Positions 1 to 64,000 of a stretch of 64,000 nt of DNA are shown in pieces. The stretch spans positions 62,001 to 126,000 of the forward strand of contig JAMPKV010000006.1 in the NCBI GenBank assembly GCA_039962225.1, written 5' to 3'. The position numbers and the translations under genes were made by a program. The notes under the pieces were generated by a model. That model saw only the letters and a program-made list of their open reading frames with translations, did not search any database and was not told where the DNA came from. This DNA comes from Microcoleus sp. AS-A8 (GTDB lineage: Bacteria; Cyanobacteriota; Cyanobacteriia; Cyanobacteriales; Coleofasciculaceae). The number at the start of each line of letters is the position of its first letter. Positions within the stretch are counted from its first letter, which is position 1.

Positions 1-539
1 ACCGCATTCGTGAGGTATTTTCCGAAATTTTTGGACGTTCTGCGGAAGACTTGGGTATGGAGATGGTCTACGATGTTGCCCACAATACCGCCAAGTTAGA
101 GCGTCATATTGTAGATGGAAAAGAGCGATCGCTCCTAGTGCATCGTAAGGGTGCAACTCGTGCTTTTGGCCCAGGTATGGAGGATGTGCCGGAGCGTTAC
201 CAGGCATTTGGTCAGCCGATTATCATTGGCGGCAGCATGGAAACGGGGTCTTATTTGCTGGTTGGTGTACCCACTGGTGCTCAGACTTTCTTCAGCACGG
301 CGCATGGTAGTGGACGCACAATGAGTCGGGCAAAAGCGCGAAAAACCTGGCAAGGAGACCAACTCCAAAAAGATATGCTAAAAAAAGGTATTTATGTCCG
401 CACTAACTCTAAGCCAGGGTTAGCGGAAGAAGCGGGTGGTGCCTACAAAAATGTTGATGATGTGATTGAAGCGGCTGAGTTAGCAGGAATTAGCAAGCGG
501 GTTGTGCGGTTGACTCCGATTGGAAATGTTAAGGGTTGA
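1..539 (+). CDS. rtcB: RNA-splicing ligase RtcB, C-terminal part (5' end outside window)
   Basis: RtcB joins RNA 2',3'-cyclic phosphate or 3'-phosphate ends to 5'-OH ends using GTP and Mn2+. The open frame runs in from the window edge (first full codon at base 3), so only about the last 179 residues are present. Visible motifs are VAHN, which carries a metal-binding histidine, and TAHGSGR, whose histidine is the guanylylated one in the family. The end is intact, closing with VVRLTPIGNVKG. The stop TGA lies flush against the end of a TnpB element. Archease, the RtcB cofactor, is encoded 3 kb downstream on the same strand, so the IS probably interrupts an original rtcB-archease gene string. Identity is secure; the missing 5' part cannot be judged. 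Confidence 0.95.
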   Translation, partial: RIREVFSEIFGRSAEDLGMEMVYDVAHNTAKLERHIVDGKERSLLVHRKGATRAFGPGMEDVPERYQAFGQPIIIGGSMETGSYLLVGVPTGAQTFFSTAHGSGRTMSRAKARKTWQGDQLQKDMLKKGIYVRTNSKPGLAEEAGGAYKNVDDVIEAAELAGISKRVVRLTPIGNVKG

Positions 540-700
540 CATCCTCACCGCCGTGGAACGACGGTGATTCCTAAACCTCACGATTTAGGTTTCTGTTTCT
601 TTCCACTTCGACTACGCTCAGTGGTTTTTCGCAACTGCCCTTTGGACTTATGCCCATCAGGTCTTATGTTCGCTCCGCAGACAATTACCGCAAGCCCTGC
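540..700 (-). ncRNA. Putative TnpB reRNA/omegaRNA scaffold
   Basis: In IS605/IS1341 elements the guide RNA is formed from the 3' end of tnpB and the transposon end, with the guide taken from flanking DNA. The hairpins at 549-567 and 570-589 sit where that scaffold is expected. The adjoining guide would be antisense to the last codons of rtcB. This is inference from family architecture; the 5' limit is arbitrary. Confidence 0.35.
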
Positions 701-1780
701 GGCGAGAATATTATTTGCGGCATTGATATCTCGGTCGTGGTGCGTCCCGCATTCTGGACAATCCCACTCCCTGATATCAAGCGTCAATTTATCAACAACG
801 TGACCGCAGTTTCCACAGCGTTTAGAGCTGGGAAACCAACGGTCAATTTTCACCAGTGTCCGACCGTACCACTGGCACTTGTATTCCAACTGGTGAACCA
901 ACTCAGACCAACTGGCATCAGCAATTGCTTGCGCCAATTTATGGTTCTTCATCATATTCTTCACAGCCAAGTCTTCGACAGCAATCGTTTGGTTCTCGCG
1001 TACCAGTCGAGTGGTCAGCTTGTGAAGGAAATCTTTACGGGCATCGGCAATGCTGGACTGAACCCTGGCAACTTCACGCCTTGCCTTCTCTCTGTTATTA
1101 GAGCCTTTAACTTTGCGAGACAGAGCTTTTTGAGCCTGTCTCAACTTGTAGCGAAGGCGCTTAAAATGCTTGGGGTTAACAATTTTCTCCCCGTCGCTGG
1201 TCGCAATCAAGGAGGTGATTCCCGCGTCAATCCCTACCGTTTTATTGATTTGAGGCAGCGCCTTAACGGTGTGGTCATAAAAGAGCAACGAGACAAACCA
1301 GCGTCCCGACGCATCCAGTTTGACGGTAACAGTAGACGGGACGCCGCCATCGGACAAAACCCGACTCCAGCGAATTGGCAGGGGTTCAGAACACTTCGCC
1401 AACCACAGTTGCCCGTCCTTCCACTTGAAAGCTGCACGAGTAAACTCAGCGCTACCACCACTTCGCTTCTTTTTGAAGTTGGGGTATTTAGCACGACCTG
1501 CCCAAAAATTAGTGAATGCCTTTTGCAGATTTCTCAAGCCTTGCTGCAATGGCACCGAGCTGACTTCCGAAAGGAATTGCAAGTCTTCCTGCTGTTTCCA
1601 GTTGGTCAGCATAGCGGATGTCTGTTTATAGTCAATCCGCTCCGTATGACCGTACCAGCCTTCTGTGCGAATGTGCAACGCTTTGTTGTAGACCAACCGA
1701 ACACAACCCAGTGTCCGGCGCAAGAGTTGTTCTTGTTCCAGCGTTGGGTAAAAACGGTATCGGTAGGCTTTTTGTGTCAT
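578..1780 (-). CDS. tnpB: RNA-guided endonuclease TnpB (IS1341-type)
   Basis: TnpB is the RNA-guided DNA nuclease of IS200/IS605 elements and the ancestor of Cas12. The 400-residue protein is full length. It has an N-terminal OrfB helix-turn-helix region, a split RuvC domain with VGIDAG (D185), AVEDL (E269) and HDRDINAA (D349/D351), and a zinc ribbon with C322, C325, C341 and C344. All catalytic and zinc residues are present, so it is probably active. The stop falls in the loop of the element-end hairpin. There is no companion tnpA. The long opposite-strand frame across this gene is a shadow. Confidence 0.95.
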   Translation of the reverse strand: MTQKAYRYRFYPTLEQEQLLRRTLGCVRLVYNKALHIRTEGWYGHTERIDYKQTSAMLTNWKQQEDLQFLSEVSSVPLQQGLRNLQKAFTNFWAGRAKYPNFKKKRSGGSAEFTRAAFKWKDGQLWLAKCSEPLPIRWSRVLSDGGVPSTVTVKLDASGRWFVSLLFYDHTVKALPQINKTVGIDAGITSLIATSDGEKIVNPKHFKRLRYKLRQAQKALSRKVKGSNNREKARREVARVQSSIADARKDFLHKLTTRLVRENQTIAVEDLAVKNMMKNHKLAQAIADASWSELVHQLEYKCQWYGRTLVKIDRWFPSSKRCGNCGHVVDKLTLDIREWDCPECGTHHDRDINAANNILAAGLAVIVCGANIRPDGHKSKGQLRKTTERSRSGKKQKPKS

Positions 1781-1887
1781 GTCTTACATTCTACCAGAAT
1801 CCCTGTAAAGCCGTCCTGGAAGGACACGGAGCGACCGGAGCCGAAGGTGAGGATGAGCAGTTTTAAACCCAAATCTTTGATAAATCC

Positions 1888-2772
1888 ATGCAGACACGCA
1901 CGCCTATTACAGTTATTACAGGCCCCCTGGGAAGCGGCAAGACGACGCTGCTGCGTCACATTATCGATACGGTTTCCCGAAAAATCGCCATTCTGATGAA
2001 CGAATTTGGTGAGATTTCAATCGATGCAAAAATTATTCAGGGGAAAAACGTTGAGATGGCAGACCTCGGTGGAGGTTGCGTTTGTTGTTCGCTAGTGGGT
2101 GAGTTTGAAGCGGCGGTCAATGAAATTATTGATACTGTTGACCCAGATCATATTGTGGTGGAGACAACTGGAGTTGCAGAACCAGATGCACTCGCGTTCG
2201 ATATTCAAGAGAGCTTACCAAACGTGCGTTTGGATGGAGTTGTTACCCTGATTGATGCGGATGCGATGGTGAAGTATCCGTCTGTAGGACACACAATGCG
2301 GATGCAAATTGAAGCCGCAGATACCCTAATTCTAAACAAGGTTGATTTAGTTTCGGAAAGTGAGTTAAACGCGATCGCCCAAAAGTTGCACTCGTTGAAC
2401 GAAGTTGCTTCAATTCTACATACCCAACGGGGTAAGGTAGATACAGACTTGCTGTTTGGGATTGCCAGAGAGCGGGTTGAAGCGCAACCTCATCACGTTC
2501 ATCAGCCGGAATTTGAAGCATTCAGCTATACTTCGAGTGCTACTTTTAATCGCCAATGTTTTGAGGAATTTGCTGATAGCATTGGGGTAGATGTTTACCG
2601 GGCGAAAGGGTTTATCCGATTTCCTGAAGGTATCTATCTGTTTAATTTCGTGGCTGGACGCTGGGATTTTGAACCATTTGAACAAGAGGCGACTGAGCTG
2701 GTTTTTATCGGCAAACAGGTGAGTGAACGAAAAGAAGAAATTCTTGGTCGATTAAAGTTGTGCGAGCAATAG
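1888..2772 (+). CDS. G3E-family GTPase, CobW/COG0523 metallochaperone type
   Basis: Predicted GTPase that delivers or inserts a metal into a client protein. Visible features are the P-loop GPLGSGKT (12-19), the metal-binding CVCC motif (64-67), VETTG (91-95) and NKVD (150-153) for guanine, a histidine-rich stretch before the C-terminal domain (PHHVH), and a CobW_C-like C-terminus. At 294 residues it is a usual family size. It sits 28 bases upstream of a metallohydrolase-family gene and within the rtcB-archease string, so either product could be its client; this is inference. It is not a cobalamin-specific CobW on sequence alone. No Zur-like operator was recognised upstream, where the IS has replaced the native leader. 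Confidence 0.88.
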   Translation: MQTRTPITVITGPLGSGKTTLLRHIIDTVSRKIAILMNEFGEISIDAKIIQGKNVEMADLGGGCVCCSLVGEFEAAVNEIIDTVDPDHIVVETTGVAEPDALAFDIQESLPNVRLDGVVTLIDADAMVKYPSVGHTMRMQIEAADTLILNKVDLVSESELNAIAQKLHSLNEVASILHTQRGKVDTDLLFGIARERVEAQPHHVHQPEFEAFSYTSSATFNRQCFEEFADSIGVDVYRAKGFIRFPEGIYLFNFVAGRWDFEPFEQEATELVFIGKQVSERKEEILGRLKLCEQ

Positions 2773-2800
2773 CCTTATGTCTAAATGAGCGGATTGACTG

Positions 2801-3592
2801 ATGGATCTATTTAATCTTCATATACCAAAAGGTTCGACAGTACCGCTAGTAGCTAATCTCCCTCATAGCGGTTTGTTTGTTCCTGACGACATTGCCGCAC
2901 AATTTACAAGCGAGCATCTTCAGGCTTTACCCAATAGTGACTGGCATCTCGATCAACTCTATCAATCTCTTCCCGATTTAGGAATTACCGTAATTCAAGC
3001 TACGCATAGTAGATACGTGGTCGATCTCAATCGACAAGTTAAGGAGCCGATTTTTGGTAACTTTTGGACTTCGGTCATTCCTGAAAAAACAGCTTTTGGA
3101 AAACCCATTTACCAAACTCAGCCAAGCAGCGAACACTTACAGAAGCGCATCCAAAAATACTATGTTCGTTATCACGAAAAATTAAGAGCGATTCTTCAAG
3201 ATAAAGTTGATGAATTTGGAAAAGTTTACCTTTTAGATTTACATAGCTTCTTTGGACTCATCACTGAAGACATTGACTTAGGAAATGCCAAAGGTAGCAG
3301 TTGCTCAGAATTATTGATTTCATCTGTAGAACAAAGTTTTTTAAGTAAAGGATATAACGTAGTAAGAAACAAACAATTTCCGGGAGGATACATCACGAGA
3401 CACTACAGTCAGATGCCAGGTGTCGAAACACTCCAAATTGAGGTTCGTTATCCTGTTTATCTCAATGAAAATCAGCTTGATAAATTACAGCCTCCTGACT
3501 GGGAGGTTTGTGAGTTTTATGCGGCAAAGAAAAACTTTGATGATTGTTTTGCCTTAATTGTTCGTGACATTGGCACTCGTGCCTTATCTTAG
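2801..3592 (+). CDS. N-formylglutamate amidohydrolase family protein
   Basis: Member of the FGase/HutG2 family, zinc-peptidase-like enzymes that hydrolyse N-formyl-L-glutamate to glutamate and formate. Recognisable conserved pieces are NLPHSG near the N-terminus, DWHLDQLY, YVVDLNR, DLHSF and the late QIEVRY. They supply the expected His, Asp and Glu metal and catalytic positions. The 263-residue length is normal. It is probably co-transcribed with the G3E GTPase (28-base gap) and archease (14 bases to the archease ATG). No other histidine-degradation gene is near, so the true substrate may differ. Confidence 0.85.
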   Translation: MDLFNLHIPKGSTVPLVANLPHSGLFVPDDIAAQFTSEHLQALPNSDWHLDQLYQSLPDLGITVIQATHSRYVVDLNRQVKEPIFGNFWTSVIPEKTAFGKPIYQTQPSSEHLQKRIQKYYVRYHEKLRAILQDKVDEFGKVYLLDLHSFFGLITEDIDLGNAKGSSCSELLISSVEQSFLSKGYNVVRNKQFPGGYITRHYSQMPGVETLQIEVRYPVYLNENQLDKLQPPDWEVCEFYAAKKNFDDCFALIVRDIGTRALS

Positions 3593-3606
3593 TATCATTG
3601 AGCCTT

Positions 3607-4038
3607 ATGCCTTACGAATTCCTGGAAGATATTGCGATCGCAGATATTGCGTTTCGAGCTTGGGGAGAAAACCTGGAGGCGCTTTTCATCGCCGCTGGGG
3701 ATGCCACGCTCAACGCGATGATTGATAATCTAGAGGCGATCGCACTGAAGGAAACACGCACCTTCAGCCTGGAGAATGACGAGTTGGACATGCTGCTGTT
3801 CAATTTTCTCCAAGAATTCGTCTACTACAAAGACAGTGAGCTCCTTCTGCTGCGAGCGCAGCAGGTTCACATCGAACAGAAGAATGGAGAATATCATCTC
3901 ACCGCCGTGACTCAGGGAGAAACACTGGACAGCGATCGTCACGAGCAACGAGTAGATGTGAAAGCAGTTACCTTGCACCGTTTCCAATTGGAAAAAACCG
4001 ATGATGGTTGGACAGCTTTAGTCATCCTTGACATTTAG
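3607..4038 (+). CDS. Archease, RtcB cofactor
   Basis: Archease accelerates guanylylation of RtcB and allows multiple turnover in RNA ligation. The protein starts MPYEFLED, matching the family start, so the ATG at 3607 is preferred to an in-frame TTG at 3598. The SHS2 fold is recognisable: ADIAFRAWG, a central AGDATLNAMID helix, NDELDMLLFNFLQEFVYYKD and a final VKAVTLHRF strand pair, with the acidic metal-binding residues near both ends. At about 143 residues it is typical. It closes the rtcB-side gene string, 3 kb from rtcB. Confidence 0.88.
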   Translation: MPYEFLEDIAIADIAFRAWGENLEALFIAAGDATLNAMIDNLEAIALKETRTFSLENDELDMLLFNFLQEFVYYKDSELLLLRAQQVHIEQKNGEYHLTAVTQGETLDSDRHEQRVDVKAVTLHRFQLEKTDDGWTALVILDI

Positions 4039-4373
4039 AGCATCTCTGCCAAGTCGAGCCTCTAGACGCGCGATCGTTTTCCTCTTCCAGCAGCTCTGAA
4101 TTACCCCTTTGATATAATTTTGGTAGAGAATATTTGCAACGATTGATTTTTTAGATATTCTCCAGCGAGAGTGATAATATAGGTATAATCCCTTAGAAAT
4201 GGGTTAGCCTCATGAAGAAGCCATGAAGGGTTAATAGAATTGAATAAAGAATCGATTAAATAGCTGGTTTTGTGAGCTGAATCACTTAAAAGATAGATTA
4301 AACTCACAACTTCACATCAAGCAAATTCTAACAATGAGAGAAGTCTATTCTCCCAGTTAGGCAAGGATATTTA
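4039..4373. other. Intergenic region behind archease
   Basis: No gene recognised. An 8-bp inverted repeat, GAGAATAT (4126-4133) with ATATTCTC (4155-4162), could form a weak hairpin. The end of the region contains AAGGAT in front of the 46-residue ORF. Confidence 0.4.
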
Positions 4374-4514
4374 ATGAGTAAACAACCAAACATACAGGAT
4401 TTCTTGGGTAGCTCCAAACGTTTAGCAAACCCTGAACCTGAAAAACCAGGCTCACAATCTCAACCCACTAAGGAGGAAATTGAAAAAACTCTCAAGAAAT
4501 TTTTGGGTTTCTAA
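4374..4514 (+). CDS. Small hydrophilic protein, 46 residues, unknown
   Basis: The ORF reads MSKQPNIQDFLG through EKTLKKFLGF and stops at TAA 4512. A Shine-Dalgarno AAGGAT lies about 8 bases before the ATG. Composition is charged and Pro/Glu/Lys-rich, with a short predicted helix at the C-terminus (residues 32-45) and no cysteines, signal peptide or membrane segment. The FLG motif occurs at both ends. It stands alone between archease and a response regulator. I do not recognise the family. A clean RBS and protein-like composition are the only support. Confidence 0.5.
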   Translation: MSKQPNIQDFLGSSKRLANPEPEKPGSQSQPTKEEIEKTLKKFLGF

Positions 4515-4525
4515 ACCAATAGTCC

Positions 4526-4611
4526 AGAGTTTAGGCTAGGTTTCATAAGGATAGTATTTTGTAGGCAACGATAGGGTGTGCTAGAACGATAAAATCGTTA
4601 GCCTAAACTCT
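4526..4611. repeat. 86-bp inverted-repeat element
   Basis: Perfect 13-bp inverted repeats, AGAGTTTAGGCTA (4526-4538) and TAGCCTAAACTCT (4599-4611), flank 60 bases that contain a second small hairpin, ACGAT/ATCGT. It could be a MITE-like insertion, or the terminator or structured 3' end of the small upstream gene. The direct repeat AGTCC occurs at 4521-4525 and 4615-4619 but is not flush with both ends. Confidence 0.6.
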
Positions 4612-4925
4612 ACAAGTCCGGATACCATTTGGGTTCAACCTTGACCCCTGTTCTGAAGCTCTGCTCAACCCCTGATTACACAAAGCCTGTCAACACTAAT
4701 CCTGTTCCTGAAGAGAATCTCAGCTTGCCATTACATTCTTCGTGAAGCTCAATGTTTCTGGAAAGCCTTTCAAGCTGGAACGAGTAAGTGTAGAAGCAAC
4801 CACATCCTAAACATTCAATATTCTTATATTTTTGAATCTTGGCTTTACCACTCTCATCCCTACGGGGAAATTCGGTTAGAGTTCGAGCCAGGAATTACAT
4901 CAAGTAGATACAGTACGTTAATTCC
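4612..4925. other. Intergenic region, nothing recognised
   Basis: About 310 bases between the inverted-repeat element and the end of the minus-strand response regulator. No convincing ORF, RNA or terminator was found. Confidence 0.4.
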
Positions 4926-5291
4926 TTAAGAATTTAACAACTGTTTAACGGTTTCAATCAATTCATTCGGTTGGAAAGGCTTGCCCACGTAAGCATCTGC
5001 ACCTTGTTTAAAAGCCCAATAGCGGTCAGCATTGGTAGCTTTTAAAGAACACATAATGACAGGAATATTCTTGGTTGCTGGGTTAGATTTGAGGCGACGA
5101 CAAACTTCGTAGCCATTGAGATGAGGCATAATGACATCCAAGACAACGACATCAGGGCAAGCCTGACGAATTTGTTCTAAAGCTTCAATTCCATCCTTGG
5201 CGGCAGTTACTGTAAACTGACTGGCGGTCAATAAGTTGGTAACCATGTACCGTTGTGTGCGGCTGTCTTCTACGACTAGAATTTTGCTCAT
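4926..5291 (-). CDS. Single-domain response regulator (CheY/PilH-like)
   Basis: A stand-alone receiver domain of 121 residues with no output domain. Phospho-acceptor Asp52 lies in VVLDVIMP, the acidic pair is at E8/D9 (VVEDS), and the conserved Lys is in VGKPF. The sequence style (SRTQRYMV, FKQGADAYVGKPF) resembles cyanobacterial PilG/PilH and phototaxis-type receivers, which act by protein interaction in type IV pilus or chemosensory systems. No chemotaxis cluster is adjacent. It is transcribed away from the NarL-type regulator at 5532. Confidence 0.9.
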   Translation of the reverse strand: MSKILVVEDSRTQRYMVTNLLTASQFTVTAAKDGIEALEQIRQACPDVVVLDVIMPHLNGYEVCRRLKSNPATKNIPVIMCSLKATNADRYWAFKQGADAYVGKPFQPNELIETVKQLLNS

Positions 5292-5372
5292 GATACAATC
5301 AGTTTATGCACTATACCTTGATCATAGAGCTGACACAAGGAATCCGGTATGAGGTGAAAGTCCCAATTTACT

Positions 5373-5390
5373 CTAGGACTTAAGTCCTAG
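5373..5390. repeat. 18-bp perfect palindrome
   Basis: CTAGGACTTAAGTCCTAG lies between the two divergent response-regulator genes. It resembles the short palindromic intergenic repeats common in cyanobacteria, though an operator role cannot be excluded. Confidence 0.5.
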
Positions 5391-5531
5391 CTAAAAGTAG
5401 GACGCTTAGTTCTTGCATTGCCTACTAGAAACAGATAGGGTTAGGAAAAAACTGCATTTTCTCACTCCAGTCTGCACAAATTAGGAGCGAAATTTTGATG
5501 TTTCCCTTATCTACGGCTATAAGCATTTCCC

Positions 5532-6200
5532 ATGACAATTCGCGTTCTGATAGTAGATGACCAATCTCTGATTCGCCAAGCATTGAAGTTATTGTTGGCG
5601 AATGAGGATGCTTTGCAAGTGGTGGGAGAAGCTTCGGAGGGAGAAGCAGCCATTCGTCAGGTAGAAGTGCTGCATCCTGATGTTGTGCTGATGGATATTC
5701 AGATGCCAGTCATGGATGGTGTGGCAGCAACGAGGGAAATTTGCCAGCGCTTTGAACAGACAAAAGTTTTAGTTTTAAGCGTTGATGATGATGATGAATA
5801 TGTCGCACAGGCGCTTAGATATGGTGCAGCAGGTTATTTGCTCAAGAATACGCCACCCGAAGAGTTAGCCTTAGCGATTAAAGCGGTGTATAGGGGCTAC
5901 ACTCATTTAGGGCCGGGATTGGGTAAGAAAATTATGGCTCAAATTCCCGCTCCGGCTTCGAGTTCCTCGCTAGACTGGAATAAATTGACCCCTAGAGAAC
6001 AGGAAATTGTGCGGTTAATTGCCACAGGAGCGAACAACCGGGAAATTGCTGAAGCGCTTTACATTTCTGAAAAGACTGTAAAAAACCATATTACAAGTAT
6101 TTTAAGTCGCTTGAATTTGCGCGATCGCATTCAAGTCGCCATTTTCGCTCACTCTCACTTATCGGCTCTGACTAGCAAAACTCAAATTGTCGGAAGCTAG
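5532..6200 (+). CDS. NarL/FixJ-family response regulator
   Basis: DNA-binding two-component regulator of 222 residues. The receiver is at about 4-120, with phospho-Asp55 in VLMDIQMP and Lys in LLKNT. A LuxR/GerE helix-turn-helix at about 150-212 begins LTPREQEIVRLIATG and contains EIAEALYISEKTVKNH. No cognate kinase is adjacent; the PAS kinase at 14644 is 8 kb away. Target genes cannot be inferred. Confidence 0.92.
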   Translation: MTIRVLIVDDQSLIRQALKLLLANEDALQVVGEASEGEAAIRQVEVLHPDVVLMDIQMPVMDGVAATREICQRFEQTKVLVLSVDDDDEYVAQALRYGAAGYLLKNTPPEELALAIKAVYRGYTHLGPGLGKKIMAQIPAPASSSSLDWNKLTPREQEIVRLIATGANNREIAEALYISEKTVKNHITSILSRLNLRDRIQVAIFAHSHLSALTSKTQIVGS

Positions 6201-6636
6201 ATACACAACTGGAGCGATCATCAGGGGTGTGACCCCTCCCCCAGCCCCGCAACGGGGAGGGGAGTAAGATTATTCTCCCCCGCTAACGGGGGGGCTGCTA
6301 CCAGTTTGTCGTGATTGTAAATTAGTTGAGGTTCTGAAACCGCAGCACTCACGAACTCAGAGAATTTCTGCTGGGCTTCCTCAATGTTCCAGTTCCTAGG
6401 GTTTTAATTATATGTATTATGGCTTAGTAATTAAATCCTAGGTTAGATTTGGCGATCGCTTCTCAGTCTAGCTGATGTGCTCTCCTAAGATTGGCGAATA
6501 CCTCGACGAAGAAGATAAGATTAGTGATCGCGATAGCGAAGCAAGGACAGCTTACAGCTGATCGCATGGATGACGCCAGCGAAGGGAAGAATAAAGCTAC
6601 TGGGTTTACTTATCCAAAATGTAATAAAAAACTAGT
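6201..6636. other. Intergenic region with C/G-tract repeats
   Basis: No gene supported. At 6230-6300 there are two C-rich/G-rich inverted segments of the CTCCCC...GGGGAG type, a frequent cyanobacterial intergenic repeat that may act as a terminator for the upstream regulator. A weak plus-strand frame from 6491 overlaps the DUF1963 gene antisense and is not credible. Confidence 0.45.
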
Positions 6637-7464
6637 TTACCCGCAAGCCCAGTCATATATGATGTCCGAAAAATCCAGCCGTCTCAAGGCTGAGTCTTTG
6701 ATAAAAAAGTTACAAGTACCGTTATCTCCCCATTGAATTCCAATTTCTTCCGCACTCTCCATATCAGTGTCGATTTGCAGCAATAGAATATAGGGTTCCA
6801 TATCTTCTGGTAGGAACTGCCGAGGATCTTCTTGAACGCAATCAGGATAACCACCCAGCTTATGTCCTCCGGAATACATATCGTTATACTCGTAATTGAG
6901 CTCAACATCATTTACAAATGCATCGCAAACATCATTTCCTATTAATTCGTCAAACTTATAATCAGAAGTTGTTATGGAAGCATATTGCTGGTTGAATGTC
7001 AACGCAAAACAGTCGTTTTTGTCCTGTGTATAGATAGAAAAAGGTGTGAATTCGGTATCCCACAGGTTTTGCAAAAATTCAAAGTTCGTGATCAGGTTAT
7101 CCTCGTTGAGGTCAGAGTCGGGAAAATAAAGAACACGAAAACCTGTTTGGCTCATTCTGTCCTCATAGTTGCATCCGTATAAGTCATCCCCAGCGATATA
7201 AAACTGAAGAATTCCTTTTTCTGGGAAACCTTCTAAACGAGGGACTTCCCTAAAATTGATTTGTGCTAGAAGATAAAGATAGTCACCCTCCGGAGTTTTA
7301 GGGTAGTCAAAACCCTTGGGCAAGTATGGAAAGCCTGCAAATTTACTCTGCCATAGAGTTGCTGCTCTCGTTGGATGAGCTTGAATTTCAACATATGGTT
7401 TGACTGTTGCCTCAAACCTATCGCTGAACTGTTCTAGACCTTTAGGAAGAGCAAGTTTGCTCAT
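6637..7464 (-). CDS. DUF1963 / YwqG family protein
   Basis: 275-residue soluble protein matching the YwqG-like DUF1963 family, of unknown biochemical function. Recognisable pieces are FAGFPYLPKG, YLLAQINF, KGILQFYIAGDDLYG, HKLGGYPDCVQEDPR and the C-terminal LLLQIDTD with WGDNGTCNFFI. It has no signal peptide or membrane segment. It is transcribed alone, convergent with the regulator gene to its left. The family is sometimes noted near toxin or defence genes; here a HigBA pair lies divergently upstream. Confidence 0.88.
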   Translation of the reverse strand: MSKLALPKGLEQFSDRFEATVKPYVEIQAHPTRAATLWQSKFAGFPYLPKGFDYPKTPEGDYLYLLAQINFREVPRLEGFPEKGILQFYIAGDDLYGCNYEDRMSQTGFRVLYFPDSDLNEDNLITNFEFLQNLWDTEFTPFSIYTQDKNDCFALTFNQQYASITTSDYKFDELIGNDVCDAFVNDVELNYEYNDMYSGGHKLGGYPDCVQEDPRQFLPEDMEPYILLLQIDTDMESAEEIGIQWGDNGTCNFFIKDSALRRLDFSDIIYDWACG

Positions 7465-7799
7465 TAGCTTTACTCCGTACCTCTGAGATTTTCTTAATTA
7501 ATCAGTACGATCGCCCATTGAAGTGGTTGGGTTGACCCCAACAACTTCAACATCTACTCTCGTTCAACATCAACGCCAAATGTAGCATCCACAATTCAGC
7601 GCAGCCCTGGTGAGAATAGCGATCTAAAGAGCAGCAGCGCTTCGCTACCGCACTGCACCACTCACCCACTATCCATCTTGCACCCGATCTCAGAGACTCC
7701 CAGGTGGAGCGATCGCATCTTGACACTATCCTCTCAAAATGAGAGTATTGAAGAATAATCTATATATTTATCGCCTATGACAAGAGAAAGTAAAGACAG
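7465..7799. other. Divergent intergenic region DUF1963/higBA
   Basis: Contains a HIP1-rich stretch with repeat-like bases (AGCAGCAGCGCTTCGCTACCG, about 7631-7651) and, at its right end, the putative higBA promoter and operator listed separately. No ORF is supported. Confidence 0.45.
7720..7748 (+). promoter_or_regulatory. Putative higBA promoter with autoregulatory operator
   Basis: A consensus -35 box TTGACA (7720-7725) is followed about 17 bases later by a weak -10 (GAGTAT, 7743-7748). A perfect inverted repeat, CTCTCA-AAA-TGAGAG (7731-7745), lies between and over the boxes. That is the placement expected for an antitoxin-bound operator. It is 50-80 bases upstream of the toxin start. The site is seen in the sequence; the binding protein is inferred. 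Confidence 0.55.
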
Positions 7800-8099
7800 A
7801 TGCACCTAATGAAGATTGGCAACCTCCGCGCTGATGCTGCCCAGTACCCTGATGTCAAAAAGCAAATCGATGCCTGGTATGCAATCGTCAAGAAGGCAGA
7901 ATGGCAGAGATTCGAGGACGTTCGTCAGATTTATCGAAAGGCTAAAGCAGTTGGAAACTTCACTGTCTTCGACATCAAAGGCAATGACTATCGCCTGATT
8001 GTTGGTATGGACTACGAAACTCAAACCGTCTATTACAAATACTTTTTAACTCACGCCGAATACGACAAGGGCAACTGGAAAAATGACCCTTACTTTTGA
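7800..8099 (+). CDS. higB: HigB-family mRNA interferase toxin
   Basis: RelE-superfamily toxin of the HigB_toxin (PF09907) type, which cleaves RNA. The 99-residue protein shows the family pattern: a YPDVKKQIDAWY helix, KKAEW, VFDIKGNDYRLIVG and the C-terminal KYFLTHAEYDKGNW. The invariant core NIKGNKYRL and THAEYD motifs are kept, so it looks intact. It precedes and overlaps the antitoxin gene by 17 bases, the toxin-first order typical of HigBA. It lies among RNA-end processing genes. Confidence 0.9.
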   Translation: MHLMKIGNLRADAAQYPDVKKQIDAWYAIVKKAEWQRFEDVRQIYRKAKAVGNFTVFDIKGNDYRLIVGMDYETQTVYYKYFLTHAEYDKGNWKNDPYF

Positions 8100-8481
8100 T
8101 CAAGCAGCTTATCGCAATCTACTCGCTGAAGTTGCTCCCAAAGTGATTGAAAAAGAAGAGGAGTACGATCGCGTCTTAGCCGTGGTAGAGCAGCTAACAT
8201 TTAAAAAAAACCGAACTCCAGAAGAGCGAGCTTTGCACAAATTGCTAGTGACGCTAATTGAAGCGTATGAGGCACAGAGCTATCCGATGGATCAAGCTGC
8301 GCCTCATGAAATCCTCCAACACATCCTAGAATCCAGTGGCACTCGTCAAGCTGACTTAGTGGGTGTTATTGGATCGAGTGGTGTAGTCTCCGAAGTGGTG
8401 AATGGCAAGCGATCAATTAGTAAGGCACAAGCCAAAGCGCTTGGCGATTACTTCAAGGTGTCGCCGACGTTGTTTATTTAG
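8083..8481 (+). CDS. higA: HigA-type antitoxin, Xre helix-turn-helix
   Basis: 132-residue antitoxin partner of the upstream HigB. The N-terminal half is helical and acidic (EKEEEYDRVLAVVEQL) and probably binds the toxin. The C-terminal Xre-type helix-turn-helix includes RQADLVGVIGSSGVVSEVVNG and KRSISKAQAKALGDYF. The translational overlap with higB ensures linked expression. It probably binds the palindrome at 7731-7745. Confidence 0.9.
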   Translation: MTLTFDQAAYRNLLAEVAPKVIEKEEEYDRVLAVVEQLTFKKNRTPEERALHKLLVTLIEAYEAQSYPMDQAAPHEILQHILESSGTRQADLVGVIGSSGVVSEVVNGKRSISKAQAKALGDYFKVSPTLFI

Positions 8482-8547
8482 TGTTGAACAAAATTGGATC
8501 TTGGTTTCTTCCTGCAAGACATTCCCAACCCTACAAGCGCAACAGCC

Positions 8548-9123
8548 TTATCCTTCCATCTTCAACCAACTGAAAACCTGACTTACGGTTAGCGCTAAAT
8601 CAATCTCCCCTAACACCGATAGATGAGCGCTACCCTGTAATAATTCTGGTTGCTGATTTGGAAGGAAAACGAGAATGGATCGGTCACTTGGATCGATTAA
8701 CCATCCCAATTGGCAACCATGCTGTAGACAGTAAAGGATATTACCAATTACCCGGTTTGAACTCTGTTCGGGAGAGAGAATTTCAATCGTCCAGTCTGGA
8801 CAGAGCAAAAAATCGTTGGGAGGTTCCCCATCGGCATCAAAAGGAATTCGCGACCACTTAAATACAGCTATCTCTGGCACAATTGAGCGGATAGCAAAGC
8901 TACAGCGCAACTCTGGGAAAGCAGAAGCAATATGAAGGGGTTCAGCTACGTTGTTGATAGTCTCGCACAGCCTGAACTGCAAACGACTGTGTTTGCCTTT
9001 TGGAATTAGCTTCTGGATAATCTCCCCGTTGATATATTCACTTGCAGGTTTTGTTTCTGGAAGCTTGAGAAATTCCTCTAGGGAAATGGCTTTATCAGTT
9101 GTAATAGACACGGCTTTCCTCAC
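8548..9123 (-). CDS. Uma2 family (DUF820) nuclease-like protein
   Basis: 191-residue member of the PD-(D/E)XK-fold Uma2 family that is strongly expanded in cyanobacteria and of uncertain biological role. Recognised by ISLEEFLKLPETKPASEYINGEII at the N-terminus, a central PEIAVF, the PDWTIEILSPEQ acidic strand and the following helix ending GWLIDPSDRSILVF. It stands alone and converges with higBA. Nuclease activity is inferred from the fold only. Confidence 0.9.
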   Translation of the reverse strand: MRKAVSITTDKAISLEEFLKLPETKPASEYINGEIIQKLIPKGKHSRLQFRLCETINNVAEPLHIASAFPELRCSFAIRSIVPEIAVFKWSRIPFDADGEPPNDFLLCPDWTIEILSPEQSSNRVIGNILYCLQHGCQLGWLIDPSDRSILVFLPNQQPELLQGSAHLSVLGEIDLALTVSQVFSWLKMEG

Positions 9124-9149
9124 CTGCTCCTCAAGCGGCGTGTTTTTAG

Positions 9150-9260
9150 TTTAGCCCTTGCGCGATCGCGAAAGCGTTGCGAGGCGTGACGCTAGCGCTG
9201 CTGCGTTCAGCAGATCGCCTACGGCTTTTCTCGAAGCTTTTCGCCACAAACGCACCATGG
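9150..9260. repeat. HIP1-containing cyanobacterial interspersed repeat
   Basis: About 110 bases of interleaved short palindromes around GCGATCGCGAAAGCG, TTGCGAGGCGTGACG and CTGCTGCGTTCAGCAG. A 78-residue minus-strand frame spans it, but its Ser/Arg/Ala-rich stretch simply translates the repeat. Similar wording recurs inside the histidine kinase insert near 15890-15960. Confidence 0.5.
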
Positions 9261-9395
9261 TAGGCAAACGCAAAAGAGATCGCTCCTTCCCCAATTACCT
9301 CACTTACGGCGTATGTGATTCGGCTTAACTGGAGGATACCCTTACAGTGAATACAAAGCGCTGAAACCAGCCTTAAAGACACAAATTAAGCCAAC

Positions 9396-10457
9396 ATGCT
9401 TCACATCGACGGCTCCTACGGTGAGGGCGGCGGTCAAATCTTACGAACCTCCCTCAGTCTAGCTGCCATTACAGGCCAACCCATTCGCATCGATCACATC
9501 CGTGCCGGTCGGAGTAAGCCGGGATTAGCCATTCAACACTTAACTGGTGTGCGGGCGGCGGCGGCTATCTGCCAAGCCAAAGTGCAGGGAGATACACTGC
9601 GTTCCATGAAACTCGAATTCATTCCGAGTTGTCCCACCGTGGCTGGACATTACACCTTTGATGTTACCGAGACTACAGGCGCAGGCTCAGCGGGTGCCGT
9701 CACGTTAATTTTGCAAACCATCCTGCTACCCCTCGCACTCGCTAAGGGTAATTCAGTGGTAACTCTCAAGGGAGGAACTCACCTGCCCTGGAGTCCACCC
9801 ATCACCTATATCGAACAAGTGTATCTGCCCACCTTGAGACAGATGGGGGTGCAAGCACAGGTGCAGGTTCGTGCTTGGGGTTGGTATCCGCGAGGCGGTG
9901 GCGAGGTGGAATTGCGGGTAACTGGCGCTGGAGATAACGCCGCATCGCCTCTCAACGGTCTTCAATTACTCAAGCGAGGAGCCTTGCAGCAGGTGCGGGG
10001 GTTGGCTGTCGTGACGGAACTGCCTTCCCATATCCCCCAGCGGATGGCGATGCGGGCGGAAAACTTGTTACAACAAGCCCAGCTCAAGGCTAAAGTACAA
10101 CCCCTGCGAGAGCGAGGTGTGGGGCCAGGAGCAGGCATCTTTCTGACGGCTGAATACGAGTACAGTCGGTCTGGATTTGGTGCTGTGGGAGAAATCGGAC
10201 TACCTGCCGAACGTGTGGCGGAAATGGCGACCGAAGAGTTGCTAAATTTCCATGCCAATGGGGCACCCGTCGATCAGTTTCTAGGCGATCAATTACTCCT
10301 ACCAGCAGCTTTGGCATCAGAGGCAAGTCAGTACCAAGTGGCTGAAATTACCACGCACCTGACAACAAATGCTTGGGTCATCGAGCAATTTGGATTAGCC
10401 AAAATCAATATTGATCAAGAGACTCAGATTGTTACCGTTGTACCTGTCGTGAAGTGA
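9396..10457 (+). CDS. rtcA: RNA 3'-terminal phosphate cyclase RtcA
   Basis: RtcA converts RNA 3'-phosphates into 2',3'-cyclic phosphates with ATP, through a histidine-AMP intermediate. The 353-residue protein is full length. It starts MLHIDGSYGEGGGQILRTSL, a diagnostic N-terminus. It has the RAGRSKPGL and GTHLPWSPP segments, YPRGGGEVEL, the GVGPGAG loop, and the catalytic histidine in EITTHLTTNAW (H321). The QLLLPAALA motif precedes it. rtcB lies 9 kb upstream rather than in an rtcBA operon. A 2H phosphodiesterase follows 130 bases downstream on the same strand. Confidence 0.95.
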   Translation: MLHIDGSYGEGGGQILRTSLSLAAITGQPIRIDHIRAGRSKPGLAIQHLTGVRAAAAICQAKVQGDTLRSMKLEFIPSCPTVAGHYTFDVTETTGAGSAGAVTLILQTILLPLALAKGNSVVTLKGGTHLPWSPPITYIEQVYLPTLRQMGVQAQVQVRAWGWYPRGGGEVELRVTGAGDNAASPLNGLQLLKRGALQQVRGLAVVTELPSHIPQRMAMRAENLLQQAQLKAKVQPLRERGVGPGAGIFLTAEYEYSRSGFGAVGEIGLPAERVAEMATEELLNFHANGAPVDQFLGDQLLLPAALASEASQYQVAEITTHLTTNAWVIEQFGLAKINIDQETQIVTVVPVVK

Positions 10458-10592
10458 AGCGATCGCTCTCCTCTATAAAGTTAATTTTAAATCTGTAGGC
10501 TGGGTTAACGAAGTATAACGCACCCCCTAATACTTTAAGTTAATTTAATTTCATAAATGAGTTGAAATCAACATTTTTACAGGAGTATGCTA

Positions 10593-11123
10593 TTGAAAAC
10601 TAAAGTATCATTTTGGCTGATTCCATCCGAAGAGGACAGAGCATTTTTTCAGGACATTATAGATCATCTTGCCAAAGATTATGACGCTCCAGTATTTACG
10701 CCCCATGTCACAATCTATTCCGGTGAATACACCCCCGAAGAATCTCCGGCTGAACTGCTGGAAAATGCCATACAGGGTATTCAGAGTTTGAGTCTAAGAG
10801 TCGATCAGCTCCTCTATACAGACCAATTTACGAAGACATTATTCGTGCAATTTTACCCAAATTCCATTCTCACTCAGATATCAGAAACTCTTCATAACCG
10901 TTCAAAAAATCCATCTGAGTTTGCGCTTAATCCTCATTTGAGCTTAATTTATCAATATCTCAACGAAGAAATCAAAAAAAAGTTAATAACCCAGTTAAGC
11001 CTACCCAAATCTGAAGTATGTTTTAACGAAGTGAGAGCTATCGCCACCCGAAATCAAGTGAAAGGATGGGAGGATGTGGCAAGCTGGGAAGTTATTGATA
11101 TCAGAAGACTTCAACAGCCATAG
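10593..11123 (+). CDS. 2H-family cyclic phosphodiesterase (CPDase-like)
   Basis: Two HxT/S motifs typical of 2H phosphoesterases are seen, HVT in FTPHVTIYSG (H38/T40) and HLS in NPHLSLIYQY (H115/S117). The size matches the plant/fungal-type cyclic phosphodiesterases that open ADP-ribose 1'',2''-cyclic phosphate or RNA 2',3'-cyclic phosphates. The Shine-Dalgarno AGGAG (10581-10585) is one base from an ATG at 10587 but seven bases from the in-frame TTG at 10593, so the TTG is preferred. It follows rtcA by about 130 bases. The exact substrate is unknown. Confidence 0.85.
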   Translation: MKTKVSFWLIPSEEDRAFFQDIIDHLAKDYDAPVFTPHVTIYSGEYTPEESPAELLENAIQGIQSLSLRVDQLLYTDQFTKTLFVQFYPNSILTQISETLHNRSKNPSEFALNPHLSLIYQYLNEEIKKKLITQLSLPKSEVCFNEVRAIATRNQVKGWEDVASWEVIDIRRLQQP

Positions 11124-11333
11124 TGCTTCCTGAGAAATATTTGTATCCTGAATAACAAACAGATGTCACATAAACTCCTTCTTCCGATATAAGTGACCGT
11201 TAATAGTAGCCGTTAATCTGACTGTATAGATTGTATTACCGATAAGAGTATTGCTTAAAAGAAAACAGGGTTGAGCAATGCTGATGGGTGGTGCTGTTAC
11301 TAAAGCCATAAGACTCCTGACCTGATTGAGTGG

Positions 11334-11376
11334 GGCGATCGCTTACGAGTTTAACTTGTGCGATCGCCTTTTGTTT
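11334..11376 (+). terminator. HIP1-type hairpin with T-rich tail
   Basis: GGCGATCGC (11334-11342) pairs with GCGATCGCC (11360-11368), followed by TTTTGTTT. It lies 210 bases after the 2H phosphodiesterase gene and before the next small gene. Confidence 0.5.
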
Positions 11377-11458
11377 CAAATGAATTTGAGAGTCCCATTT
11401 TGCAGCTTTACTGCCAGCAATTGGATATATTTTGATTATTTATTGAGGAGAACTATCA

Positions 11459-11605
11459 ATGGAAGAAGAACGTCATACTACAGTACTTACGGCTGCTATT
11501 GTCAGCGGCTGTTTAATTATAGGTTTATTAGCTGGCTACCCTTTAGGTAACATCGCTCGTCATGCCTTTTCTGGAGAAAATATTGCTTTGCCCCAACAAG
11601 AATGA
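11459..11605 (+). CDS. Small single-pass membrane protein, 48 residues
   Basis: ORF MEEERHTTVLTAA...ALPQQE with a good Shine-Dalgarno (GAGGAG) about 8 bases before ATG 11459. One hydrophobic segment spans about residues 9-30 (VLTAAIVSGCLIIGLLAGYP), flanked by an acidic N-terminus and a polar tail. I do not recognise a named family. The RBS and the clear membrane helix support a real gene. It converges with the membrane protein to its right. Confidence 0.6.
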   Translation: MEEERHTTVLTAAIVSGCLIIGLLAGYPLGNIARHAFSGENIALPQQE

Positions 11606-11710
11606 GCTGGGTGAGAGTACGTAAAGGGTAGGCGATCGCATGATTCAGCAGACCAACGACTACCAGTGGGAAGTCTTCAATGGGGATTTGGGAGTCATAA
11701 AAGCACTTTA

Positions 11711-12349
11711 CTACATTTGGTATTCAATTGCGAGGAAGCTCAAAAGCAATACAATCTCAACCCCAGAACCTAGCACGGGGCCGACTAATCGAGTTGGCAC
11801 AGCACTGCCAAAGAACATAATTAATGCCCCCACGAATACCCAAGGACATTGCATGGTTTGCCAGATGATGATTCCAATCACGGCGACGAGTACAATAGTC
11901 AAAATCGCTGCCATTGGTAAGCTATTACTTTCAGCTTCCCGGTAACGCAGTGTGCCCGCAAAGGTGGTTGATTCTAATTTCAGTTTCAAATACTTCTTTC
12001 GGAACTCAAACTCAATCAGTCCTATGGTAATGAGCCAAGTTATCAAACGTACAATGGGGTTACCGAACCACTCCACACCTGCATAATTAGCAAGTTCGAC
12101 GGCAATCACCAAAAGTAATGGTGTAAATAAGGCGTGAAACAAAAAGCGCAGTTTATTGAGGAACTCTAACACTTCTCCTTCGCCAATTAAGCTGCCTAAA
12201 GAAATAATTAGATTGTCATAGATGAGTCCAGTTAACACTACAAGCAGCAGAATCGTAGCGATGTTGCTGGATTGTGGAAATAGGTGAAGCCCCCAAAACA
12301 TCAAGCCCAAATGGGCCAACGTATAAATCAGATGCAAAATCGCAGCCAT
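11711..12349 (-). CDS. Multi-pass membrane protein, unknown function
   Basis: 212-residue integral membrane protein with about five or six hydrophobic helices, for example LIYTLAHLGLMFWGLHLF, IATILLLVVLTGLIYD, LFTPLLLVIAVELANY, LITWLITIGLIEFEF, AAILTIVLVAVIGIIIW and FVGALIMFFGS. The internal ATG at 12349 is preferred because AAGGAGATAAC stands directly before it. The upstream in-frame start at 12403 has no such site. I recognise the general type found in cyanobacteria but no functional family. Confidence 0.75.
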   Translation of the reverse strand: MAAILHLIYTLAHLGLMFWGLHLFPQSSNIATILLLVVLTGLIYDNLIISLGSLIGEGEVLEFLNKLRFLFHALFTPLLLVIAVELANYAGVEWFGNPIVRLITWLITIGLIEFEFRKKYLKLKLESTTFAGTLRYREAESNSLPMAAILTIVLVAVIGIIIWQTMQCPWVFVGALIMFFGSAVPTRLVGPVLGSGVEIVLLLSFLAIEYQM

Positions 12350-13064
12350 GTTATCTCCTTGAGTCGAAGCCTTCTGAGATGGCAATAATATAAACTGAGG
12401 CATTATTCCTAAAGGAATAGAGCAAAATCATCTAGCTTTTCGCTCTATTCAGAACTTTTCTTGACCGAGCATGATTGTAAATAATTCTAAAAAAATTCTC
12501 TGGGTAGCTGTTTTTTCAGGGAACAGCACCCGTAGGGACACAAAGCAGTCCCCTCTGAACTTGCAGAAATCTTTAATTGAGTTAATGAGTACTGATTTTA
12601 GCCAAAAAAATCTTATAAGGTCTAACTTATTGGTTAGATAGCGTCAATCATCTCTTTACATTTATTAAAATCGAAGAAAAGACGAACAACCTGCATCTTT
12701 GGGAAGAGTTTTGGCACGACCCAGATTCTGTTTGTCCAGGCTAACTTTTTCGGCAATAAGAAGGAATCACGGCCTCTTGCGCCCCAAAGATTCTCCTTCC
12801 AGTTTTCGCTTTTATTGAGCGCTTCCTCTCTCTAGATAGACGAGTCCCTCAGCTAACAGAGCTAAGTTGTATCCAAGAAGGGCACTCACCGGAACGTGAA
12901 GCGTTTGCGTAGCCTGAGTACTCTTCAACATAGCGATCGCATGATTACGCTGCCTGTTTGGGGCAATCACATTCATCTAAGCGTTCTCTACCGAATTTGG
13001 AGAAGGGTAGGAAATCGCGCTTTTTGAAGTGTCCATTCAGCAAGATAGAAAGAGAGAAAACGAT
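12350..13064. other. Intergenic region, nothing recognised
   Basis: About 715 bases with only very short frames, one HIP1 site near 12934 and no clear hairpin terminator. It must hold promoters for the divergent neighbours, but none stands out. Confidence 0.4.
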
Positions 13065-14243
13065 ATGAGTCTACTATCCCTAGAAGAAGTTAAAGCACTT
13101 GTCGAACAACCCAAGGCATTGTGTGTATCCATTTATATGCCTATCTACCGACTGGCGGCAGATATCCAACAGAATTCTACTCGGCTCAAGAATTTGATGC
13201 GACAGGCCGAAAGTAGCATCGTAGAGAGTGGAATGAGCAATCAGGAAACCGGGGAATTTCTCCAGCCCCTGCAAGAACTCATCGATTCAGATGAAAGTTT
13301 TTGGCAGGAAAATAATAATGAGGGACTGGCTGTCTTTTTAGGTTCTGGAGTATTCCGCTACTACCGCCTGCCGTTAAATTTTGACGAATTAGTGGTTGTC
13401 ACTGACCGTTTCCATCTCAAGCCGTTACTAAGTCTTTTAACTGGTGATGGAAAATATTATGTTTTGGCTTTGAGTCAACAAGATGTCAGGTTCCTTGAGT
13501 GTACGCGCTCCAGCGTCAAAGAAATAGAATTGGAAGATGTGCCCAAGAGTGTTGACGAAGCCCTCCAATATGACGAAACGGCTAAGGAGGGTCAGCGACG
13601 CATGAGCACCCCGAAAGGTGGAACCAACAATTCTTTTCAGCAGGCAGGCAGTTTTCATGGTCAGGGAAGCCCCGACCAGGATAAATACCAGCGAGACATT
13701 GAGCAATTCTTTTATGCCATCGATCGCGGATTGCACAAACATCTGAACAACAAACGTGCACCTCTAGTACTAGCAGGAGTCGAGCATATTTTTCCGGGTT
13801 ACCGAGAGGCGAATAGCTACCAGCATCTAGTGGAGGAAGGCATTGCGGGGAATCCTGAACTCCTGAAGCCAGAAGAGCTACAAGCCAAAGCCTGGGAGAT
13901 TGTGGAACCCTTATTTTTAAAGGAACAGCAAGAAGCGATCGAACACTACAAAGAACTTACAGCGACTGAACGAACATCCATTGACCTGAAAGAGGTGCTT
14001 CCAGCCGCCTACTACGGTCGAGTTGAGCAATTGTTTGTTGCCGTTGGCGTACAACAGTGGGGCATCTTTAATCCCAGTGTCAATACCCCTACTGTTGATT
14101 TACATTCTGAGCCGGAACTGGGTGATGAGGATTTATTGGATGCAGCGGCGATTCATACCATTTTGAATGGCGGAACGGTCTATGCTGTCGAGCCGGGACA
14201 AGTTCCTGACCAGGCACACTTAGCGGCTGTATTTCGCTATTGA
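13065..14243 (+). CDS. baeRF-like protein (bacterial archaeo-eukaryotic release factor family)
   Basis: About 392 residues with an eRF1-like arrangement. An N-terminal domain starts SLLSLEEVKALVEQP and contains CVSIYMPIYR, followed by DGKYYVLALSQQDVRFLE and an acidic linker. A C-terminal domain contains LVLAGVEHIFPGYREANSY and a final IHTILNGGTVYAV. This matches the bacterial homologues of archaeo-eukaryotic release factors, thought to act on ribosomes or RNA, but none is well characterised in cyanobacteria. ATG 13065 with AGAGAG upstream is preferred to GTG 13029. Confidence 0.75.
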   Translation: MSLLSLEEVKALVEQPKALCVSIYMPIYRLAADIQQNSTRLKNLMRQAESSIVESGMSNQETGEFLQPLQELIDSDESFWQENNNEGLAVFLGSGVFRYYRLPLNFDELVVVTDRFHLKPLLSLLTGDGKYYVLALSQQDVRFLECTRSSVKEIELEDVPKSVDEALQYDETAKEGQRRMSTPKGGTNNSFQQAGSFHGQGSPDQDKYQRDIEQFFYAIDRGLHKHLNNKRAPLVLAGVEHIFPGYREANSYQHLVEEGIAGNPELLKPEELQAKAWEIVEPLFLKEQQEAIEHYKELTATERTSIDLKEVLPAAYYGRVEQLFVAVGVQQWGIFNPSVNTPTVDLHSEPELGDEDLLDAAAIHTILNGGTVYAVEPGQVPDQAHLAAVFRY

Positions 14244-14475
14244 GCCGCTTAAAGAAAATCACAAATAGTCATCAAATCTAGGACTGACATATTTGCCCCC
14301 AGTGTCTCAACGCTGGGGGAACGCCATTTCATTGGCTCTCATCTTGGGGCTTAGAACAACTGACTGATATAATGTCCGGCTGATTACAAAGGCGAAACCC
14401 TGAGAAATTTGTCATCATGGTGTCAGCCAACTCAGAAAATTTTGGCACTATATAGTCTATTGCAAAAAACATGCT

Positions 14476-14491
14476 TGTGATATGTATCACA
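14476..14491. promoter_or_regulatory. Perfect CRP-type operator
   Basis: TGTGA-TATGTA-TCACA is an exact match to the TGTGA-N6-TCACA consensus bound by cAMP receptor proteins, including cyanobacterial SYCRP1-type regulators. It is 150 bases upstream of the PAS histidine kinase and 230 bases downstream of the baeRF-like gene. The rest of the 400-base spacer shows no gene. Confidence 0.6.
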
Positions 14492-14643
14492 CGAAGTGTA
14501 AATTTTAATCACAAGTGCGACAGGCAATCGTCACCAGCTAGGCACACCAAATGTCACAAAATGTAGATGTACTGCATCACCCAGCAGGTGACCGAAAGGT
14601 TGAATGATGTTGGAGGTGGGCTAGAGACTTCAGCAAATGAGCC

Positions 14644-16323
14644 ATGTTCCTAAGCCGTGACAATTTGTCAGCTAGCTCTGCCGACCGGGTAGAGTACTAT
14701 GAGAAAGTCCACAACAACCTTGTCGAGCGGACAAAGCAATTGAATCGCGCTAATCACGAACTAGCTCATCAAATTGCTGAGCGTCAACGGGTGGAAGAGG
14801 CTCTGCGGCAAACGGAACAGAAGTATCGCAGTATCTTTGAAAACGCAGTTGAAGGAATCTTTCAGACAACGCCTGACGGATACTACTTAGCCTGTAACCC
14901 GGCGCTAGCACGTATTTACGGCTATGAATCAGCAGACGCGTTGCTCAAAACTTTAACAAATATCGGGCGGCAGCTTTACATTGATCCGAACCGCCGTCAG
15001 GAATTTATTGAGCGGCTATACACGGGTGATGTGGTATCTGACTTTGAGTCTCAGGTTTATCGAAAAGACGGCAGTATCATCTGGATTTCGGAAAATGCAC
15101 GAGCTGTGCGTGCTGAAGATGGTACGTTGCTTTATTATGAAGGCTTTGTTACAGATATCACTCAGCGAAAGTTAGCGGAGGAAGCCTCGCAACGAGCAGA
15201 AGCGCAACTGAGAGCCAAAGCTGAGCAATTAAAACAGGCATTGACGAAGCTACAACAAACTCAAGCCCAGTTGATTCACAACGAAAAAATGTGCAACTTA
15301 GGGCAGTTAGTGGCGGGTGTTGCTCATGAAATTAACAATCCGGTTAACTTCGTTTGTGGCAATCTTATCCCTGCCACTCAATATGTTGAGGATTTATTAG
15401 ATCTGCTCCGGTTATACACCAAACACTATCCCCAGCCGGCAGCTGAAATTCAAGCCAGAGCTGAGGCGATCGATTTGGAATTTTTGGTTGAAGATTTCCC
15501 CAAGACGTTATCATCAATGCAGTTGGGAGCTGATCGCATTCGTCAGATTGTTCAGTCCTTGCGAAGCTTTTCCCGGATTGATGAATCCCAAATGACGCAG
15601 GTGGATATTCACAAAGGAATTGATAGCACACTCTTAATTATCAACAATCGACTCAAACCAAAAGGGGACAATCCAGGAATTGCCATTGTTAAAGAATACG
15701 GCGAATTGCCCCTAATCAAGGGCTACGCCGGTCTTTTGAACCAAGTGTTTATGAATTTGCTCTGCAATGCCGTTGATGCCTTGGAAGATTGCCCCCCAAA
15801 ACTGTGTACGGAAACAGATTCTGAAGAACATTACAAGGCTGTCAACGGCAAGGGGTCTAGCGATCACCAAGCTTGCTATCTGAGGAATCGCTCTGGAACG
15901 CCAGCGAGGCGAGTGGGCTGTGTTAGCGTTAGCGATCGCGAAACCTTAGCGAATTCGCCCAGCCCAACTCCAACCTCAACCTGTGCCCACAAGACGGACA
16001 TCGTGCCGATGCTCTGCCCAAGGGAATCCCCCAAAGTCATCCGAATTTGTACAGAACTGATTGAGGGAGATGCACTAGACGGGAAAACGACTGATCCACG
16101 GGTTGTGATCCGGATTATCGACAATGGCCCTGGGATGCCAGAAGATATTAAGGCCCAGATCTTTGACCCGTTCTTCACCACAAAACCCGTAGGCAAAGGA
16201 ACTGGTTTAGGGCTATCCATCAGTTATCAAATTGTCGTCGAAAAACACGGGGGTCAGTTGCAATGTATCTTGGCACCCAACCAAGGAACAGAATTTAGGA
16301 TAGAGATTCCGATTCAACCGTGA
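14644..16323 (+). CDS. PAS-domain sensor histidine kinase with an insert in the ATPase domain
   Basis: 559 residues: a coiled coil (16-60), a PAS domain with PAC (61-175), a second coiled coil (178-215), a HisKA-like box with H228 in [12 protein letters not shown], and a HATPase domain with N375 (NAVDAL), DNGPGMP (493-499), FDPFFTTK (507-514) and GKGTGLGLS (518-526). The N box and G1 box are separated by a Pro/Ser/Cys-rich segment of about 80 residues (385-465). The DNA of that segment holds HIP1 and repeat-like sequence, so it looks like an in-frame repeat insertion. No membrane segment is seen, so the sensor is cytoplasmic. A perfect CRP site lies upstream. Confidence 0.92.
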
Positions 16324-16345
16324 AGACGTGCCCGTGCACGTCTTC
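16322..16345 (+). terminator. Strong hairpin at the kinase stop codon
   Basis: GAAGACGTGC (16322-16331) and GCACGTCTTC (16336-16345) form a perfect 10-bp stem with a 4-base loop. It overlaps the TGA stop of the histidine kinase. No long T run follows, so its role as an intrinsic terminator is likely but not certain. Confidence 0.6.
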
Positions 16346-16482
16346 ATAATAATCCTAGATTGTTTCGTAAGATGGCATTCTGCCTAGCGATTTATCTAGC
16401 TTGCGCCTCTGTAAGACCCCTCCTATAGCCGCAATATTCAACACAGCACGGAACAAAAACCGTTTTCATGCCCATCATCGAG

Positions 16483-16659
16483 CTAACGCCAGCGCTTCTT
16501 CCGGCGTGCAATTTCCTTGCGCTTACGTTTTTCAATGGGAGTTTCAAAATGGCGATGCCGCCTGATTTCTGTCAAAATCCCAGCTTTTGAGACTTGACGC
16601 TTAAATCGACGCAATGCTGAATCAATACCTTCGTTTTGACCAACAAGTACCTGAGTCAT
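16483..16659 (-). CDS. rpsU: 30S ribosomal protein bS21
   Basis: 58-residue basic protein, [20 protein letters not shown] to the C-terminal RRKKRWR. This is the standard bS21 pattern, with the RRFKRQV helix, a [17 protein letters not shown] segment and a [13 protein letters not shown] tail. It is a small-subunit protein near the mRNA exit/anti-Shine-Dalgarno region. The gene is complete, starts at the ATG complementary to 16657-16659, and is monocistronic here. It converges with the histidine kinase. Confidence 0.95.
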
Positions 16660-16842
16660 CTACTTACTTATCAACATTCAAGACTGACAGCGAATTTTTG
16701 ATTAACAAGAGCGTTAATCGGAGGAAATGGGCAGAACAACAAGCCAAATGGGGGCTTTGATTCGGTGAGAACCCTGCCAATAAGGAACAACATAGCCTTC
16801 AGCCGAATCCATTGCTCGATAAATACCCTAACATAATTGTTT

Positions 16843-17541
16843 TCACGAATCCCAGTCCCACATAACGGGATTATTGTCCAGATGCTCCGTGACCTGACGT
16901 CCGATCGCGTCAATTTCCTAGAGTTCGTCACTCGATAGCTTCACCTGAGCCGCTTGGGCATTTTGAGACGCTTGTTCAGCATGGCGTGCTCCTGCGATAG
17001 CATTGGTTTGCGGCTGGGCAATCAACCAAGCCAGAGACAACTGAGCCAAAGTACACTGATGACGTTCTGCAATCGGGCGAAGTTGCTCTAGAGCTTGCTG
17101 TACTCGTTGGTAATTCTCACCCTTGAATAGTTTATTTTTGGCGCGATGATCACCTTCCTCTAACTTGAGTTCGGGGCCAAACTTGCCAGTGAGCAGACCC
17201 TGAGCTAAAGAGGAGTAAGCAAGAATGGAGATATTGTTCTCAACACAATAAGGCATTGCCTCTGTTTCTACTTGACGCCAAAACAGGGAGTAGGGCGGTT
17301 GCAAGCTATCAATACGCCCGTACTGTGAGGCTTCTGCGATTTGGGCACGGGAAAAATTAGAAACACCAATGGCTCGAATTTTGCCTTGCTCTTTTAATTT
17401 GTTCAAGGCACGCATCGTTTCTTCAATCGGCACGACTTCACTTTTAAAAGAACCAGAGGGCCAGTGAATTTGGTAGAGGTCGATGTAGTCTGTCTTGAAG
17501 TTCTTCAATGAACCCTCACAGGCTTCCAATACCTGGTCATA
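16843..17541 (-). pseudogene. Aldo/keto reductase relic (5'-truncated, internal stop)
   Basis: The main open part (start near 17529) matches the C-terminal two thirds of an NADPH-dependent aldo/keto reductase: SLKNFKTDYIDLYQIHWP, IRAIGVSNFSRAQI and the C-terminal TNAIAGARHAEQ cofactor loop. The first 100 or so residues, including the catalytic Asp/Tyr/Lys region, are missing. The frame is cut by a TAG at 16918, after which the same frame continues EIDAIGRQV to DNNPVMWDW, the normal family C-terminus, ending at TGA 16843. Two independent lesions make it a pseudogene. Confidence 0.8.
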
Positions 17542-17959
17542 TTGGAGATGGATAGAGATAGTTTGAATTTTCGATGAGGGAGCTTGTTGAAAGCAGATAC
17601 ATACTCATCAAATCATCGAATCAAGCGGAATGAATCAGCGTCTATCGCAGGTGTCATCTCTGCATTCCTGTGGCTTTGTAATCATTAAACCCAGCTTGCT
17701 CTGCAACTACTTAGCATTGATGAATTTATAAAGATCAATTGTTTATTCAGATATAAGCCCTAATTTTAATAAAAAACCAGGCAAAACATTTTCATCGGAT
17801 AAAGTTGCGGGAGACTCTAAAACCTAAACCTCTTGATTCGGGCGCGAAATTTTTACCTACTCAAATTTAGGGATAATCAACCACCCCAACCGCAGCCCAT
17901 TATTAACGTACTCCATGTACAAAATTGTTGAAAGTTGTTGATAACGCCACAATAGAAAA
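17542..17959. other. Intergenic region, nothing recognised
   Basis: About 420 A/T-rich bases between the aldo/keto reductase relic and the PHP gene. No trace of the lost reductase N-terminus was found here. Confidence 0.4.
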
Positions 17960-18784
17960 ATGATTGAACTGCACTGTCACACAAACTGCTCTGACGGCAC
18001 CCTGACTCCAACCCAACTTGTCCAAGCGGCGGTTAAGGCTGGAGTCGCGGCGCTAGCGATTACCGACCACGATACGCTTTCTGGCTGGGATGAAGCCATT
18101 ACTGCTGCCCAACCCTACAACTTGGAAATTGTTCCCGGTGTAGAATTGAGTACCGTCCACCGCGATCGCTCTCTTCATATCTTAGGCTTTTACCCCAATG
18201 CGGATCAGCTCAAAGCCCCGTTAACGGAACGCATAGAAGGACGTAAGCGCCGTGCCCATGAAATGGTCGCTAAACTTGCAGAACTAGGCTATCCCATTTC
18301 CCTACCCCAACTCGGAGAAGGAGTAGCACCTAGTCGTCCACATCTAGCCAGAGCACTGGTGGACGCGGGATATTTCCCGTCCATGGATAAAGCCTTTGAC
18401 CGTTTGCTGGGTGATAACCAACCGGCCTACGTTCAGTATGAGAAATTTTCCATTGCTGAGGGTATTGCTCTGCTACGTGACTGTGGTGCTGTCCCTGTGT
18501 GGGCACATCCCTACCTATTCCGAGGCGGTGCCGTAGAGGACGTACTCAAGGAACTCGTTGATGCAGGTTTGATGGGAATCGAGGTTTACCATCCCAGCCA
18601 TACCTCAAAGCAGACGAAAAATCTTGAGGCGTTGTGCGTCGAATATGGCTTATTAATGACAGGTGGTAGCGATTATCATGGGCCTAGCCCTGACGGTAAA
18701 GCGCAAAGTATCAGCCTAAATATGATGCAATTGCCGTTAGGCTTGCTCGACCCCATTAAACAGGCGGCTCATAGTTTAAAATAA
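17960..18784 (+). CDS. PHP-domain phosphoesterase (RNase AM / YciV-like)
   Basis: 274-residue PHP metal-dependent hydrolase. Motifs: ELHCHTNCSDGTLTP (HxH and Asp), AITDHDTLSG, VPGVELST (Glu), the SRPHLARALV helix region, WAHPYLF, and GGSDYHG near the C-terminus. Together they supply a trinuclear metal site. Characterised relatives are 3',5'-nucleoside bisphosphate phosphatases and RNase AM, which removes 5' nucleotides from short RNA and rRNA ends. It appears monocistronic. Confidence 0.9.
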   Translation: MIELHCHTNCSDGTLTPTQLVQAAVKAGVAALAITDHDTLSGWDEAITAAQPYNLEIVPGVELSTVHRDRSLHILGFYPNADQLKAPLTERIEGRKRRAHEMVAKLAELGYPISLPQLGEGVAPSRPHLARALVDAGYFPSMDKAFDRLLGDNQPAYVQYEKFSIAEGIALLRDCGAVPVWAHPYLFRGGAVEDVLKELVDAGLMGIEVYHPSHTSKQTKNLEALCVEYGLLMTGGSDYHGPSPDGKAQSISLNMMQLPLGLLDPIKQAAHSLK

Positions 18785-18977
18785 AAAATTTTTTTGCCCT
18801 GAGAAGTTGTTGGCTATAAAAATATCTTCATCTCCTAGTTACTTGTTGTTCAAAAGCTTAGTCTTCTCGGATTTGGTATTACCTAAGGTCAGTTAAAATA
18901 TTGACACAAACTTGGCGCGGCTATTCTTGAGAGATTTCTACAGTAGTGGCTAGGTAAACCCATCAGATGAAAAGACA

Positions 18978-19634
18978 ATGCCTCGCAATCGCCAGTCAAC
19001 TCTACTATGTTCTAGTCTTTTATCCACACTCATGTTCTTGGGTGCCTTTGGAGATGCAAGAGTAGAGAGCGCCGAATCCTCAAAGTTATCAAAACTTGCA
19101 ACAACATCAACTACACAGTCGATTCAATCCCAATCCATAACACACTCATCTGCCGAGTCAAGCATAAGCCAATCACCAAGAGGACAACTATTCTCACAGG
19201 CTAATACGGCGACTCTGAACAAAGTCAAAGTATTTTTGCCCAGGAATCCACAGAGCAATAATAATGTTAGCTATGTTGAGCCAGTGATTCGGACAACTCG
19301 CAGTCAAAATTTACCCCGGTTTGCTGTAGAACAATTAATTGCAGGGCCAACTCGTGCTGAAAGGCAAAAAGGTTGGGTACCCGCCATTCAGTTAAAAGGT
19401 AGCTCTAACTGCGGTTCTGATTTTAAGCTATCTATGTCCAAGGGAGTCGCCAGACTGCAATTGTGTCGAATCATGCCTTCGGCAGGCATTGGAGATGATG
19501 CCCGTGCTACCAGTTCTTTAACGGCTACACTCAAGCAATTTACTAACGTTAAGTCCGTGATTATTTTAGACAAAGACGGCAATTGCTTTGGGGATATGAG
19601 TGGAGATAATAGATGTTTGAGCAATCAAAGGTAA
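18978..19634 (+). CDS. Secreted GerMN-domain protein
   Basis: 218 residues with an N-terminal signal-like segment (STLLCSSLLSTLMFLGAFG), a Ser/Thr/Gln-rich linker to about residue 78, and a GerMN-like domain (82-210) containing VKVFLPRNP, RFAVEQLIAGPTRAERQKGW and LTATLKQFTNVKSVIIL. The corresponding position of the next gene has a lipobox cysteine (LGAC); here it reads LGAF, so this copy is probably not lipidated. It shares its leader style and an upstream motif with the following gene. Confidence 0.75.
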   Translation: MPRNRQSTLLCSSLLSTLMFLGAFGDARVESAESSKLSKLATTSTTQSIQSQSITHSSAESSISQSPRGQLFSQANTATLNKVKVFLPRNPQSNNNVSYVEPVIRTTRSQNLPRFAVEQLIAGPTRAERQKGWVPAIQLKGSSNCGSDFKLSMSKGVARLQLCRIMPSAGIGDDARATSSLTATLKQFTNVKSVIILDKDGNCFGDMSGDNRCLSNQR

Positions 19635-19751
19635 AGTAACTATTTCATTTCAGAGGGTCAATTCAGAGATTGACACAAACTGGCACGGCTTAGCCCTTTC
19701 GTTTTCTACCATTGGCACTATAGACAGTAGTTTAAAACCCAAGGGATAAAA

Positions 19752-20417
19752 ATGTTGAGTTCGCGCCAGTCCACTCTGCTACTTTTTGGTCTTGCATCCA
19801 CACTTATTTTTTTAGGTGCCTGTACGGGTGGAGGCGTCAGGATTGCTGAATCCTCTGAGTCAGTGCAACCCGCCGCTACTCAAGTAACGTCCTCAACGAC
19901 ACAAACCCGATCAATTGCACCCCCATCCCAGTCAGAAAGTACTTCAGCCAAGCAGCAAGCCAAACTAACAGCACAATCAAAACTATCGATTAATAGCATT
20001 GGGCCGATTCGAGTGGGGATGAGTGTAGCTCAAGCTGAGGCGGCGGCGGGAGTTAAGCTAACTCGACCTGATAATAGAGAGTGTTCCTATATCAGACCTC
20101 AAGGGAGCAACTATGATTTCCTGATGATGGTTACAAATAACCGCATCGCCCGTATCGATGTTCGAGGCAAAAGCCGCATTACGACGATTAGTGGTACACG
20201 AATCGGTGATACTGAATCTAAAATCAAATCACTCTATCCAGGACAGATTACAGTCACTCCTCACAACTATCAGCCCAAGGGTCATTACCTAATATTTACA
20301 CCCAAAGACCGCAACGAGGCTAACTATCGCATCATATTCGAGACGGATGGGACTCGCGTCACGAATTTTCGAGGTGGAAAACGGCCTGAAGTGGAGTGGG
20401 TTGAAGGATGCTCCTAA
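19752..20417 (+). CDS. Lipoprotein, unknown function
   Basis: 221 residues with a lipoprotein signal (SRQSTLLLFGLASTLIFLGAC), a Ser/Thr/Gln-rich linker (30-75), and a C-terminal domain with GPIRVGMSVAQAEAAAGVKL and IGDTESKIKSLYPG. That pattern is also seen in small periplasmic cyanobacterial proteins. It follows the GerMN-domain gene by 117 bases. Its first 35 residues are similar, but the mature domain differs. Confidence 0.75.
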   Translation: MLSSRQSTLLLFGLASTLIFLGACTGGGVRIAESSESVQPAATQVTSSTTQTRSIAPPSQSESTSAKQQAKLTAQSKLSINSIGPIRVGMSVAQAEAAAGVKLTRPDNRECSYIRPQGSNYDFLMMVTNNRIARIDVRGKSRITTISGTRIGDTESKIKSLYPGQITVTPHNYQPKGHYLIFTPKDRNEANYRIIFETDGTRVTNFRGGKRPEVEWVEGCS

Positions 20418-20426
20418 GGGGATAAA

Positions 20427-21110
20427 TTAATCAGGAACCGTGAGTGGTTTTCCGTTATCGGAAGGACTCAACTGAAGTAAAAAAGGAACGGCCTGATCGA
20501 CCCAGTGTTGGATTGAGGTGTAATTGGCAGCGTCTTCTCCGTAGCAAACTTCCAGCATCTTGGTATGAATAATGCCAGGATTGAGGGGAATTGCTGCCAT
20601 CCCGTCGGGTAGTTCTTGAGCGAGCGATCGCGTCAGTCCTTCAATCGCCCACTTAGAAGCGCAATAGGATGAAACTTGGGGAGAGGTAGAACGACCCCAG
20701 CCTGAACTGAAGTTAACAATAATACCAGTTCCTTTGTCGATCATGGCTGGCACCCAGTGGCGAATCACATGGGCGACGCCCTTGATATTGACATCAATTA
20801 ATCGAGAAAAATCCTCACTGGGAATTTCCCAAAGTGGTGCTAGATGGTTGATCATTGCGGCATTGTTAATCAGCAAATCCGGTGGCTCATAGTCACTGAT
20901 TATTTGCTTGGCCCAATTCATCACTTGCCCTTCATCCGCAACATCCAGCGCTGTAAACTTGTGGGGTGAACCAAACTTCTCGTTGAGTTGATCCACCGAT
21001 GCCTGTGAACGAGCACAACCCACAACGGTATGCCCTAACTGAATAAATCGCTCAGTCATAGCTTGACCGAGTCCCCGACTAACACCTGTAATCACGATTA
21101 GTTTTGTCAT
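20427..21110 (-). CDS. Short-chain dehydrogenase/reductase
   Basis: About 227-residue classical SDR with the Rossmann motif TGVSRGLG, NNAA, a catalytic Ser in NFSSGWG, and YCASK. Substrate unknown. ATG 21110 is preferred over GTG 21116 because AGAGG stands at the right distance. The gene converges with the lipoprotein gene, only 10 bases from its stop. Confidence 0.9.
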   Translation of the reverse strand: MTKLIVITGVSRGLGQAMTERFIQLGHTVVGCARSQASVDQLNEKFGSPHKFTALDVADEGQVMNWAKQIISDYEPPDLLINNAAMINHLAPLWEIPSEDFSRLIDVNIKGVAHVIRHWVPAMIDKGTGIIVNFSSGWGRSTSPQVSSYCASKWAIEGLTRSLAQELPDGMAAIPLNPGIIHTKMLEVCYGEDAANYTSIQHWVDQAVPFLLQLSPSDNGKPLTVPD

Positions 21111-21232
21111 GGCCACCTCTTAATTCTTAATTCTCCAGAAGTATAGCTTCTGATCAATTAATCGGCGGGGAAAAGCGATAGGACATTTATAAACTCGATG
21201 AGATGCAATGGGGCTTAACTGGAATGTCACAC

Positions 21233-22489
21233 TCACAATACTGGATCGAGAGCCTGAATTAAGCGGTCAACTTCCTCTGTCGTGTTGTAATGCACCATAC
21301 TCACTCGTACCACTCCCCCCTGCTTGTCTAACCCTAAGAATTCAATCAATCGCTTAGCGTAGAAGTCCCCAAAGCGAATTCCGATGTTGTAGTTGTCAAC
21401 ATGTAGCGCAATTGTCTCGCTATGGGTTTCCTTTACCACAAACGAGATTGTTGGAACTCGCGAAGCGCGATTGGCTTGGGGTTGACCAATGATGCGGATA
21501 TTGGGCTTACTTGTGAGGTAATTCAGGAAGCGATCGCCAATTTCTTCCTCGTGAACGCTTATCACCTCAAACGCTTGCTTTATCTGGCTTCTTAAATCAG
21601 GTGCCGCTTGCTCAGCGTAGGCATGTTGTGCCAATTCACTTAAATAATCGCATAAACCTAGCATCCCATAACTCAGTTCAAAATTGACATTTCCTGGCTG
21701 GAATTTATAGGGAATATCAGTTGCCCCAATAAAGTAATGATTGATTCCAGGTATGGCTAATAAATGCTCTTGTTTGCCATACAGTAAGGCATAATGAGAG
21801 CCATAAACTTTGTAGAAGCTAAACACGTAGAAATCCACATCCCAATCCTGGACATCGATTAAGCGGTGAGGCGCATACGCCACCCCATCAATACACACCT
21901 TTGCACCATAGCTGTGAACGAGTTGAGTAATCTCTTTAATCGGATTAATTGTTCCTAGGACATTAGAGGCATGAGTGAAGGCAACTAGGCGAGTTTTGTT
22001 GCTCAGCAATGGCTCTAAATCTTCTAAGTGTAACTGTAAAGTTTCCGGATTAATCCGCCAAACTTTAATTTTAATTCCCTGTTTTTCTAAGTCAATCCAA
22101 GGGCCTATATTCGCTTCATGGTCACAGTTGGTTACGATGACTTCATCACCCGCCTGCCAAGTCTTGCTAATACATAACGAGAGAATCCGCAGCATCAACG
22201 TGGTGGATGAACCCATGACCACTTCTGAGGGTGATTTGGCATTAATTAAAGTTGCCATTGTTTGGGCGGCTTTTGCCACGCGATCGCCGGCTAGTTGCGA
22301 AATCCCATAAGAGGCTCCCAATTGGACATCGGATGTTAGGAGATATTCGCTAATCCGCTCCACCACTTGCTTAAGTGTTTGTGAACCCCCAGCATTATCA
22401 AAAAAAGTCCAGTCACCCGCCAGAGAGGGAAACTGTTGACGGACAAATTCGATTAAGGAAAGATGACTGGCTTCAAGAATTGTTGTCAT
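21233..22489 (-). CDS. Cysteine desulfurase-like protein (aminotransferase class V)
   Basis: Pyridoxal-phosphate enzyme of the aminotransferase class V fold, cysteine-desulfurase-like subgroup (TIGR01976 type). It begins MTTILEASHLSLIEFVRQQFP, with FDNAGGSQ near the N-terminus, CDHEANIGPW, FTHASNVLGTINPI, CIDGVAYAPH and the Schiff-base Lys in FSFYKVYGSH. The ATG at 22489 gives the usual family start; an in-frame upstream start at 22618 would add 43 low-complexity residues. The active-site cysteine loop of true IscS/SufS enzymes is not obvious, so the actual reaction is uncertain. Confidence 0.88.
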   Translation of the reverse strand: MTTILEASHLSLIEFVRQQFPSLAGDWTFFDNAGGSQTLKQVVERISEYLLTSDVQLGASYGISQLAGDRVAKAAQTMATLINAKSPSEVVMGSSTTLMLRILSLCISKTWQAGDEVIVTNCDHEANIGPWIDLEKQGIKIKVWRINPETLQLHLEDLEPLLSNKTRLVAFTHASNVLGTINPIKEITQLVHSYGAKVCIDGVAYAPHRLIDVQDWDVDFYVFSFYKVYGSHYALLYGKQEHLLAIPGINHYFIGATDIPYKFQPGNVNFELSYGMLGLCDYLSELAQHAYAEQAAPDLRSQIKQAFEVISVHEEEIGDRFLNYLTSKPNIRIIGQPQANRASRVPTISFVVKETHSETIALHVDNYNIGIRFGDFYAKRLIEFLGLDKQGGVVRVSMVHYNTTEEVDRLIQALDPVL

Positions 22490-22755
22490 TGCTTTATTGC
22501 TCCCTATGACGACGTAGATGGGGTAACTGTTGGTGCCTCTATCGGTTGATTCCTCATTGCCCTTGTTCTCACTATTATCAACGGGAATCTCAGGGGCGAA
22601 CTTTTCTTTCAAGCGCACGTCTACCTTAACGGGGGAGTCTGAGGGGGCTATAGTGCTGCGCCCATAATATGCAGATTTGGGCGTAGGTACATGGACTTTT
22701 GCTAAGCTGACCGATGGTCAGTAAACGCTAGGTGGCTGAGGAGTAAGCCCTAAAT

Positions 22756-23814
22756 ATGAGAAAACGCTTCGGGCTGGCTATGATAGGCTTTGCGATCGCG
22801 TTCGGTGTCGCTTCCCATGTTGCCTCTCACGCCAAGGACAATCAACGTCTTCTGGTTCCTTCTGCGTCGGCTAAACCGCAAATCCTGAGGAACCCCGAAC
22901 CACTTAAGGCGACAACCTTGAGCGTGCCATCTTCTGTAATCCCGACTCAATCAACCGCTCATCTTGACGCCCAAACCCTAAGCGAAGATATCCCTCAAAC
23001 CAAAGATGGAGAACGTTTCCGGCGCGTCATGCAATCTGCAATGGCACAAAAACTCCATCAGCGCCCAATGGGGGAAATTGTGCAAGCGATCGCCCAGCCC
23101 TTTCTGGGTAGCGCCTATAAAGCCAATTTATTAGACCAATCCGCAGAAGAAACCCTTGTTGTCAATCTTCATCAGTTCGACTGCGTGCTATTGGTCGAAA
23201 CCGTACTAGCGATCGCACGAGGTGTAGCAGTACAGGATTATTCCTACACAACCTTTGTCAATCATCTGCGCGATCAACGTTATTGGGATGGTCAAATAAA
23301 TGGCTATTGCAGCCGTCTCCATTACTTTTCCCAATGGATTTATGACAACCAAAAACGGGGAACAATTCAAAACATCGGTCAGAACTTAGGCGGTGTATCA
23401 CTCCATAAGAAGCTGAATTTTATGACTACACATCGGCAGAGTTACGCTCCGATGGCAAGTAACGATACCACTTATCAGTGTATGGTCGAACGAGAAGCCC
23501 AGCTCGATGCTGTAGCCGTCCAATACATTCCCACCCAACAGATTCGTCGCCAGTACTCGAAACTGCAACCAGGGGATATTATTGCCGTTGCCACTAACAT
23601 TCCCGGTTTGGATGTTACCCACACTGGATTCGTTTACCGCCAACCCAACGGCAACATGGGTTTCATTCACGCCTCACCGGCTGGCCAGGTAACCATTGCA
23701 CGGGATTTAGAGCGCTATGTCAGTCGGGTGAAACATGCCATCGGTATCCTGGTGGCTCGACCCCTCGACCCTCGACAGACCCAAACTACCGACAATATTC
23801 CACATAATTTTTGA
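22756..23814 (+). CDS. DUF1460 family protein (NlpC/P60-like amidase fold), exported
   Basis: 352 residues with an N-terminal signal or anchor (FGLAMIGFAIAFGVASHVASHA). The DUF1460 region covers about 90-340, with a putative catalytic Cys in HQFDCVLLVET and a His in DVTHTGFVYR, plus GYCSRLHYFSQW and LQPGDIIAV. Relatives are predicted cell-wall amidases. It is divergent from the cysteine-desulfurase-like gene and transcribed alone. Confidence 0.85.
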   Translation: MRKRFGLAMIGFAIAFGVASHVASHAKDNQRLLVPSASAKPQILRNPEPLKATTLSVPSSVIPTQSTAHLDAQTLSEDIPQTKDGERFRRVMQSAMAQKLHQRPMGEIVQAIAQPFLGSAYKANLLDQSAEETLVVNLHQFDCVLLVETVLAIARGVAVQDYSYTTFVNHLRDQRYWDGQINGYCSRLHYFSQWIYDNQKRGTIQNIGQNLGGVSLHKKLNFMTTHRQSYAPMASNDTTYQCMVEREAQLDAVAVQYIPTQQIRRQYSKLQPGDIIAVATNIPGLDVTHTGFVYRQPNGNMGFIHASPAGQVTIARDLERYVSRVKHAIGILVARPLDPRQTQTTDNIPHNF

Positions 23815-24041
23815 ATTTTTGGGATGGCTGCATCAATCCATCTGGGTCACGCCCCTTCGAGCAGTATAAGCCTTCACTGGAATGAGCTTTTATTCGGGTT
23901 CATATCTTTTTATCTCGTCAATGCGTAAGCTGGAAAACGTGAGTTAGGATAATAGTGATTCATCAATTTTTTTTTTAAATTAGGTAACAAACTTTTTAAA
24001 ATCTGCAATTCTTATATATCAATATTCAAGGCACCCCTGCA

Positions 24042-24719
24042 ATGAGAATTCTCCTCGTAGAAGATGATGCCTGCCTTGCTGAAGCGTTAGGCGAAGCCCT
24101 TAGCGACCAACGTTATGTAGTCGATCAGGCCAGAGACGGAGAAGTGGCTTGGGAGCAAATCAGAGCCTTTGAGTATGACTTAATTTTGCTAGATGTGATG
24201 CTGCCCAAGATAGATGGCATTACTTTATGTCAGCGCTTGCGTTCCTATGGCTATGTTGTGCCAATTTTAATGGTAACAGCTCTGGATATGAGTACTGACA
24301 AAGTCATCGGCTTAGATGCTGGGGCTGATGACTATATGGTTAAACCCATTGATTTACCAGAATTACTAGCGAGGATACGTTCCTTGCTGCGCCGGAACAG
24401 TTCTTCATCGTCTCCAATTCTGGAGTGGGGGCCGTTGCATCTCGATCCAGCCACCTATGAAGTTAGCTATAACGATGAACAGCTTCGTTTGACACCCAAA
24501 GAATACAGTATTTTAGAATTGCTGCTACGCAACGGACGACGCATACTCAGTCGCAGCACTATCATCGAACACATCTGGTCACTCGAAAATCCTCCAGAAG
24601 AAGATACCGTCAAGGCTCATATTAAGAGTTTGCGTCAAAAACTCAGAGCGGCTAAGGCTCCCGATGATTTGCTTGAAACGGTTCACAGCGTAGGTTATCG
24701 CCTCAAGGCACTGAACTAA
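24042..24719 (+). CDS. OmpR/PhoB-family response regulator
   Basis: 225 residues: a receiver with phospho-Asp51 (LILLDVMLP), acidic pair E7/D8, and Lys in MVKPI. The winged helix at about 125-222 has LRLTPKEYSILELLLRN and the recognition helix VKAHIKSLRQKL. There is no adjacent kinase. It resembles cyanobacterial regulators that work with hybrid or orphan kinases. The 80-base A/T-rich leader contains a T run near 23970. Confidence 0.92.
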   Translation: MRILLVEDDACLAEALGEALSDQRYVVDQARDGEVAWEQIRAFEYDLILLDVMLPKIDGITLCQRLRSYGYVVPILMVTALDMSTDKVIGLDAGADDYMVKPIDLPELLARIRSLLRRNSSSSSPILEWGPLHLDPATYEVSYNDEQLRLTPKEYSILELLLRNGRRILSRSTIIEHIWSLENPPEEDTVKAHIKSLRQKLRAAKAPDDLLETVHSVGYRLKALN

Positions 24720-24871
24720 GGAGAGAAACTCACCCTCACTCTTTCGTTTCTGGTTGTCAGCCTTTTTTCTTCTTCTCGATTTTTTCCCGATTTATTCCCC
24801 AATTTTTTCACCCAAATATTATAAATTCTGACCTAGAATAATTGATGAGCTGATTAGCAAGGTCTTGTTTT

Positions 24872-24908
24872 TAAGGGGGTGATACATCAAATTGATCACC
24901 CCTAAAAA
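24872..24908 (+). terminator. Hairpin after the OmpR regulator
   Basis: GGGGTGAT (24876-24883) pairs with ATCACCCC (24895-24902), extended by A/T-rich flanks TTTTAA and TAAAAA. It lies 150 bases after the regulator stop. Confidence 0.5.
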
Positions 24909-24982
24909 GAATCACAAGTCTTACTCAATATCAGTATCAATGGCTACGGTTCTGGAACATTTTTTGACAACTGAGGCGTTTT

Positions 24983-25177
24983 ATGAATACTTGTCCTTGT
25001 TGCTCCGAGCATTTACTCCGTCATATTCGCCAAAGCAGCATTTATTGGTTTTGCCCTCGTTGTAAGCAAGAAATGCCAGCGCTTGAACTCATTAATGCTA
25101 AGCTGACGCCGAAAATTCCGAGAGTTAATCTCAGAAAAAATTCCTCATCCAATCAAATTTGGATGACCGTTAAGTAA
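24983..25177 (+). CDS. Small zinc-ribbon protein
   Basis: 64 residues with two CxxC pairs, CPCC at 4-7 and CPRC at 24-27, separated by YWF. They form a compact zinc ribbon followed by EMPALEL and a polar tail. Small proteins of this shape are common in cyanobacteria but uncharacterised. It is followed directly by a hairpin terminator. Confidence 0.75.
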   Translation: MNTCPCCSEHLLRHIRQSSIYWFCPRCKQEMPALELINAKLTPKIPRVNLRKNSSSNQIWMTVK

Positions 25178-25183
25178 TGAGCG

Positions 25184-25212
25184 CATCCGTTTTTCCCTAC
25201 GGATGTTTAAAC
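25184..25212 (+). terminator. Intrinsic terminator of the zinc-ribbon gene
   Basis: CATCCGT (25184-25190) pairs with ACGGATG (25199-25205), then TTTAAAC. It is only 7 bases beyond the stop codon. Confidence 0.6.
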
Positions 25213-25589
25213 AAAAGTTCTTTTCTTAAAGAGGCATAGGCTCGATCCATGAAAACTCAGGTTTAATTGAGTAACCCGACTCCCCTATCGAGTTCAATCT
25301 AAACTTTAGAGTTTTTACCTCTTATCCGACTTATACATTGGCATCACTACCCGGAATGTGATTTGAATCACGGCTTAGTGTCAATGTGTAAGTCTTTTTC
25401 TGTGGCAAGTTCCCAAACACGGCTTCGGATACAAACACTGGGGAGGCAGCCGTGTATCATCAGGTAGGGGTTTAGACGCCTTCTAGCTCTAATAGGTAAA
25501 CTAAAGAGATGTCCAGTACAATGGACAATTTGCAAGAGCGGCACAAGCCATCTTGATTTTAAAATCATACTCGCTGACACTCAACAAGG
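25213..25589. other. Intergenic region upstream of the ABC ATPase
   Basis: About 377 bases. The only frame on the minus strand (25368-25580) has no supporting signal. No regulatory site was recognised. Confidence 0.4.
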
Positions 25590-26363
25590 ATGAGTGCTGC
25601 TAGAACTGACTCAATGTTGTTTACGAAAAAACGAGGCCGGAGTGATTTCAGCTCAATCAGGTTAAACCGCCCTGACAAGGGAACTATCCTTGCCAAAGGG
25701 GTAGAAATGGTATATCAGTCAGGGCAACGGCGCTTTCAGGCTCTTAAAGAGGTTGATTGGCAAATCGCAAGTGGTGATATCCAAATCTTAATGGGGCCAT
25801 CGGGTTCTGGCAAAACGACTCTTCTCTCTATTTTGGCAGGATTACTGACCCCTACAGCAGGACAGGTATACTTACTGGGAGAAGAGATTACCCAGATGTC
25901 TCGCTCCAAGCTGGCTCACTTTAGACGGCAAAATATCGGCTTTATTTTTCAGAACTTCAACCTGTTTCCAGCGCTGAGTGCGGCTGAAAATGTAGAGGTT
26001 GTACTCAATATCAAAGGCATTAAGGGCAGAAAAGCACGCTATCAGGCGCAAGTTCTCTTAGAACAGGTTGGGTTAGGGTTTCAAGCCAATCAAAAACCAG
26101 CGGATTTATCCGGAGGACAGAAACAACGGGTTGCTATTGCTCGCGCCTTAGCCGGTAACCCGCAAATCATCATGGCGGATGAACCAACCGCTGCCTTAGA
26201 CTCCCATAGTGGACATACGGTGATTGAACTACTGCGTCAATTGGCTAAGGACGGCGGTTGCACGGTGCTGATGGTAACACACGACCCGCGAATTATCGAT
26301 GTTGCCGATCGCGTTACTTATCTAGAAGATGGCATATTAAGGGATGGCACGACGTTGCAGTAG
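25590..26363 (+). CDS. ABC transporter ATP-binding protein (MacB/LolD/DevA-like)
   Basis: 257-residue ATPase subunit with Walker A GPSGSGKTT (69-77), Q loop in FIFQNFNLFPA, signature LSGGQKQR, Walker B IIMADEPTAALD and the H loop in VTHDP. The subfamily resembles MacB, LolD and the heterocyst-type DevA exporters. A 30-residue basic N-terminal extension precedes the domain. No permease or membrane-fusion gene is adjacent, so its partners are elsewhere. Confidence 0.92.
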   Translation: MSAARTDSMLFTKKRGRSDFSSIRLNRPDKGTILAKGVEMVYQSGQRRFQALKEVDWQIASGDIQILMGPSGSGKTTLLSILAGLLTPTAGQVYLLGEEITQMSRSKLAHFRRQNIGFIFQNFNLFPALSAAENVEVVLNIKGIKGRKARYQAQVLLEQVGLGFQANQKPADLSGGQKQRVAIARALAGNPQIIMADEPTAALDSHSGHTVIELLRQLAKDGGCTVLMVTHDPRIIDVADRVTYLEDGILRDGTTLQ

Positions 26364-26374
26364 TTTACGGTAGT

Positions 26375-26620
26375 TCATTCCTGCTCCTGCTTGAGCAATT
26401 GCTCCTTAGAATCACCCCAGTAGGCACTATAAGTCCAGATTTCGTTATTACCCTTTGTCTCTAATGACCATCGATAAATTGCAGAGTTCGGGTTAACCCC
26501 AACCTCGATCAGCTTTGCCCCCATATAGTATTCAATCTGGTGTTTGGTCAAATCTTTAAAGGCGTCAGGTTTGTTCTTGCCGATTGTGCGAGACATGTGG
26601 GCTTGTGTGGGTCTGGCCAT
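26375..26620 (-). CDS. Small hypothetical protein, 81 residues
   Basis: Soluble-looking, mixed-charge protein, MARPTQAHMSRTIGK to SKEQLLKQEQE, with a plausible AGAAG Shine-Dalgarno just before its ATG. Aromatic-rich strands (AIYRWSLETKGNNEIWTYSAYW) suggest a small beta-containing domain. It ends 11 bases from the convergent ABC ATPase gene. I do not recognise the family. Confidence 0.5.
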   Translation of the reverse strand: MARPTQAHMSRTIGKNKPDAFKDLTKHQIEYYMGAKLIEVGVNPNSAIYRWSLETKGNNEIWTYSAYWGDSKEQLLKQEQE

Positions 26621-26933
26621 TCTTCTATTGATTGATTGCTAGCTAATGTTTTTCTTTGTATGATTACATACTTGTTTCGTAGTGATTGCACTTCGGCGTT
26701 GCTGAATAGCGGTATGATTTTGGGCCGATCCCCGACTCCGGAATTAAGTTCATCCAGTGGTAATCAGGGTTTTAACGAAGAAGTCGGGGCTATCGGTTGC
26801 CTGTCTATACTTCTAATCAGTCATGCCCCTTCACCTCTGTGGTTGCTATCTTCTGGAAAAAGTTGACCGCCTTTCATTCCACGCCAACCCATGGGTATGC
26901 TGTGGGGGTTCCCGGCGATTAAGCTAAAAATTT

Positions 26934-27350
26934 ATGCCTACTCAAAACTCAACTCATCTCACCCTGCAAGAAGCACAAGAACTGCTTAAGCCGTTCAACT
27001 GCATTGAAAACAAATCCATTACCTCGGAATCCGAAAAAGCTCTCATCCGTCAAGCACTACTTTTGCTCACCGAACACTCAGACTACCAAATTTTAGGAAT
27101 TTGCGCGGATACCACAGCTCAAGGGTTATCTGCCCTCAAAAGCTACGCGGATGCTTTAGGTTATCCATCTGTTTTCGACCTTCAGCCTATTGAGGGGTCA
27201 GTTTATATCAAATTCAACCCGAAAAGCGGCCTGTGCTATCTCGATTCCTACACAGGAACTCATCGCGGCGTCTTGGTATCTTGCCAATCGGCTTACGAAG
27301 ACGGCATTAATCAAATGTACGGTCATTTACCTCTTGATTTGTTTGAATAA
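26934..27350 (+). CDS. DUF1824 family protein
   Basis: 138-residue cyanobacterial/plastid-lineage protein of unknown function. Recognised by LTLQEAQELLKPFNCIE, DYQILGICADTTAQGLSALKSYADALGY, GSVYIKFNPKSGLCYLDSYTGTHRGVLVS and the acidic C-terminus. It has no signal peptide or membrane segment. It converges with the Crp/Fnr gene. Confidence 0.85.
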   Translation: MPTQNSTHLTLQEAQELLKPFNCIENKSITSESEKALIRQALLLLTEHSDYQILGICADTTAQGLSALKSYADALGYPSVFDLQPIEGSVYIKFNPKSGLCYLDSYTGTHRGVLVSCQSAYEDGINQMYGHLPLDLFE

Positions 27351-27405
27351 CAGCCATAGGCTCAATCGCTCATTGATATACCATCGCCTTCCCTGTGGAT
27401 TCCAC

Positions 27406-28113
27406 TCAGCTTAGCAAGCGATCCAACTCTTGTTTAACGATTTGATAACACTCGCAAGAGGCGGCTTCCAACCCAAGGCGATCCAGAATCGTTATCTTGC
27501 CCCGACGGTAGCGGATTAACCCTGCTTTCTGAAGAGTAGCGGCAACGACACTGACACTGGCACGGCGCACCCCTAGCATTTGAGCCAGGAACTCTTGCGT
27601 CAGGGGAAACTCACCGGACTCTACCCGATCTTGACACAGCAGCAGCCAACGGCAACAGCGCTCTTCTACTGAGTGCAGACAATTGCAGGCAACCGATTGG
27701 GAAATCAGGTTCATCAGCGCTTGGGTGTAGCGCAACAACAAGCTGTACAATAGAGTGGCGGGCGTAACTTCCTGTTTAAACACATCCGCCTTCATCCGCA
27801 GGGCATCACCCACAATTTGCGTTATGGCTTGACCAATCATTCTATCAGTTCCCAGCAATAGGGGAAGGCCAACCATTCCTTCATTGCCTACTGTAGCCGC
27901 TTCGACTGTCCCGCCGTCTTCCGTGAGGTTGACTAATGAAATGATGCCACTGTTCGGAAAATAGACATACTCGATGGGTTCGTTAGGCATGTATATGATT
28001 TGCTTAAGAGTTAGGGAAACTTTCTCCAGATGAGGCAGAAGGCGTTCATATTCTGAGTCAGGTAAGGCCGACAAAAGTCGGTTTCTAATTTGATGACGGC
28101 AGGTTTGAGACAT
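27406..28113 (-). CDS. Crp/Fnr-family transcriptional regulator
   Basis: 235 residues: an N-terminal cyclic-nucleotide-binding-like beta roll (20-120, with YVYFPNSGIISLVN) and a C-terminal winged helix with LTQEFLAQMLGVRRASVSVVAATL. It lacks the iron-sulphur cysteines of FNR and the RxAE-type cAMP pocket of true CRP, so the ligand is unknown. It is similar to the Crp/Fnr paralogs abundant in filamentous cyanobacteria. Confidence 0.9.
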   Translation of the reverse strand: MSQTCRHQIRNRLLSALPDSEYERLLPHLEKVSLTLKQIIYMPNEPIEYVYFPNSGIISLVNLTEDGGTVEAATVGNEGMVGLPLLLGTDRMIGQAITQIVGDALRMKADVFKQEVTPATLLYSLLLRYTQALMNLISQSVACNCLHSVEERCCRWLLLCQDRVESGEFPLTQEFLAQMLGVRRASVSVVAATLQKAGLIRYRRGKITILDRLGLEAASCECYQIVKQELDRLLS

Positions 28114-28416
28114 TGAGAGTAGGAAGATCGAGTTAGTCTGTCTAGACTTGACAATTGACTCTATAAGTACGGTTTATACAGAAATTTTAAACAGCTTGCT
28201 GGCGGGGATTCCACTTCAGTCAATAACCCAGCATATCTGTAAGGGAAGCTATTAAAGGATGAAATTTTTGCAAATAGTTGAGGTATCATAAATTACATTC
28301 CAACCTCCGGAATGAAGATTAATTTTTGTACGATATCGGACAGACACGCGATCTGGCCCATATTAGATTAGATAACAGACAAGCGTAACGGTATTTGCTG
28401 GCTGAGTAGTATAGAG
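28114..28416. other. Divergent intergenic region
   Basis: About 300 A/T-rich bases between the Crp/Fnr gene and the 55-residue HTH gene. TTGACAATTGACTC near 28147 could be promoter material; nothing firm. Confidence 0.35.
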
Positions 28417-28584
28417 ATGATGGCAAACTATCAAAACCTGAAAATTTCTCAGCAAACCAAAAACCTGATTGAAAAACTTCTGCTCGGAAAATTTGCTGTG
28501 TCTGAAATTGCCAGAATCACAGGTATTCCCGAGCAAGGGTTACAGAAATATGTTATTGAAAACGAGCAGGTTCTGGCTCAATAG
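28417..28584 (+). CDS. Small helix-turn-helix protein, 55 residues
   Basis: ORF with tandem ATG, MMANYQNLKISQQ to ENEQVLAQ, stop TAG 28582. LLLGKFAVSEIARITGIPEQGLQKYV is a clear helix-turn-helix of the resolvase/transposase-leader kind; such short HTH proteins also occur free-standing in cyanobacteria. No transposase remnant follows it. DNA binding is predicted from pattern only. Confidence 0.6.
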   Translation: MMANYQNLKISQQTKNLIEKLLLGKFAVSEIARITGIPEQGLQKYVIENEQVLAQ

Positions 28585-29128
28585 GGGTTGAGAAAAGTAT
28601 AAAAAAGGCTCGATGAATGACCCTTAATATTTGTAAATGTAGTATCCTAGAGGGATCGATTTCCTGAATTTAAGGAAGTTTCCTTTTATTTGAGCCATCA
28701 TACAACTGATGTATTTTTACCGAAGAGGAGGCTCCATCTTCGGCTTTTATGTTTTTTATTTTTAAAATTCCCTTCAAGACATTTCTACCCCTCGTAAAAA
28801 GTAATTTATACCCAGAGATTGAGGTTGCTTTTGACAGCAATTGATAATTTTAGATAAGAAATAACGATTTTTTCGATTAATTGTCCTAGCTGGGATTTAC
28901 ACCTTTGTTTTTTCAAGGACTTTCGCTTAACTTATCAAGGTTGGCGTACCTAAATTCTGAACCTCTATGACATTAATAACTCACGCTTTTTAGCAACCTA
29001 ATGATTCAACCATCAAGTCATTGATGGTCTTCAATAATTGAGGAATGAGAGGCTCAGAGCCATAAATAGATTGGCACTCAGCAATCGTTGATTCTAACCA
29101 ATTATTACTTCTCCCCGAAACTCAATCT
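28585..29128. other. Intergenic region upstream of glgX
   Basis: 544 bases with a terminator-like hairpin at 28720-28752 (listed separately). Otherwise A/T-rich, with no supported ORF. Confidence 0.4.
28720..28752 (+). terminator. Hairpin with T-rich tail
   Basis: CCGAAGA (28720-28726) pairs with TCTTCGG (28737-28743), followed by CTTTTATGTTTTTT. Probable terminator of the small HTH gene. Confidence 0.6.
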
Positions 29129-31258
29129 ATGTACATCGCAACACTCTGGCCGGGTAAAGTCTATCCTTTGGGTGCAACCTGGGATGGCAAAGGCACAAAC
29201 TTCGCTCTGTTCAGTGAAAATGCAACAGGAGTCGAACTTTGTTTATTTGACAAAGACGATGAAGAGACGCGCCTAGAACTGACTGAAGTCAGCAACTTCG
29301 TCTGGCACGGCTATGTGCCAGGAGTAGGGCCGGGTCAACGCTATGGGTACCGAGTGCATGGCCCTTATGACCCTCAGAATGGTCATCGCTTTAACCCCAA
29401 CAAACTGCTGATTGATCCCTATGCAAAGGCAATTGATGGCGATATTGGCAATGGGCCAGAATTGTTTGGGTACTCTTGGGATTCTCCTGAAGAAGACCTA
29501 TCTTTTTCTGATCTAGATAGCGCCCACCTGATGCCCAAGTGTGTTGTCGTCGATCAGTCCTTTGATTGGGGCGATGACAAGCTGCTGAAAACACCGTGGC
29601 ACGAAACAGTCATTTATGAAACCCACGTCAAGGGTTTTACCAAGTTGCACCCGGATATCCCGGAAGAGTTGCAGGGTACCTATGCGGGACTCGCCCATCC
29701 AGCGGCGATCGAGCATCTTCAGGCGATCGGAATTACAGCGGTTGAGTTGCTACCAGTGCATCACTTCCTGGCGCGTCCCGGACATCTTGTTGATAAAGGG
29801 CTAAACAATTACTGGGGCTACGATTCCATCAACTATTTGGCTCCCCACTCCAGCTACAGTGCAGACAAAGTGCCGGGGGGGCAGGTCAAAGAGTTTAAGG
29901 AGATGGTCAAGGCGTTGCACTTTGCCGGGATCGAAGTGATTCTGGATGTGGTCTATAACCACACGGGGGAAGGCAATCACATGGGGCCGACTCTGTCGCT
30001 TCGAGGCATCGACAATGCCATTTACTACCGTCTGATGGAAGATGATCCCCGTTACTACATGGACTTCACTGGCTGCGGAAATTCTCTAAACGTGCGCCAA
30101 GCCCAAGTCCTAAAGTTAATCATGGATAGTCTGCGCTATTGGGTGACGGAGATGCATGTCGATGGCTTCCGCTTCGATCTAGCTTCGGCGTTGGCGCGAG
30201 AACTGTTTGCGGTGGATAGCCTATCCGCTTTCTTTGACATCATTCACCAAGACCCAGTGCTAGCGGATGTGAAGCTGATTGCAGAACCTTGGGACGTTGG
30301 AGAAGGTGGCTATCAAGTGGGGAACTTCCCAGTCCTTTGGTCGGAGTGGAATGGTCGGTATCGGGATACCGTGCGGGACTTCTGGCGTGGTGAGGAGAGT
30401 GGCTTAGGGCAATTTGCTTACTGTTTCACGGGTAGCCCCGACCTGTATCAGATTAATGGGCGCAGACCGAATGCGAGTATTAACTTTCTTACAGCCCACG
30501 ATGGCTTCACCCTGAACGACCTGGTTAGCTACAACGAGAAGCACAATGAGGCGAACGGGGAAAACAGCCAGGATGGAGAAAGCCACAACCGTTCTTGGAA
30601 TTGTGGGGCGGAAGGTGAAACGGACGACCCCGAAGTGCTGAGGTTGCGGGAGCAGCAGCGGCGGAACTTCCTCGCCACCCTGATGCTGTCCCAAGGCATC
30701 CCCATGTTGCTGGGGGGAGATGAAATGGGGCGCACCCAACGGGGCAACAACAATGGCTACTGCCAGGACAACGAGCTTTCTTGGTTTGATTGGAACTTAC
30801 CACAGGGAAATGCCGATCTGTTGAAGTTTACCAGTCAGCTAATCTACCTCCGCCGTCAGCATCCGGTATTTCATCGGCGTAAGTGGTTTCAAGGTCGAGC
30901 GATTCACGGCTCAGGCATCACTGATATCGCTTGGTTCAATGCCGATGGCGGTGAGATGACGGATGAGCAGTGGGAAGTGGGTTATGCCAAGACTCTTGCA
31001 GTTTTCTTGAATGGACAAGAGATTCCCGCACGGGGTTCCAAAGGGGAGCGCATTATTGATGATGATTTTCTCCTGTTCTTTAATGCCCACTATGAAACGG
31101 TTGAGTTTACTCTACCAGAGGGGCTGCGGGATAGGCAGTGGGGTGTTGTGATTGACACTAAAGAGCCTCGCTTCCTTAGTGAGGAGCAAGTGTTCACCGA
31201 TACTCAAGAGGTGCCAGTTACAGGGCGATCGCTCGTGGTGTTACGCCGTGTGAGTTAA
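29129..31258 (+). CDS. glgX: Glycogen debranching enzyme, isoamylase type
   Basis: 709-residue GH13 enzyme that hydrolyses alpha-1,6 branches of glycogen limit dextrins. A CBM48-like N-terminal domain (GATWDGKGTNFALFS) is followed by the catalytic barrel with DVVYNHTGEGN, VDGFRFDLASAL (nucleophile Asp), IAEPWDVG (acid Glu) and FLTAHDGFTLND. The length fits GlgX/TreX. ATG 29129 gives the normal start MYIATLWPGKVYPLGA. It is monocistronic; no glycogen gene is adjacent. Confidence 0.95.
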   Translation: MYIATLWPGKVYPLGATWDGKGTNFALFSENATGVELCLFDKDDEETRLELTEVSNFVWHGYVPGVGPGQRYGYRVHGPYDPQNGHRFNPNKLLIDPYAKAIDGDIGNGPELFGYSWDSPEEDLSFSDLDSAHLMPKCVVVDQSFDWGDDKLLKTPWHETVIYETHVKGFTKLHPDIPEELQGTYAGLAHPAAIEHLQAIGITAVELLPVHHFLARPGHLVDKGLNNYWGYDSINYLAPHSSYSADKVPGGQVKEFKEMVKALHFAGIEVILDVVYNHTGEGNHMGPTLSLRGIDNAIYYRLMEDDPRYYMDFTGCGNSLNVRQAQVLKLIMDSLRYWVTEMHVDGFRFDLASALARELFAVDSLSAFFDIIHQDPVLADVKLIAEPWDVGEGGYQVGNFPVLWSEWNGRYRDTVRDFWRGEESGLGQFAYCFTGSPDLYQINGRRPNASINFLTAHDGFTLNDLVSYNEKHNEANGENSQDGESHNRSWNCGAEGETDDPEVLRLREQQRRNFLATLMLSQGIPMLLGGDEMGRTQRGNNNGYCQDNELSWFDWNLPQGNADLLKFTSQLIYLRRQHPVFHRRKWFQGRAIHGSGITDIAWFNADGGEMTDEQWEVGYAKTLAVFLNGQEIPARGSKGERIIDDDFLLFFNAHYETVEFTLPEGLRDRQWGVVIDTKEPRFLSEEQVFTDTQEVPVTGRSLVVLRRVS

Positions 31259-31367
31259 TCAATCTCTTTCCCCAGGTATAAGAAAACAAGCCTGAGTGGA
31301 CGTTAATCTCAAGAATGGTAGATGTGCATGATCATCGTGCAGCTTCTTTAACTTATATGCATACATG

Positions 31368-31403
31368 GGGCGATCGCGGTTTTTCAAGCCATGATCGCCC
31401 TTT
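31368..31403 (+). terminator. HIP1-containing hairpin after glgX
   Basis: GGGCGATC (31368-31375) pairs with GATCGCCC (31393-31400), followed by TTTCA. It lies 110 bases beyond the glgX stop. Confidence 0.45.
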
Positions 31404-31524
31404 CAATGAAAATTGATACATTCCTTATACGGCGAGGGAAAAATATTTTGGCAGTTCAGGCTCATAGCCAGTAGAGTAAACGTCAACAATCCTAGAGCGC
31501 AAACGTTGACTACTGGCACAAAGG

Positions 31525-32163
31525 ATGAATCACATCTTTAGAAAACTCACTGGCTGGACTGCAACCCTGACTCTACTCGCCCTCGTAACGGCGTGTTCTT
31601 CCACTGAGCCACCGCAGGACACGGCGAAATCGACGCCTACTTCTACACAAAGCTCCAGTAGTAACCCTTCAGTTCAGGAGTCTAGCGTACAACCTTCAAC
31701 AGCCCCCCTACCAAAAACCACTCATAACATGGGGGAGGTCGTTTCAGTAAAAGACAAAAACCTCAGTTTGCAATTTCAAGTCAACGGAATCCGCGAACAC
31801 CCAGGAAAAGGAGTGATTCAACCCAATTCAGGCCATAAGTGGATTGTCGTATCGACGACCATTGCCAACAAAGGACAGGAAGCCAAAACCTTTTCGGTTG
31901 TATCCTTTGAACTGATGGATAGTCAAAATAATCCCTATGAGGTTGCTCTATTGGCAGGGGCGTTGGAGGATGTGAAAAGCCCTACAGGTTCAATCAAACC
32001 GGGGGATCAGCGACGCGGTGAGGTTGCGTTTGAAGTCCCAGAGAATGCTCAAGGGCTGCAACTGCTTTTTCAACCCAATCGGGATACTTGCGAAGCAGTA
32101 GCTAGGCAGCCAAAGACATCAGAAACAGTCAATTGTGAGCCAGTTGCCATCAAGCTCAAATAA
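31525..32163 (+). CDS. DUF4352-type lipoprotein
   Basis: 212 residues with a lipoprotein signal (lipobox LVTAC), a Ser/Thr/Pro/Gln linker to about 65, and a DUF4352-like beta-sandwich domain: VNGIREHPGKG, KWIVVSTTIANKGQEAK and GSIKPGDQRRGEVAFEVP. Such domains are extracytoplasmic and of unknown function. It is followed 90 bases later by a second lipoprotein gene. Confidence 0.8.
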   Translation: MNHIFRKLTGWTATLTLLALVTACSSTEPPQDTAKSTPTSTQSSSSNPSVQESSVQPSTAPLPKTTHNMGEVVSVKDKNLSLQFQVNGIREHPGKGVIQPNSGHKWIVVSTTIANKGQEAKTFSVVSFELMDSQNNPYEVALLAGALEDVKSPTGSIKPGDQRRGEVAFEVPENAQGLQLLFQPNRDTCEAVARQPKTSETVNCEPVAIKLK

Positions 32164-32252
32164 CCCCCTGATCTAGCATTGAGTCTTTTGGAAGATACAG
32201 ATATGACGCTTCGACGGTCTTAATCTTTAGCAAACGATGAGGGAGAACTGCG

Positions 32253-32906
32253 ATGAAAAACGTAATACTGGTGACATTACTTTTAGGGAGTTTCGCCGCT
32301 GGATGCCAGGATGCAGGCGTGACTGGAAGCTCTAAGCCAGGTAGCACATCCTCCAGTTTAAATGCGATCGGTTCGCCAACCTCAAAATCATCAAGTCAGT
32401 CGGAGGCTCAATTGTCTGCTTCCAAGCGGAGTCCAGTGGCGGCTCCCCAGAGTGTGGCTGAGGCACAGCAGACTTGTGATATTACGGCCTTTGTGATTGA
32501 TAAAGACCCAAAAGGATTAAATGTGCGTTCTGCGCCTGGTGAGAGCCAGAAGATTGTTGGGAATTTGCCCACCACAAAGATTGGGGTAATTGTGGATATT
32601 ACAGGTTCTAAAGGAAATTGGGTGCAACTCTCCAAAGCGGAAAGCCCTGACAAAGTAGAATTCCAGGGAACCGGCTGGGTTTACTCTCAACTGTTGGGTA
32701 CCAGTACTCGTGGTTATGGGACTCAAGGTGTCTCTGTCTATAAGAGTGCCAATACGCAAAGCTCGGTCATGGGACGTATTCCACCCGCAACCGGGGTTAA
32801 ACTTTTAGGGTGTAGCCAATCTTGGGCTTTGGTTGAACATGAAGGGCTAAAAGGATGGATTGAACCGGAAGCTCAGTGTGGTAATCCCTTATCCACCTGC
32901 CCGTAA
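32253..32906 (+). CDS. Bacterial SH3-domain lipoprotein
   Basis: 217 residues with a lipoprotein signal (lipobox FAAGC), a Ser-rich linker, and two SH3b-like domains. The first has GLNVRSAPGESQKIVGNLP and GWVYSQLLG; the second has GVSVYKSANTQSSVMGRIP and GWIEPEAQCG. SH3b domains usually bind cell-wall or protein ligands in the periplasm. It is probably co-expressed with the preceding lipoprotein. Confidence 0.85.
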   Translation: MKNVILVTLLLGSFAAGCQDAGVTGSSKPGSTSSSLNAIGSPTSKSSSQSEAQLSASKRSPVAAPQSVAEAQQTCDITAFVIDKDPKGLNVRSAPGESQKIVGNLPTTKIGVIVDITGSKGNWVQLSKAESPDKVEFQGTGWVYSQLLGTSTRGYGTQGVSVYKSANTQSSVMGRIPPATGVKLLGCSQSWALVEHEGLKGWIEPEAQCGNPLSTCP

Positions 32907-33002
32907 TTCGGTAAATGAACAGGGTGCGCTCGCATATCCTGTATGTAGCGCGATTGGCAAGAGCTAGTGACGAAGGCGATCGCATATCCTGTATTATCGC
33001 TT

Positions 33003-33350
33003 CTACAAAGGCAGATATTCGACGCGGTTGGCTAAATCTTCAGGGTCGTAGACTTTAGCAATAATTTCCAAGTCCCGTACACAATCACCAATTGGAATAA
33101 GCAATTGATGGGCGTAGATGACACCAGAAAAGACTATTCCCTCAATCTGGCGGCGATGTGCTTCTGCCAAAAAATCATCGTCTCGCGAAAACATGATCCG
33201 TCCAAGTTCAGTGGCACCGTCGAGTAAGATCGGGTCAGGTGTGCCAAGCCGTTCGTCTTCTTGGACAGTAAAAACATCTATACCCCGCAGACGTAACCCA
33301 GTGGTAATTTGTCGAGGGACTTGCTCATCCATGTAGAGAGGTATACTCAC
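33003..33350 (-). CDS. DUF5615-family PIN-like toxin
   Basis: 115-residue Mut7-C/PIN-like protein usually paired with a DUF433 antitoxin. It keeps the N-terminal acidic pair (LYMDEQVP), RLRGIDVFTVQED and the second acidic cluster SRDDDFLAEAHRR, so the nuclease-type site looks intact. It starts GTG at 33350 and overlaps the stop of the DUF433 distal fragment in a GTGA arrangement, the normal coupling for this pair. Its antitoxin gene is broken. Confidence 0.85.
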   Translation of the reverse strand: MSIPLYMDEQVPRQITTGLRLRGIDVFTVQEDERLGTPDPILLDGATELGRIMFSRDDDFLAEAHRRQIEGIVFSGVIYAHQLLIPIGDCVRDLEIIAKVYDPEDLANRVEYLPL

Positions 33351-33771
33351 TTCAATAGCCCTTGCTTCCGCAGTTTAGCAGCTAAAGGGGACGGGCCTGC
33401 TTCCCGTCGTAACCGTTCGGCAAACTCGAAGCGTCGCTGGATATCTGCATCAATTTCCTCTTTATGATCCCAGTAATAAGCTAGTAGAGTGTCAAGTTTG
33501 ATTTGATGGGTGCTTATCCTGCTCGTAGTAAAGGCTGAAGCGCTAAAGCTCTCACTACAAACCTATCAAAACTTAGTTGACAGACCACTAGTGAGGAATG
33601 AATTTTACTCAAAGATACATGAGGATACTGAAAGTGTAATTCTTCAGGACTCCAACCGTAAGCCATTACAGATGTGACTAACTCGACAACTTTCATTGTG
33701 GTTCCAGCAATAATAGGGACGTTGTTTTTGTCGAGTTGCACGTATTTATATTCGGTATTTGTGAGTGTCAT
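33347..33771 (-). pseudogene. DUF433 antitoxin gene split by a palindromic repeat
   Basis: The 5' part (33771 to about 33589) encodes a normal DUF433 N-terminus: VQLDKNNVPIIAGTTMKVVELV, GWSPEELHFQYPHVSLSKIHSSL. The distal part (about 33505-33347), in another frame, encodes LAYYWDHKEEIDADIQRR to KLRKQGLLK. Between them lie about 85 bases with an imperfect palindrome (33525-33558) and a stop in the first frame (33514). Both halves are recognisable, so a small insertion has broken the gene. The first part could still give an 85-residue product with a foreign tail. Confidence 0.75.
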
Positions 33772-33825
33772 AGTGTTTGGTCGGTTGATTTAGGAAATAT
33801 TTTATCGTTGGGGAGCTTGGGAGGT

Positions 33826-33953
33826 GCGATCACGCGTCGATATCCTAACTGCATGAGATAGGCGATCGCATAGTCTGTGTGTAGCGCGATCGCACGTTGA
33901 TATCCTAACTGAATGAGAGAGGCGATCGTATAGTATGTGCGTAGCGCGATCGC
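33826..33953. repeat. 60-bp HIP1-bearing tandem repeat
   Basis: Two adjacent 60-bp units begin at 33826 and 33886, with a partial third from 33946. Each holds GATATCCTAACTG, ATGAGA and two HIP1-like octamers. The period is an exact multiple of three, so on the minus strand it reads as 20-residue repeats (AIALHTDYAIAY-type) inside a 68-residue frame (33768-33974) that overlaps the DUF433 start by ATGA. Related short pieces occur at 32930-33000. Confidence 0.75.
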
Positions 33954-34006
33954 TCCCTCGTCAAGTTTGGGCACTCTAAAAATAGAGTCCCTTATTTTGG
34001 TGAGTA

Positions 34007-34837
34007 ATGAGTAACAGTCCTAATCAACCGCGTCCCAATGATGCTGTACTTGGCAGTCAATCTTCGCCCTCAACAGGTGCTGTCCTGGGTGGACTAGAAG
34101 GAGTTAAACGGCGGTTGGCTAGTGAGTCTGAGGAGTTAAGAATCGCTGCACTAAAAGATGCTTGCAAGTATGGTCAAGAGGGCCTTGACCAAGTGATTCG
34201 GATTGCGAAGACTGAAACGGGAGCCGTGCACCGGATAGCTGATGATTTGCTCTGGGAAAGCGTTGATGAAAAAGAAAAATCAGAAGTAGGAGAGAACTAC
34301 AATCGTCTGCGCGACCTATTGGTTGCCGGAAAGTGGAAACTAGCCGATCAGGATACGGGTGACAAAATGCAGAAAATTGTGGGTGTTCGGATAAAAGAAG
34401 TATTGGAATTACCGATATATGCGTACTCCCGCAATAGGCGGAAACAGGTGCAGACTTCTTTAAGGGCAAGGGTGCAAACCTATCTTGAACCCGAAGATAT
34501 CAAGAAGTTTCCCTGTAAAGATCTCCGCACGATCAACCAGCTATGGGTACGCTACAGCAATGGTCGCTTTGGCTTCAGCGTACAAAAACAAATATGGATA
34601 GAGGAAGGTGGTAAGCCTGGGATTGATCACGAAGAAAGCTACCTCAAGTTTTGCCAGCGCGTTGGCTGGAGAGGCAACCTTGGCATGACTTTTACGGCAA
34701 ATGCTCCTATAGGGCATCTCCCTGTGGGGGGTGTCCGATACGATGCAGAGCGAATAGAAGATTTAGGTAGAAGTTTGATCTCTTCTCCAGAGCAAGTCTT
34801 TGCTCTCGTGTCGAGGCTTAGGGAGTGTAATATCTAA
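34007..34837 (+). CDS. GUN4-like domain protein
   Basis: 276 residues. The N-terminal 95 residues hold AVLGGLEGVKRRL and a short HEAT/ARM-like helical region (ELRIAALKDACKYGQEGLDQVI). The GUN4 core (about 97-243) has NYNRLRDLLVAGKWKLAD, KKFPCKDLRTINQLWVRYS, NGRFGFSVQKQIW, FCQRVGW and APIGHLP. True GUN4 binds porphyrins and stimulates Mg-chelatase. This one matches the paralogous GUN4-domain group rather than the ChlH partner itself, so tetrapyrrole binding is possible but unproven. It faces a NACHT protein that also ends in a GUN4 domain. Confidence 0.85.
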   Translation: MSNSPNQPRPNDAVLGSQSSPSTGAVLGGLEGVKRRLASESEELRIAALKDACKYGQEGLDQVIRIAKTETGAVHRIADDLLWESVDEKEKSEVGENYNRLRDLLVAGKWKLADQDTGDKMQKIVGVRIKEVLELPIYAYSRNRRKQVQTSLRARVQTYLEPEDIKKFPCKDLRTINQLWVRYSNGRFGFSVQKQIWIEEGGKPGIDHEESYLKFCQRVGWRGNLGMTFTANAPIGHLPVGGVRYDAERIEDLGRSLISSPEQVFALVSRLRECNI

Positions 34838-34892
34838 AAAATTTGCTAGCGCAAAAAGTGAGTAGGGACGCAAAACTTTGCGCCCCTATAAG

Positions 34893-37800
34893 TTACAACT
34901 TACAAGTTACAAATCTTTTTGACAGAGAAGAATATAAATCACCCAGCCTCCCCGTTCCTAACCAATACAAATGGTTTGAACACGCATTTGCTATATGACT
35001 AGGGCGGATGTCTACTGTCAGCTTGCAAAAGGTCAGCCATCGTTCATAATCGTCAGAAATCTCTTCTACACTTTCCCAAAGGCGCTTCTGCACACTAAAG
35101 CCAAAACGCCCACCACTGTAAAGTATCCAAAGTTGGTCAATGATGTAAAGGTCTTGGCAGGGGAATTGTTCAATAGATTCAATAGTGAGATAACTATTGA
35201 TAAAATCACGAGTTTTATATCGACCAGTAGCCTTCAGCATGACCCTGTACGTTTCTTTGTCAGCCTCTTGCCACTGCCTGGTTGCCAGTAAGTCACGCAG
35301 TCGGGTATAGTCCACACCGACTTCTGAATGCAGAGGAAAGGTTTGGTCAGTGAATTGAACTTGTTGAATGCTCAGAGAGAACTCAGCTACGCTGTTATCA
35401 GGTATTTCTGAATCAGAGGTTGCTTCTCGACTCTGCCAAGCTTGATAAAAAGCTGGGTAGGTCATGTTTTGGGCGCAGCGCCAAATGACATCATGGCAAG
35501 CACTGTAAAAAGAAAAATTTTCTTGGTAATGCTGATCTGTCATGTAATGCTTTAAGGCTGTTACTACCTTTGGAAACAGGTTGCCTTGCAGGATTAATTT
35601 CAAGCTATTAGCTACTACCTCATCTTCATCCCAGCCATTCAGAATCAATTCCACTAAGGTGTTGATTGCGATTTCATTACCAGGGTCGATTTTGCCTAAA
35701 ATCTCAGCCACTACCTCATCTTCATCCCCACCATTATGAATCAGCTTGACTAGAGCAGCGATCGCCTTCTTGTTACCTGTACCAATTTCCCCTAAACTCC
35801 TAACTGCTTCTGAAATAATCTCCCAATCCTCAGCAGTCTCAATTAGCTCTACTAGGGTCGCGATCGCCATTTCATTGGCTGGGTCAATCTTTCCCAAACT
35901 CTCAGCTACATGGCAACGAGCGTTCTCGATGTATTGCTCCCAATTCGGATGAAGTAGCTCAACTAGAGCGGCAATTGCAGTTTGATTACCGGGGTCAATT
36001 TCCCCCAAACTTTCAGCGGCTCGGCTACAATGTTTCCAAAGTTCCCAAATCTCATATAAGTCTATGTTAGAACTTTGCTCCCAACGATCAGTCAATAATA
36101 CCTGATTGCGGCGGTATTCATCTTGAGATTTGTGAATTATGTGAATGAGGGTATTGATTGCTGTTTCATTACCTGGATCGATTATCCCCAAGCTATAAGC
36201 TGCGACCCAAAGAGTATATTCATCAATCTCCTCATCCTGAATCCACTTAACTATGAAGTTAATCGCGGCTTCATTGCCAGGGTCAAATTTCGCCAATGTC
36301 TTAGCCGCCTCCAAAGTGTTTTCTCCCTCGGAAGCAGTCTGAAGCACATCAACAAGGGTGGCAATTGCAGTTTCTTTACTTGGGTCAACTTGCCCTAGTT
36401 TAGAAGCCGCTCTCACACGATCTTCTTCCCACCAGTCAGGCTGAATACGTTCTGATAGAAAAGCGATCGTGCTTTGATTCGTAGGGTCAAATTGCCCCAA
36501 GAGCAAAGCCACTTCTTCACCGTAGGCTACGGAGTTCTGTTGTAGTAGATCGACTAATAAGGCGATTGCTGTTTCCTGATCAGTCTCTTTCAATATCTCC
36601 CTGGCAGCCTCCATTGGAGGAACAGACTTCTGCCATTCGCTTCCCATCCATTTGAGCATATTCTCAGAAGTTTGTCTGGCAGGGAAATATCCGTAGTATT
36701 CTATCGGTTCTCTTTCAACAAGGATATTGATGCTAACGATACAGTGACTACAGAAGCTCCAATCAACAAGCAATCCTATAATTGCATCACGTAAGCTACA
36801 GTCCCTAAATTCAGCAATTCCGGCAGCGGCTAGAAGATAAGCTCGAAGCCGATAAAAATACCAACACCCATCGTCAAACTCTACCAATGCTTTTATAAGC
36901 TCTTCTTTCTCTTGCTTTGGCACATCCTCTCGCCCCAGCCATAGCAAAATCACTTCCTTCCACTGCGGCTCGAAAGCCCGATAGATACCTAAGTCTGGAT
37001 TACCGGGAACATGGTTGAGGAAACAGTGCCAATCATCAATCGCTAGCGCTGCAAAATATTCCTGAAACGTGGGATGGTAGAAAGCATAAACAGGTTCATC
37101 TGGGTTTTCTGCTGCCACACCCACCTGATTTAGCCATCCCAACTGTATTGCTAACTGAAACAGTGGTGTATCGGGTTCGCCAAGTACCTCACAGATAAAG
37201 CGGCGGGTGAGCCGAAATCGAGAGGAAGATTGAGCTATTGCCTCGACTGCCAATTTTCCCAAAGCTTCATTCAACTCCTGCCGAGTCGCTGAAGTAGTGG
37301 GAAAGTATTCTTGTTTCCACTCATAGAACACCTCAACAAACCGCTGATACAGTGTTGCCTTCGTCTTGGGTAATTCTCCTTGTCGTCGCTGCCAGGAGTA
37401 ACACATCAGCGCCAACCGCAAAGGATTTTTGACTAAATCTTTAATCCGTTCCTTTCCCCGTTGATCTAATGCCGTCCGTAACGCCTTCCCTAACTGCGGC
37501 TCACTTTGCTCGAACCACTTGCTAATAAATTGGTTTACTTGATCGGAATCAGGTTTCTTATCATTGCCATAGCTAAACTCCAAGGTGCGATAGGTATCAA
37601 ACCTTTCTAGGGCATTTTTGCCAGCATCCCAGACATTCAGCCGACAGGTTAGCACCACTCGTGCCGATGACACCCAGCCTGTGGTTAGCTGTTTTGCGAT
37701 CGCTTGTAAGGGCGCATTGCCAGATGCCTCTACTGTCATTTCATCGACACCATCCAGCAACAACCACACTCGTCCCCGGTTGAACAGTTCCACCAGAGAA

Positions 37801-38645
37801 TCCTCTATTTCTGGTGTGACTCGCGCCCTCTTGAGAGCATCCTTTAGCCAAACACTCAGCAGATACTCCTCTAGCGTTTTCCCCTGCAAATCAGCAAGCG
37901 AAACCCAAATCGCCACATCTTGGTCGGTGTCTTCAAACACCCAATCAGCAATCTGCTGCAATAGCGTCGTTTTCCCCGCTCCCGGTTCTCCGATGATGGC
38001 AATTCGTTTGCCTTTGCTTTTCGGGCTTAACCCTTGCCTGAGAACTTGCTGGAAAAACTCATCATGCTCAAATCTTCGGGTAACTTCGTACTCTGTTGGC
38101 TCGTATAACTTTGACCCCTGCTCTGGGGAATCATCACCTGTGCGTTTTGCCTGTCGTTTGCGCTCCACCAATCCCAAAGGGACATAAACGTCTCCTCGCT
38201 CAAAGGTCGTTCCATCTCCAGTCGTCAACGGATTGGTGGTTAATCGCCGTTTTTCAGCTAGCATCCCTTGGCAAACTTGCCGATGAATCAGAAGTTTCTG
38301 CTCTGAGTGTGAATTTGCTGTCGGTGGCTCTAACTCCCTGACCTCAACAAATTTCTCGTTCCATAACCAAGTAAATGCCTTTTCCCAAGGAGATTCACCC
38401 TTCCGACTGCGACCCTTGCCACTAGAGCGAAAACCAAGCTTATCGCATATCTCACGTAAATAGTCCTGGAATTCTTGGTGCGGCATTCCCAGGTAATTGG
38501 CAATCTCCGTATTTTTAGATGCTGCATTTTCCTGACCAAACCGAGCTAGGAAGACCTCTCTGTCTTTTTTGAAAAAACCATACTCATTGGCAACTTGGTT
38601 TAGAAACTCTTTCTTGTGTTCTGGCGTTGTGTTCGCTGATTCCAT
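34893..38645 (-). CDS. NACHT-HEAT-GUN4 STAND ATPase
   Basis: About 1250 residues. An N-terminal helical region (1-110) is followed by a NACHT NTPase with Walker A GEPGAGKTT (220-228) and Walker B VWLLLDGVDEM (294-304). A winged-helix/all-helical extension includes FYHPTFQEYFAALAI. HEAT-like repeats of about 40 residues (roughly 690-1030) are marked by repeated DPGNE-AI-LV-LI patterns. A C-terminal GUN4 domain (about 1110-1250) has YTRLRDLLATRQW, EQFPCQDLYIIDQLW and GRFGFSVQKRLW. STAND ATPases use C-terminal sensors to trigger N-terminal effectors. ATG 38645 is preferred; AAGGA lies 7 bases upstream. Confidence 0.9.
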   Translation of the reverse strand: MESANTTPEHKKEFLNQVANEYGFFKKDREVFLARFGQENAASKNTEIANYLGMPHQEFQDYLREICDKLGFRSSGKGRSRKGESPWEKAFTWLWNEKFVEVRELEPPTANSHSEQKLLIHRQVCQGMLAEKRRLTTNPLTTGDGTTFERGDVYVPLGLVERKRQAKRTGDDSPEQGSKLYEPTEYEVTRRFEHDEFFQQVLRQGLSPKSKGKRIAIIGEPGAGKTTLLQQIADWVFEDTDQDVAIWVSLADLQGKTLEEYLLSVWLKDALKRARVTPEIEDSLVELFNRGRVWLLLDGVDEMTVEASGNAPLQAIAKQLTTGWVSSARVVLTCRLNVWDAGKNALERFDTYRTLEFSYGNDKKPDSDQVNQFISKWFEQSEPQLGKALRTALDQRGKERIKDLVKNPLRLALMCYSWQRRQGELPKTKATLYQRFVEVFYEWKQEYFPTTSATRQELNEALGKLAVEAIAQSSSRFRLTRRFICEVLGEPDTPLFQLAIQLGWLNQVGVAAENPDEPVYAFYHPTFQEYFAALAIDDWHCFLNHVPGNPDLGIYRAFEPQWKEVILLWLGREDVPKQEKEELIKALVEFDDGCWYFYRLRAYLLAAAGIAEFRDCSLRDAIIGLLVDWSFCSHCIVSINILVEREPIEYYGYFPARQTSENMLKWMGSEWQKSVPPMEAAREILKETDQETAIALLVDLLQQNSVAYGEEVALLLGQFDPTNQSTIAFLSERIQPDWWEEDRVRAASKLGQVDPSKETAIATLVDVLQTASEGENTLEAAKTLAKFDPGNEAAINFIVKWIQDEEIDEYTLWVAAYSLGIIDPGNETAINTLIHIIHKSQDEYRRNQVLLTDRWEQSSNIDLYEIWELWKHCSRAAESLGEIDPGNQTAIAALVELLHPNWEQYIENARCHVAESLGKIDPANEMAIATLVELIETAEDWEIISEAVRSLGEIGTGNKKAIAALVKLIHNGGDEDEVVAEILGKIDPGNEIAINTLVELILNGWDEDEVVANSLKLILQGNLFPKVVTALKHYMTDQHYQENFSFYSACHDVIWRCAQNMTYPAFYQAWQSREATSDSEIPDNSVAEFSLSIQQVQFTDQTFPLHSEVGVDYTRLRDLLATRQWQEADKETYRVMLKATGRYKTRDFINSYLTIESIEQFPCQDLYIIDQLWILYSGGRFGFSVQKRLWESVEEISDDYERWLTFCKLTVDIRPSHIANACSNHLYWLGTGRLGDLYSSLSKRFVTCKL

Positions 38646-38782
38646 CACAAATCCTTTTGGGGAAGATGCTCAAGCTGACTGACAAGTCGCAGAGGACTTA
38701 CTTATAGAGTTCCCGTGAATCGCTGCAAAGTAACAACCTTGATGAGAACAAGCCTAATCTCAGCGCTGGCACCATTCTCAAC

Positions 38783-38903
38783 AGGGCGGTTGAAACCGCG
38801 TCTACACAAACAAAACCTGCCTACGCAGGTTTCAAAACATCTAATTTTTCTTAGTCCGCGTAGGCGGACTTTGTCTGTATAGCCGCGAATTCTATTCGCT
38901 TGT
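38783..38903. repeat. Multi-palindrome interspersed repeat
   Basis: Four consecutive small hairpins: GCGGTTGAAACCGC, AACCTGCCTACGCAGGTT, AGTCCGCGTAGGCGGACT, and GCGAATTCTATTCGC. This composite is a familiar cyanobacterial intergenic repeat type. It lies upstream of the NACHT gene and 100 bases before the 117-residue gene. Confidence 0.75.
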
Positions 38904-39003
38904 CTTATTTTTACTATTTTTTGGGAATTTTATTCTGAGCTGGATTTTTCTAATCTGAACTTAGTCACAAATCAGTGATTCTCAAATTAAGTAGAAAGCA
39001 TTT

Positions 39004-39357
39004 ATGAGCTACAAAAAACATCTCAGCCTGATAGTTGAAAGCGATTCCAATAAGAGCAAAATAGGCACTCTGAGAATCGCACCTAAACATAAAGACAGCA
39101 ATCACGTACAACGCCGCCAACAGCAACGAGCCATTAACAACACCATGATTCAAGTTGCTCTGATGTATGGACGCAAGCACCACTACAAAGGCGCAGTAAT
39201 TTATACCCTAACTGACCGAATTTTGAGGCAAACCCCTTACTTTCGGCTTACCGATACTCTCAGAGGTCTTCGCGTAGTTTGCCAAAATCAACTGCCGAAA
39301 TTCCAACTTTTAACAGCTTATTGGCACGAAAAAACTAAACGCCGCGTTCGCAAATAG
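39004..39357 (+). CDS. DUF4258-like protein
   Basis: 117 residues with a basic N-terminal half (KHKDSNHVQRRQQQRAINN) and a C-terminal segment IQVALMYGRKHHYKGAVIYTLTDR to LRGLRVVC and LLTAYWHEKTKRRVRK. It resembles the DUF4258 pattern (GR...Y.LTDR...GL.VV....I.TAYW). Some DUF4258 proteins are RelE/BrnT-like toxins; no partner is visible here. It is divergent from the NACHT gene. Confidence 0.6.
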   Translation: MSYKKHLSLIVESDSNKSKIGTLRIAPKHKDSNHVQRRQQQRAINNTMIQVALMYGRKHHYKGAVIYTLTDRILRQTPYFRLTDTLRGLRVVCQNQLPKFQLLTAYWHEKTKRRVRK

Positions 39358-39429
39358 GTTTGCTTTCTCCTCTTCCTGCAATTTCAACTCTCTCATTTCA
39401 ACTAACACTCGGAAACAACAAACCCAACT

Positions 39430-40746
39430 ATGGTTTCAACGAACGGAAACGGTAAAACCTCCCTCTCTAACATCAATAAAATCCAAATCGCAGGCGATCG
39501 CATCCTCATTCACAACTTAGAGATAGAAGGAAAGGATGCGGTAGACTACCTGCAACGACTACCCGAAAAAGAACGCGATCGCACTTGCATCTCTGCCTTG
39601 GAAATCGGTTTCCGCTGCTTAGGAAGCACTCAAAACACTCAAGAAATTGAATATGTCAAACGGCAAATTTCCTCTCTGCTGACTGACGTGGAAAAAGCGA
39701 TCGCACTTATCCCCGACACAGTCCAGCAGGAATTGCTCAACAAGCTAGGAACGAAAGATGGTCAAGTCTTAGCCCCCGTTCAACGGCAAATTAACGAGGT
39801 TTCAGTCGTCACAAAAGAGCGAGTCAACGAAGTTAAAACGCTCCTTTCCCAGGACATCGACCCCTCCAAAGAAACCTCAGTCCTTGGCAACGCCCTCAAA
39901 ACCATCAAAAACCTGCTAGACGCTACCCGCAACGACTCGGTGCCAGGGGTATTGACAACAGCACTCAAAGATGTATCAGCAGAAAACGGCACACTCGCCA
40001 AAGCCGTGAAAACCGTTGTCGTAGAAGCCGTCAAACCGCTTGCCGATGAAGTGGACAGACTCACCAAAGAAATTCGCGGCAAACAGGCAGCACAAGACGC
40101 ACTGCAACAAACCACCGCCAAAGGCATCACCTACGAAGAAACCGTTGTCGCAGAACTCCAGCATTGGTCGAATTTAGCCGGTGCGGAAGTTCATCACGTC
40201 GGCACGGACAACAATTCCGGTGATATTCTCATCAAACTCACTGCCAAATCCATCGCCGCAACAGAACTATCCATCGTCATTGAAGCACGCGATCGCGAAT
40301 CCCAACCTTGGGGTCGCAAGCAGATTTCCGAGCAATTAAACAAAGCAATGGCGCAACGTGGCGCAAACGCCGCTATTTTCCTGAGTCGTACTCGCAACGG
40401 TTTGAGGCAAGAGATTGGCGAATGGGCTGAAGGGGAAAGCGACCAAGGTTCATGGGTAGCAACTACGCACGACCTTCTCACCCTTGCCATCCGATTCTTG
40501 ATTATGCAGCAACGCCTGACTGCACTGCGAGCCTCCCAACCTGAGATCAATGCGATCGCACTTTCCGATCAAATCCAACGAATGCGAACCACCTTAAAGC
40601 GCATCAAAAGCATTAACGATCATCTAACTGCTCTCCGCAAAAGCGCCAACGGCATTGAAACCGAAGCAGAAAGCCTCAGAAATGAACTTCGGGACGCGCT
40701 CACCTCAATTGAAGATGCTGTGCGCGACGCCTCATCTGAGATTTAG
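39430..40746 (+). CDS. Coiled-coil protein with PD-(D/E)XK-like nuclease domain
   Basis: 438 residues. A long helical/coiled-coil N-terminal part (about 40-230) is followed by a restriction-endonuclease-like core (230-325): GITYEETVVAEL (E236/E237), HHVGTDNNSGDILIKL (D265), SIVIEARD (E285, R287), then a helix with GANAAIFLSR. A second helical segment (360-438) follows. The usual ExK lysine is Arg (EAR), so catalysis may be lost or altered. The architecture recalls RmuC/DUF2130-like DNA-associated nucleases. It is probably co-transcribed with the 39004 gene (72-base gap). Confidence 0.75.
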   Translation: MVSTNGNGKTSLSNINKIQIAGDRILIHNLEIEGKDAVDYLQRLPEKERDRTCISALEIGFRCLGSTQNTQEIEYVKRQISSLLTDVEKAIALIPDTVQQELLNKLGTKDGQVLAPVQRQINEVSVVTKERVNEVKTLLSQDIDPSKETSVLGNALKTIKNLLDATRNDSVPGVLTTALKDVSAENGTLAKAVKTVVVEAVKPLADEVDRLTKEIRGKQAAQDALQQTTAKGITYEETVVAELQHWSNLAGAEVHHVGTDNNSGDILIKLTAKSIAATELSIVIEARDRESQPWGRKQISEQLNKAMAQRGANAAIFLSRTRNGLRQEIGEWAEGESDQGSWVATTHDLLTLAIRFLIMQQRLTALRASQPEINAIALSDQIQRMRTTLKRIKSINDHLTALRKSANGIETEAESLRNELRDALTSIEDAVRDASSEI

Positions 40747-40842
40747 CCATTCTGGCTCTCCCCTGAACAAGAAGCTACAGGGGGGTTCAGTCTACCCCCC
40801 AAAAGTACAAACAATCCACTGCAACGAACAACAACCAAAGCT

Positions 40843-41199
40843 ATGAGAACCATCAAGATAGCCGCACGGCTTGCTACCAGTCTAATCCTCGGACTAACAG
40901 TACAAGACCTCAATCTCTCTCCAACTCATGCTCAAGATGCCGGAACTACACGCACCCTTACAGAACCCCCTCGCATTCGCGTCCCAAAAATCGCTACACA
41001 ACGCAGCACCAAAGCCAACCCAAACTGCCCCTGCCCCTACGATGTCGCCTTTGGTGGCAAAATCTGTGGAGGACGCTCAGCCTATGCTCAGGAAGGTGGA
41101 GATGAACCCGCTTGCTATGTGGGCGAGACAACAGCCAGACAGCTTTGGTGGAATAGTCCCAATAACCAGTTTGTGGATCGCCGGCGAATGGGGCAGTAA
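40843..41199 (+). CDS. Small secreted Cys-rich protein
   Basis: 118 residues with a signal peptide (ARLATSLILGLTVQDLNLSPTHA), a polar linker, and a compact Cys motif domain CPCPYDVAFGGKICGGRSAY followed by EGGDEPACY. Similar CPCPYD-CGxRSAY-GG--P-CY modules occur as small secreted bacterial proteins and as tails of extracellular nucleases. The function is unknown. It is immediately followed by the nested repeat element at 41212. Confidence 0.7.
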   Translation: MRTIKIAARLATSLILGLTVQDLNLSPTHAQDAGTTRTLTEPPRIRVPKIATQRSTKANPNCPCPYDVAFGGKICGGRSAYAQEGGDEPACYVGETTARQLWWNSPNNQFVDRRRMGQ

Positions 41200-41211
41200 G
41201 CAGTAGTAATC

Positions 41212-41577
41212 CTGACATCTTGCGCCAGTCGCAATAACCCGCCAGGGGTTTAAACCCCTGGCTAATAGATTAAGTCGTCTAAAGACGACTGGATAAAAGT
41301 TTTAGTCCATTTCAACTCACATCTTGCAGCAGTCGCAATAACCCGCCAGGGGTTTAAACCCCTGGCTAATAGATTAAGTCGTCTAAAGACGACTGAGTAA
41401 GAATTTCAGTCCATTTCAATGGACTTGGGCTATGAGCCAAGAAATTAATTTCTTGGCAGGTGTGGAGGCTTACTGACAAAGGTGCAAGATGTGAGTTTCA
41501 ATGGACTTGAGCTATGACGCAAGAAATTAATTTCTTGGCGGGGGTGAAGGCTTACTGACAAAGGTGCAATATCTCAG
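41212..41577. mobile_element. Outer MITE copy, interrupted by a second copy
   Basis: Its left half (41212-41315) and right half (41496-41577) are the same as those of the inner element. Its ends are imperfect inverted repeats (CTGACATCTTGC against GCAATATCTCAG). Internal palindromes include CCAGGGGTTTAAACCCCTGG, AGTCGTCTAAAGACGACT and AAGAAATTAATTTCTT. No ORF is present. It would depend on a transposase in trans. Confidence 0.75.
41316..41495. mobile_element. Inner MITE copy with 13-bp TIRs and 6-bp target duplication
   Basis: A 180-bp element bounded by perfect inverted repeats CTCACATCTTGCA and TGCAAGATGTGAG and flanked by the direct repeat TTTCAA (41310-41315 and 41496-41501). Removing it restores the palindrome of the outer copy (AGTCCAT-TTCA-ATGGACT). 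This is clear evidence of transposition into the centre of a sibling element. Confidence 0.85.
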
Positions 41578-41625
41578 AATCTCTTCATTCGGGTCAGGAC
41601 ACAGGATGGGCGATTCTCTGTTGAT

Positions 41626-42219
41626 TCAAGGATTCAGGATGGGAGCCAAATCTAGGACGAACCCAGGCAGCACGTCTTCACCAGAAAGAGTAGGCGGTTC
41701 GTCCAAGGAAAAATTGAGCGTTTCGACCTCAACCGCAGGTCGGTAAATTTCAACTAAGGGCGTCTGGGGATCAATCAGCCAACCCAAGCGAGCACCGTTA
41801 GTCCGGTACTCACGCATTTTTGAGCGCAATTGATCCAGAGAATCTGTCTCAGAACGCAGTTCGACCACAAAATCTGGACAGAGGGGAGGGAATCGCTTCC
41901 TATCGTCACGAGGTAAGGCTTCCCATCGTTCGCGCAGCACCCAAGAGGCATCGGGACAACGTTTGGCACCATTGGGTAATCGGAACTCAGTGGAGGAGTC
42001 AAACACTTTTCCCAGCTTAGTTTGCTCGTTCCAATTGTAAAGTTTCGCCGTTAGCCCAGCATTGCTGATGCCGCTTTCTCCGCCAGTTGGGGGCATAATA
42101 ATCAATTCTCCATTTGCTGTTAGCTCCAACCGCCACTCCTCATTAGCCACACATAGCTGATAAAATTGCTCGTCTGTTAGGCCAACAGTGGGGGGGACAT
42201 TCAGCGTTAGAGCTTCCAT
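41626..42219 (-). CDS. Uma2 family (DUF820) nuclease-like protein
   Basis: About 197 residues from the preferred ATG 42219, giving the family-like start MEALTLNVPPTVGLTDEQFYQL. An upstream in-frame start at 42312 would add 31 residues of unlike composition. Features: ANGELIIMPPTGGESG, FDSSTEFRLPNGAKRCPDASWV, CPDFVVELRSETDSL and GWLIDP. It is the second Uma2 in the window and belongs to a different subgroup from the 8548 gene. The biological role is unknown. Confidence 0.88.
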   Translation of the reverse strand: MEALTLNVPPTVGLTDEQFYQLCVANEEWRLELTANGELIIMPPTGGESGISNAGLTAKLYNWNEQTKLGKVFDSSTEFRLPNGAKRCPDASWVLRERWEALPRDDRKRFPPLCPDFVVELRSETDSLDQLRSKMREYRTNGARLGWLIDPQTPLVEIYRPAVEVETLNFSLDEPPTLSGEDVLPGFVLDLAPILNP

Positions 42220-42381
42220 CGGTGATGTTCTGTCAACAGGGTTAACTTTATTATGGGCGAAGGACTCTGCTGCGTTGCACGGTGTGACGTTAGGGTAGGA
42301 TTTGCGAATCACTCGGCGTCAGCCTGCATTAAGGCTTCGCTACAGTGACAATAGGTTTGGCGCTCTGCTCCTACACTGAAT

Positions 42382-44154
42382 ATGATGAGAGTTTTTGCCC
42401 CTATTCCTGCACCTTGGCGTCACTGGCTAGCGGTCATGCTAGTGATGTTAAGCGCGATCGCATTTTCCTCCTGTAGATTAGCCGACTACAAAACTCAAGC
42501 CACGCAGATTCCGCGATTAGTGGTAAGTACGCTAAGTGACCCCAAAACCTTCAATTATGCCCTCAGCAGTGAATCTCCCAATGTGTTTAGCTATATCTAC
42601 GAGGGGTTAATTACTGAAAATGGACTCACTGGAGCAATTGAGCCTGCCCTTGCCGAACGTTGGCAGATTTCCGAGGACAGGCAACGCATTGTATTTACCC
42701 TGCGGGAGGGATTGAAGTGGTCTGATGGCGAACCCCTAACCGTGGATGATGTGGTTTTCACCTACAATGAAATCTACTTCAACGAATTGATTCCCACTAC
42801 TGTGAGAGATGTCCTAAAAATTGGAGAAAGCGAAGCATTGCCGACGGTGCGAAAACTCAGCGAACGCCAAGTTGAATTTACTGTACCAGAACCCTTTGCT
42901 CCTTTTTTACGAATTACCAGTCTTGCTATTTTACCGGCCCATGCCTTGCAGGAATCAATTACCACCAAAGACGCTCAGGGTAAGCCCAAGTTTCTCACGA
43001 TGCTGGGAACTTCTACTGACCCCAGTAAGATTATTGTGAATGGCCCTTATCAACTGGTAAGTTACGTCCCTAACGAGCGTGTAATCTTCCAGAAAAATCC
43101 TTATTACTGGCGGAAGCTTCAACCTTATATCGAACGATTCATTTGGCAAATTGTCGAATCAACAGATACATCCTTAATCCAATTTCGCTCTGGAGGATTA
43201 GATGTTTTAAGTATCTCACCCGACTATTTCTCTTTGCTCAAACGCGAAGAAAAGCGGAGTAACTTCTCGATTCACGAAGATGGGCCAGCACCTGGAACCA
43301 GTTTTATTGCCTTTAATCTAAATAAAGGTCGAAGGAATGGAAAACCTCTGATCGATCCGATCAAATCTCGTTGGTTTAATACCGTAGCCTTTAGACAAGC
43401 CGTAGCCCACGCAATTAATCGTGAGCAAATGAACAACAATATCTTTCGCGGACTTGGAGAATTACAAAATTCCCCGATTTCTGTGCAAAGCCCCTACTAT
43501 CTGTCACCCAAAGAGGGTCTTAAAGTTTATGATTACAATCCATCGCGAGCCAAAGAATTACTGATAAAAGCAGGTTTCAAGTACAACGAGCAAGGTCAAC
43601 TTTTCGATGCCGATGGCAATCGTGTCCATTTTACCCTCATCACTAATGGTGGCAATAAAATTCGCGAAGCAATGGCATCTCAAATTAAGGAAGACTTGAG
43701 CCAAATCGGAATAGAAGTTGACCCATTTCCCTTGGCATTTAACGCACTTCTCGATAAGCTCAACAATACAATCGATTGGGAATGTTATCTGCTAGGCTTG
43801 ACAGGGGGGGCTGAGCCAAATGATGGAGCAAATGTCTGGTCTGTCAATGGTGGCTCGCATCGCTTCAATCAACCGGCTAAACCTGGGCAACCGCCGATTG
43901 AAGGACGGGAAATTTCACACTGGGAGCGGGAAATAAGTCGCCTCTACATCCTGGGAGCCAAGGAGTTAGATGAAGCCAAACGCAAAGCTATCTATGCGGA
44001 AACGCAACGCATTACGCAGGACTATTTACCCTTTATTTACCTGGTTAGTCCACTCTCGATGTCTGCGGTACGTAATCGCGTTCAAGGCATTCAATTTTCT
44101 GCCCTTGGAGGAACCCTCTGGAATATTTACGAACTTAAGGCTGTAGATAATTAG
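42382..44154 (+). CDS. ABC peptide/nickel-type substrate-binding lipoprotein (SBP_bac_5)
   Basis: 590-residue family-5 solute-binding protein with a lipoprotein signal (lipobox FSSC). The hallmark region KWSDGEPLTVDDVVFTYNEI is present, as are NGPYQLVSYVPNERVIFQKNPYYW, RSGGLDVLSI, VAFRQAVAHAINREQ and YLSPKEGLKVYDYNP. It probably binds oligopeptides or similar ligands on the periplasmic side. No permease or ATPase gene is adjacent. A close paralog follows directly. Confidence 0.92.
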   Translation: MMRVFAPIPAPWRHWLAVMLVMLSAIAFSSCRLADYKTQATQIPRLVVSTLSDPKTFNYALSSESPNVFSYIYEGLITENGLTGAIEPALAERWQISEDRQRIVFTLREGLKWSDGEPLTVDDVVFTYNEIYFNELIPTTVRDVLKIGESEALPTVRKLSERQVEFTVPEPFAPFLRITSLAILPAHALQESITTKDAQGKPKFLTMLGTSTDPSKIIVNGPYQLVSYVPNERVIFQKNPYYWRKLQPYIERFIWQIVESTDTSLIQFRSGGLDVLSISPDYFSLLKREEKRSNFSIHEDGPAPGTSFIAFNLNKGRRNGKPLIDPIKSRWFNTVAFRQAVAHAINREQMNNNIFRGLGELQNSPISVQSPYYLSPKEGLKVYDYNPSRAKELLIKAGFKYNEQGQLFDADGNRVHFTLITNGGNKIREAMASQIKEDLSQIGIEVDPFPLAFNALLDKLNNTIDWECYLLGLTGGAEPNDGANVWSVNGGSHRFNQPAKPGQPPIEGREISHWEREISRLYILGAKELDEAKRKAIYAETQRITQDYLPFIYLVSPLSMSAVRNRVQGIQFSALGGTLWNIYELKAVDN

Positions 44155-44222
44155 TAAGTTATTAATTTTAAAAGCAAGCTGTATTGCTATCTGATCGCTC
44201 AAAAAATCTTCTCATTTCCTTT

Positions 44223-46007
44223 ATGATTTCCACTCTCTTCTCCCCCCTTACTCGCTGTCGCTGGTTCTTAATTTCACTGGCCTCTATTCTGATATTTACC
44301 CTTACGAGTTGTAACTCAGCAAAACTAAAAAAGGCAGCGGCTCAAGTACCTCAGATTGTTGTCGCCGTTCTCAGTGAACCTTCAAGCTTTAACTATGCCC
44401 TGAATCAGTCCGCCTACAGTGTTTTTGGCTTCCTCTACGATGGATTAATCAATGAGAATCCCCTAACGAGTAAACTAGAGCCTGGTTTAGCGGAGTCCTG
44501 GACAGAAGACAAGCAGCGGATTGTGGTAACTTTACGGGAAGGATTGAAGTGGTCAGATGGGCAACCTTTCACAGCGGATGATGTTGTTTTTACTTATAAC
44601 GAAATTTACCTCAATCCCAAAATTCCTGCACCAACCCAAGATGCTCTAAGAATTGGTCAAAGCCGTGCATTCCCCACAGTGAAAAAACTGGATGAGCGAC
44701 GGGTTGAATTCACCGTTCCAGAACCGTTTGCTCCCTTCTTGAGATATGTGGGTGGCATCCCCATTATGCCAGCTCATATTTTACAGGAATCCGTCCGTAC
44801 TACGGGTTCGGATGGCAAACTCAAATTCCTCTCCACTTGGGGAACTGAAACTGATCCTCGAAAAATTGTTGGGAACGGCCCCTATGTGATGGAAAGCTAC
44901 ACCCCTAGCCAGCGTGTAATTTTCCGACGTAATCCTTACTATTGGCGCAAAGATGCTCAAGGGAATCCCCAACCCTATATTGATCGGATTGTTTGGCAAA
45001 TTATCGAAAATACCGACACTCAGCTCATCAGTTTCCGTTCTGGGCAATTGGATGATTTGGAAGTAGCACCGGAGGCTTTTAGCTTGCTCAAACAAGAGGC
45101 CAAGCGAGTCGGCTTTAACATCTATAATGGTGGCATCGATACCAGCACAACATTTCTTTGTTTCAATCTGAACAAAGCCAAAAATTCTAAAAATAAACCA
45201 CTGGTCGATCCCATCAAATCTCGCTGGTTTAATACCAAAGAATTCAGGCAAGCGGTTGCCTATGCCATTGACCGCGAAACAATGAAAACCAATGTTTTTC
45301 GGGGATTAGGTGAACTTCAATATTCCTTTGTTTATCCCACAAGCCCATTCTATCTCTCACCCAAAGAGGGTTTAAAAGTTTACAATTACGACCCCGAAAA
45401 AGCCAAGCAATTATTGCTAGGAGCCGGATTTAAATACAACTCTCAAAACCGACTTCTGGATGCTGAAGGAAATCTAGTCAAGTTTACTCTCCTCACCAAT
45501 TCCGAACGGAAAGTCAGAGGAGATATGGCGGCGCAGATTCAACGCGATCTTGACAAAATAGGGATACAAGTCGATCCTGATATTATCAGCTTTAATGCTT
45601 ACCTAGCAAAACTTAAAAATACACAGGATTGGGACTCTTACCTTGGCGGATTTGCTGGAGGAGGCATTGAACCTCATAGTGCTAGCAACATCTGGACAAT
45701 TTCAGGAACCTCACACGCCTTTAATCAGGGACCCAAACCTGGCACTTCTAATCTCGTCGGTTGGGAAGCTTCTGATTGGGAAAAAGAAATTGATCGTCTT
45801 TATATCCAAGGTGTACAGGAGCTAGACGAGACAAAGCGTAAGGCCATTTATGCCGAATATCAGAGAATTGCCGCCGAACAATTGCCGTTCATCCATTTGG
45901 TGGAACGACTGAATCTGCAAGCCGTGCGCGATCGCTTTCAAGGCATCCAATACACCGCTTTAGGCGGCCCATTCTGGAACCTGTATGAACTCAAGGTGAC
46001 TGATTGA
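44223..46007 (+). CDS. ABC peptide/nickel-type substrate-binding lipoprotein, tandem paralog
   Basis: About 594 residues from ATG 44223; a TTG at 44184 would add 13. It has the lipobox LTSC. It is clearly a duplicate of the upstream gene, sharing KWSDGQPFTADDVVFTYNEIYL, RNPYYWRKD, DPIKSRWFNTKEFRQAVAYAIDRE and YLSPKEGLKVYNYDP with small differences throughout. The pair lies 70 bases apart and is probably one transcript. Divergence between the copies suggests different ligand preference. Confidence 0.92.
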   Translation: MISTLFSPLTRCRWFLISLASILIFTLTSCNSAKLKKAAAQVPQIVVAVLSEPSSFNYALNQSAYSVFGFLYDGLINENPLTSKLEPGLAESWTEDKQRIVVTLREGLKWSDGQPFTADDVVFTYNEIYLNPKIPAPTQDALRIGQSRAFPTVKKLDERRVEFTVPEPFAPFLRYVGGIPIMPAHILQESVRTTGSDGKLKFLSTWGTETDPRKIVGNGPYVMESYTPSQRVIFRRNPYYWRKDAQGNPQPYIDRIVWQIIENTDTQLISFRSGQLDDLEVAPEAFSLLKQEAKRVGFNIYNGGIDTSTTFLCFNLNKAKNSKNKPLVDPIKSRWFNTKEFRQAVAYAIDRETMKTNVFRGLGELQYSFVYPTSPFYLSPKEGLKVYNYDPEKAKQLLLGAGFKYNSQNRLLDAEGNLVKFTLLTNSERKVRGDMAAQIQRDLDKIGIQVDPDIISFNAYLAKLKNTQDWDSYLGGFAGGGIEPHSASNIWTISGTSHAFNQGPKPGTSNLVGWEASDWEKEIDRLYIQGVQELDETKRKAIYAEYQRIAAEQLPFIHLVERLNLQAVRDRFQGIQYTALGGPFWNLYELKVTD

Positions 46008-46110
46008 ATAGGGAAATACAGCAACTGAAAGCTGACATTTGCTTTGATATCTTTGCCTGAAAGATCAGTCCTGAAACAAGGCATTAATTTCTGTAGAAAA
46101 TTTTTGTAGA

Positions 46111-46896
46111 ATGACCCAACCTGAAGCCTTAAAATCCTTGTTAGAATCCGTTGCCGCTGGTCAAGTCAGCCCTGCTACTGCCCTCGATAAACTGAAGAAT
46201 TTTACCTATGAATCAGTGGGGGATTTTGCCAAAGTTGACCACCATCGCACATTGAGAACTGGCTTTCCCGAAGTGATTTGGGGTCCAGGCAAAACACCTG
46301 ACCAAATTGCTCAGATTATGGAGGCAATGCGGCTGCATAATCCGGTGGTGATGGCAACACGAATTGAGCCAGATGTTTTTGCCCAGTTGCAAGAAAAAGT
46401 CCCCGATGTGCAATATTACTCAACGGCTCGAATCTGTGCGTTAGCACCTGCCGCATCTAAACCCACCCATCCAGGATTGATTAGTCTCATCTCTGCCGGG
46501 ACATCTGACTTACCTGTAGCCGAAGAAGCGGCTGTCACCGCTGAACTTTGCGGGTTTCAAGTGCAGCGCCTCTGGGATGTTGGGGTTGCAGGTATCCACC
46601 GCTTGCTGAATAATCGAGATGCGATCGCACAAGCTGATGTTCTGATTGTCGTGGCTGGGATGGAAGGCGCATTACCCAGCGTTGTTGCTGGGTTAGCCGA
46701 TTGTCCGGTGATTGCAGTCCCGACCAATGTGGGTTATGGCGCAAGTTTTGGCGGACTGGCCCCCCTCTTGACAATGTTGAATTCTTGTGCGGCGGGGATA
46801 GGAGTTGTCAATATTGATAATGGCTTTGGTGCGGCTATCTTAGCGGGGCAAATTCTTAGAACAGCCCACAAGTTGCAAAGTCGTACATCAAGTTAA
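46111..46896 (+). CDS. larB: Nickel pincer cofactor biosynthesis protein LarB
   Basis: 261-residue LarB, the carboxylase/hydrolase of nicotinic acid adenine dinucleotide that starts nickel-pincer nucleotide synthesis for lactate-racemase-type enzymes. The AIR-carboxylase (PurE)-like C-terminal half has SAGTSDLPVAEEAAVTAELCG, WDVGVAGIHRLL, GMEGALPSVVAGLADCPVIAVPTNVGYG and NIDNGFGAA. An N-terminal LarB-specific segment has DHHRTLRTGFPEVIWGPGKT. larC and larE are not in the window. Confidence 0.92.
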   Translation: MTQPEALKSLLESVAAGQVSPATALDKLKNFTYESVGDFAKVDHHRTLRTGFPEVIWGPGKTPDQIAQIMEAMRLHNPVVMATRIEPDVFAQLQEKVPDVQYYSTARICALAPAASKPTHPGLISLISAGTSDLPVAEEAAVTAELCGFQVQRLWDVGVAGIHRLLNNRDAIAQADVLIVVAGMEGALPSVVAGLADCPVIAVPTNVGYGASFGGLAPLLTMLNSCAAGIGVVNIDNGFGAAILAGQILRTAHKLQSRTSS

Positions 46897-47140
46897 GCAG
46901 GTTGTGTGTTCTTCAAGAAGGCGATCGCTCATCCTGAAAAGAGTCAGTAAGTTGAATCGCACATTTCACTTGCCAGTGAGTAAATGGCAGATTTTTTGTG
47001 GGATGGGCATCTTGCCCATCCGTTGCAATTTTGTTGGCACAACAGCGTATGACAAAAATCCCTGGTTTTGCTGCCAGGGAATTAAAGTTCAAACTTTAGC
47101 GGAAAGGAAAACTCATATTGACGACTAAAACCGCGTCACC

Positions 47141-48166
47141 TTAAAACACAATTGTCCAACCCTGCTTCTTCGCCTCTTGCTTGGTGTAAGAAACTCCGTC
47201 AACCTTAATCCCTTGAGCATCGAGAAGAGTGATAATCCCGCCATCATTGGCAAGCTCGACATCGGCTCCACCCAACGGTACTCTCATTACAGCACCCGAC
47301 TCAATGGTTCCTGTGAGCGTATGCTTGTGCTTCAAGCGATCTGCTAACGCCCAACCCGTCAAGTCTACTGATACAGGCGAGGCATTCAGCAAGCTAATTG
47401 ACTCCTTAGCTGGATCTTCACCCGTGGGATTAACCAAAGCAGCGATGATTCTCACCTGTGCCGCTACTGTAGGAATCGTCGGATCTAAAGGCACGGGCGG
47501 CTGATCAGGAGTAGTTACCAATGGGTTGCCCTTAACATCATCCGTATGGAACGACTGTGACTGGAATGCAAAGAAAGCCGCAACCCACTGATTCCGTTCT
47601 GGGTAGTGAATCAACAGCCCCCCATCTTGATAAACCCCGTTATATTTTTGAAACGTACCTGAACTGCCCTGATTCATGTGTATGTCATGAACCCCATTCC
47701 CAGGACGGAAGCTAAAAATCTTATCCCCCTTAGGCTCTGGCCCCCATTTTTCACCAAAAGCATACACAACGGCTTTGTCAGAATTAATTGCCCGTTGGAT
47801 GTATAAATCAATTAGTTCATTCAGGTCATTATCCGGCCCAGGCATGTTGTACGGCAACGGCTTCATCTGGGTAACATCAAATAGATTCCCTCGGATGTAG
47901 TCCAAAGCCAACTCCCCTGGCTTGCTCGGCAGTGAATGGAAGCCCAAATCCAACGCAGTCAGCTTGTCAGTAATCGAGTGCTGAAAATTGTCGTCTACGA
48001 AGTACAACAAATCGAACGGTGCCAGCACTGACTTAACATTGATGGCAAGGCGATAGCTCTGCTTATTATCTTTGACATGCACTTGATAATGTGGACATTG
48101 GTCATCATTTTCCATCTTGCCAGCCACAGCCCGACCTTTCAAAACACCATAATTTTTGATAGGCAT
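47141..48166 (-). CDS. DUF2278 (YukJ) protein with lamin-tail-like C-terminus
   Basis: 341 residues. The N-terminal DUF2278 domain (1-215) starts MPIKNYGVLKGRAVAGKMENDD, with HYQVHVKDNKQSYRLAINVKS and GVHDIHMNQGSSG. It is followed by a Pro-rich linker and a C-terminal lamin-tail-like beta domain (about 235-341) with LLNASPVSVDLTGWALADR and IESGAVMRVPLGG. YukJ-type proteins have no known activity. Lamin-tail domains often go with extracellular nucleases; a truncated EEP-type nuclease gene is the next upstream gene. Confidence 0.85.
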   Translation of the reverse strand: MPIKNYGVLKGRAVAGKMENDDQCPHYQVHVKDNKQSYRLAINVKSVLAPFDLLYFVDDNFQHSITDKLTALDLGFHSLPSKPGELALDYIRGNLFDVTQMKPLPYNMPGPDNDLNELIDLYIQRAINSDKAVVYAFGEKWGPEPKGDKIFSFRPGNGVHDIHMNQGSSGTFQKYNGVYQDGGLLIHYPERNQWVAAFFAFQSQSFHTDDVKGNPLVTTPDQPPVPLDPTIPTVAAQVRIIAALVNPTGEDPAKESISLLNASPVSVDLTGWALADRLKHKHTLTGTIESGAVMRVPLGGADVELANDGGIITLLDAQGIKVDGVSYTKQEAKKQGWTIVF

Positions 48167-48414
48167 TTTCTTTTGTCTCCTTGGGTTAGTTCATTAGTAA
48201 ATTCGACAAAAAGGCAGAGGGCAAAAGGCAGAAGGAAGAAGGAATGCCTTTTGCCTGTACTCGTAACCGAAGGGAACACGGGTCTCTCGTCCCCCGGCAC
48301 AATCTTCGATTTGGCGGCTTGTATTTGGTAGGAGCTTTAACCCGCCACCCAATTGCGCCCTTCTGCCCCCTGCCTTCCTTCTTTTGCCTTCTTTAACTTG
48401 GGTCATGAGTCCTG

Positions 48415-49071
48415 CTAAGAGGTCGGTGAATTTTCCTCTGGCAACTCAAATTGAGCCAGTACAGGTGCGTGATCGGATTCGGGATACAGCATATCAGTGG
48501 CAAAGGCGAGGGACTCGTCGTGCAGCAACTCATTATGAATTTCTGCCCCTCGGTAGTACGCCAGTAGCCTCCGCGAAATCAGCAAATGGTCTAACATTCT
48601 CCCCTTACCCTGGTGTAACAAGGAGAACCGCGCAGGCTCAGGAATACTGCGTTCACAAGCCACCATTACCCGCTTCGAGAGGTTGGCATTACCTGTATTC
48701 TCCACATCCCCGCGAATGGCTTCCATTGGCACTTCGTCGATTTCCGCATTGAAATCGCCACAAACCACAACCAGCGCATTTTCATCCGCATCAAACAACT
48801 GATCGATGAAAATCCGTGTCTCTAGCGCCTGTCCCACTCGCTTCATAGAGGAAAGGAAGAAGCCCTCCGCCCAACCAGAGGGGGTCTTCCAGGTATAATT
48901 GTTGAGCTTTTGCCCCGGAATTGGACTGGGCAGTTTAGATTTCAGGTGGACGTTAATCACGTTGAGAATCTGACTATCCGGGAGTTTGATGGTGGCGTGT
49001 AAGAATGGTCGCTCCCATGTGACTTCCTTGGCTTCTTTATCCGTTGGGGTCGCGGTTACCGTGCGGTACAA
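48415..49071 (-). pseudogene. Endonuclease/exonuclease/phosphatase family gene, 5'-truncated
   Basis: 218 residues covering only the C-terminal half of an EEP (DNase I-like) domain: VINVHLKSK, VVVCGDFNAEIDEV, MLDHLLISRR and ESDHAPVLAQF are present. The N-terminal half with the first Asn and the catalytic Glu is absent. The frame begins at a TTG just after a run of seven C (minus strand), next to an in-frame TGA, and abuts the end of the large autotransporter-like gene. Truncation is clear; a residual product would lack the active site. Confidence 0.75.
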
Positions 49072-49106
49072 AGGAGGGGGGGCATCTCAACCGCAGGAAC
49101 TTAGCC

Positions 49107-52100
49107 TTAAGGACAGGCTGTCACATTCGTAAAGCTCTCAATCGCTGGCGCAAAATCGACCGTACCTGTGTTGTTAGTACTTACACTATCGCGATCGCTA
49201 ACCTGGAACGTTCCAGCATTTCGCTGTAACACGAAATTCGTGTTGCTGTTATTACCATTGAGCCTGACGCAGAAGGTTTTAGTGGCGTTCATCACGGCAT
49301 AGAAACCAGGGATGGTGTTATTTTGCAGGATATTGAACTGAACATCAGCCGTAACCTGGCTATCGCTATTCGCTTGCATAAAAATGCCCTGACCTGCACT
49401 ATTACTCACAGTTGTCTTGTTAATGTTGATGTTCTGTTGAGCAATTCCATTCGCCTGGGTGAAAATGCCCTGACCTCCCTGGCCTTGACTATCAACTGTT
49501 GTGCCGTTAATCGTACTGTTGGTAATGGCAACTTGCTGAGTGCTATTATCGCTCGCTTGCACGAAAATCCCCTGCCCAGCACTGTTATTTACACTGGTGT
49601 TGTTGATGATGAATGTTTGTCGGGTGGTCGGTTCTGTGAGTTGGCTAGAAGCTGAAACGAAAATCCCCTGACCTGCACTGTTGCTAACTTGAGTACCCTC
49701 AATATTAAAGTTCTGCTGTGCGCCGCCATTAGCCTGGGTGAAAATACCCTGCCCTCCGTCACCTTTGCTGTCAACTGTTGTACCGTTAATCGTGCTGTTG
49801 GCGATCGCAAATTGCTGAGTGCTATTGCCATTACCCTGAAAGAATACGCCCTGACCCTTGCTATTAGTGACACTGCTGCCGTTGAGGTTGACGGTTTGTT
49901 GGCTGGTTGGCTCCTGTGCTGTGCTAGAGGTTGAGAAGAACATACCCTGACCGGCACTATCACTCACTTGGGTGCTGTTCACCGTCAACTGCTGCTGTGC
50001 ACCGCCATTGGTTTGAGCAAATAGCCCTTGTCCCCCTTCGCCTTTGCTGTCAACGGCTGTGCCTTTAATCGTGCCATTGGCGATCGCAACTTGCTGTTGA
50101 CTATTGTTATTCGCCTGTAAAAAGACAGCCTGACCCGCACTATTGCTCACATTGGTGCCGTTGAGGGTAATATTCTGTCGGCTTTGGGGTTCTGAGGCTT
50201 GGCTAGAGGTGGAGAAGAAGACACCTTGACCTGCACTGTTGCTGACTTGGCTGTTGTCAACGGTTATTTGCTGCTGTGCGCCGCTATTGGCTTGGGCGAA
50301 CAAACCCTGTCCTCCTTCGCCTTTGTTATCACGAGTCGTGCCGTTAATCGTGCCATTAGCGATCGCAAATTGCTGTTGGCTATTGTTATTCGCCTGAAGG
50401 AAGACACCCTGACCCGTGCTATTGCTTACACTCGTGCCATTGAGGGTGATGTTTTGTCGGCTTTGGGGTTCATCCACTTTGCTAAACGCGGAAACGAAAA
50501 TGCCCTGCCCCCCACTCTCAGTGACTTTGGTGCTGTCAAGTTGCACCGTTTGTTGTGCACCGCTATTGGCTTGGGCGAACAGTCCTTGTCCTCCCTCACC
50601 TTTGCTGTCGCGGGTGGTGCTGTTAATGGTGCCGTTAGCGATCGCAACATCCTGTCGGCTATTGTTATTCCCTTGCAGGAAAATACCCTGACCACTGCTA
50701 TTACTCACACTCGTGCCGTTGAGGGTAACAGTTTGTCGGCTTTGGGGTTCATCAACTTTGCTAAACGCGGAAACGAAGATTCCCTGATTGGCACTGTCAC
50801 TGACTTGAGTATTATCAAGTTTCACAGTTTGTTGTGCGCCGCTATTAGCTTGGGCGAACAGTCCCTGTCCTCCCTCACTTTGGCTGTCAACCGTTGTACG
50901 GCTAATCGTGCTATTGGCGATCGCAACATCTTGCCGGCTATTGTTATTTGTCTGAAGGAAAATACTCTGACCAACGCTGTTGCTTACTGTGTTGCTATTG
51001 GCGGTGAATTTCTGTTGAGCATTCTCAGAGGCTTGGACAAAAATCCCCTGGCGACCACTATCACTGATCGTGTTGCTATTGACATTTAGCTCCTGTTGTG
51101 TAATTCCAGAAGCGGAAACAAAAATACCCCCAAGACGGCTTCCCGTGATGGTATTGTTGGCAATTAAACTGGTTCCAGCGACATCGGTGAGGTTAATTCC
51201 CTGTTCGCTGGGATTAGTGATGCGGTTGTCTCGAATCGTGACATTTTGGATACTGGTGCCTTGGATAGCGCTACCGGTTGCATTTGCGATCGCAAACCCT
51301 GACAGCGTTGTATTACTCCCCAACGTGACGGTTCCATTCACCACAGGAAACCCCCCACTCCCCGACAACGGCAACTGTAAAGTACTGAATCCTACCGTAT
51401 CAATGCTTTGCGCTACTGAGGTGGACAGCACAGACACACCATCCGGAATTTTGAACGCCTCAATTCCAGGATTTGTCCCAGCTTGCACATAAACAATCTC
51501 ACCCGACTGAGCCAGGTTCAGTCCATTCTGTACCGTCCCCGAAGGATTTTCAAACGTACCATCCCCCGCTTCTCTTCCCAAGGTGACGTGTCGAAATACA
51601 AAAGGTGTACCTGTCTTGGAATTGGTGGCAACAACGGTATCATTCTTGGCTTGCTCATCCACCGTAATCGCGGCCTTGCGTTCCACCGATTCCCCTAGGC
51701 GAGCCAGTACACTGGATTTATCTACACCACGAGGTCGAGTTCCTGGAACGTTGACTCCTAAACTCAGAACGACCTTGGTGTCGAAGGTTGGGTCATGTTG
51801 AACGGATAAGCCCAATCTCAAGGTATCCGTAGGACGTGCTTCCAACCGCCCTCTGACGCCAAAACCACTATCACTCCCCTGTGCACCGTAGTAATATACT
51901 CCGGCGTAGCCTCGTAAGTCTCCGTCTCCGAGGCGCACCAATCGTCCACCCGCTTCAACATCAACTCCAGCCATTGCCGCCTCGAACTGCGTCGCCCGGT
52001 TCAGAACCAAAAAGTTTTGCTGGAAGAAGGGATTGGATAAGGATTCAGCAATCTTTTCACGGGTGTTACCTACAGGAAGGTAGGCATTCACTCGCAAATC

Positions 52101-52541
52101 CCAAGCGTCACTGAGTCGTTCAAAACCCGCACCGACTTGGTGAAACAGAGTGTTACCTGTGTCGCGGACATCATAAGAAAGGTAACCCCCCAGAATTCGG
52201 TTTTGAGCTGAGCTATAAAATCGCTTCCCTAGTATTAGGTTAGTACCAATATTGGAGTCGGTAAAAAAGAGTAATTTTCCTTCCAAGAAAGTGAGATTAT
52301 TTCCCGGATTTTGTTGGATTGGGAAAAAGCCTTCAAGACTAAAAAATGGCTCTTGGTAGCCAGCACCCGTGGTCGTAAAGCCTGCGCCGACGCGGGGCAG
52401 AATTTTTAGATCAGCCGCTTGACCACTGGATGAAGCTAATGGAGTGCTAGTTTCAGTCTCAGTCGTTTGTGCAACCACAGGAGAGATTAATGCTTGAGAA
52501 AGCATTAACCCGACGCAGATCGCCTGTGCTGACTTTTTCAT
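49107..52541 (-). CDS. Inverse-autotransporter-like protein with beta-helix repeat passenger
   Basis: 1144 residues. A signal peptide (AICVGLMLSQALISPVVAQ) is followed by a beta-barrel-like domain (about 45-270) with LGKRFYSSAQNRILGGYLSYDVRD and LRVNAYLPVG, resembling inverse autotransporter barrels. A linker and a right-handed beta-helix lead into six copies (the last partial) of a 93-residue (279-bp) repeat. Each contains GGQGLFAQANSGAQQ, S-NQGIFVSA, RQTVTLNGTSVSNS-GQGIFLQ and NNNS-Q-VAIANGTI. The C-terminus ends with a short Cys-containing domain (FCVRLNGNNSN). It is probably a surface adhesin. Repeat copy number may vary between strains. Confidence 0.85.
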   Translation of the reverse strand: MKKSAQAICVGLMLSQALISPVVAQTTETETSTPLASSSGQAADLKILPRVGAGFTTTGAGYQEPFFSLEGFFPIQQNPGNNLTFLEGKLLFFTDSNIGTNLILGKRFYSSAQNRILGGYLSYDVRDTGNTLFHQVGAGFERLSDAWDLRVNAYLPVGNTREKIAESLSNPFFQQNFLVLNRATQFEAAMAGVDVEAGGRLVRLGDGDLRGYAGVYYYGAQGSDSGFGVRGRLEARPTDTLRLGLSVQHDPTFDTKVVLSLGVNVPGTRPRGVDKSSVLARLGESVERKAAITVDEQAKNDTVVATNSKTGTPFVFRHVTLGREAGDGTFENPSGTVQNGLNLAQSGEIVYVQAGTNPGIEAFKIPDGVSVLSTSVAQSIDTVGFSTLQLPLSGSGGFPVVNGTVTLGSNTTLSGFAIANATGSAIQGTSIQNVTIRDNRITNPSEQGINLTDVAGTSLIANNTITGSRLGGIFVSASGITQQELNVNSNTISDSGRQGIFVQASENAQQKFTANSNTVSNSVGQSIFLQTNNNSRQDVAIANSTISRTTVDSQSEGGQGLFAQANSGAQQTVKLDNTQVSDSANQGIFVSAFSKVDEPQSRQTVTLNGTSVSNSSGQGIFLQGNNNSRQDVAIANGTINSTTRDSKGEGGQGLFAQANSGAQQTVQLDSTKVTESGGQGIFVSAFSKVDEPQSRQNITLNGTSVSNSTGQGVFLQANNNSQQQFAIANGTINGTTRDNKGEGGQGLFAQANSGAQQQITVDNSQVSNSAGQGVFFSTSSQASEPQSRQNITLNGTNVSNSAGQAVFLQANNNSQQQVAIANGTIKGTAVDSKGEGGQGLFAQTNGGAQQQLTVNSTQVSDSAGQGMFFSTSSTAQEPTSQQTVNLNGSSVTNSKGQGVFFQGNGNSTQQFAIANSTINGTTVDSKGDGGQGIFTQANGGAQQNFNIEGTQVSNSAGQGIFVSASSQLTEPTTRQTFIINNTSVNNSAGQGIFVQASDNSTQQVAITNSTINGTTVDSQGQGGQGIFTQANGIAQQNININKTTVSNSAGQGIFMQANSDSQVTADVQFNILQNNTIPGFYAVMNATKTFCVRLNGNNSNTNFVLQRNAGTFQVSDRDSVSTNNTGTVDFAPAIESFTNVTACP
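49400..51000 (-). repeat. 279-bp intragenic tandem repeats
   Basis: Six tandem copies (five full, one partial) of a 279-bp unit inside the autotransporter-like gene, near-identical in the middle copies and more diverged toward the 3' end. HIP1 octamers recur at the same position in several copies. Long opposite-strand frames here are translations of the repeat. Confidence 0.8.
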
Positions 52542-52727
52542 AAATTAAAGATGTCGTGGAGAGGACTCTGACTCCTACTACATCAATAGCTAACGTCATC
52601 AGGCTAAAGAGGGATGAAAATCGGTAAAAATCTAGTGAAGTTTTGCCTGTAGGATACGCCAAAGGCACGATATTATCGTGCCCCTACACAAGATGGAATT
52701 TCACTCAATTGAAAACGACTAGAGTCG

Positions 52728-52744
52728 GGTGAGCATGGCTCACC
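52728..52744 (-). terminator. Hairpin downstream of the pentapeptide-repeat gene
   Basis: GGTGAGC (52728-52734) and GCTCACC (52738-52744) form a perfect 7-bp stem with a 3-base loop, 33 bases past the stop of the minus-strand gene. Confidence 0.5.
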
Positions 52745-52776
52745 TTAACGATTGAATTCTAGTGTAGAAATTTTTG

Positions 52777-53442
52777 TTACTTAGGCGTTCCTGGACAATC
52801 GCGATTCGACACTTTTCCATTCCAGCCAATCGTCCTACACACGGTAACTTGATCCCACTTGATGCCCTTAATTTTAGCACCTCTTAGGTCGGCACCTGAA
52901 AAGTTCGCACCTTTGAAAATGGCCTCAGAAAGGTCAGCGTCCCTTAAGTTGGCACCTGAAAAATTGGCACCTGAAAGATTAGCTTTTCTCAGTTGAGCCA
53001 CGCTCATGTTGGCACCACTCAGGTCGGCATTGGTCAAGTCGGCAGAGTCCAAAGAGGCATACTTTAGATCTGCATTTCTCAAGCTGGCACCGTCCATACT
53101 AGCTGCTCTGAAGGCGGTACCCCAGAGTATAGCCCCCGTGAGCGTCGCACCTTCTAGGCTGGAATCCGTCAAGTTAGCACGGGTTAGGTCGGCATTAGTT
53201 AAATTGATCTTCGTTAGGTTGGCACGCGTCAAGTCGGTATGCTTCAGCATTCCCCCAGAAAAATCTTGACCGCTCAGGTCGGCTCCTCGGAGGTTACATC
53301 TCAGGCATCCCTTCGTGGAGCGGAGAACACTCAATTGGTAGGGGTTTTCAGCGTGAGTGGGTGTCCCCGTCGCCATCCATAAAGGAGCTAAAAGCAAACC
53401 AGTAATCAGAAGTTTGAGTTTCATGTTTTTAGATTGGGTCAC
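52777..53442 (-). CDS. Exported pentapeptide-repeat protein
   Basis: 221 residues with a signal peptide (LKLLITGLLLAPLWMATGTPTHA) and about 27 A(D/N)Lxx pentapeptide repeats forming a right-handed quadrilateral beta-helix from about 47 to 195. A short Cys-containing tail follows (VCRTIGWNGKVSNRDCPGTPK). The function of exported cyanobacterial pentapeptide proteins is unknown. It is upstream of, and in line with, the autotransporter-like gene, with a 235-base gap. Confidence 0.9.
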   Translation of the reverse strand: MTQSKNMKLKLLITGLLLAPLWMATGTPTHAENPYQLSVLRSTKGCLRCNLRGADLSGQDFSGGMLKHTDLTRANLTKINLTNADLTRANLTDSSLEGATLTGAILWGTAFRAASMDGASLRNADLKYASLDSADLTNADLSGANMSVAQLRKANLSGANFSGANLRDADLSEAIFKGANFSGADLRGAKIKGIKWDQVTVCRTIGWNGKVSNRDCPGTPK

Positions 53443-53724
53443 TTACTTAATTCAGTCAGACTGGCACGAAATCGTCAGTGTTTCAATTAGTAGTCACCCT
53501 CAAATTTCTTCTTCGCAGGAAATACTCGACCCCTGAGTGGCGAACTCATCTCCCACCTGATCTGAGGAAGGAGGACTCGTCCCTTTGTCCTGGGTACACT
53601 CAACCACAGTGGGTGAGTATGATGCAAATATTTTTTTCTCCCCTGTCTCTGTCTTGGAGTCTTTGCCTTCCCGCCTTAGTCTCGACCAACGACTGATGAC
53701 CACATGCCCTTCCTGGTTCGGTGA

Positions 53725-54720
53725 TCAAGTGGAACCTGATAATATCCGGTTACGCACACTAACAGCCGTATCGGGAAAGTCGCTAAATACCCCGTCAATG
53801 CCCAATTTAAAAAACTGCTCATATTCTGCCTCACTGTTTCCGTTGTAGTCGGAAGCAAGATACTGCTGTTCATTCCGAAATGTCCAGGTATGCACCCTTA
53901 ACCCAACGGCATGAGCATCGTCAATTAAACAGGTAGGCGGTTGTAGCCGTTTCGTCTGTATGGGTACAATTAACCCTTTATAGGGGCCAATTGCATCAGC
54001 ATATTGGGCAATCTTCGCTAATTCTTCCGGAGTGGTTAAATCAGCATAGGTGCGAGAGTCACCCTTCACCATCAAATCATATGGTTGCTGCTCTCCGTGA
54101 GCTAGTAACTGCACCAAAGGTAGATGGGTCATCTGATTCAACTGTTTGAGGTTTTCGACTTCAAAGGATTGAATGTAGATGGGGTCGTGTTGGCTGGTGT
54201 AACCGTTCGCTTCCAGAAGGGCGACTAAAGGGTCTTCTAGTGAAAGATTGATGGATTTGAAGTAGGTAGGATGCTTAGTTTCTGGATAGATACCGATCGC
54301 GCTTCCCGTCTCGGTACTTCTGTTTTTGACTAAATCAATTATCTCTTGTAGCGTTGGGATTTCAAAGTGACCATCAAAGGCATGATTCCGGAAAGGCAAG
54401 CGCTCTTTGGCTCGAAGTGTTTTAAGTTCTGCCAAGGTGAAATCTTCCGTGAACCAACCTGTCACTTTTTGATCACCAATAATTTTAGTCGTTTTGCGGT
54501 TAGCAAACTCTCTCGCGTCGCTGACATCCGTCGTCTCAGAAATATCATTTTCATGACGAGCAACTAGAACACCGTCTTTGGTGGAGACGAGATCTGGTTC
54601 AATATAGTCAGCTCCCATCTGAATCGCCAACTCATAGGACGCGAGGGTATGCTCTGGGCGGTAACCACAGGCTCCTCGATGCCCAATCACAATGGGGAGT
54701 TTGCTGATAGTGATAGCCAT
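53725..54720 (-). CDS. Glycerophosphodiester phosphodiesterase
   Basis: 331-residue GDPD TIM-barrel enzyme that releases glycerol 3-phosphate from deacylated phospholipids. It has [54 protein letters not shown] and the late [17 protein letters not shown]. It lacks an obvious signal peptide, so it is predicted to be cytoplasmic or non-classically exported. It is a GlpQ-like subgroup with a long insertion. Monocistronic. Confidence 0.93.
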
Positions 54721-54838
54721 CAGAATGGGTTTTCTAGGTTGGTGTCGGACGTATCGCTTGAGGAATGGAAAATTTTCCTACTATGACCTATGACCGAATA
54801 CCCATGACCCAGAAGGATAAGAGTTACAATTAACTCAC

Positions 54839-55180
54839 TCAGGCTGCTTCACCATAAAAGGGTTTTTGCGAGATCGCTGCCCCATTGTAAGCAATTGACC
54901 ACTCGCCATTCACACTGAAACAGATATCTAGCCCTAAGTTATGGGCTTTGAGGGCATAGTAGCGATAGCCAATCATTATGGCATTTCGTAAGGCTTCACT
55001 GAAACATTCAATCCGGAGGGCACGATATTGCAACAAAATTCCCAAGCTATTTGTAACTTTGTAGGTGTCGATGATCACCTCGCATGGCTTCAGCGCTTCT
55101 CTGTGAAGCCCATCTAGGGAATCAATCCATAGTGCAATTACTCGATGATCTAGCTGGGCTGTCAGGGTCTGATTATCCAT
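54839..55180 (-). CDS. Hypothetical protein, 113 residues
   Basis: Soluble mixed alpha/beta protein, MDNQTLTAQLDHRVIALWID to KPFYGEAA, with conserved-looking segments HREALKPCEVIIDTY and YRYYALKAHNLGLDIC. I do not recognise the family. It lies alone between GDPD and a long gene-poor spacer. Protein-like composition and a frame free of repeats support it. Confidence 0.55.
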   Translation of the reverse strand: MDNQTLTAQLDHRVIALWIDSLDGLHREALKPCEVIIDTYKVTNSLGILLQYRALRIECFSEALRNAIMIGYRYYALKAHNLGLDICFSVNGEWSIAYNGAAISQKPFYGEAA

Positions 55181-55948
55181 AATTCAGAAAAGGTCTTGGA
55201 GTGGAGGGCGTTAATTTATTGTCATCTATCTAATGGATGATATTACAAAAACTAGCCATTTGTCTCTAGGGAGGCTCTGACGGCACAAGATATCTAGGAG
55301 ATAGCCTGAACCCAAGGAGTGAACTGTATCCTGCGATTTAGGGAGCGTCGGGAATTGAGAGAAACTTCATCAGTAATTTAGAGAAAGTTCATACAACGGT
55401 GAACCTACCGCCCAAGTTGCATACCCGGATCGCCTCCAAGGCATTCAAAAGTGCGATCGCACAGACCGGATTTTGCAGCAATGACACAACCGATCCCTGG
55501 GGTAATAGGCGGCGCGATCGCACTCCAAAGAGGATGGAACCATTACTGTCAGGTCAACCTCTCCCCTAGCCCCTTTCCACCTCTGCCTAACCCTCTGCGA
55601 CAAAGAGAGGGAAAAGGTTTTAATTTGTTGCCCACAGGGGAGTCCGGCTCCCTCTTCCCTGGCATGATGCCTGCCCTGACAAAAGGGACTGCTCGTGCCG
55701 CCTGCCCACAAAATTATTGACAAAAAAGCAATTCTGTGAAAAAAAACAATATCGCTTCTGTATTGGCTCATGACCCACAGAAGCGATGTCAGTAAGTGAT
55801 CGGATAAGATCAATCCCCCTAGCCATTCGATGAACTGGGGAATATAAGTCCCCCTTTTTAAGGGGGATTTAGGGGGATCTCTGGTGCTGAATTTAACTAA
55901 CCGAGCAGTATTGGAAGCGATGTACCTCTACAGACAATAGGCGATCGC

Positions 55949-55981
55949 AAAAACTAGGGCAGTTACCTGCCCTAGCTTTTT
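55949..55981 (-). terminator. Bidirectional intrinsic terminator of the PDH E2 gene
   Basis: CTAGGGCAG (55954-55962) and CTGCCCTAG (55967-55975) form a perfect 9-bp stem with a 4-base loop. The plus strand has an A run before and a T run after, so it can terminate both ways. It lies 70 bases past the stop of the minus-strand E2 gene. Confidence 0.75.
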
Positions 55982-56000
55982 CTTTTCCCCCTTAATAACC

Positions 56001-56031
56001 GGAGCGACCGGAGCTCTTATGTGAGGATGAG
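56001..56031. repeat. Short repeat shared with the TnpB element end
   Basis: GGAGCGACCGGAG, a 7-base spacer, then GTGAGGATGAG. The same two blocks with a 6-base spacer occur at 1828-1857 next to the left end of the TnpB element. Confidence 0.5.
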
Positions 56032-56045
56032 GAGGGTTAGGGGGT

Positions 56046-57359
56046 CTAAAGCGTTAACGATTGCGGATCGGTTTCAATCAACTTCGCCAAATCTTGCAGG
56101 AACGCTGCCGCATCAGCACCGTAGATAATCCGATGGTCACAAGTGATATTCACCTGCATCTGACGCCGCACACCCATCATTCCCTCCTCAGTTGCCACGA
56201 CGCTAGGACGTGAAGCTCCGATCGCCAAAATTGACCCTTGTCCCGGCGGCAAAATAGCATCAAAACGGTCAACCCCAAACATGCCCAAATTGGACAGCGT
56301 GAAGGTACCAGAGCTATATTCCTCCGGCTGCAACTGTTTGAGTCTGGCACGTTCTACCAAGTCTTTCCAACTGCGAGACAGGGAATAAATATCAACTTGG
56401 TCAGCTTGTTGTAAGACCGGCGTAATCAGCCCCCCACCTGGCATTGCCACCGCGACGGCAATATTGATGGAACTATGATACTGAATGCCTTGTTCTACAC
56501 AACTCGCATTGACCAAAGGATGTTTTTGCAACGTAACCGCCACTGCCTTCGCCAGCAGTGCCGTCATCGTCACGCCTTTGGACTTGATTTTTTTGTATAA
56601 CTTATCCAGCTCATCGGTTGTAATGGTATAGCCAACATGGAAGGTAGGCACCTGAAGGCTGGCAACCATATTCCGTACAACCGCATTTTGCAGCGTATTA
56701 AACGGTACGGTTTCACCCAAGGCAGCAACGGGAACCGCTGGAGTGGGTGCTGGACGAGGTGCGGGGGTAGCTGGAGCAGGGGTTGAGGCTGGACGAGGTG
56801 CTGTTGTCGTCGCGGCTGGCGCAGGTGCGGGACTACTCGCTTTCCCCACGGCGGCTTCCACATCCTCGGCAACAACTCGCCCATGAGGGCCACTGCCTGT
56901 GAGGCTGTTCAGATCGACGCGGAGTTCCTTGGCTAACTTGCGAGCGCGAGGTGAGGCGACAATCCGTCCATTGCGACGGCTGGGGGTATCTTGAGCCACC
57001 TCTGGGGCAGCCTCTACTTGTCCAGGCGTCGGTGTGGGTACCGAGTCTGTTTGAGGGGTGGAAACAGCAGTTCCTTGGCTGGATTGAGCCGCTTGTTGTT
57101 GGACTTGCTCAATATCAGCCTCCGTTTCTGCCAAAAGTGCGATCGCCGCCCCTACGGGAGCCGATTCACCAGCCGGTACCGTGATCACAGCCAGATAGCC
57201 TTCATAGAAGGACTCTACGTCCATATCTGCCTTATCCGACTCAACCACCACCACCGTTTCGCCTTTCTCAACTTTGTCCCCTGGAGATTTCACCCAAGAA
57301 ACTATTTTGCCTTCGGTCATTGTGGAACTGAGGGCGGGCATGAAAACTTCGTGGATCAT
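56046..57359 (-). CDS. Pyruvate dehydrogenase E2, dihydrolipoamide acetyltransferase
   Basis: 437 residues from the preferred ATG 57359 (MIHEVFMPALSSTMTEGKIV); a frame start at 57446 would add 29 unlike residues. The lipoyl domain (1-80) has VVVESDKADMDVESF with the lipoyl-Lys. It is followed by a Pro/Ala linker, an E3/E1-binding domain (IVASPRARKLAKEL, GSGPHGRVVAEDVE), a second Pro/Ala linker, and the catalytic domain ending CDHRIIYGADAAAFLQDL. The DHRxxYG variant replaces the usual DHRxxDG and is, as far as I recall, usual in cyanobacterial and plastid E2. E1 and E3 are not in the window. Confidence 0.93.
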   Translation of the reverse strand: MIHEVFMPALSSTMTEGKIVSWVKSPGDKVEKGETVVVVESDKADMDVESFYEGYLAVITVPAGESAPVGAAIALLAETEADIEQVQQQAAQSSQGTAVSTPQTDSVPTPTPGQVEAAPEVAQDTPSRRNGRIVASPRARKLAKELRVDLNSLTGSGPHGRVVAEDVEAAVGKASSPAPAPAATTTAPRPASTPAPATPAPRPAPTPAVPVAALGETVPFNTLQNAVVRNMVASLQVPTFHVGYTITTDELDKLYKKIKSKGVTMTALLAKAVAVTLQKHPLVNASCVEQGIQYHSSINIAVAVAMPGGGLITPVLQQADQVDIYSLSRSWKDLVERARLKQLQPEEYSSGTFTLSNLGMFGVDRFDAILPPGQGSILAIGASRPSVVATEEGMMGVRRQMQVNITCDHRIIYGADAAAFLQDLAKLIETDPQSLTL

Positions 57360-57582
57360 GAGGTGGTTTTCCGAATCAATTGAGCTAAGGCGAACAAGAA
57401 TTTTTGCCAGATTGCATTGTAGCTTGAGGAACGGCTCTAGAACCATTGAGTCTTCACAGTTCTTGGAGAAACCGTACCCCAGACCGCAGTTCTAACATTT
57501 AGCAGCGGTAATCGCCAAGAGATCTATATTGATTTTTGCCACAAGCCGAAAGAAGGAGTGATGGGGAAGAGTTCTTTCGCCC

Positions 57583-58614
57583 CTACAGATGGTGGTTTAA
57601 AGGTAGTGATGGCTGAATTTCTTTTGCCCAAGCTTCGATACCACCTTGGACTTTGGTTCCAGCAATCCCAGCGTGATTGAGCAGTACTAACGCACGGGCA
57701 GAGCGTTTGCCAGCCGTGCAGTAAGCCAGGACTTGACGGCCTTTAAGCTGGGACTTAATCTCGTTAATGCCTTTGCCTTGTTCTATGTCTTGTAGGGGCA
57801 GCGAGACGGCACCGGGGATGTGTGAAAATTTGTATTCATCAGGTGTGCGAACATCGACCAACAGGTAATTTTCCTGCGTGCTACTCATGAGTTTCTGGAG
57901 TTGCTGTACACTCATGACTGGCTCAGACGCTTCTTGAATCGCATAGCCAATGATGGGTAAGTCTGAAGCCGCCGCTAAAGGCACTCCCGCTTGGATCAGA
58001 GGTCGTAGTAAGTCAGAGTTGTAGCGTACCGCTCCTACAGCACCCACAGCGCCCAAGGCGAGGGCCACACCACAACCGGATAACCAGCGTTGTTTGGGCG
58101 ATCGCTTATTTGCCAAGCTTAACTTAATTTCGGGGATGTCTTTACGCTCGTACCTGGGAAGACTTTGGTCGATGGACTCTCTCCAGGCATCAATCCCACC
58201 CGTAATATTGGTGGCTTTGATACCTGCTTGTTGTAGGCGAAAGACACTGTGGGCTGAGCGAATCCCAGCTCTACACAAAATGAGGACTTGCAGTTCTTCG
58301 TTGGGGTGATGCTGTTGTTTTTCTTGGATGAGTTGTTTGATTTTTACTACTCCTGCACCCGCTTTGATTTGTGGATAGGGAATCAGGAACCACTCTCCAG
58401 GTAAATGGGCAATGTTGTATTCACTGTTGTAGCGCACATCAATTAGTAGGAGATTGGAGGCGTTTTTCGTCAAAAGTTGCTGGAGTTGTTGGACGCTCAT
58501 CTGAGGGACTTGCGTTTGCACCAACCGATTGCCGACGAAGGGAAGTTGGGTAAGTTTGCCGACGGGATTGCCTTGAGGGATGAAGTTGGATACATTCGTG
58601 TGGGCGTCGAGCAT
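57583..58614 (-). CDS. Tandem rhodanese-domain protein with central membrane segment
   Basis: 343 residues: rhodanese 1 (about 38-155) with C114 in ILCRAGIRS, a hydrophobic segment at about 178-196 (LSGCGVALALGAVGAVGAV), and rhodanese 2 (about 231-338) with C299 in AYCTAGKRS. Both keep the active-site loop, so both could carry persulfide. The two domains may lie on opposite sides of a membrane. ATG 58614 is followed by MLDAHTNVSNFIPQG. Confidence 0.88.
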   Translation of the reverse strand: MLDAHTNVSNFIPQGNPVGKLTQLPFVGNRLVQTQVPQMSVQQLQQLLTKNASNLLLIDVRYNSEYNIAHLPGEWFLIPYPQIKAGAGVVKIKQLIQEKQQHHPNEELQVLILCRAGIRSAHSVFRLQQAGIKATNITGGIDAWRESIDQSLPRYERKDIPEIKLSLANKRSPKQRWLSGCGVALALGAVGAVGAVRYNSDLLRPLIQAGVPLAAASDLPIIGYAIQEASEPVMSVQQLQKLMSSTQENYLLVDVRTPDEYKFSHIPGAVSLPLQDIEQGKGINEIKSQLKGRQVLAYCTAGKRSARALVLLNHAGIAGTKVQGGIEAWAKEIQPSLPLNHHL

Positions 58615-59536
58615 GATTGTTGCTTTCCTTTGTTCTCTCTATCCTGTGTAAATCGCGCTTGCGGTTCGGTAATGCTTACCCAGGTTTTTTGCAGCTAATG
58701 AACAAAAACAACTTCATGGATTGCTTTTATTTTCTCGAAATTACTTGACTACTTTAGGGAAATGCAGAGTAGTTGACTCAGGATCAAAGGGATTAATTGA
58801 CTTGAATATTCAAGGATTAGACCCTAATTTATAAAGATATTTCCTGAGGTTTTTCATCAGAATTCGAGGATAATCTGTCAAAATAGAAGAGTGACATTCG
58901 GAGATAAAACTCAAATTAGGTCACGAAATTCTGTCATAACCATAGATTAGCTGACTGTCATAAAAAGTCATAATTCTTCGATAAATACTTATTTCAGCTT
59001 TAAATTAACAATCGATTTTTAAAGTTAAGATGAACTCATCAACCCACGAGATATAGCAAAAGGCACCGGATCTCATACGAGGAGGTAGAGGATTCGGCGC
59101 GCTGGGTCGCGGAATATCGCAGAAGGCAGAAGGGATGCATATTGACTCCTCAAGGTTTCAGTATTTGGCGAGAGTCAAGAGTTGCCAAGGCAACCACTAT
59201 TAAGATTCCAGAGCCTTTTCCATTGGGCGTTAATCCTACTTATCTCGACTTTAGATTCACCCGGCAGTGAAACCGATAGTTGCGCTCAGTTTTCTATTCC
59301 CTGACCTCGCGCCTAGTTAGCGACAGCATCGCTAATTGGGTAGACGGTTTAATAGTAAAGATATGTTAAGAATTTAGATTAAATTAACAAGCCCTTCCTG
59401 ATGCGCTATTGACTCAAACCGTAAATTAAAATAGCCGATTCACAAGCTTAAACAACGTTGTGATTGAAACACGACAAAGCTCTGTGCGGTCATCTATGTT
59501 TATTCTCTTAATTCAACCGCTCTGCTGTTAACTATT
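58615..59536. other. Gene-poor region, nothing firm
   Basis: About 920 A/T-rich bases between divergent genes. One G/C-rich island (59080-59130) carries GGCGCGCTGGGTCGCGG. No ORF above about 25 codons with a ribosome site, and no recognisable RNA. Confidence 0.4.
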
Positions 59537-60115
59537 ATGTCTGGTCAGTTTAAAAATTCTCTCGTGCTGCTAGCCAGTGTGGCAATCACACTGAGTTCTT
59601 GCAATCGCGTTAGTGTAGAGTCGAGAAACATCCAAGGGAATCACTCAGAACCAGCACCTCAGGTGACGACATCTGTGAGGAGTCCATCACCGATTTTGAC
59701 ACCGACGCCAATACTTAGGCAGGACACGTCGAAAGCAACGACTTCTACCGATAATGTACAAGTTAATCGAGAAAACTACAAACCCATTGCGCTCACTCAG
59801 CTCACGAAAAGTGAGGCTCTTATCGGTGAGGAACCAAAAGCGATCGCCCTGGCGGCTTTCGGTGACGTTGACTCCGAGGGAGGTTCGCGAGACGTAAAAG
59901 TCGAGTATCCGCAACCCGATCGCGCCATTGTCATCATCACCCAAACCGGTGTTGCGGATGATTCAGTGCGGGCAATTCGCTATCAGGCTGAACTAGTCCC
60001 AACCTCAAAATCTTCAAAGACGGGCAAGCAGTGGAAGATTGTGTGGGCTGGCTCACAGTTTACCTGCCGACAGGGGCGCGGTCATCAAGATTGGTCAATG
60101 AAGCTATGTTCTTGA
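59537..60115 (+). CDS. Lipoprotein, unknown function
   Basis: 192 residues with a lipoprotein signal (lipobox LSSC), a Ser/Thr/Pro linker (25-85), and a compact C-terminal domain: GEEPKAIALAAFGDVDSEGG, AIVIITQTGVADDSVRAIRYQAEL and QWKIVWAGSQFTCRQGRGHQDWSMKLC. The C-terminal two-cysteine KIVWAG...C...C pattern recurs in periplasmic cyanobacterial proteins. The function is unknown. Confidence 0.75.
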   Translation: MSGQFKNSLVLLASVAITLSSCNRVSVESRNIQGNHSEPAPQVTTSVRSPSPILTPTPILRQDTSKATTSTDNVQVNRENYKPIALTQLTKSEALIGEEPKAIALAAFGDVDSEGGSRDVKVEYPQPDRAIVIITQTGVADDSVRAIRYQAELVPTSKSSKTGKQWKIVWAGSQFTCRQGRGHQDWSMKLCS

Positions 60116-60379
60116 CCTTACTCTTGCTTTTTTCTGTGTAGATGACCCTGAATCGAATGACACTCTGTTAAGACAATTAGGGGATAATCGCCAAGCGGGA
60201 CGTTGTCTGTTAATAATTGGAACTTGAGCGATACCCTACTGGGACAAAGTCCGCCAATGAAGGTTTGTTATTCATACTAGAGAGACTTTAGGAATGATCC
60301 GACTCTCTATGCATCGTGCCATTCGACCCTGAATAATTGAAGGTGTACTCCAACCATCGCCCCGCTTTATTTGCACAGG

Positions 60380-60829
60380 CTAAACATCACCCCGAATTTC
60401 TTCTACCACTCCATCTCTGAGCAGAATTTCTACATTCATTTTTCGCACCAAGTTATCTCCAGGTTCTACACGGAAATAGCTTTCCATCTGACCTTGATTC
60501 ACTTCTTGATCCAGTTCGAGCATTTGTATTTGTTGTAGTTGCTGGAGCTGTTGATTTTTTTGTTCTAGCAGTTCACTTTTCTTTTGATTGACCTGCATTT
60601 GGATATTTTCGATTTGTTGCGCCACCTGCGGCCCAGGAGGTTGCAACGATTGCTTTTGAATTTCTGCGATCGCTCGTTGCCCCTGCATATCGAGTTGTTG
60701 CAACTGAGAGTCAATTTGGTTGATCTGCGCTTGAAGTTGCTGCTGAACCTCTTCCTTCCATCGGGGGGTGACGATGGCTTTGATGTTAACGGGTCGCTTT
60801 AACAGCAAGTTTGACTTAAAGTCGTCCAT
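60380..60829 (-). CDS. YlqD family protein
   Basis: 149 residues with a YlqD-like pattern: LLLKRPVNIKAIVTPRWKEEVQQQL, a Gln-rich coiled coil (about 25-110), and a C-terminal FRVEPGDNLVRKMNVEILLRDGVVEEI. The function is unknown; the family is found in Firmicutes and cyanobacteria. It is separated from the acyl-ACP synthetase gene by 315 bases and probably transcribed alone. Confidence 0.88.
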   Translation of the reverse strand: MDDFKSNLLLKRPVNIKAIVTPRWKEEVQQQLQAQINQIDSQLQQLDMQGQRAIAEIQKQSLQPPGPQVAQQIENIQMQVNQKKSELLEQKNQQLQQLQQIQMLELDQEVNQGQMESYFRVEPGDNLVRKMNVEILLRDGVVEEIRGDV

Positions 60830-61144
60830 ATGTGTTGCGCTAGGTAGATCTAAAGGTTAAATGATTTGAAGTTTCCTACTCCGGAGGAGAATCGATCGGA
60901 GAGGGAGTCAAAAAAGGTTCAAGGATGAAGGTTCAAAGAGAAACAATATGGGTTGCCCCAAGAGAGAGCGTTAGCATTTGCGTAGCATTTCTCCCGATGA
61001 ATTCCGGGCAGCGCCTAGCGAGCCATCGGCTAGCAGGAGATTAACCTGATCGGGGCACACCCCCAGGCAACACATACCAGAAATTCTTGCTTCATTCTTC
61101 ATCCTCCATACTTTTTTAGCCAACTCTCTCCTTTTTCACCTGAA
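60830..61144. other. Intergenic region with interspersed repeat
   Basis: Contains a repeat-like stretch at 60965-61040 (GAGAGCGTTAGCATTTGCG, GCCATCGGCTAGCAGGAG) similar in style to that at 9150-9260. No ORF. Confidence 0.4.
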
Positions 61145-63163
61145 TCAGGCAAACATCCCGATAATAATATCGTGATAGCGTTCCATAACAACGGGTCGCC
61201 GGATTTTCAATGTTTGAGTCATCATGCCATTTTCCAGAGAAAAGGGTTCTAAAATCAACTCAAAAGGGCCAATCCGGTCATCAGCGCGATAACCTGGGCG
61301 ATTTTTGACTTCTCGGTTCAATTCACTACGGAATAAGCTCTGAACCTCTTTACTATGTAGGTCAATAGCTGTCCGGAACTCCTCTGGAGGTGCGGCAGAC
61401 TGACTGGACACAGCATTAGGAAGACGCAGGGCAAGATTTTGAGCGGCAGCCCATTGTTGTAAGGCTTCGATGTTGGGCACAATCAAAGCACCGAGCGATC
61501 GCTGGTCTTGACCCACTAGCATAATCTGATCGATGTAAGCGCTGCGTATACATGCATCTTCAATCGGCTGTGGCTCAATATTCTCACCATTGGTTAACAC
61601 AATGGTGTCCTTTGCCCGACCGGTCAGCACGAGGTGATTTTCCGGTGTCACCCAACCCAAATCCCCCGTATCAAACCAACCTTCCGCATCAATTGCCTTA
61701 GCAGTGGCTTCCGGTTTTTTGTAATAACCTTGCATCACTTGCGGTCCCTTTACCAGAACCAAGCCCAGCTTTCCTTGAGGCAGAGTCTGACGAGTTTCGG
61801 GGTCAACAATCCGAACTTCTGTACCAGGCATGGGTGGGCCTGAACTATAGCGCAAGTTACGCCAAGGACGGCGCACGTTGGTCACGGGAGAGGTTTCTGT
61901 CAAACCGTAGCCCACCAACACCTCTACACCAATAATTTCAAAAAAGTCATCCAAGTGCCTTGCCAGGGAACCGCCACCGCTAATGACGATCTTAATTTGT
62001 CCCCCGGTTGCCTCGCGGACTTTTTGATAAACGATCTTGTGTGCTAGTTGATGAACAGGCCAGAGGGCAGTGGCTTGGGCACGGGCTTTTAGTCGTTCGA
62101 TGGCTGAGGGCTGGAGGTTTTCTAAGCTCAATCCCTGCGCTAGACGCTGTGCTTCAATGTAACGTTTACTTGCGCTCAGGAAGTTTTGTACCAATCGCTG
62201 CTTATTTGCAGGCTGTTCGCGGAACTGCTTTTGCACGCCTTCGTAAATTGATTCCCACAGTCGTGGTACACCTACCATCAATTGGGGTTTAAATTCTCTC
62301 AGGTCTTTTTTGACGTTACGTAAGTTCGTATAAATCTGCGTGCAACCTTGGGAAAGGATGAAATACTCAACCGCTCGCTCGTAGGCGTGCCAACTGGGAA
62401 GGATGGAAAGAACTTTATCGCCCGGTTCCGGTACCCATACGGAACCAATGTTTATAACTTGATGCAGCAAGTTACCATGAGTCAGCATGACGCCCTTGGG
62501 TTTACCTGTGGTACCGGAGGTGTAGAGTAGGGTGGCTAAAGTATCCTGGTTGTGGGTAACACTCGTCAGGGGGCGGGATGCCCCGGCTGCCATTAACTCG
62601 GCATAGTTGATAATTTTCAGCGTTTCGCCTTCCGGCGGCTTTTCTTCGGAGAGGAGAATCACCCACTCAATGGGAAGAGAGTCTAAGCGATCGCGCAAAG
62701 TTTTCAGCAAGGCGAGGTTCTCTACCACTAAACCGATGCTACCGCTATCTTCCAGAATATAGAGCAGTTCTTCACGCTCTGCCTGAGCACTACGCACAGC
62801 ATTTGCCGCCCCTGCTGTAATGATGCCCTGATCGGCAATCATCCATCGGGGACTGTTGTCGGCAAACAGAGCAATCCGAGTCGGGATGCCTGTTTCATCC
62901 AATTCTGTCTTGAAGCCCAGTGATTGCAACCCAGCCGCAAATTGCTGAATCTGCTGATATAACTGGGCATAGGTGAGGGTCGAAGGTTTAGCACCGAGCG
63001 CTCCGACACCATGAGGGTCGTTGAGAGCAACAATATTCTTAAAGCGTTGAGCAGCAAGAGGCCAAATTTCTGGAAGGGACTGCACTGAGGAATAATCCGC
63101 AGCACGTTTGAGGTTATTACTCTCTTCCTGGGTAAGGCGGTGAGCAGGGTGGTCGTTCGACAT
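61145..63163 (-). CDS. aas: Long-chain acyl-ACP/acyl-CoA synthetase
   Basis: 672-residue AMP-forming synthetase of the cyanobacterial Aas type, which recycles free fatty acids to acyl-ACP. Motifs: LLYTSGTTGKPKGVMLTHGN (P-loop A3), the FFEIIGVEVLVGYGLTETSP region (A5), GWFDTGDLG (A7), LTGRAKDTIVLTNGENIEP (A8) and a C-terminal TLKIRR. The length and the WHAYERAVEY segment fit long-chain enzymes. Membrane association is expected although no clear membrane helix is seen. It is divergent from the DUF4333 lipoprotein. Confidence 0.92.
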   Translation of the reverse strand: MSNDHPAHRLTQEESNNLKRAADYSSVQSLPEIWPLAAQRFKNIVALNDPHGVGALGAKPSTLTYAQLYQQIQQFAAGLQSLGFKTELDETGIPTRIALFADNSPRWMIADQGIITAGAANAVRSAQAEREELLYILEDSGSIGLVVENLALLKTLRDRLDSLPIEWVILLSEEKPPEGETLKIINYAELMAAGASRPLTSVTHNQDTLATLLYTSGTTGKPKGVMLTHGNLLHQVINIGSVWVPEPGDKVLSILPSWHAYERAVEYFILSQGCTQIYTNLRNVKKDLREFKPQLMVGVPRLWESIYEGVQKQFREQPANKQRLVQNFLSASKRYIEAQRLAQGLSLENLQPSAIERLKARAQATALWPVHQLAHKIVYQKVREATGGQIKIVISGGGSLARHLDDFFEIIGVEVLVGYGLTETSPVTNVRRPWRNLRYSSGPPMPGTEVRIVDPETRQTLPQGKLGLVLVKGPQVMQGYYKKPEATAKAIDAEGWFDTGDLGWVTPENHLVLTGRAKDTIVLTNGENIEPQPIEDACIRSAYIDQIMLVGQDQRSLGALIVPNIEALQQWAAAQNLALRLPNAVSSQSAAPPEEFRTAIDLHSKEVQSLFRSELNREVKNRPGYRADDRIGPFELILEPFSLENGMMTQTLKIRRPVVMERYHDIIIGMFA

Positions 63164-63290
63164 AAGTCAATTCCCTGAATAGTCGATTGCTTGTGTTTTT
63201 ACCATACTCTTGTGCTACGCCAAAATAGATGTTTTGAGAGGACAGTATTGATTCTGCCACTCGTGCCAGCAAAAACTAAAGGCAATTTCG

Positions 63291-63875
63291 ATGAACAGAA
63301 AGTCAATTCACCCTAGTAAAGTCAAGCCCCTCATCCTCCTGTTTTGGCTAGCCATCAGCTCAACGGCTGCCTTGGCAAGCTGCAATCATACCCCGACTTC
63401 CTCCAGTTCTCCAACTGCCACAACGTCCCCAAGTGCTGGGAATACAACACAAGCGGCGAAGGTAGCAAAGGCAGAGGCGGCACTCAAGAGCCTTTACACC
63501 GACCAAGTGGGGCTTGCGATTGAGTCCATCACTTGTCCAGAAAACGCCAATTTTAAGGCTGGAAGTATTTTTGAATGTCAGGCGCTCGCGCAGGACGTTA
63601 AGTTCGGGATAGAGATTAAGGTAGAAAACAACCAAGGCCGTTTTGACTCGAAAGTTAAGGGGAAATTATTAAACTTATCGAAGGTGGAGGAGTTACTCCA
63701 AAAAGCGTTCAAAGACAAAGCGAAACTCGATGTTATCGCTGATTGCGGTGGCAAACGCCGAGTTTCTAAAGTGGGAGATATATTCACCTGTAAAGTGACG
63801 GATAAACAGGGTAAAATCCGTAATGCTCAAGTCACGGTCAAGGATGAAAAAGGAAATTTCAATGTCAAGATTTAG
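63291..63875 (+). CDS. DUF4333-type lipoprotein, two domains
   Basis: 194 residues with a signal peptide and lipobox-like ALASC, a Ser/Thr/Pro linker, and two DUF4333-like units. The first (about 56-120) has ITCPENANFKAGSIFECQA; the second (about 125-194) has VIADCGGKRRVSKVGDIFTCKV. Each unit has a Cys pair that probably forms a disulfide. The function is unknown. Confidence 0.8.
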   Translation: MNRKSIHPSKVKPLILLFWLAISSTAALASCNHTPTSSSSPTATTSPSAGNTTQAAKVAKAEAALKSLYTDQVGLAIESITCPENANFKAGSIFECQALAQDVKFGIEIKVENNQGRFDSKVKGKLLNLSKVEELLQKAFKDKAKLDVIADCGGKRRVSKVGDIFTCKVTDKQGKIRNAQVTVKDEKGNFNVKI

Positions 63876-64000
63876 TCATCCCATCAGCGGTCAAATTCTG
63901 ACGTCAATTCCGAGAAAAATCTAATCCATAAATACGACCCGGATGAGCCAGTGTCAGCAGACAGTTTATTAAGAGACCCTTCTGCTCCCATCCCATCAAA

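Follow-up and report, generated by a model that had tools for sequence, protein, structure and literature searches.

A cyanobacterial MITE inserted into a hairpin of a sibling copy, and the likely role of a target sequence carried in the element's own core

In a 64,000-nucleotide stretch of the Microcoleus sp. AS-A8 genome (hereafter the window), one copy of a MITE lies in the centre of a hairpin belonging to another copy of the same element. The locus raises the question of whether the incoming copy was directed there by the sequence of the hairpin or by its structure, and of which transposase could have moved it. Here, we describe the locus and its relatives, the hairpin-rich core of the element, a transposase partner, and the sites at which elements with these ends have inserted.

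The nested locus and its relatives

The inner element is bounded flush on both sides by TTTCAA, and its termini, CTCACATCTTGCA and TGCAAGATGTGAG, form a perfect 13-bp inverted repeat (Table 1). When the inner element and one TTTCAA are taken out, the outer copy measures exactly 180 bp and aligns to the inner copy without gaps. The insertion falls on the dyad centre of AGTCCATTTCAATGGACT, which is hairpin three of the four in the outer copy. A sequence-only reading of the window had described the repeats, the flush duplication, the restoration of the outer copy and the insertion at a sibling's hairpin centre, and all of these hold to the base; it had not mentioned the 4-bp target duplication AATC around the outer copy.

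Table 1. Coordinates of the nested MITE copies in the window
Feature	Position	Strand	Remarks
Target duplication AATC of outer copy, left	41208..41211	.	4 bp
Outer MITE copy, left part	41212..41309	+	left TIR 41212-41224
Outer hairpin H1	41241..41262	+	GCC..GGC, 22 bp
Outer hairpin H2	41273..41290	+	AGTC..GACT, 18 bp
Outer hairpin H3, left 12 bases	41304..41315	+	split by inner element; remainder 41502-41507 past the duplicated TTTCAA
Target duplication TTTCAA, left copy	41310..41315	.	6 bp
Inner MITE copy	41316..41495	+	180 bp, placed in outer H3; no overlapping ORF of at least 80 aa
Inner left terminal inverted repeat	41316..41328	+	13 bp
Inner four-hairpin core	41341..41461	+	half-units 41341-41394 (+) and 41408-41461 (-)
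Inner H1	41345..41366	+	
Inner H2	41377..41394	+	AGTCGTCTAAAGACGACT
Inner H3	41408..41425	+	AGTCCATTTCAATGGACT; sequence identical to the split target
Inner H4	41436..41457	+	GCC..GGC, 22 bp
Inner right terminal inverted repeat	41483..41495	-	13 bp
Target duplication TTTCAA, right copy	41496..41501	.	6 bp
Outer MITE copy, right part	41502..41577	+	H3 remainder, H4, right TIR 41565-41577 TGCAATATCTCAG
Target duplication AATC of outer copy, right	41578..41581	.	4 bp

Another genome of the same genus (G001) provides the empty site: the same locus there holds a single uninterrupted copy, AGTCCATTTCAATAGACT, with the right end of the outer copy missing. This confirms the nested insertion as real, and the simplest reading is that it postdates the split from that genome. 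The order of parts at the locus reads A-A'-B'-B, as might also result from unequal recombination or from a tandem duplication of halves without any transposition, but the exact 6-bp duplication and the 180-bp length of both copies argue otherwise, the uninterrupted copy in G001 does so strongly, and there are 84 further insertions with duplications, 12 of the 15 other core-near ones lying at the same point. We consider such an origin extremely improbable.

The element has 43 matches, often short ones, in the genome itself (7.75 Mb in 54 contigs). Besides the inner copy, seven places (L002-L006, L008 and L010) agree with it at 165 or more of the 180 positions, so that chance is not at issue for the element. 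In six of the seven, both ends can be recognised, at a spacing of 179-181 bp, and L010 has the left end only. With at most one mismatch allowed, the end pattern occurs 89 times in this genome (21 times for a reversed control); six relatives have 10 to 100 exact end matches each, compared with 0 or 1 for the control. The element is short, has no transposase gene, carries terminal inverted repeats, is flanked by a target duplication and exists in many copies, all of which, together with the ends common to six of the seven other near full-length copies, supports its identification as a MITE. The further proposal that this one locus defines the family proved right for the ends (six of seven copies) and wrong for the length and the duplication: identical ends also bound elements of other lengths and interiors, mostly 109-200 bp depending on the subfamily, and duplications range over 4-6 bp. 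A gapped version of the end pattern was applied to G012 and G014 and picked out two elements, both of them in G012. We found no paper on this element in the open-licence literature that we searched.

Other nested arrangements were also seen. At L176 (2588-2886), a second MITE-in-MITE consists of a 111-bp element centred in AGTCGGTTTAAACCGACT within a 182-bp copy that has a 5-bp duplication of its own, and at L114 (in G010) and L264 two MITEs are successively inserted at the same duplicated target (TTTCAA and TTAAAA).

The four-hairpin core

The core consists of two inverted half-units, in each of which a T(A/C)ATAG linker joins a GCC..GGC hairpin to an AGTC..GACT hairpin. From 51 candidate half-units, a fixed filter on length and stems kept 43, of which 42 were aligned, one from L005 being left out for its shifted register. 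Among these 42, 127 cells are changed on both sides of a stem and three of 756 are G-U; the percentage of paired positions is biased upward, as the stem filter favours paired arms. A further set of 105 matches, which was itself fitted to the half-unit model, has 373 double changes and six G-U cells of 1765. In both sets, covariation is almost entirely of the Watson-Crick kind. RNA helices usually show more G-U pairs than this, and their near absence points to pairing in DNA.

Matches to the half-unit model number 86 in the Microcoleus genome (five of them partial) and occur in 31 of 37 genomes, this one included, with at least 150 in each of three. Two of the four Y1 transposase genes of the Microcoleus genome are flanked on both sides by core units (L341 and L347; at L347 the right-hand unit overlaps the start of a long ORF). 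At 18 tnpA loci from this genome and its relatives, half-units are present at 13 of the 14 with at least 50% identity and at none of the four that are more distant; as a control, they are present at one of 30 DDE-transposase loci (30 of 55 such loci were used). At L354, L360 and L366, tnpA has a forward half-unit on one side and a reverse one on the other, the arrangement expected of a complete parent of the core; two of the reverse half-units are weak (17.9 bits at L360 and 21.9 bits at L366), and the gene at L366 is broken. The TnpA proteins score 88.8 and 79.8 bits against the IS200/IS605 model NF033573, above its cut-off of 55, and 26.9 and 19.0 against the NCBIfam RAYT model, below its cut-off of 80. 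The core is thus probably a gene-less IS200/IS605-type element, that is, its ends without its gene. Members of the IS200/IS605 family make no target duplication and find their targets through a guide sequence.

Covariation in the hairpins would also be expected if the core were a structured RNA, with hairpins kept for an RNA function, along the lines of the Rfam family Acido-Lenti-1 (RF01687). Rfam searches of part of the window and of 20 loci gave the core sub-threshold matches only, and Acido-Lenti-1 was among them in both searches, with 26.1, 24.5 and 23.8 bits; the search of the window part also returned weaker sub-threshold matches to other families. Even the 26.1-bit match stays below the gathering score of 37, however, and both the rarity of G-U cells and the association of the core with a Y1 transposase gene speak against this explanation, which we regard as quite improbable. 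The sub-threshold matches lie at 41242-41290 and 41346-41394 of the window, at 1471-1504 of L015 and at 1359-1388 of L040. In the Acido-Lenti-1 consensus, as in the core, GGCUAAU comes after an opening hairpin, and the RNA family may itself be the end of an IS200-type DNA element.

Some further observations, made by eye, concern the surroundings of such hairpins. A different end, AGGGCTGTTTCATTCT, also bounds cores, on both sides in L321 and L340 and on one side in L134 and L030; the core seems to be shared by unrelated mobile elements. In L342 and L344 (~1300-2200), a more distant IS200-type tnpA lies beside other double hairpins, joined by the linker GGCTATACGAA, in a core-like layout.

The DDE transposase partner and the target duplications

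One genome per species, from 84,980 species, was scanned for the 22-base end CTSASATCTTGCACCATTCTCA, a longer end whose requirement may favour one sublineage. The scan found at least 117 stretches, and all of those among the matches listed are from cyanobacteria, as judged from record names. At four of them (L210, L160, L216 and L233), two such ends, the second with 0-2 mismatches, lie 1.2-1.4 kb apart and flank a DDE transposase ORF, which in L216 is split in two frames. The L210 protein reaches 48.9 bits against PF01609 (cut-off 23; 8.8e-13), and three acidic positions, which we take to be the D, D and E, are conserved in nine of nine aligned transposases; a DDE_Tnp_1 domain above the Pfam cut-off and these conserved residues place the protein in the IS4 superfamily. 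Its closest NCBIfam models (IS701, IS4, IS1380 and IS1182) score below every cut-off (64.2/170, 53.6/150, 46.1/250, 48.5/115 and 31.1/180, the first three pairs being those for IS701), and we therefore assign it to no IS family. Members of the IS701 family make 4-bp target duplications.

A relative of this transposase is found at E 1e-6 in 11 of 37 genomes, the Microcoleus genome included; G001 has none. Seventeen transposase loci were inspected, of which 11 have both ends (at most two mismatches) and five have one; autonomous ISs with the ends of the MITE accordingly exist at L210, L160 and L233 and at these 11 loci. The duplication flanking the 11 copies is 4 bp in six cases and absent in five, with no case of 6 bp.

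The Microcoleus genome contributes a decayed transposase fragment with two stops and neither end. A PF01609 search of four genomes produced one match in this genome, with no end (at most two mismatches) nearby; its list of ends with at most one mismatch holds no strong long pair suggestive of an autonomous IS, long end pairs occurring there with two mismatches in the second end; and the ORFs next to 28 solo ends included just one weakly similar pair. A transposase with the same terminal repeats, for which the sequence-only reading had advised looking, is thus to be found in other cyanobacteria, and this genome retains the end-less fragment. On the ordinary reading, the MITEs have outlived their IS here.

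Target duplications were counted for 112 innermost end pairs (121 pairs when composite ones are included; L182 is counted twice among the 112, with the same left flank): 53 are of 6 bp, 12 of 5 bp, 19 of 4 bp and one of 7 bp, and 27 pairs have none. A second sample of 35 pairs, from G001, G017 and G012, has two of 6 bp, 15 of 5 bp, four of 4 bp and 14 without duplication, some of which may be wrong pairings; it derives from 40 regions hand-picked from the listed G001 and G017 positions plus two G012 loci, more mismatches being allowed than in the first set, and the L378 site occurs in it twice. Duplications are thus 4-6 bp long, lineages differing in this respect, and the fixed 6-bp duplication once supposed for the family is contradicted at the locus itself by the 4-bp AATC of the outer copy. 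We also considered whether a 6-bp duplication might be 4 bp plus two carried bases AA, and rejected this, since the host bases would need to match every time.

Target preference, a proposed history and known systems

When 51 six-bp sites are aligned, they read AGTCSG-TTWWAA-CSGACT. Seventeen of them (17 of 53 six-bp sites in all) have at least five of six flanking positions paired, and the 34 that are not in hairpins carry the same half-sites, with arms no more complementary than permutation would give (80 of 204 pairs, permutation mean 82.0, p = 0.67). A PWM trained on 33 non-hairpin six-bp sites, leaving aside L260, L264 and L273 as possibly lying in decayed cores, and made symmetric has the dyad-symmetric consensus AGTCGGTTTAAACCGACT, a sequence of the same type as the inner hairpins of the core. 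Against a background of 854,147 positions that include 21 intact core hairpins, sequence alone predicts that 30% of insertions should fall in intact H2/H3 hairpins (bootstrap 22-38%); the observed share is 11 of 45 six-bp insertions (at most one mismatch, AGTC..GACT frame), both figures coming from loci among the scan matches listed. The 600-bp flanks of these 11 have the core region alone in common, so they represent different places. Sixteen insertions lie no more than 60 bp from a core half-unit, and 13 of these are exactly centred in an 18-bp hairpin. At L188 and L215, an identical element occupies the same target in opposite orientations and with different outer flanks.

The half-site score peaks flush with the cut in both samples, in the first at each duplication length of 4, 5 and 6 bp, and hardly any half-site signal is present at 5 bp in the second, where 15 sites score -1.12 flush and -1.22 one base off. 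None of the 21 duplicated sites in that second sample, mostly of 4-5 bp, is in an AGTC hairpin; with just two 6-bp sites, it hardly tests the 6-bp class, and it shows that hairpin targeting and the target specificity seen in the 6-bp class are not general to these ends.

The sequence-only reading had suggested structure-guided targeting. In such a case, the transposase would recognise an extruded hairpin or cruciform (or a hairpin of single-stranded DNA at the fork) and cut around its loop. The comparison of insertion sites with palindromes lends this a measure of support in the 17 of 53 six-bp sites at palindrome centres. Palindromes other than the AGTC type were also hit, in the Microcoleus genome (L002, L005 and L006), where three hosts are AACCCG or ATCCCG palindromes with low scores of 3.5-4.5, and at L039, where the host is GGAAGT-TTAAA-ACTTCC. 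Hairpin-like sites are 6-bp sites in 17 of 18 cases and other sites in 34 of 67 (Fisher p = 7.6e-4), an excess that a structural effect could also give. Yet the same half-sites recur where the arms are not complementary, the observed hairpin share is predicted without any structural term, and all 16 core-near insertions lie outside H1 and H4, which are longer palindromes. Structural recognition is thus unlikely and is not needed: the 6-bp sites outside hairpins already spell the hairpin sequence. Most likely, sequence preference suffices, and formation of a hairpin or cruciform is not required.

We propose, as a likely account, that a cut-and-paste DDE MITE entered its sibling at a target that is read as sequence and is carried in a gene-less IS200-type core. 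The ends of the MITE (CTSASATCTTGCA) are those of a DDE IS of the IS4 superfamily that is complete in other cyanobacteria, and its transposase would have acted on the MITE in trans, in an ancestor, since the present genome keeps just the decayed fragment. The enzyme, probably a dimer, would read a half-site like AGTCSGTT on each side and cut flush with it. At some stage the MITE may have captured the core; a MITE with the core offers its own transposase a good target, and new copies would land in old ones. Our confidence in this account is lowered by the poor co-occurrence of cores and transposase: at E 1e-6, there is no transposase match in G012, G014 and G017, which are rich in ends and cores, and in G031 and G036 the transposase is present but the core has no match.

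More tentatively, the MITE can be viewed as a composite selfish element, in which captured IS200-type hairpins that equal the DDE consensus target form a landing pad of its own. If this possible but somewhat doubtful view is true, insertions would be diverted to old copies and other neutral repeats and the host genome would be spared; a mobile element holding a preferred target of its own kind could be a simple model for limiting host damage. Whatever the benefit to the element may be, genomic data alone here separate sequence from structure in palindrome targeting, supply a concrete 18-bp target consensus and tie a covarying hairpin repeat to an IS200-type transposase. The open-licence literature that we searched contained no MITE with the target consensus of its own transposase.

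Several known systems resemble parts of this one. The DDE partner has in common with the IS701, IS4 and IS1380 ISs the PF01609 domain and its closest NCBIfam models, at scores below the NCBIfam cut-offs. Another cyanobacterial MITE is Nezha (cited in PMC3733652 and PMC10969869). ISs that target REP palindromes include ISRm22, ISPsy8, ISPa11, ISPpu9/10 and IS1397, and ISRm22 is described as a member of the IS4 family whose nine copies all lie in REP elements (PMC1525189). As here, a transposase inserts in repeated extragenic palindromes; in our case, by contrast, the mobile element itself holds the palindrome that is its own target, within an IS200-type core. REPINs and their RAYTs (PMC3116915) resemble the core in that palindromic repeats form inverted doublets close to a Y1 transposase gene, but the TnpA proteins fall short of the RAYT model (26.9/80) and each half of the core is two hairpins joined by T(A/C)ATAG. 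PATEs, which are ends-only derivatives of IS200/IS605 elements (PMC7290912), are likewise hairpin-only elements beside an IS200-type tnpA; they are described as having one required hairpin per end, whereas the core has two per end, in inverted order.
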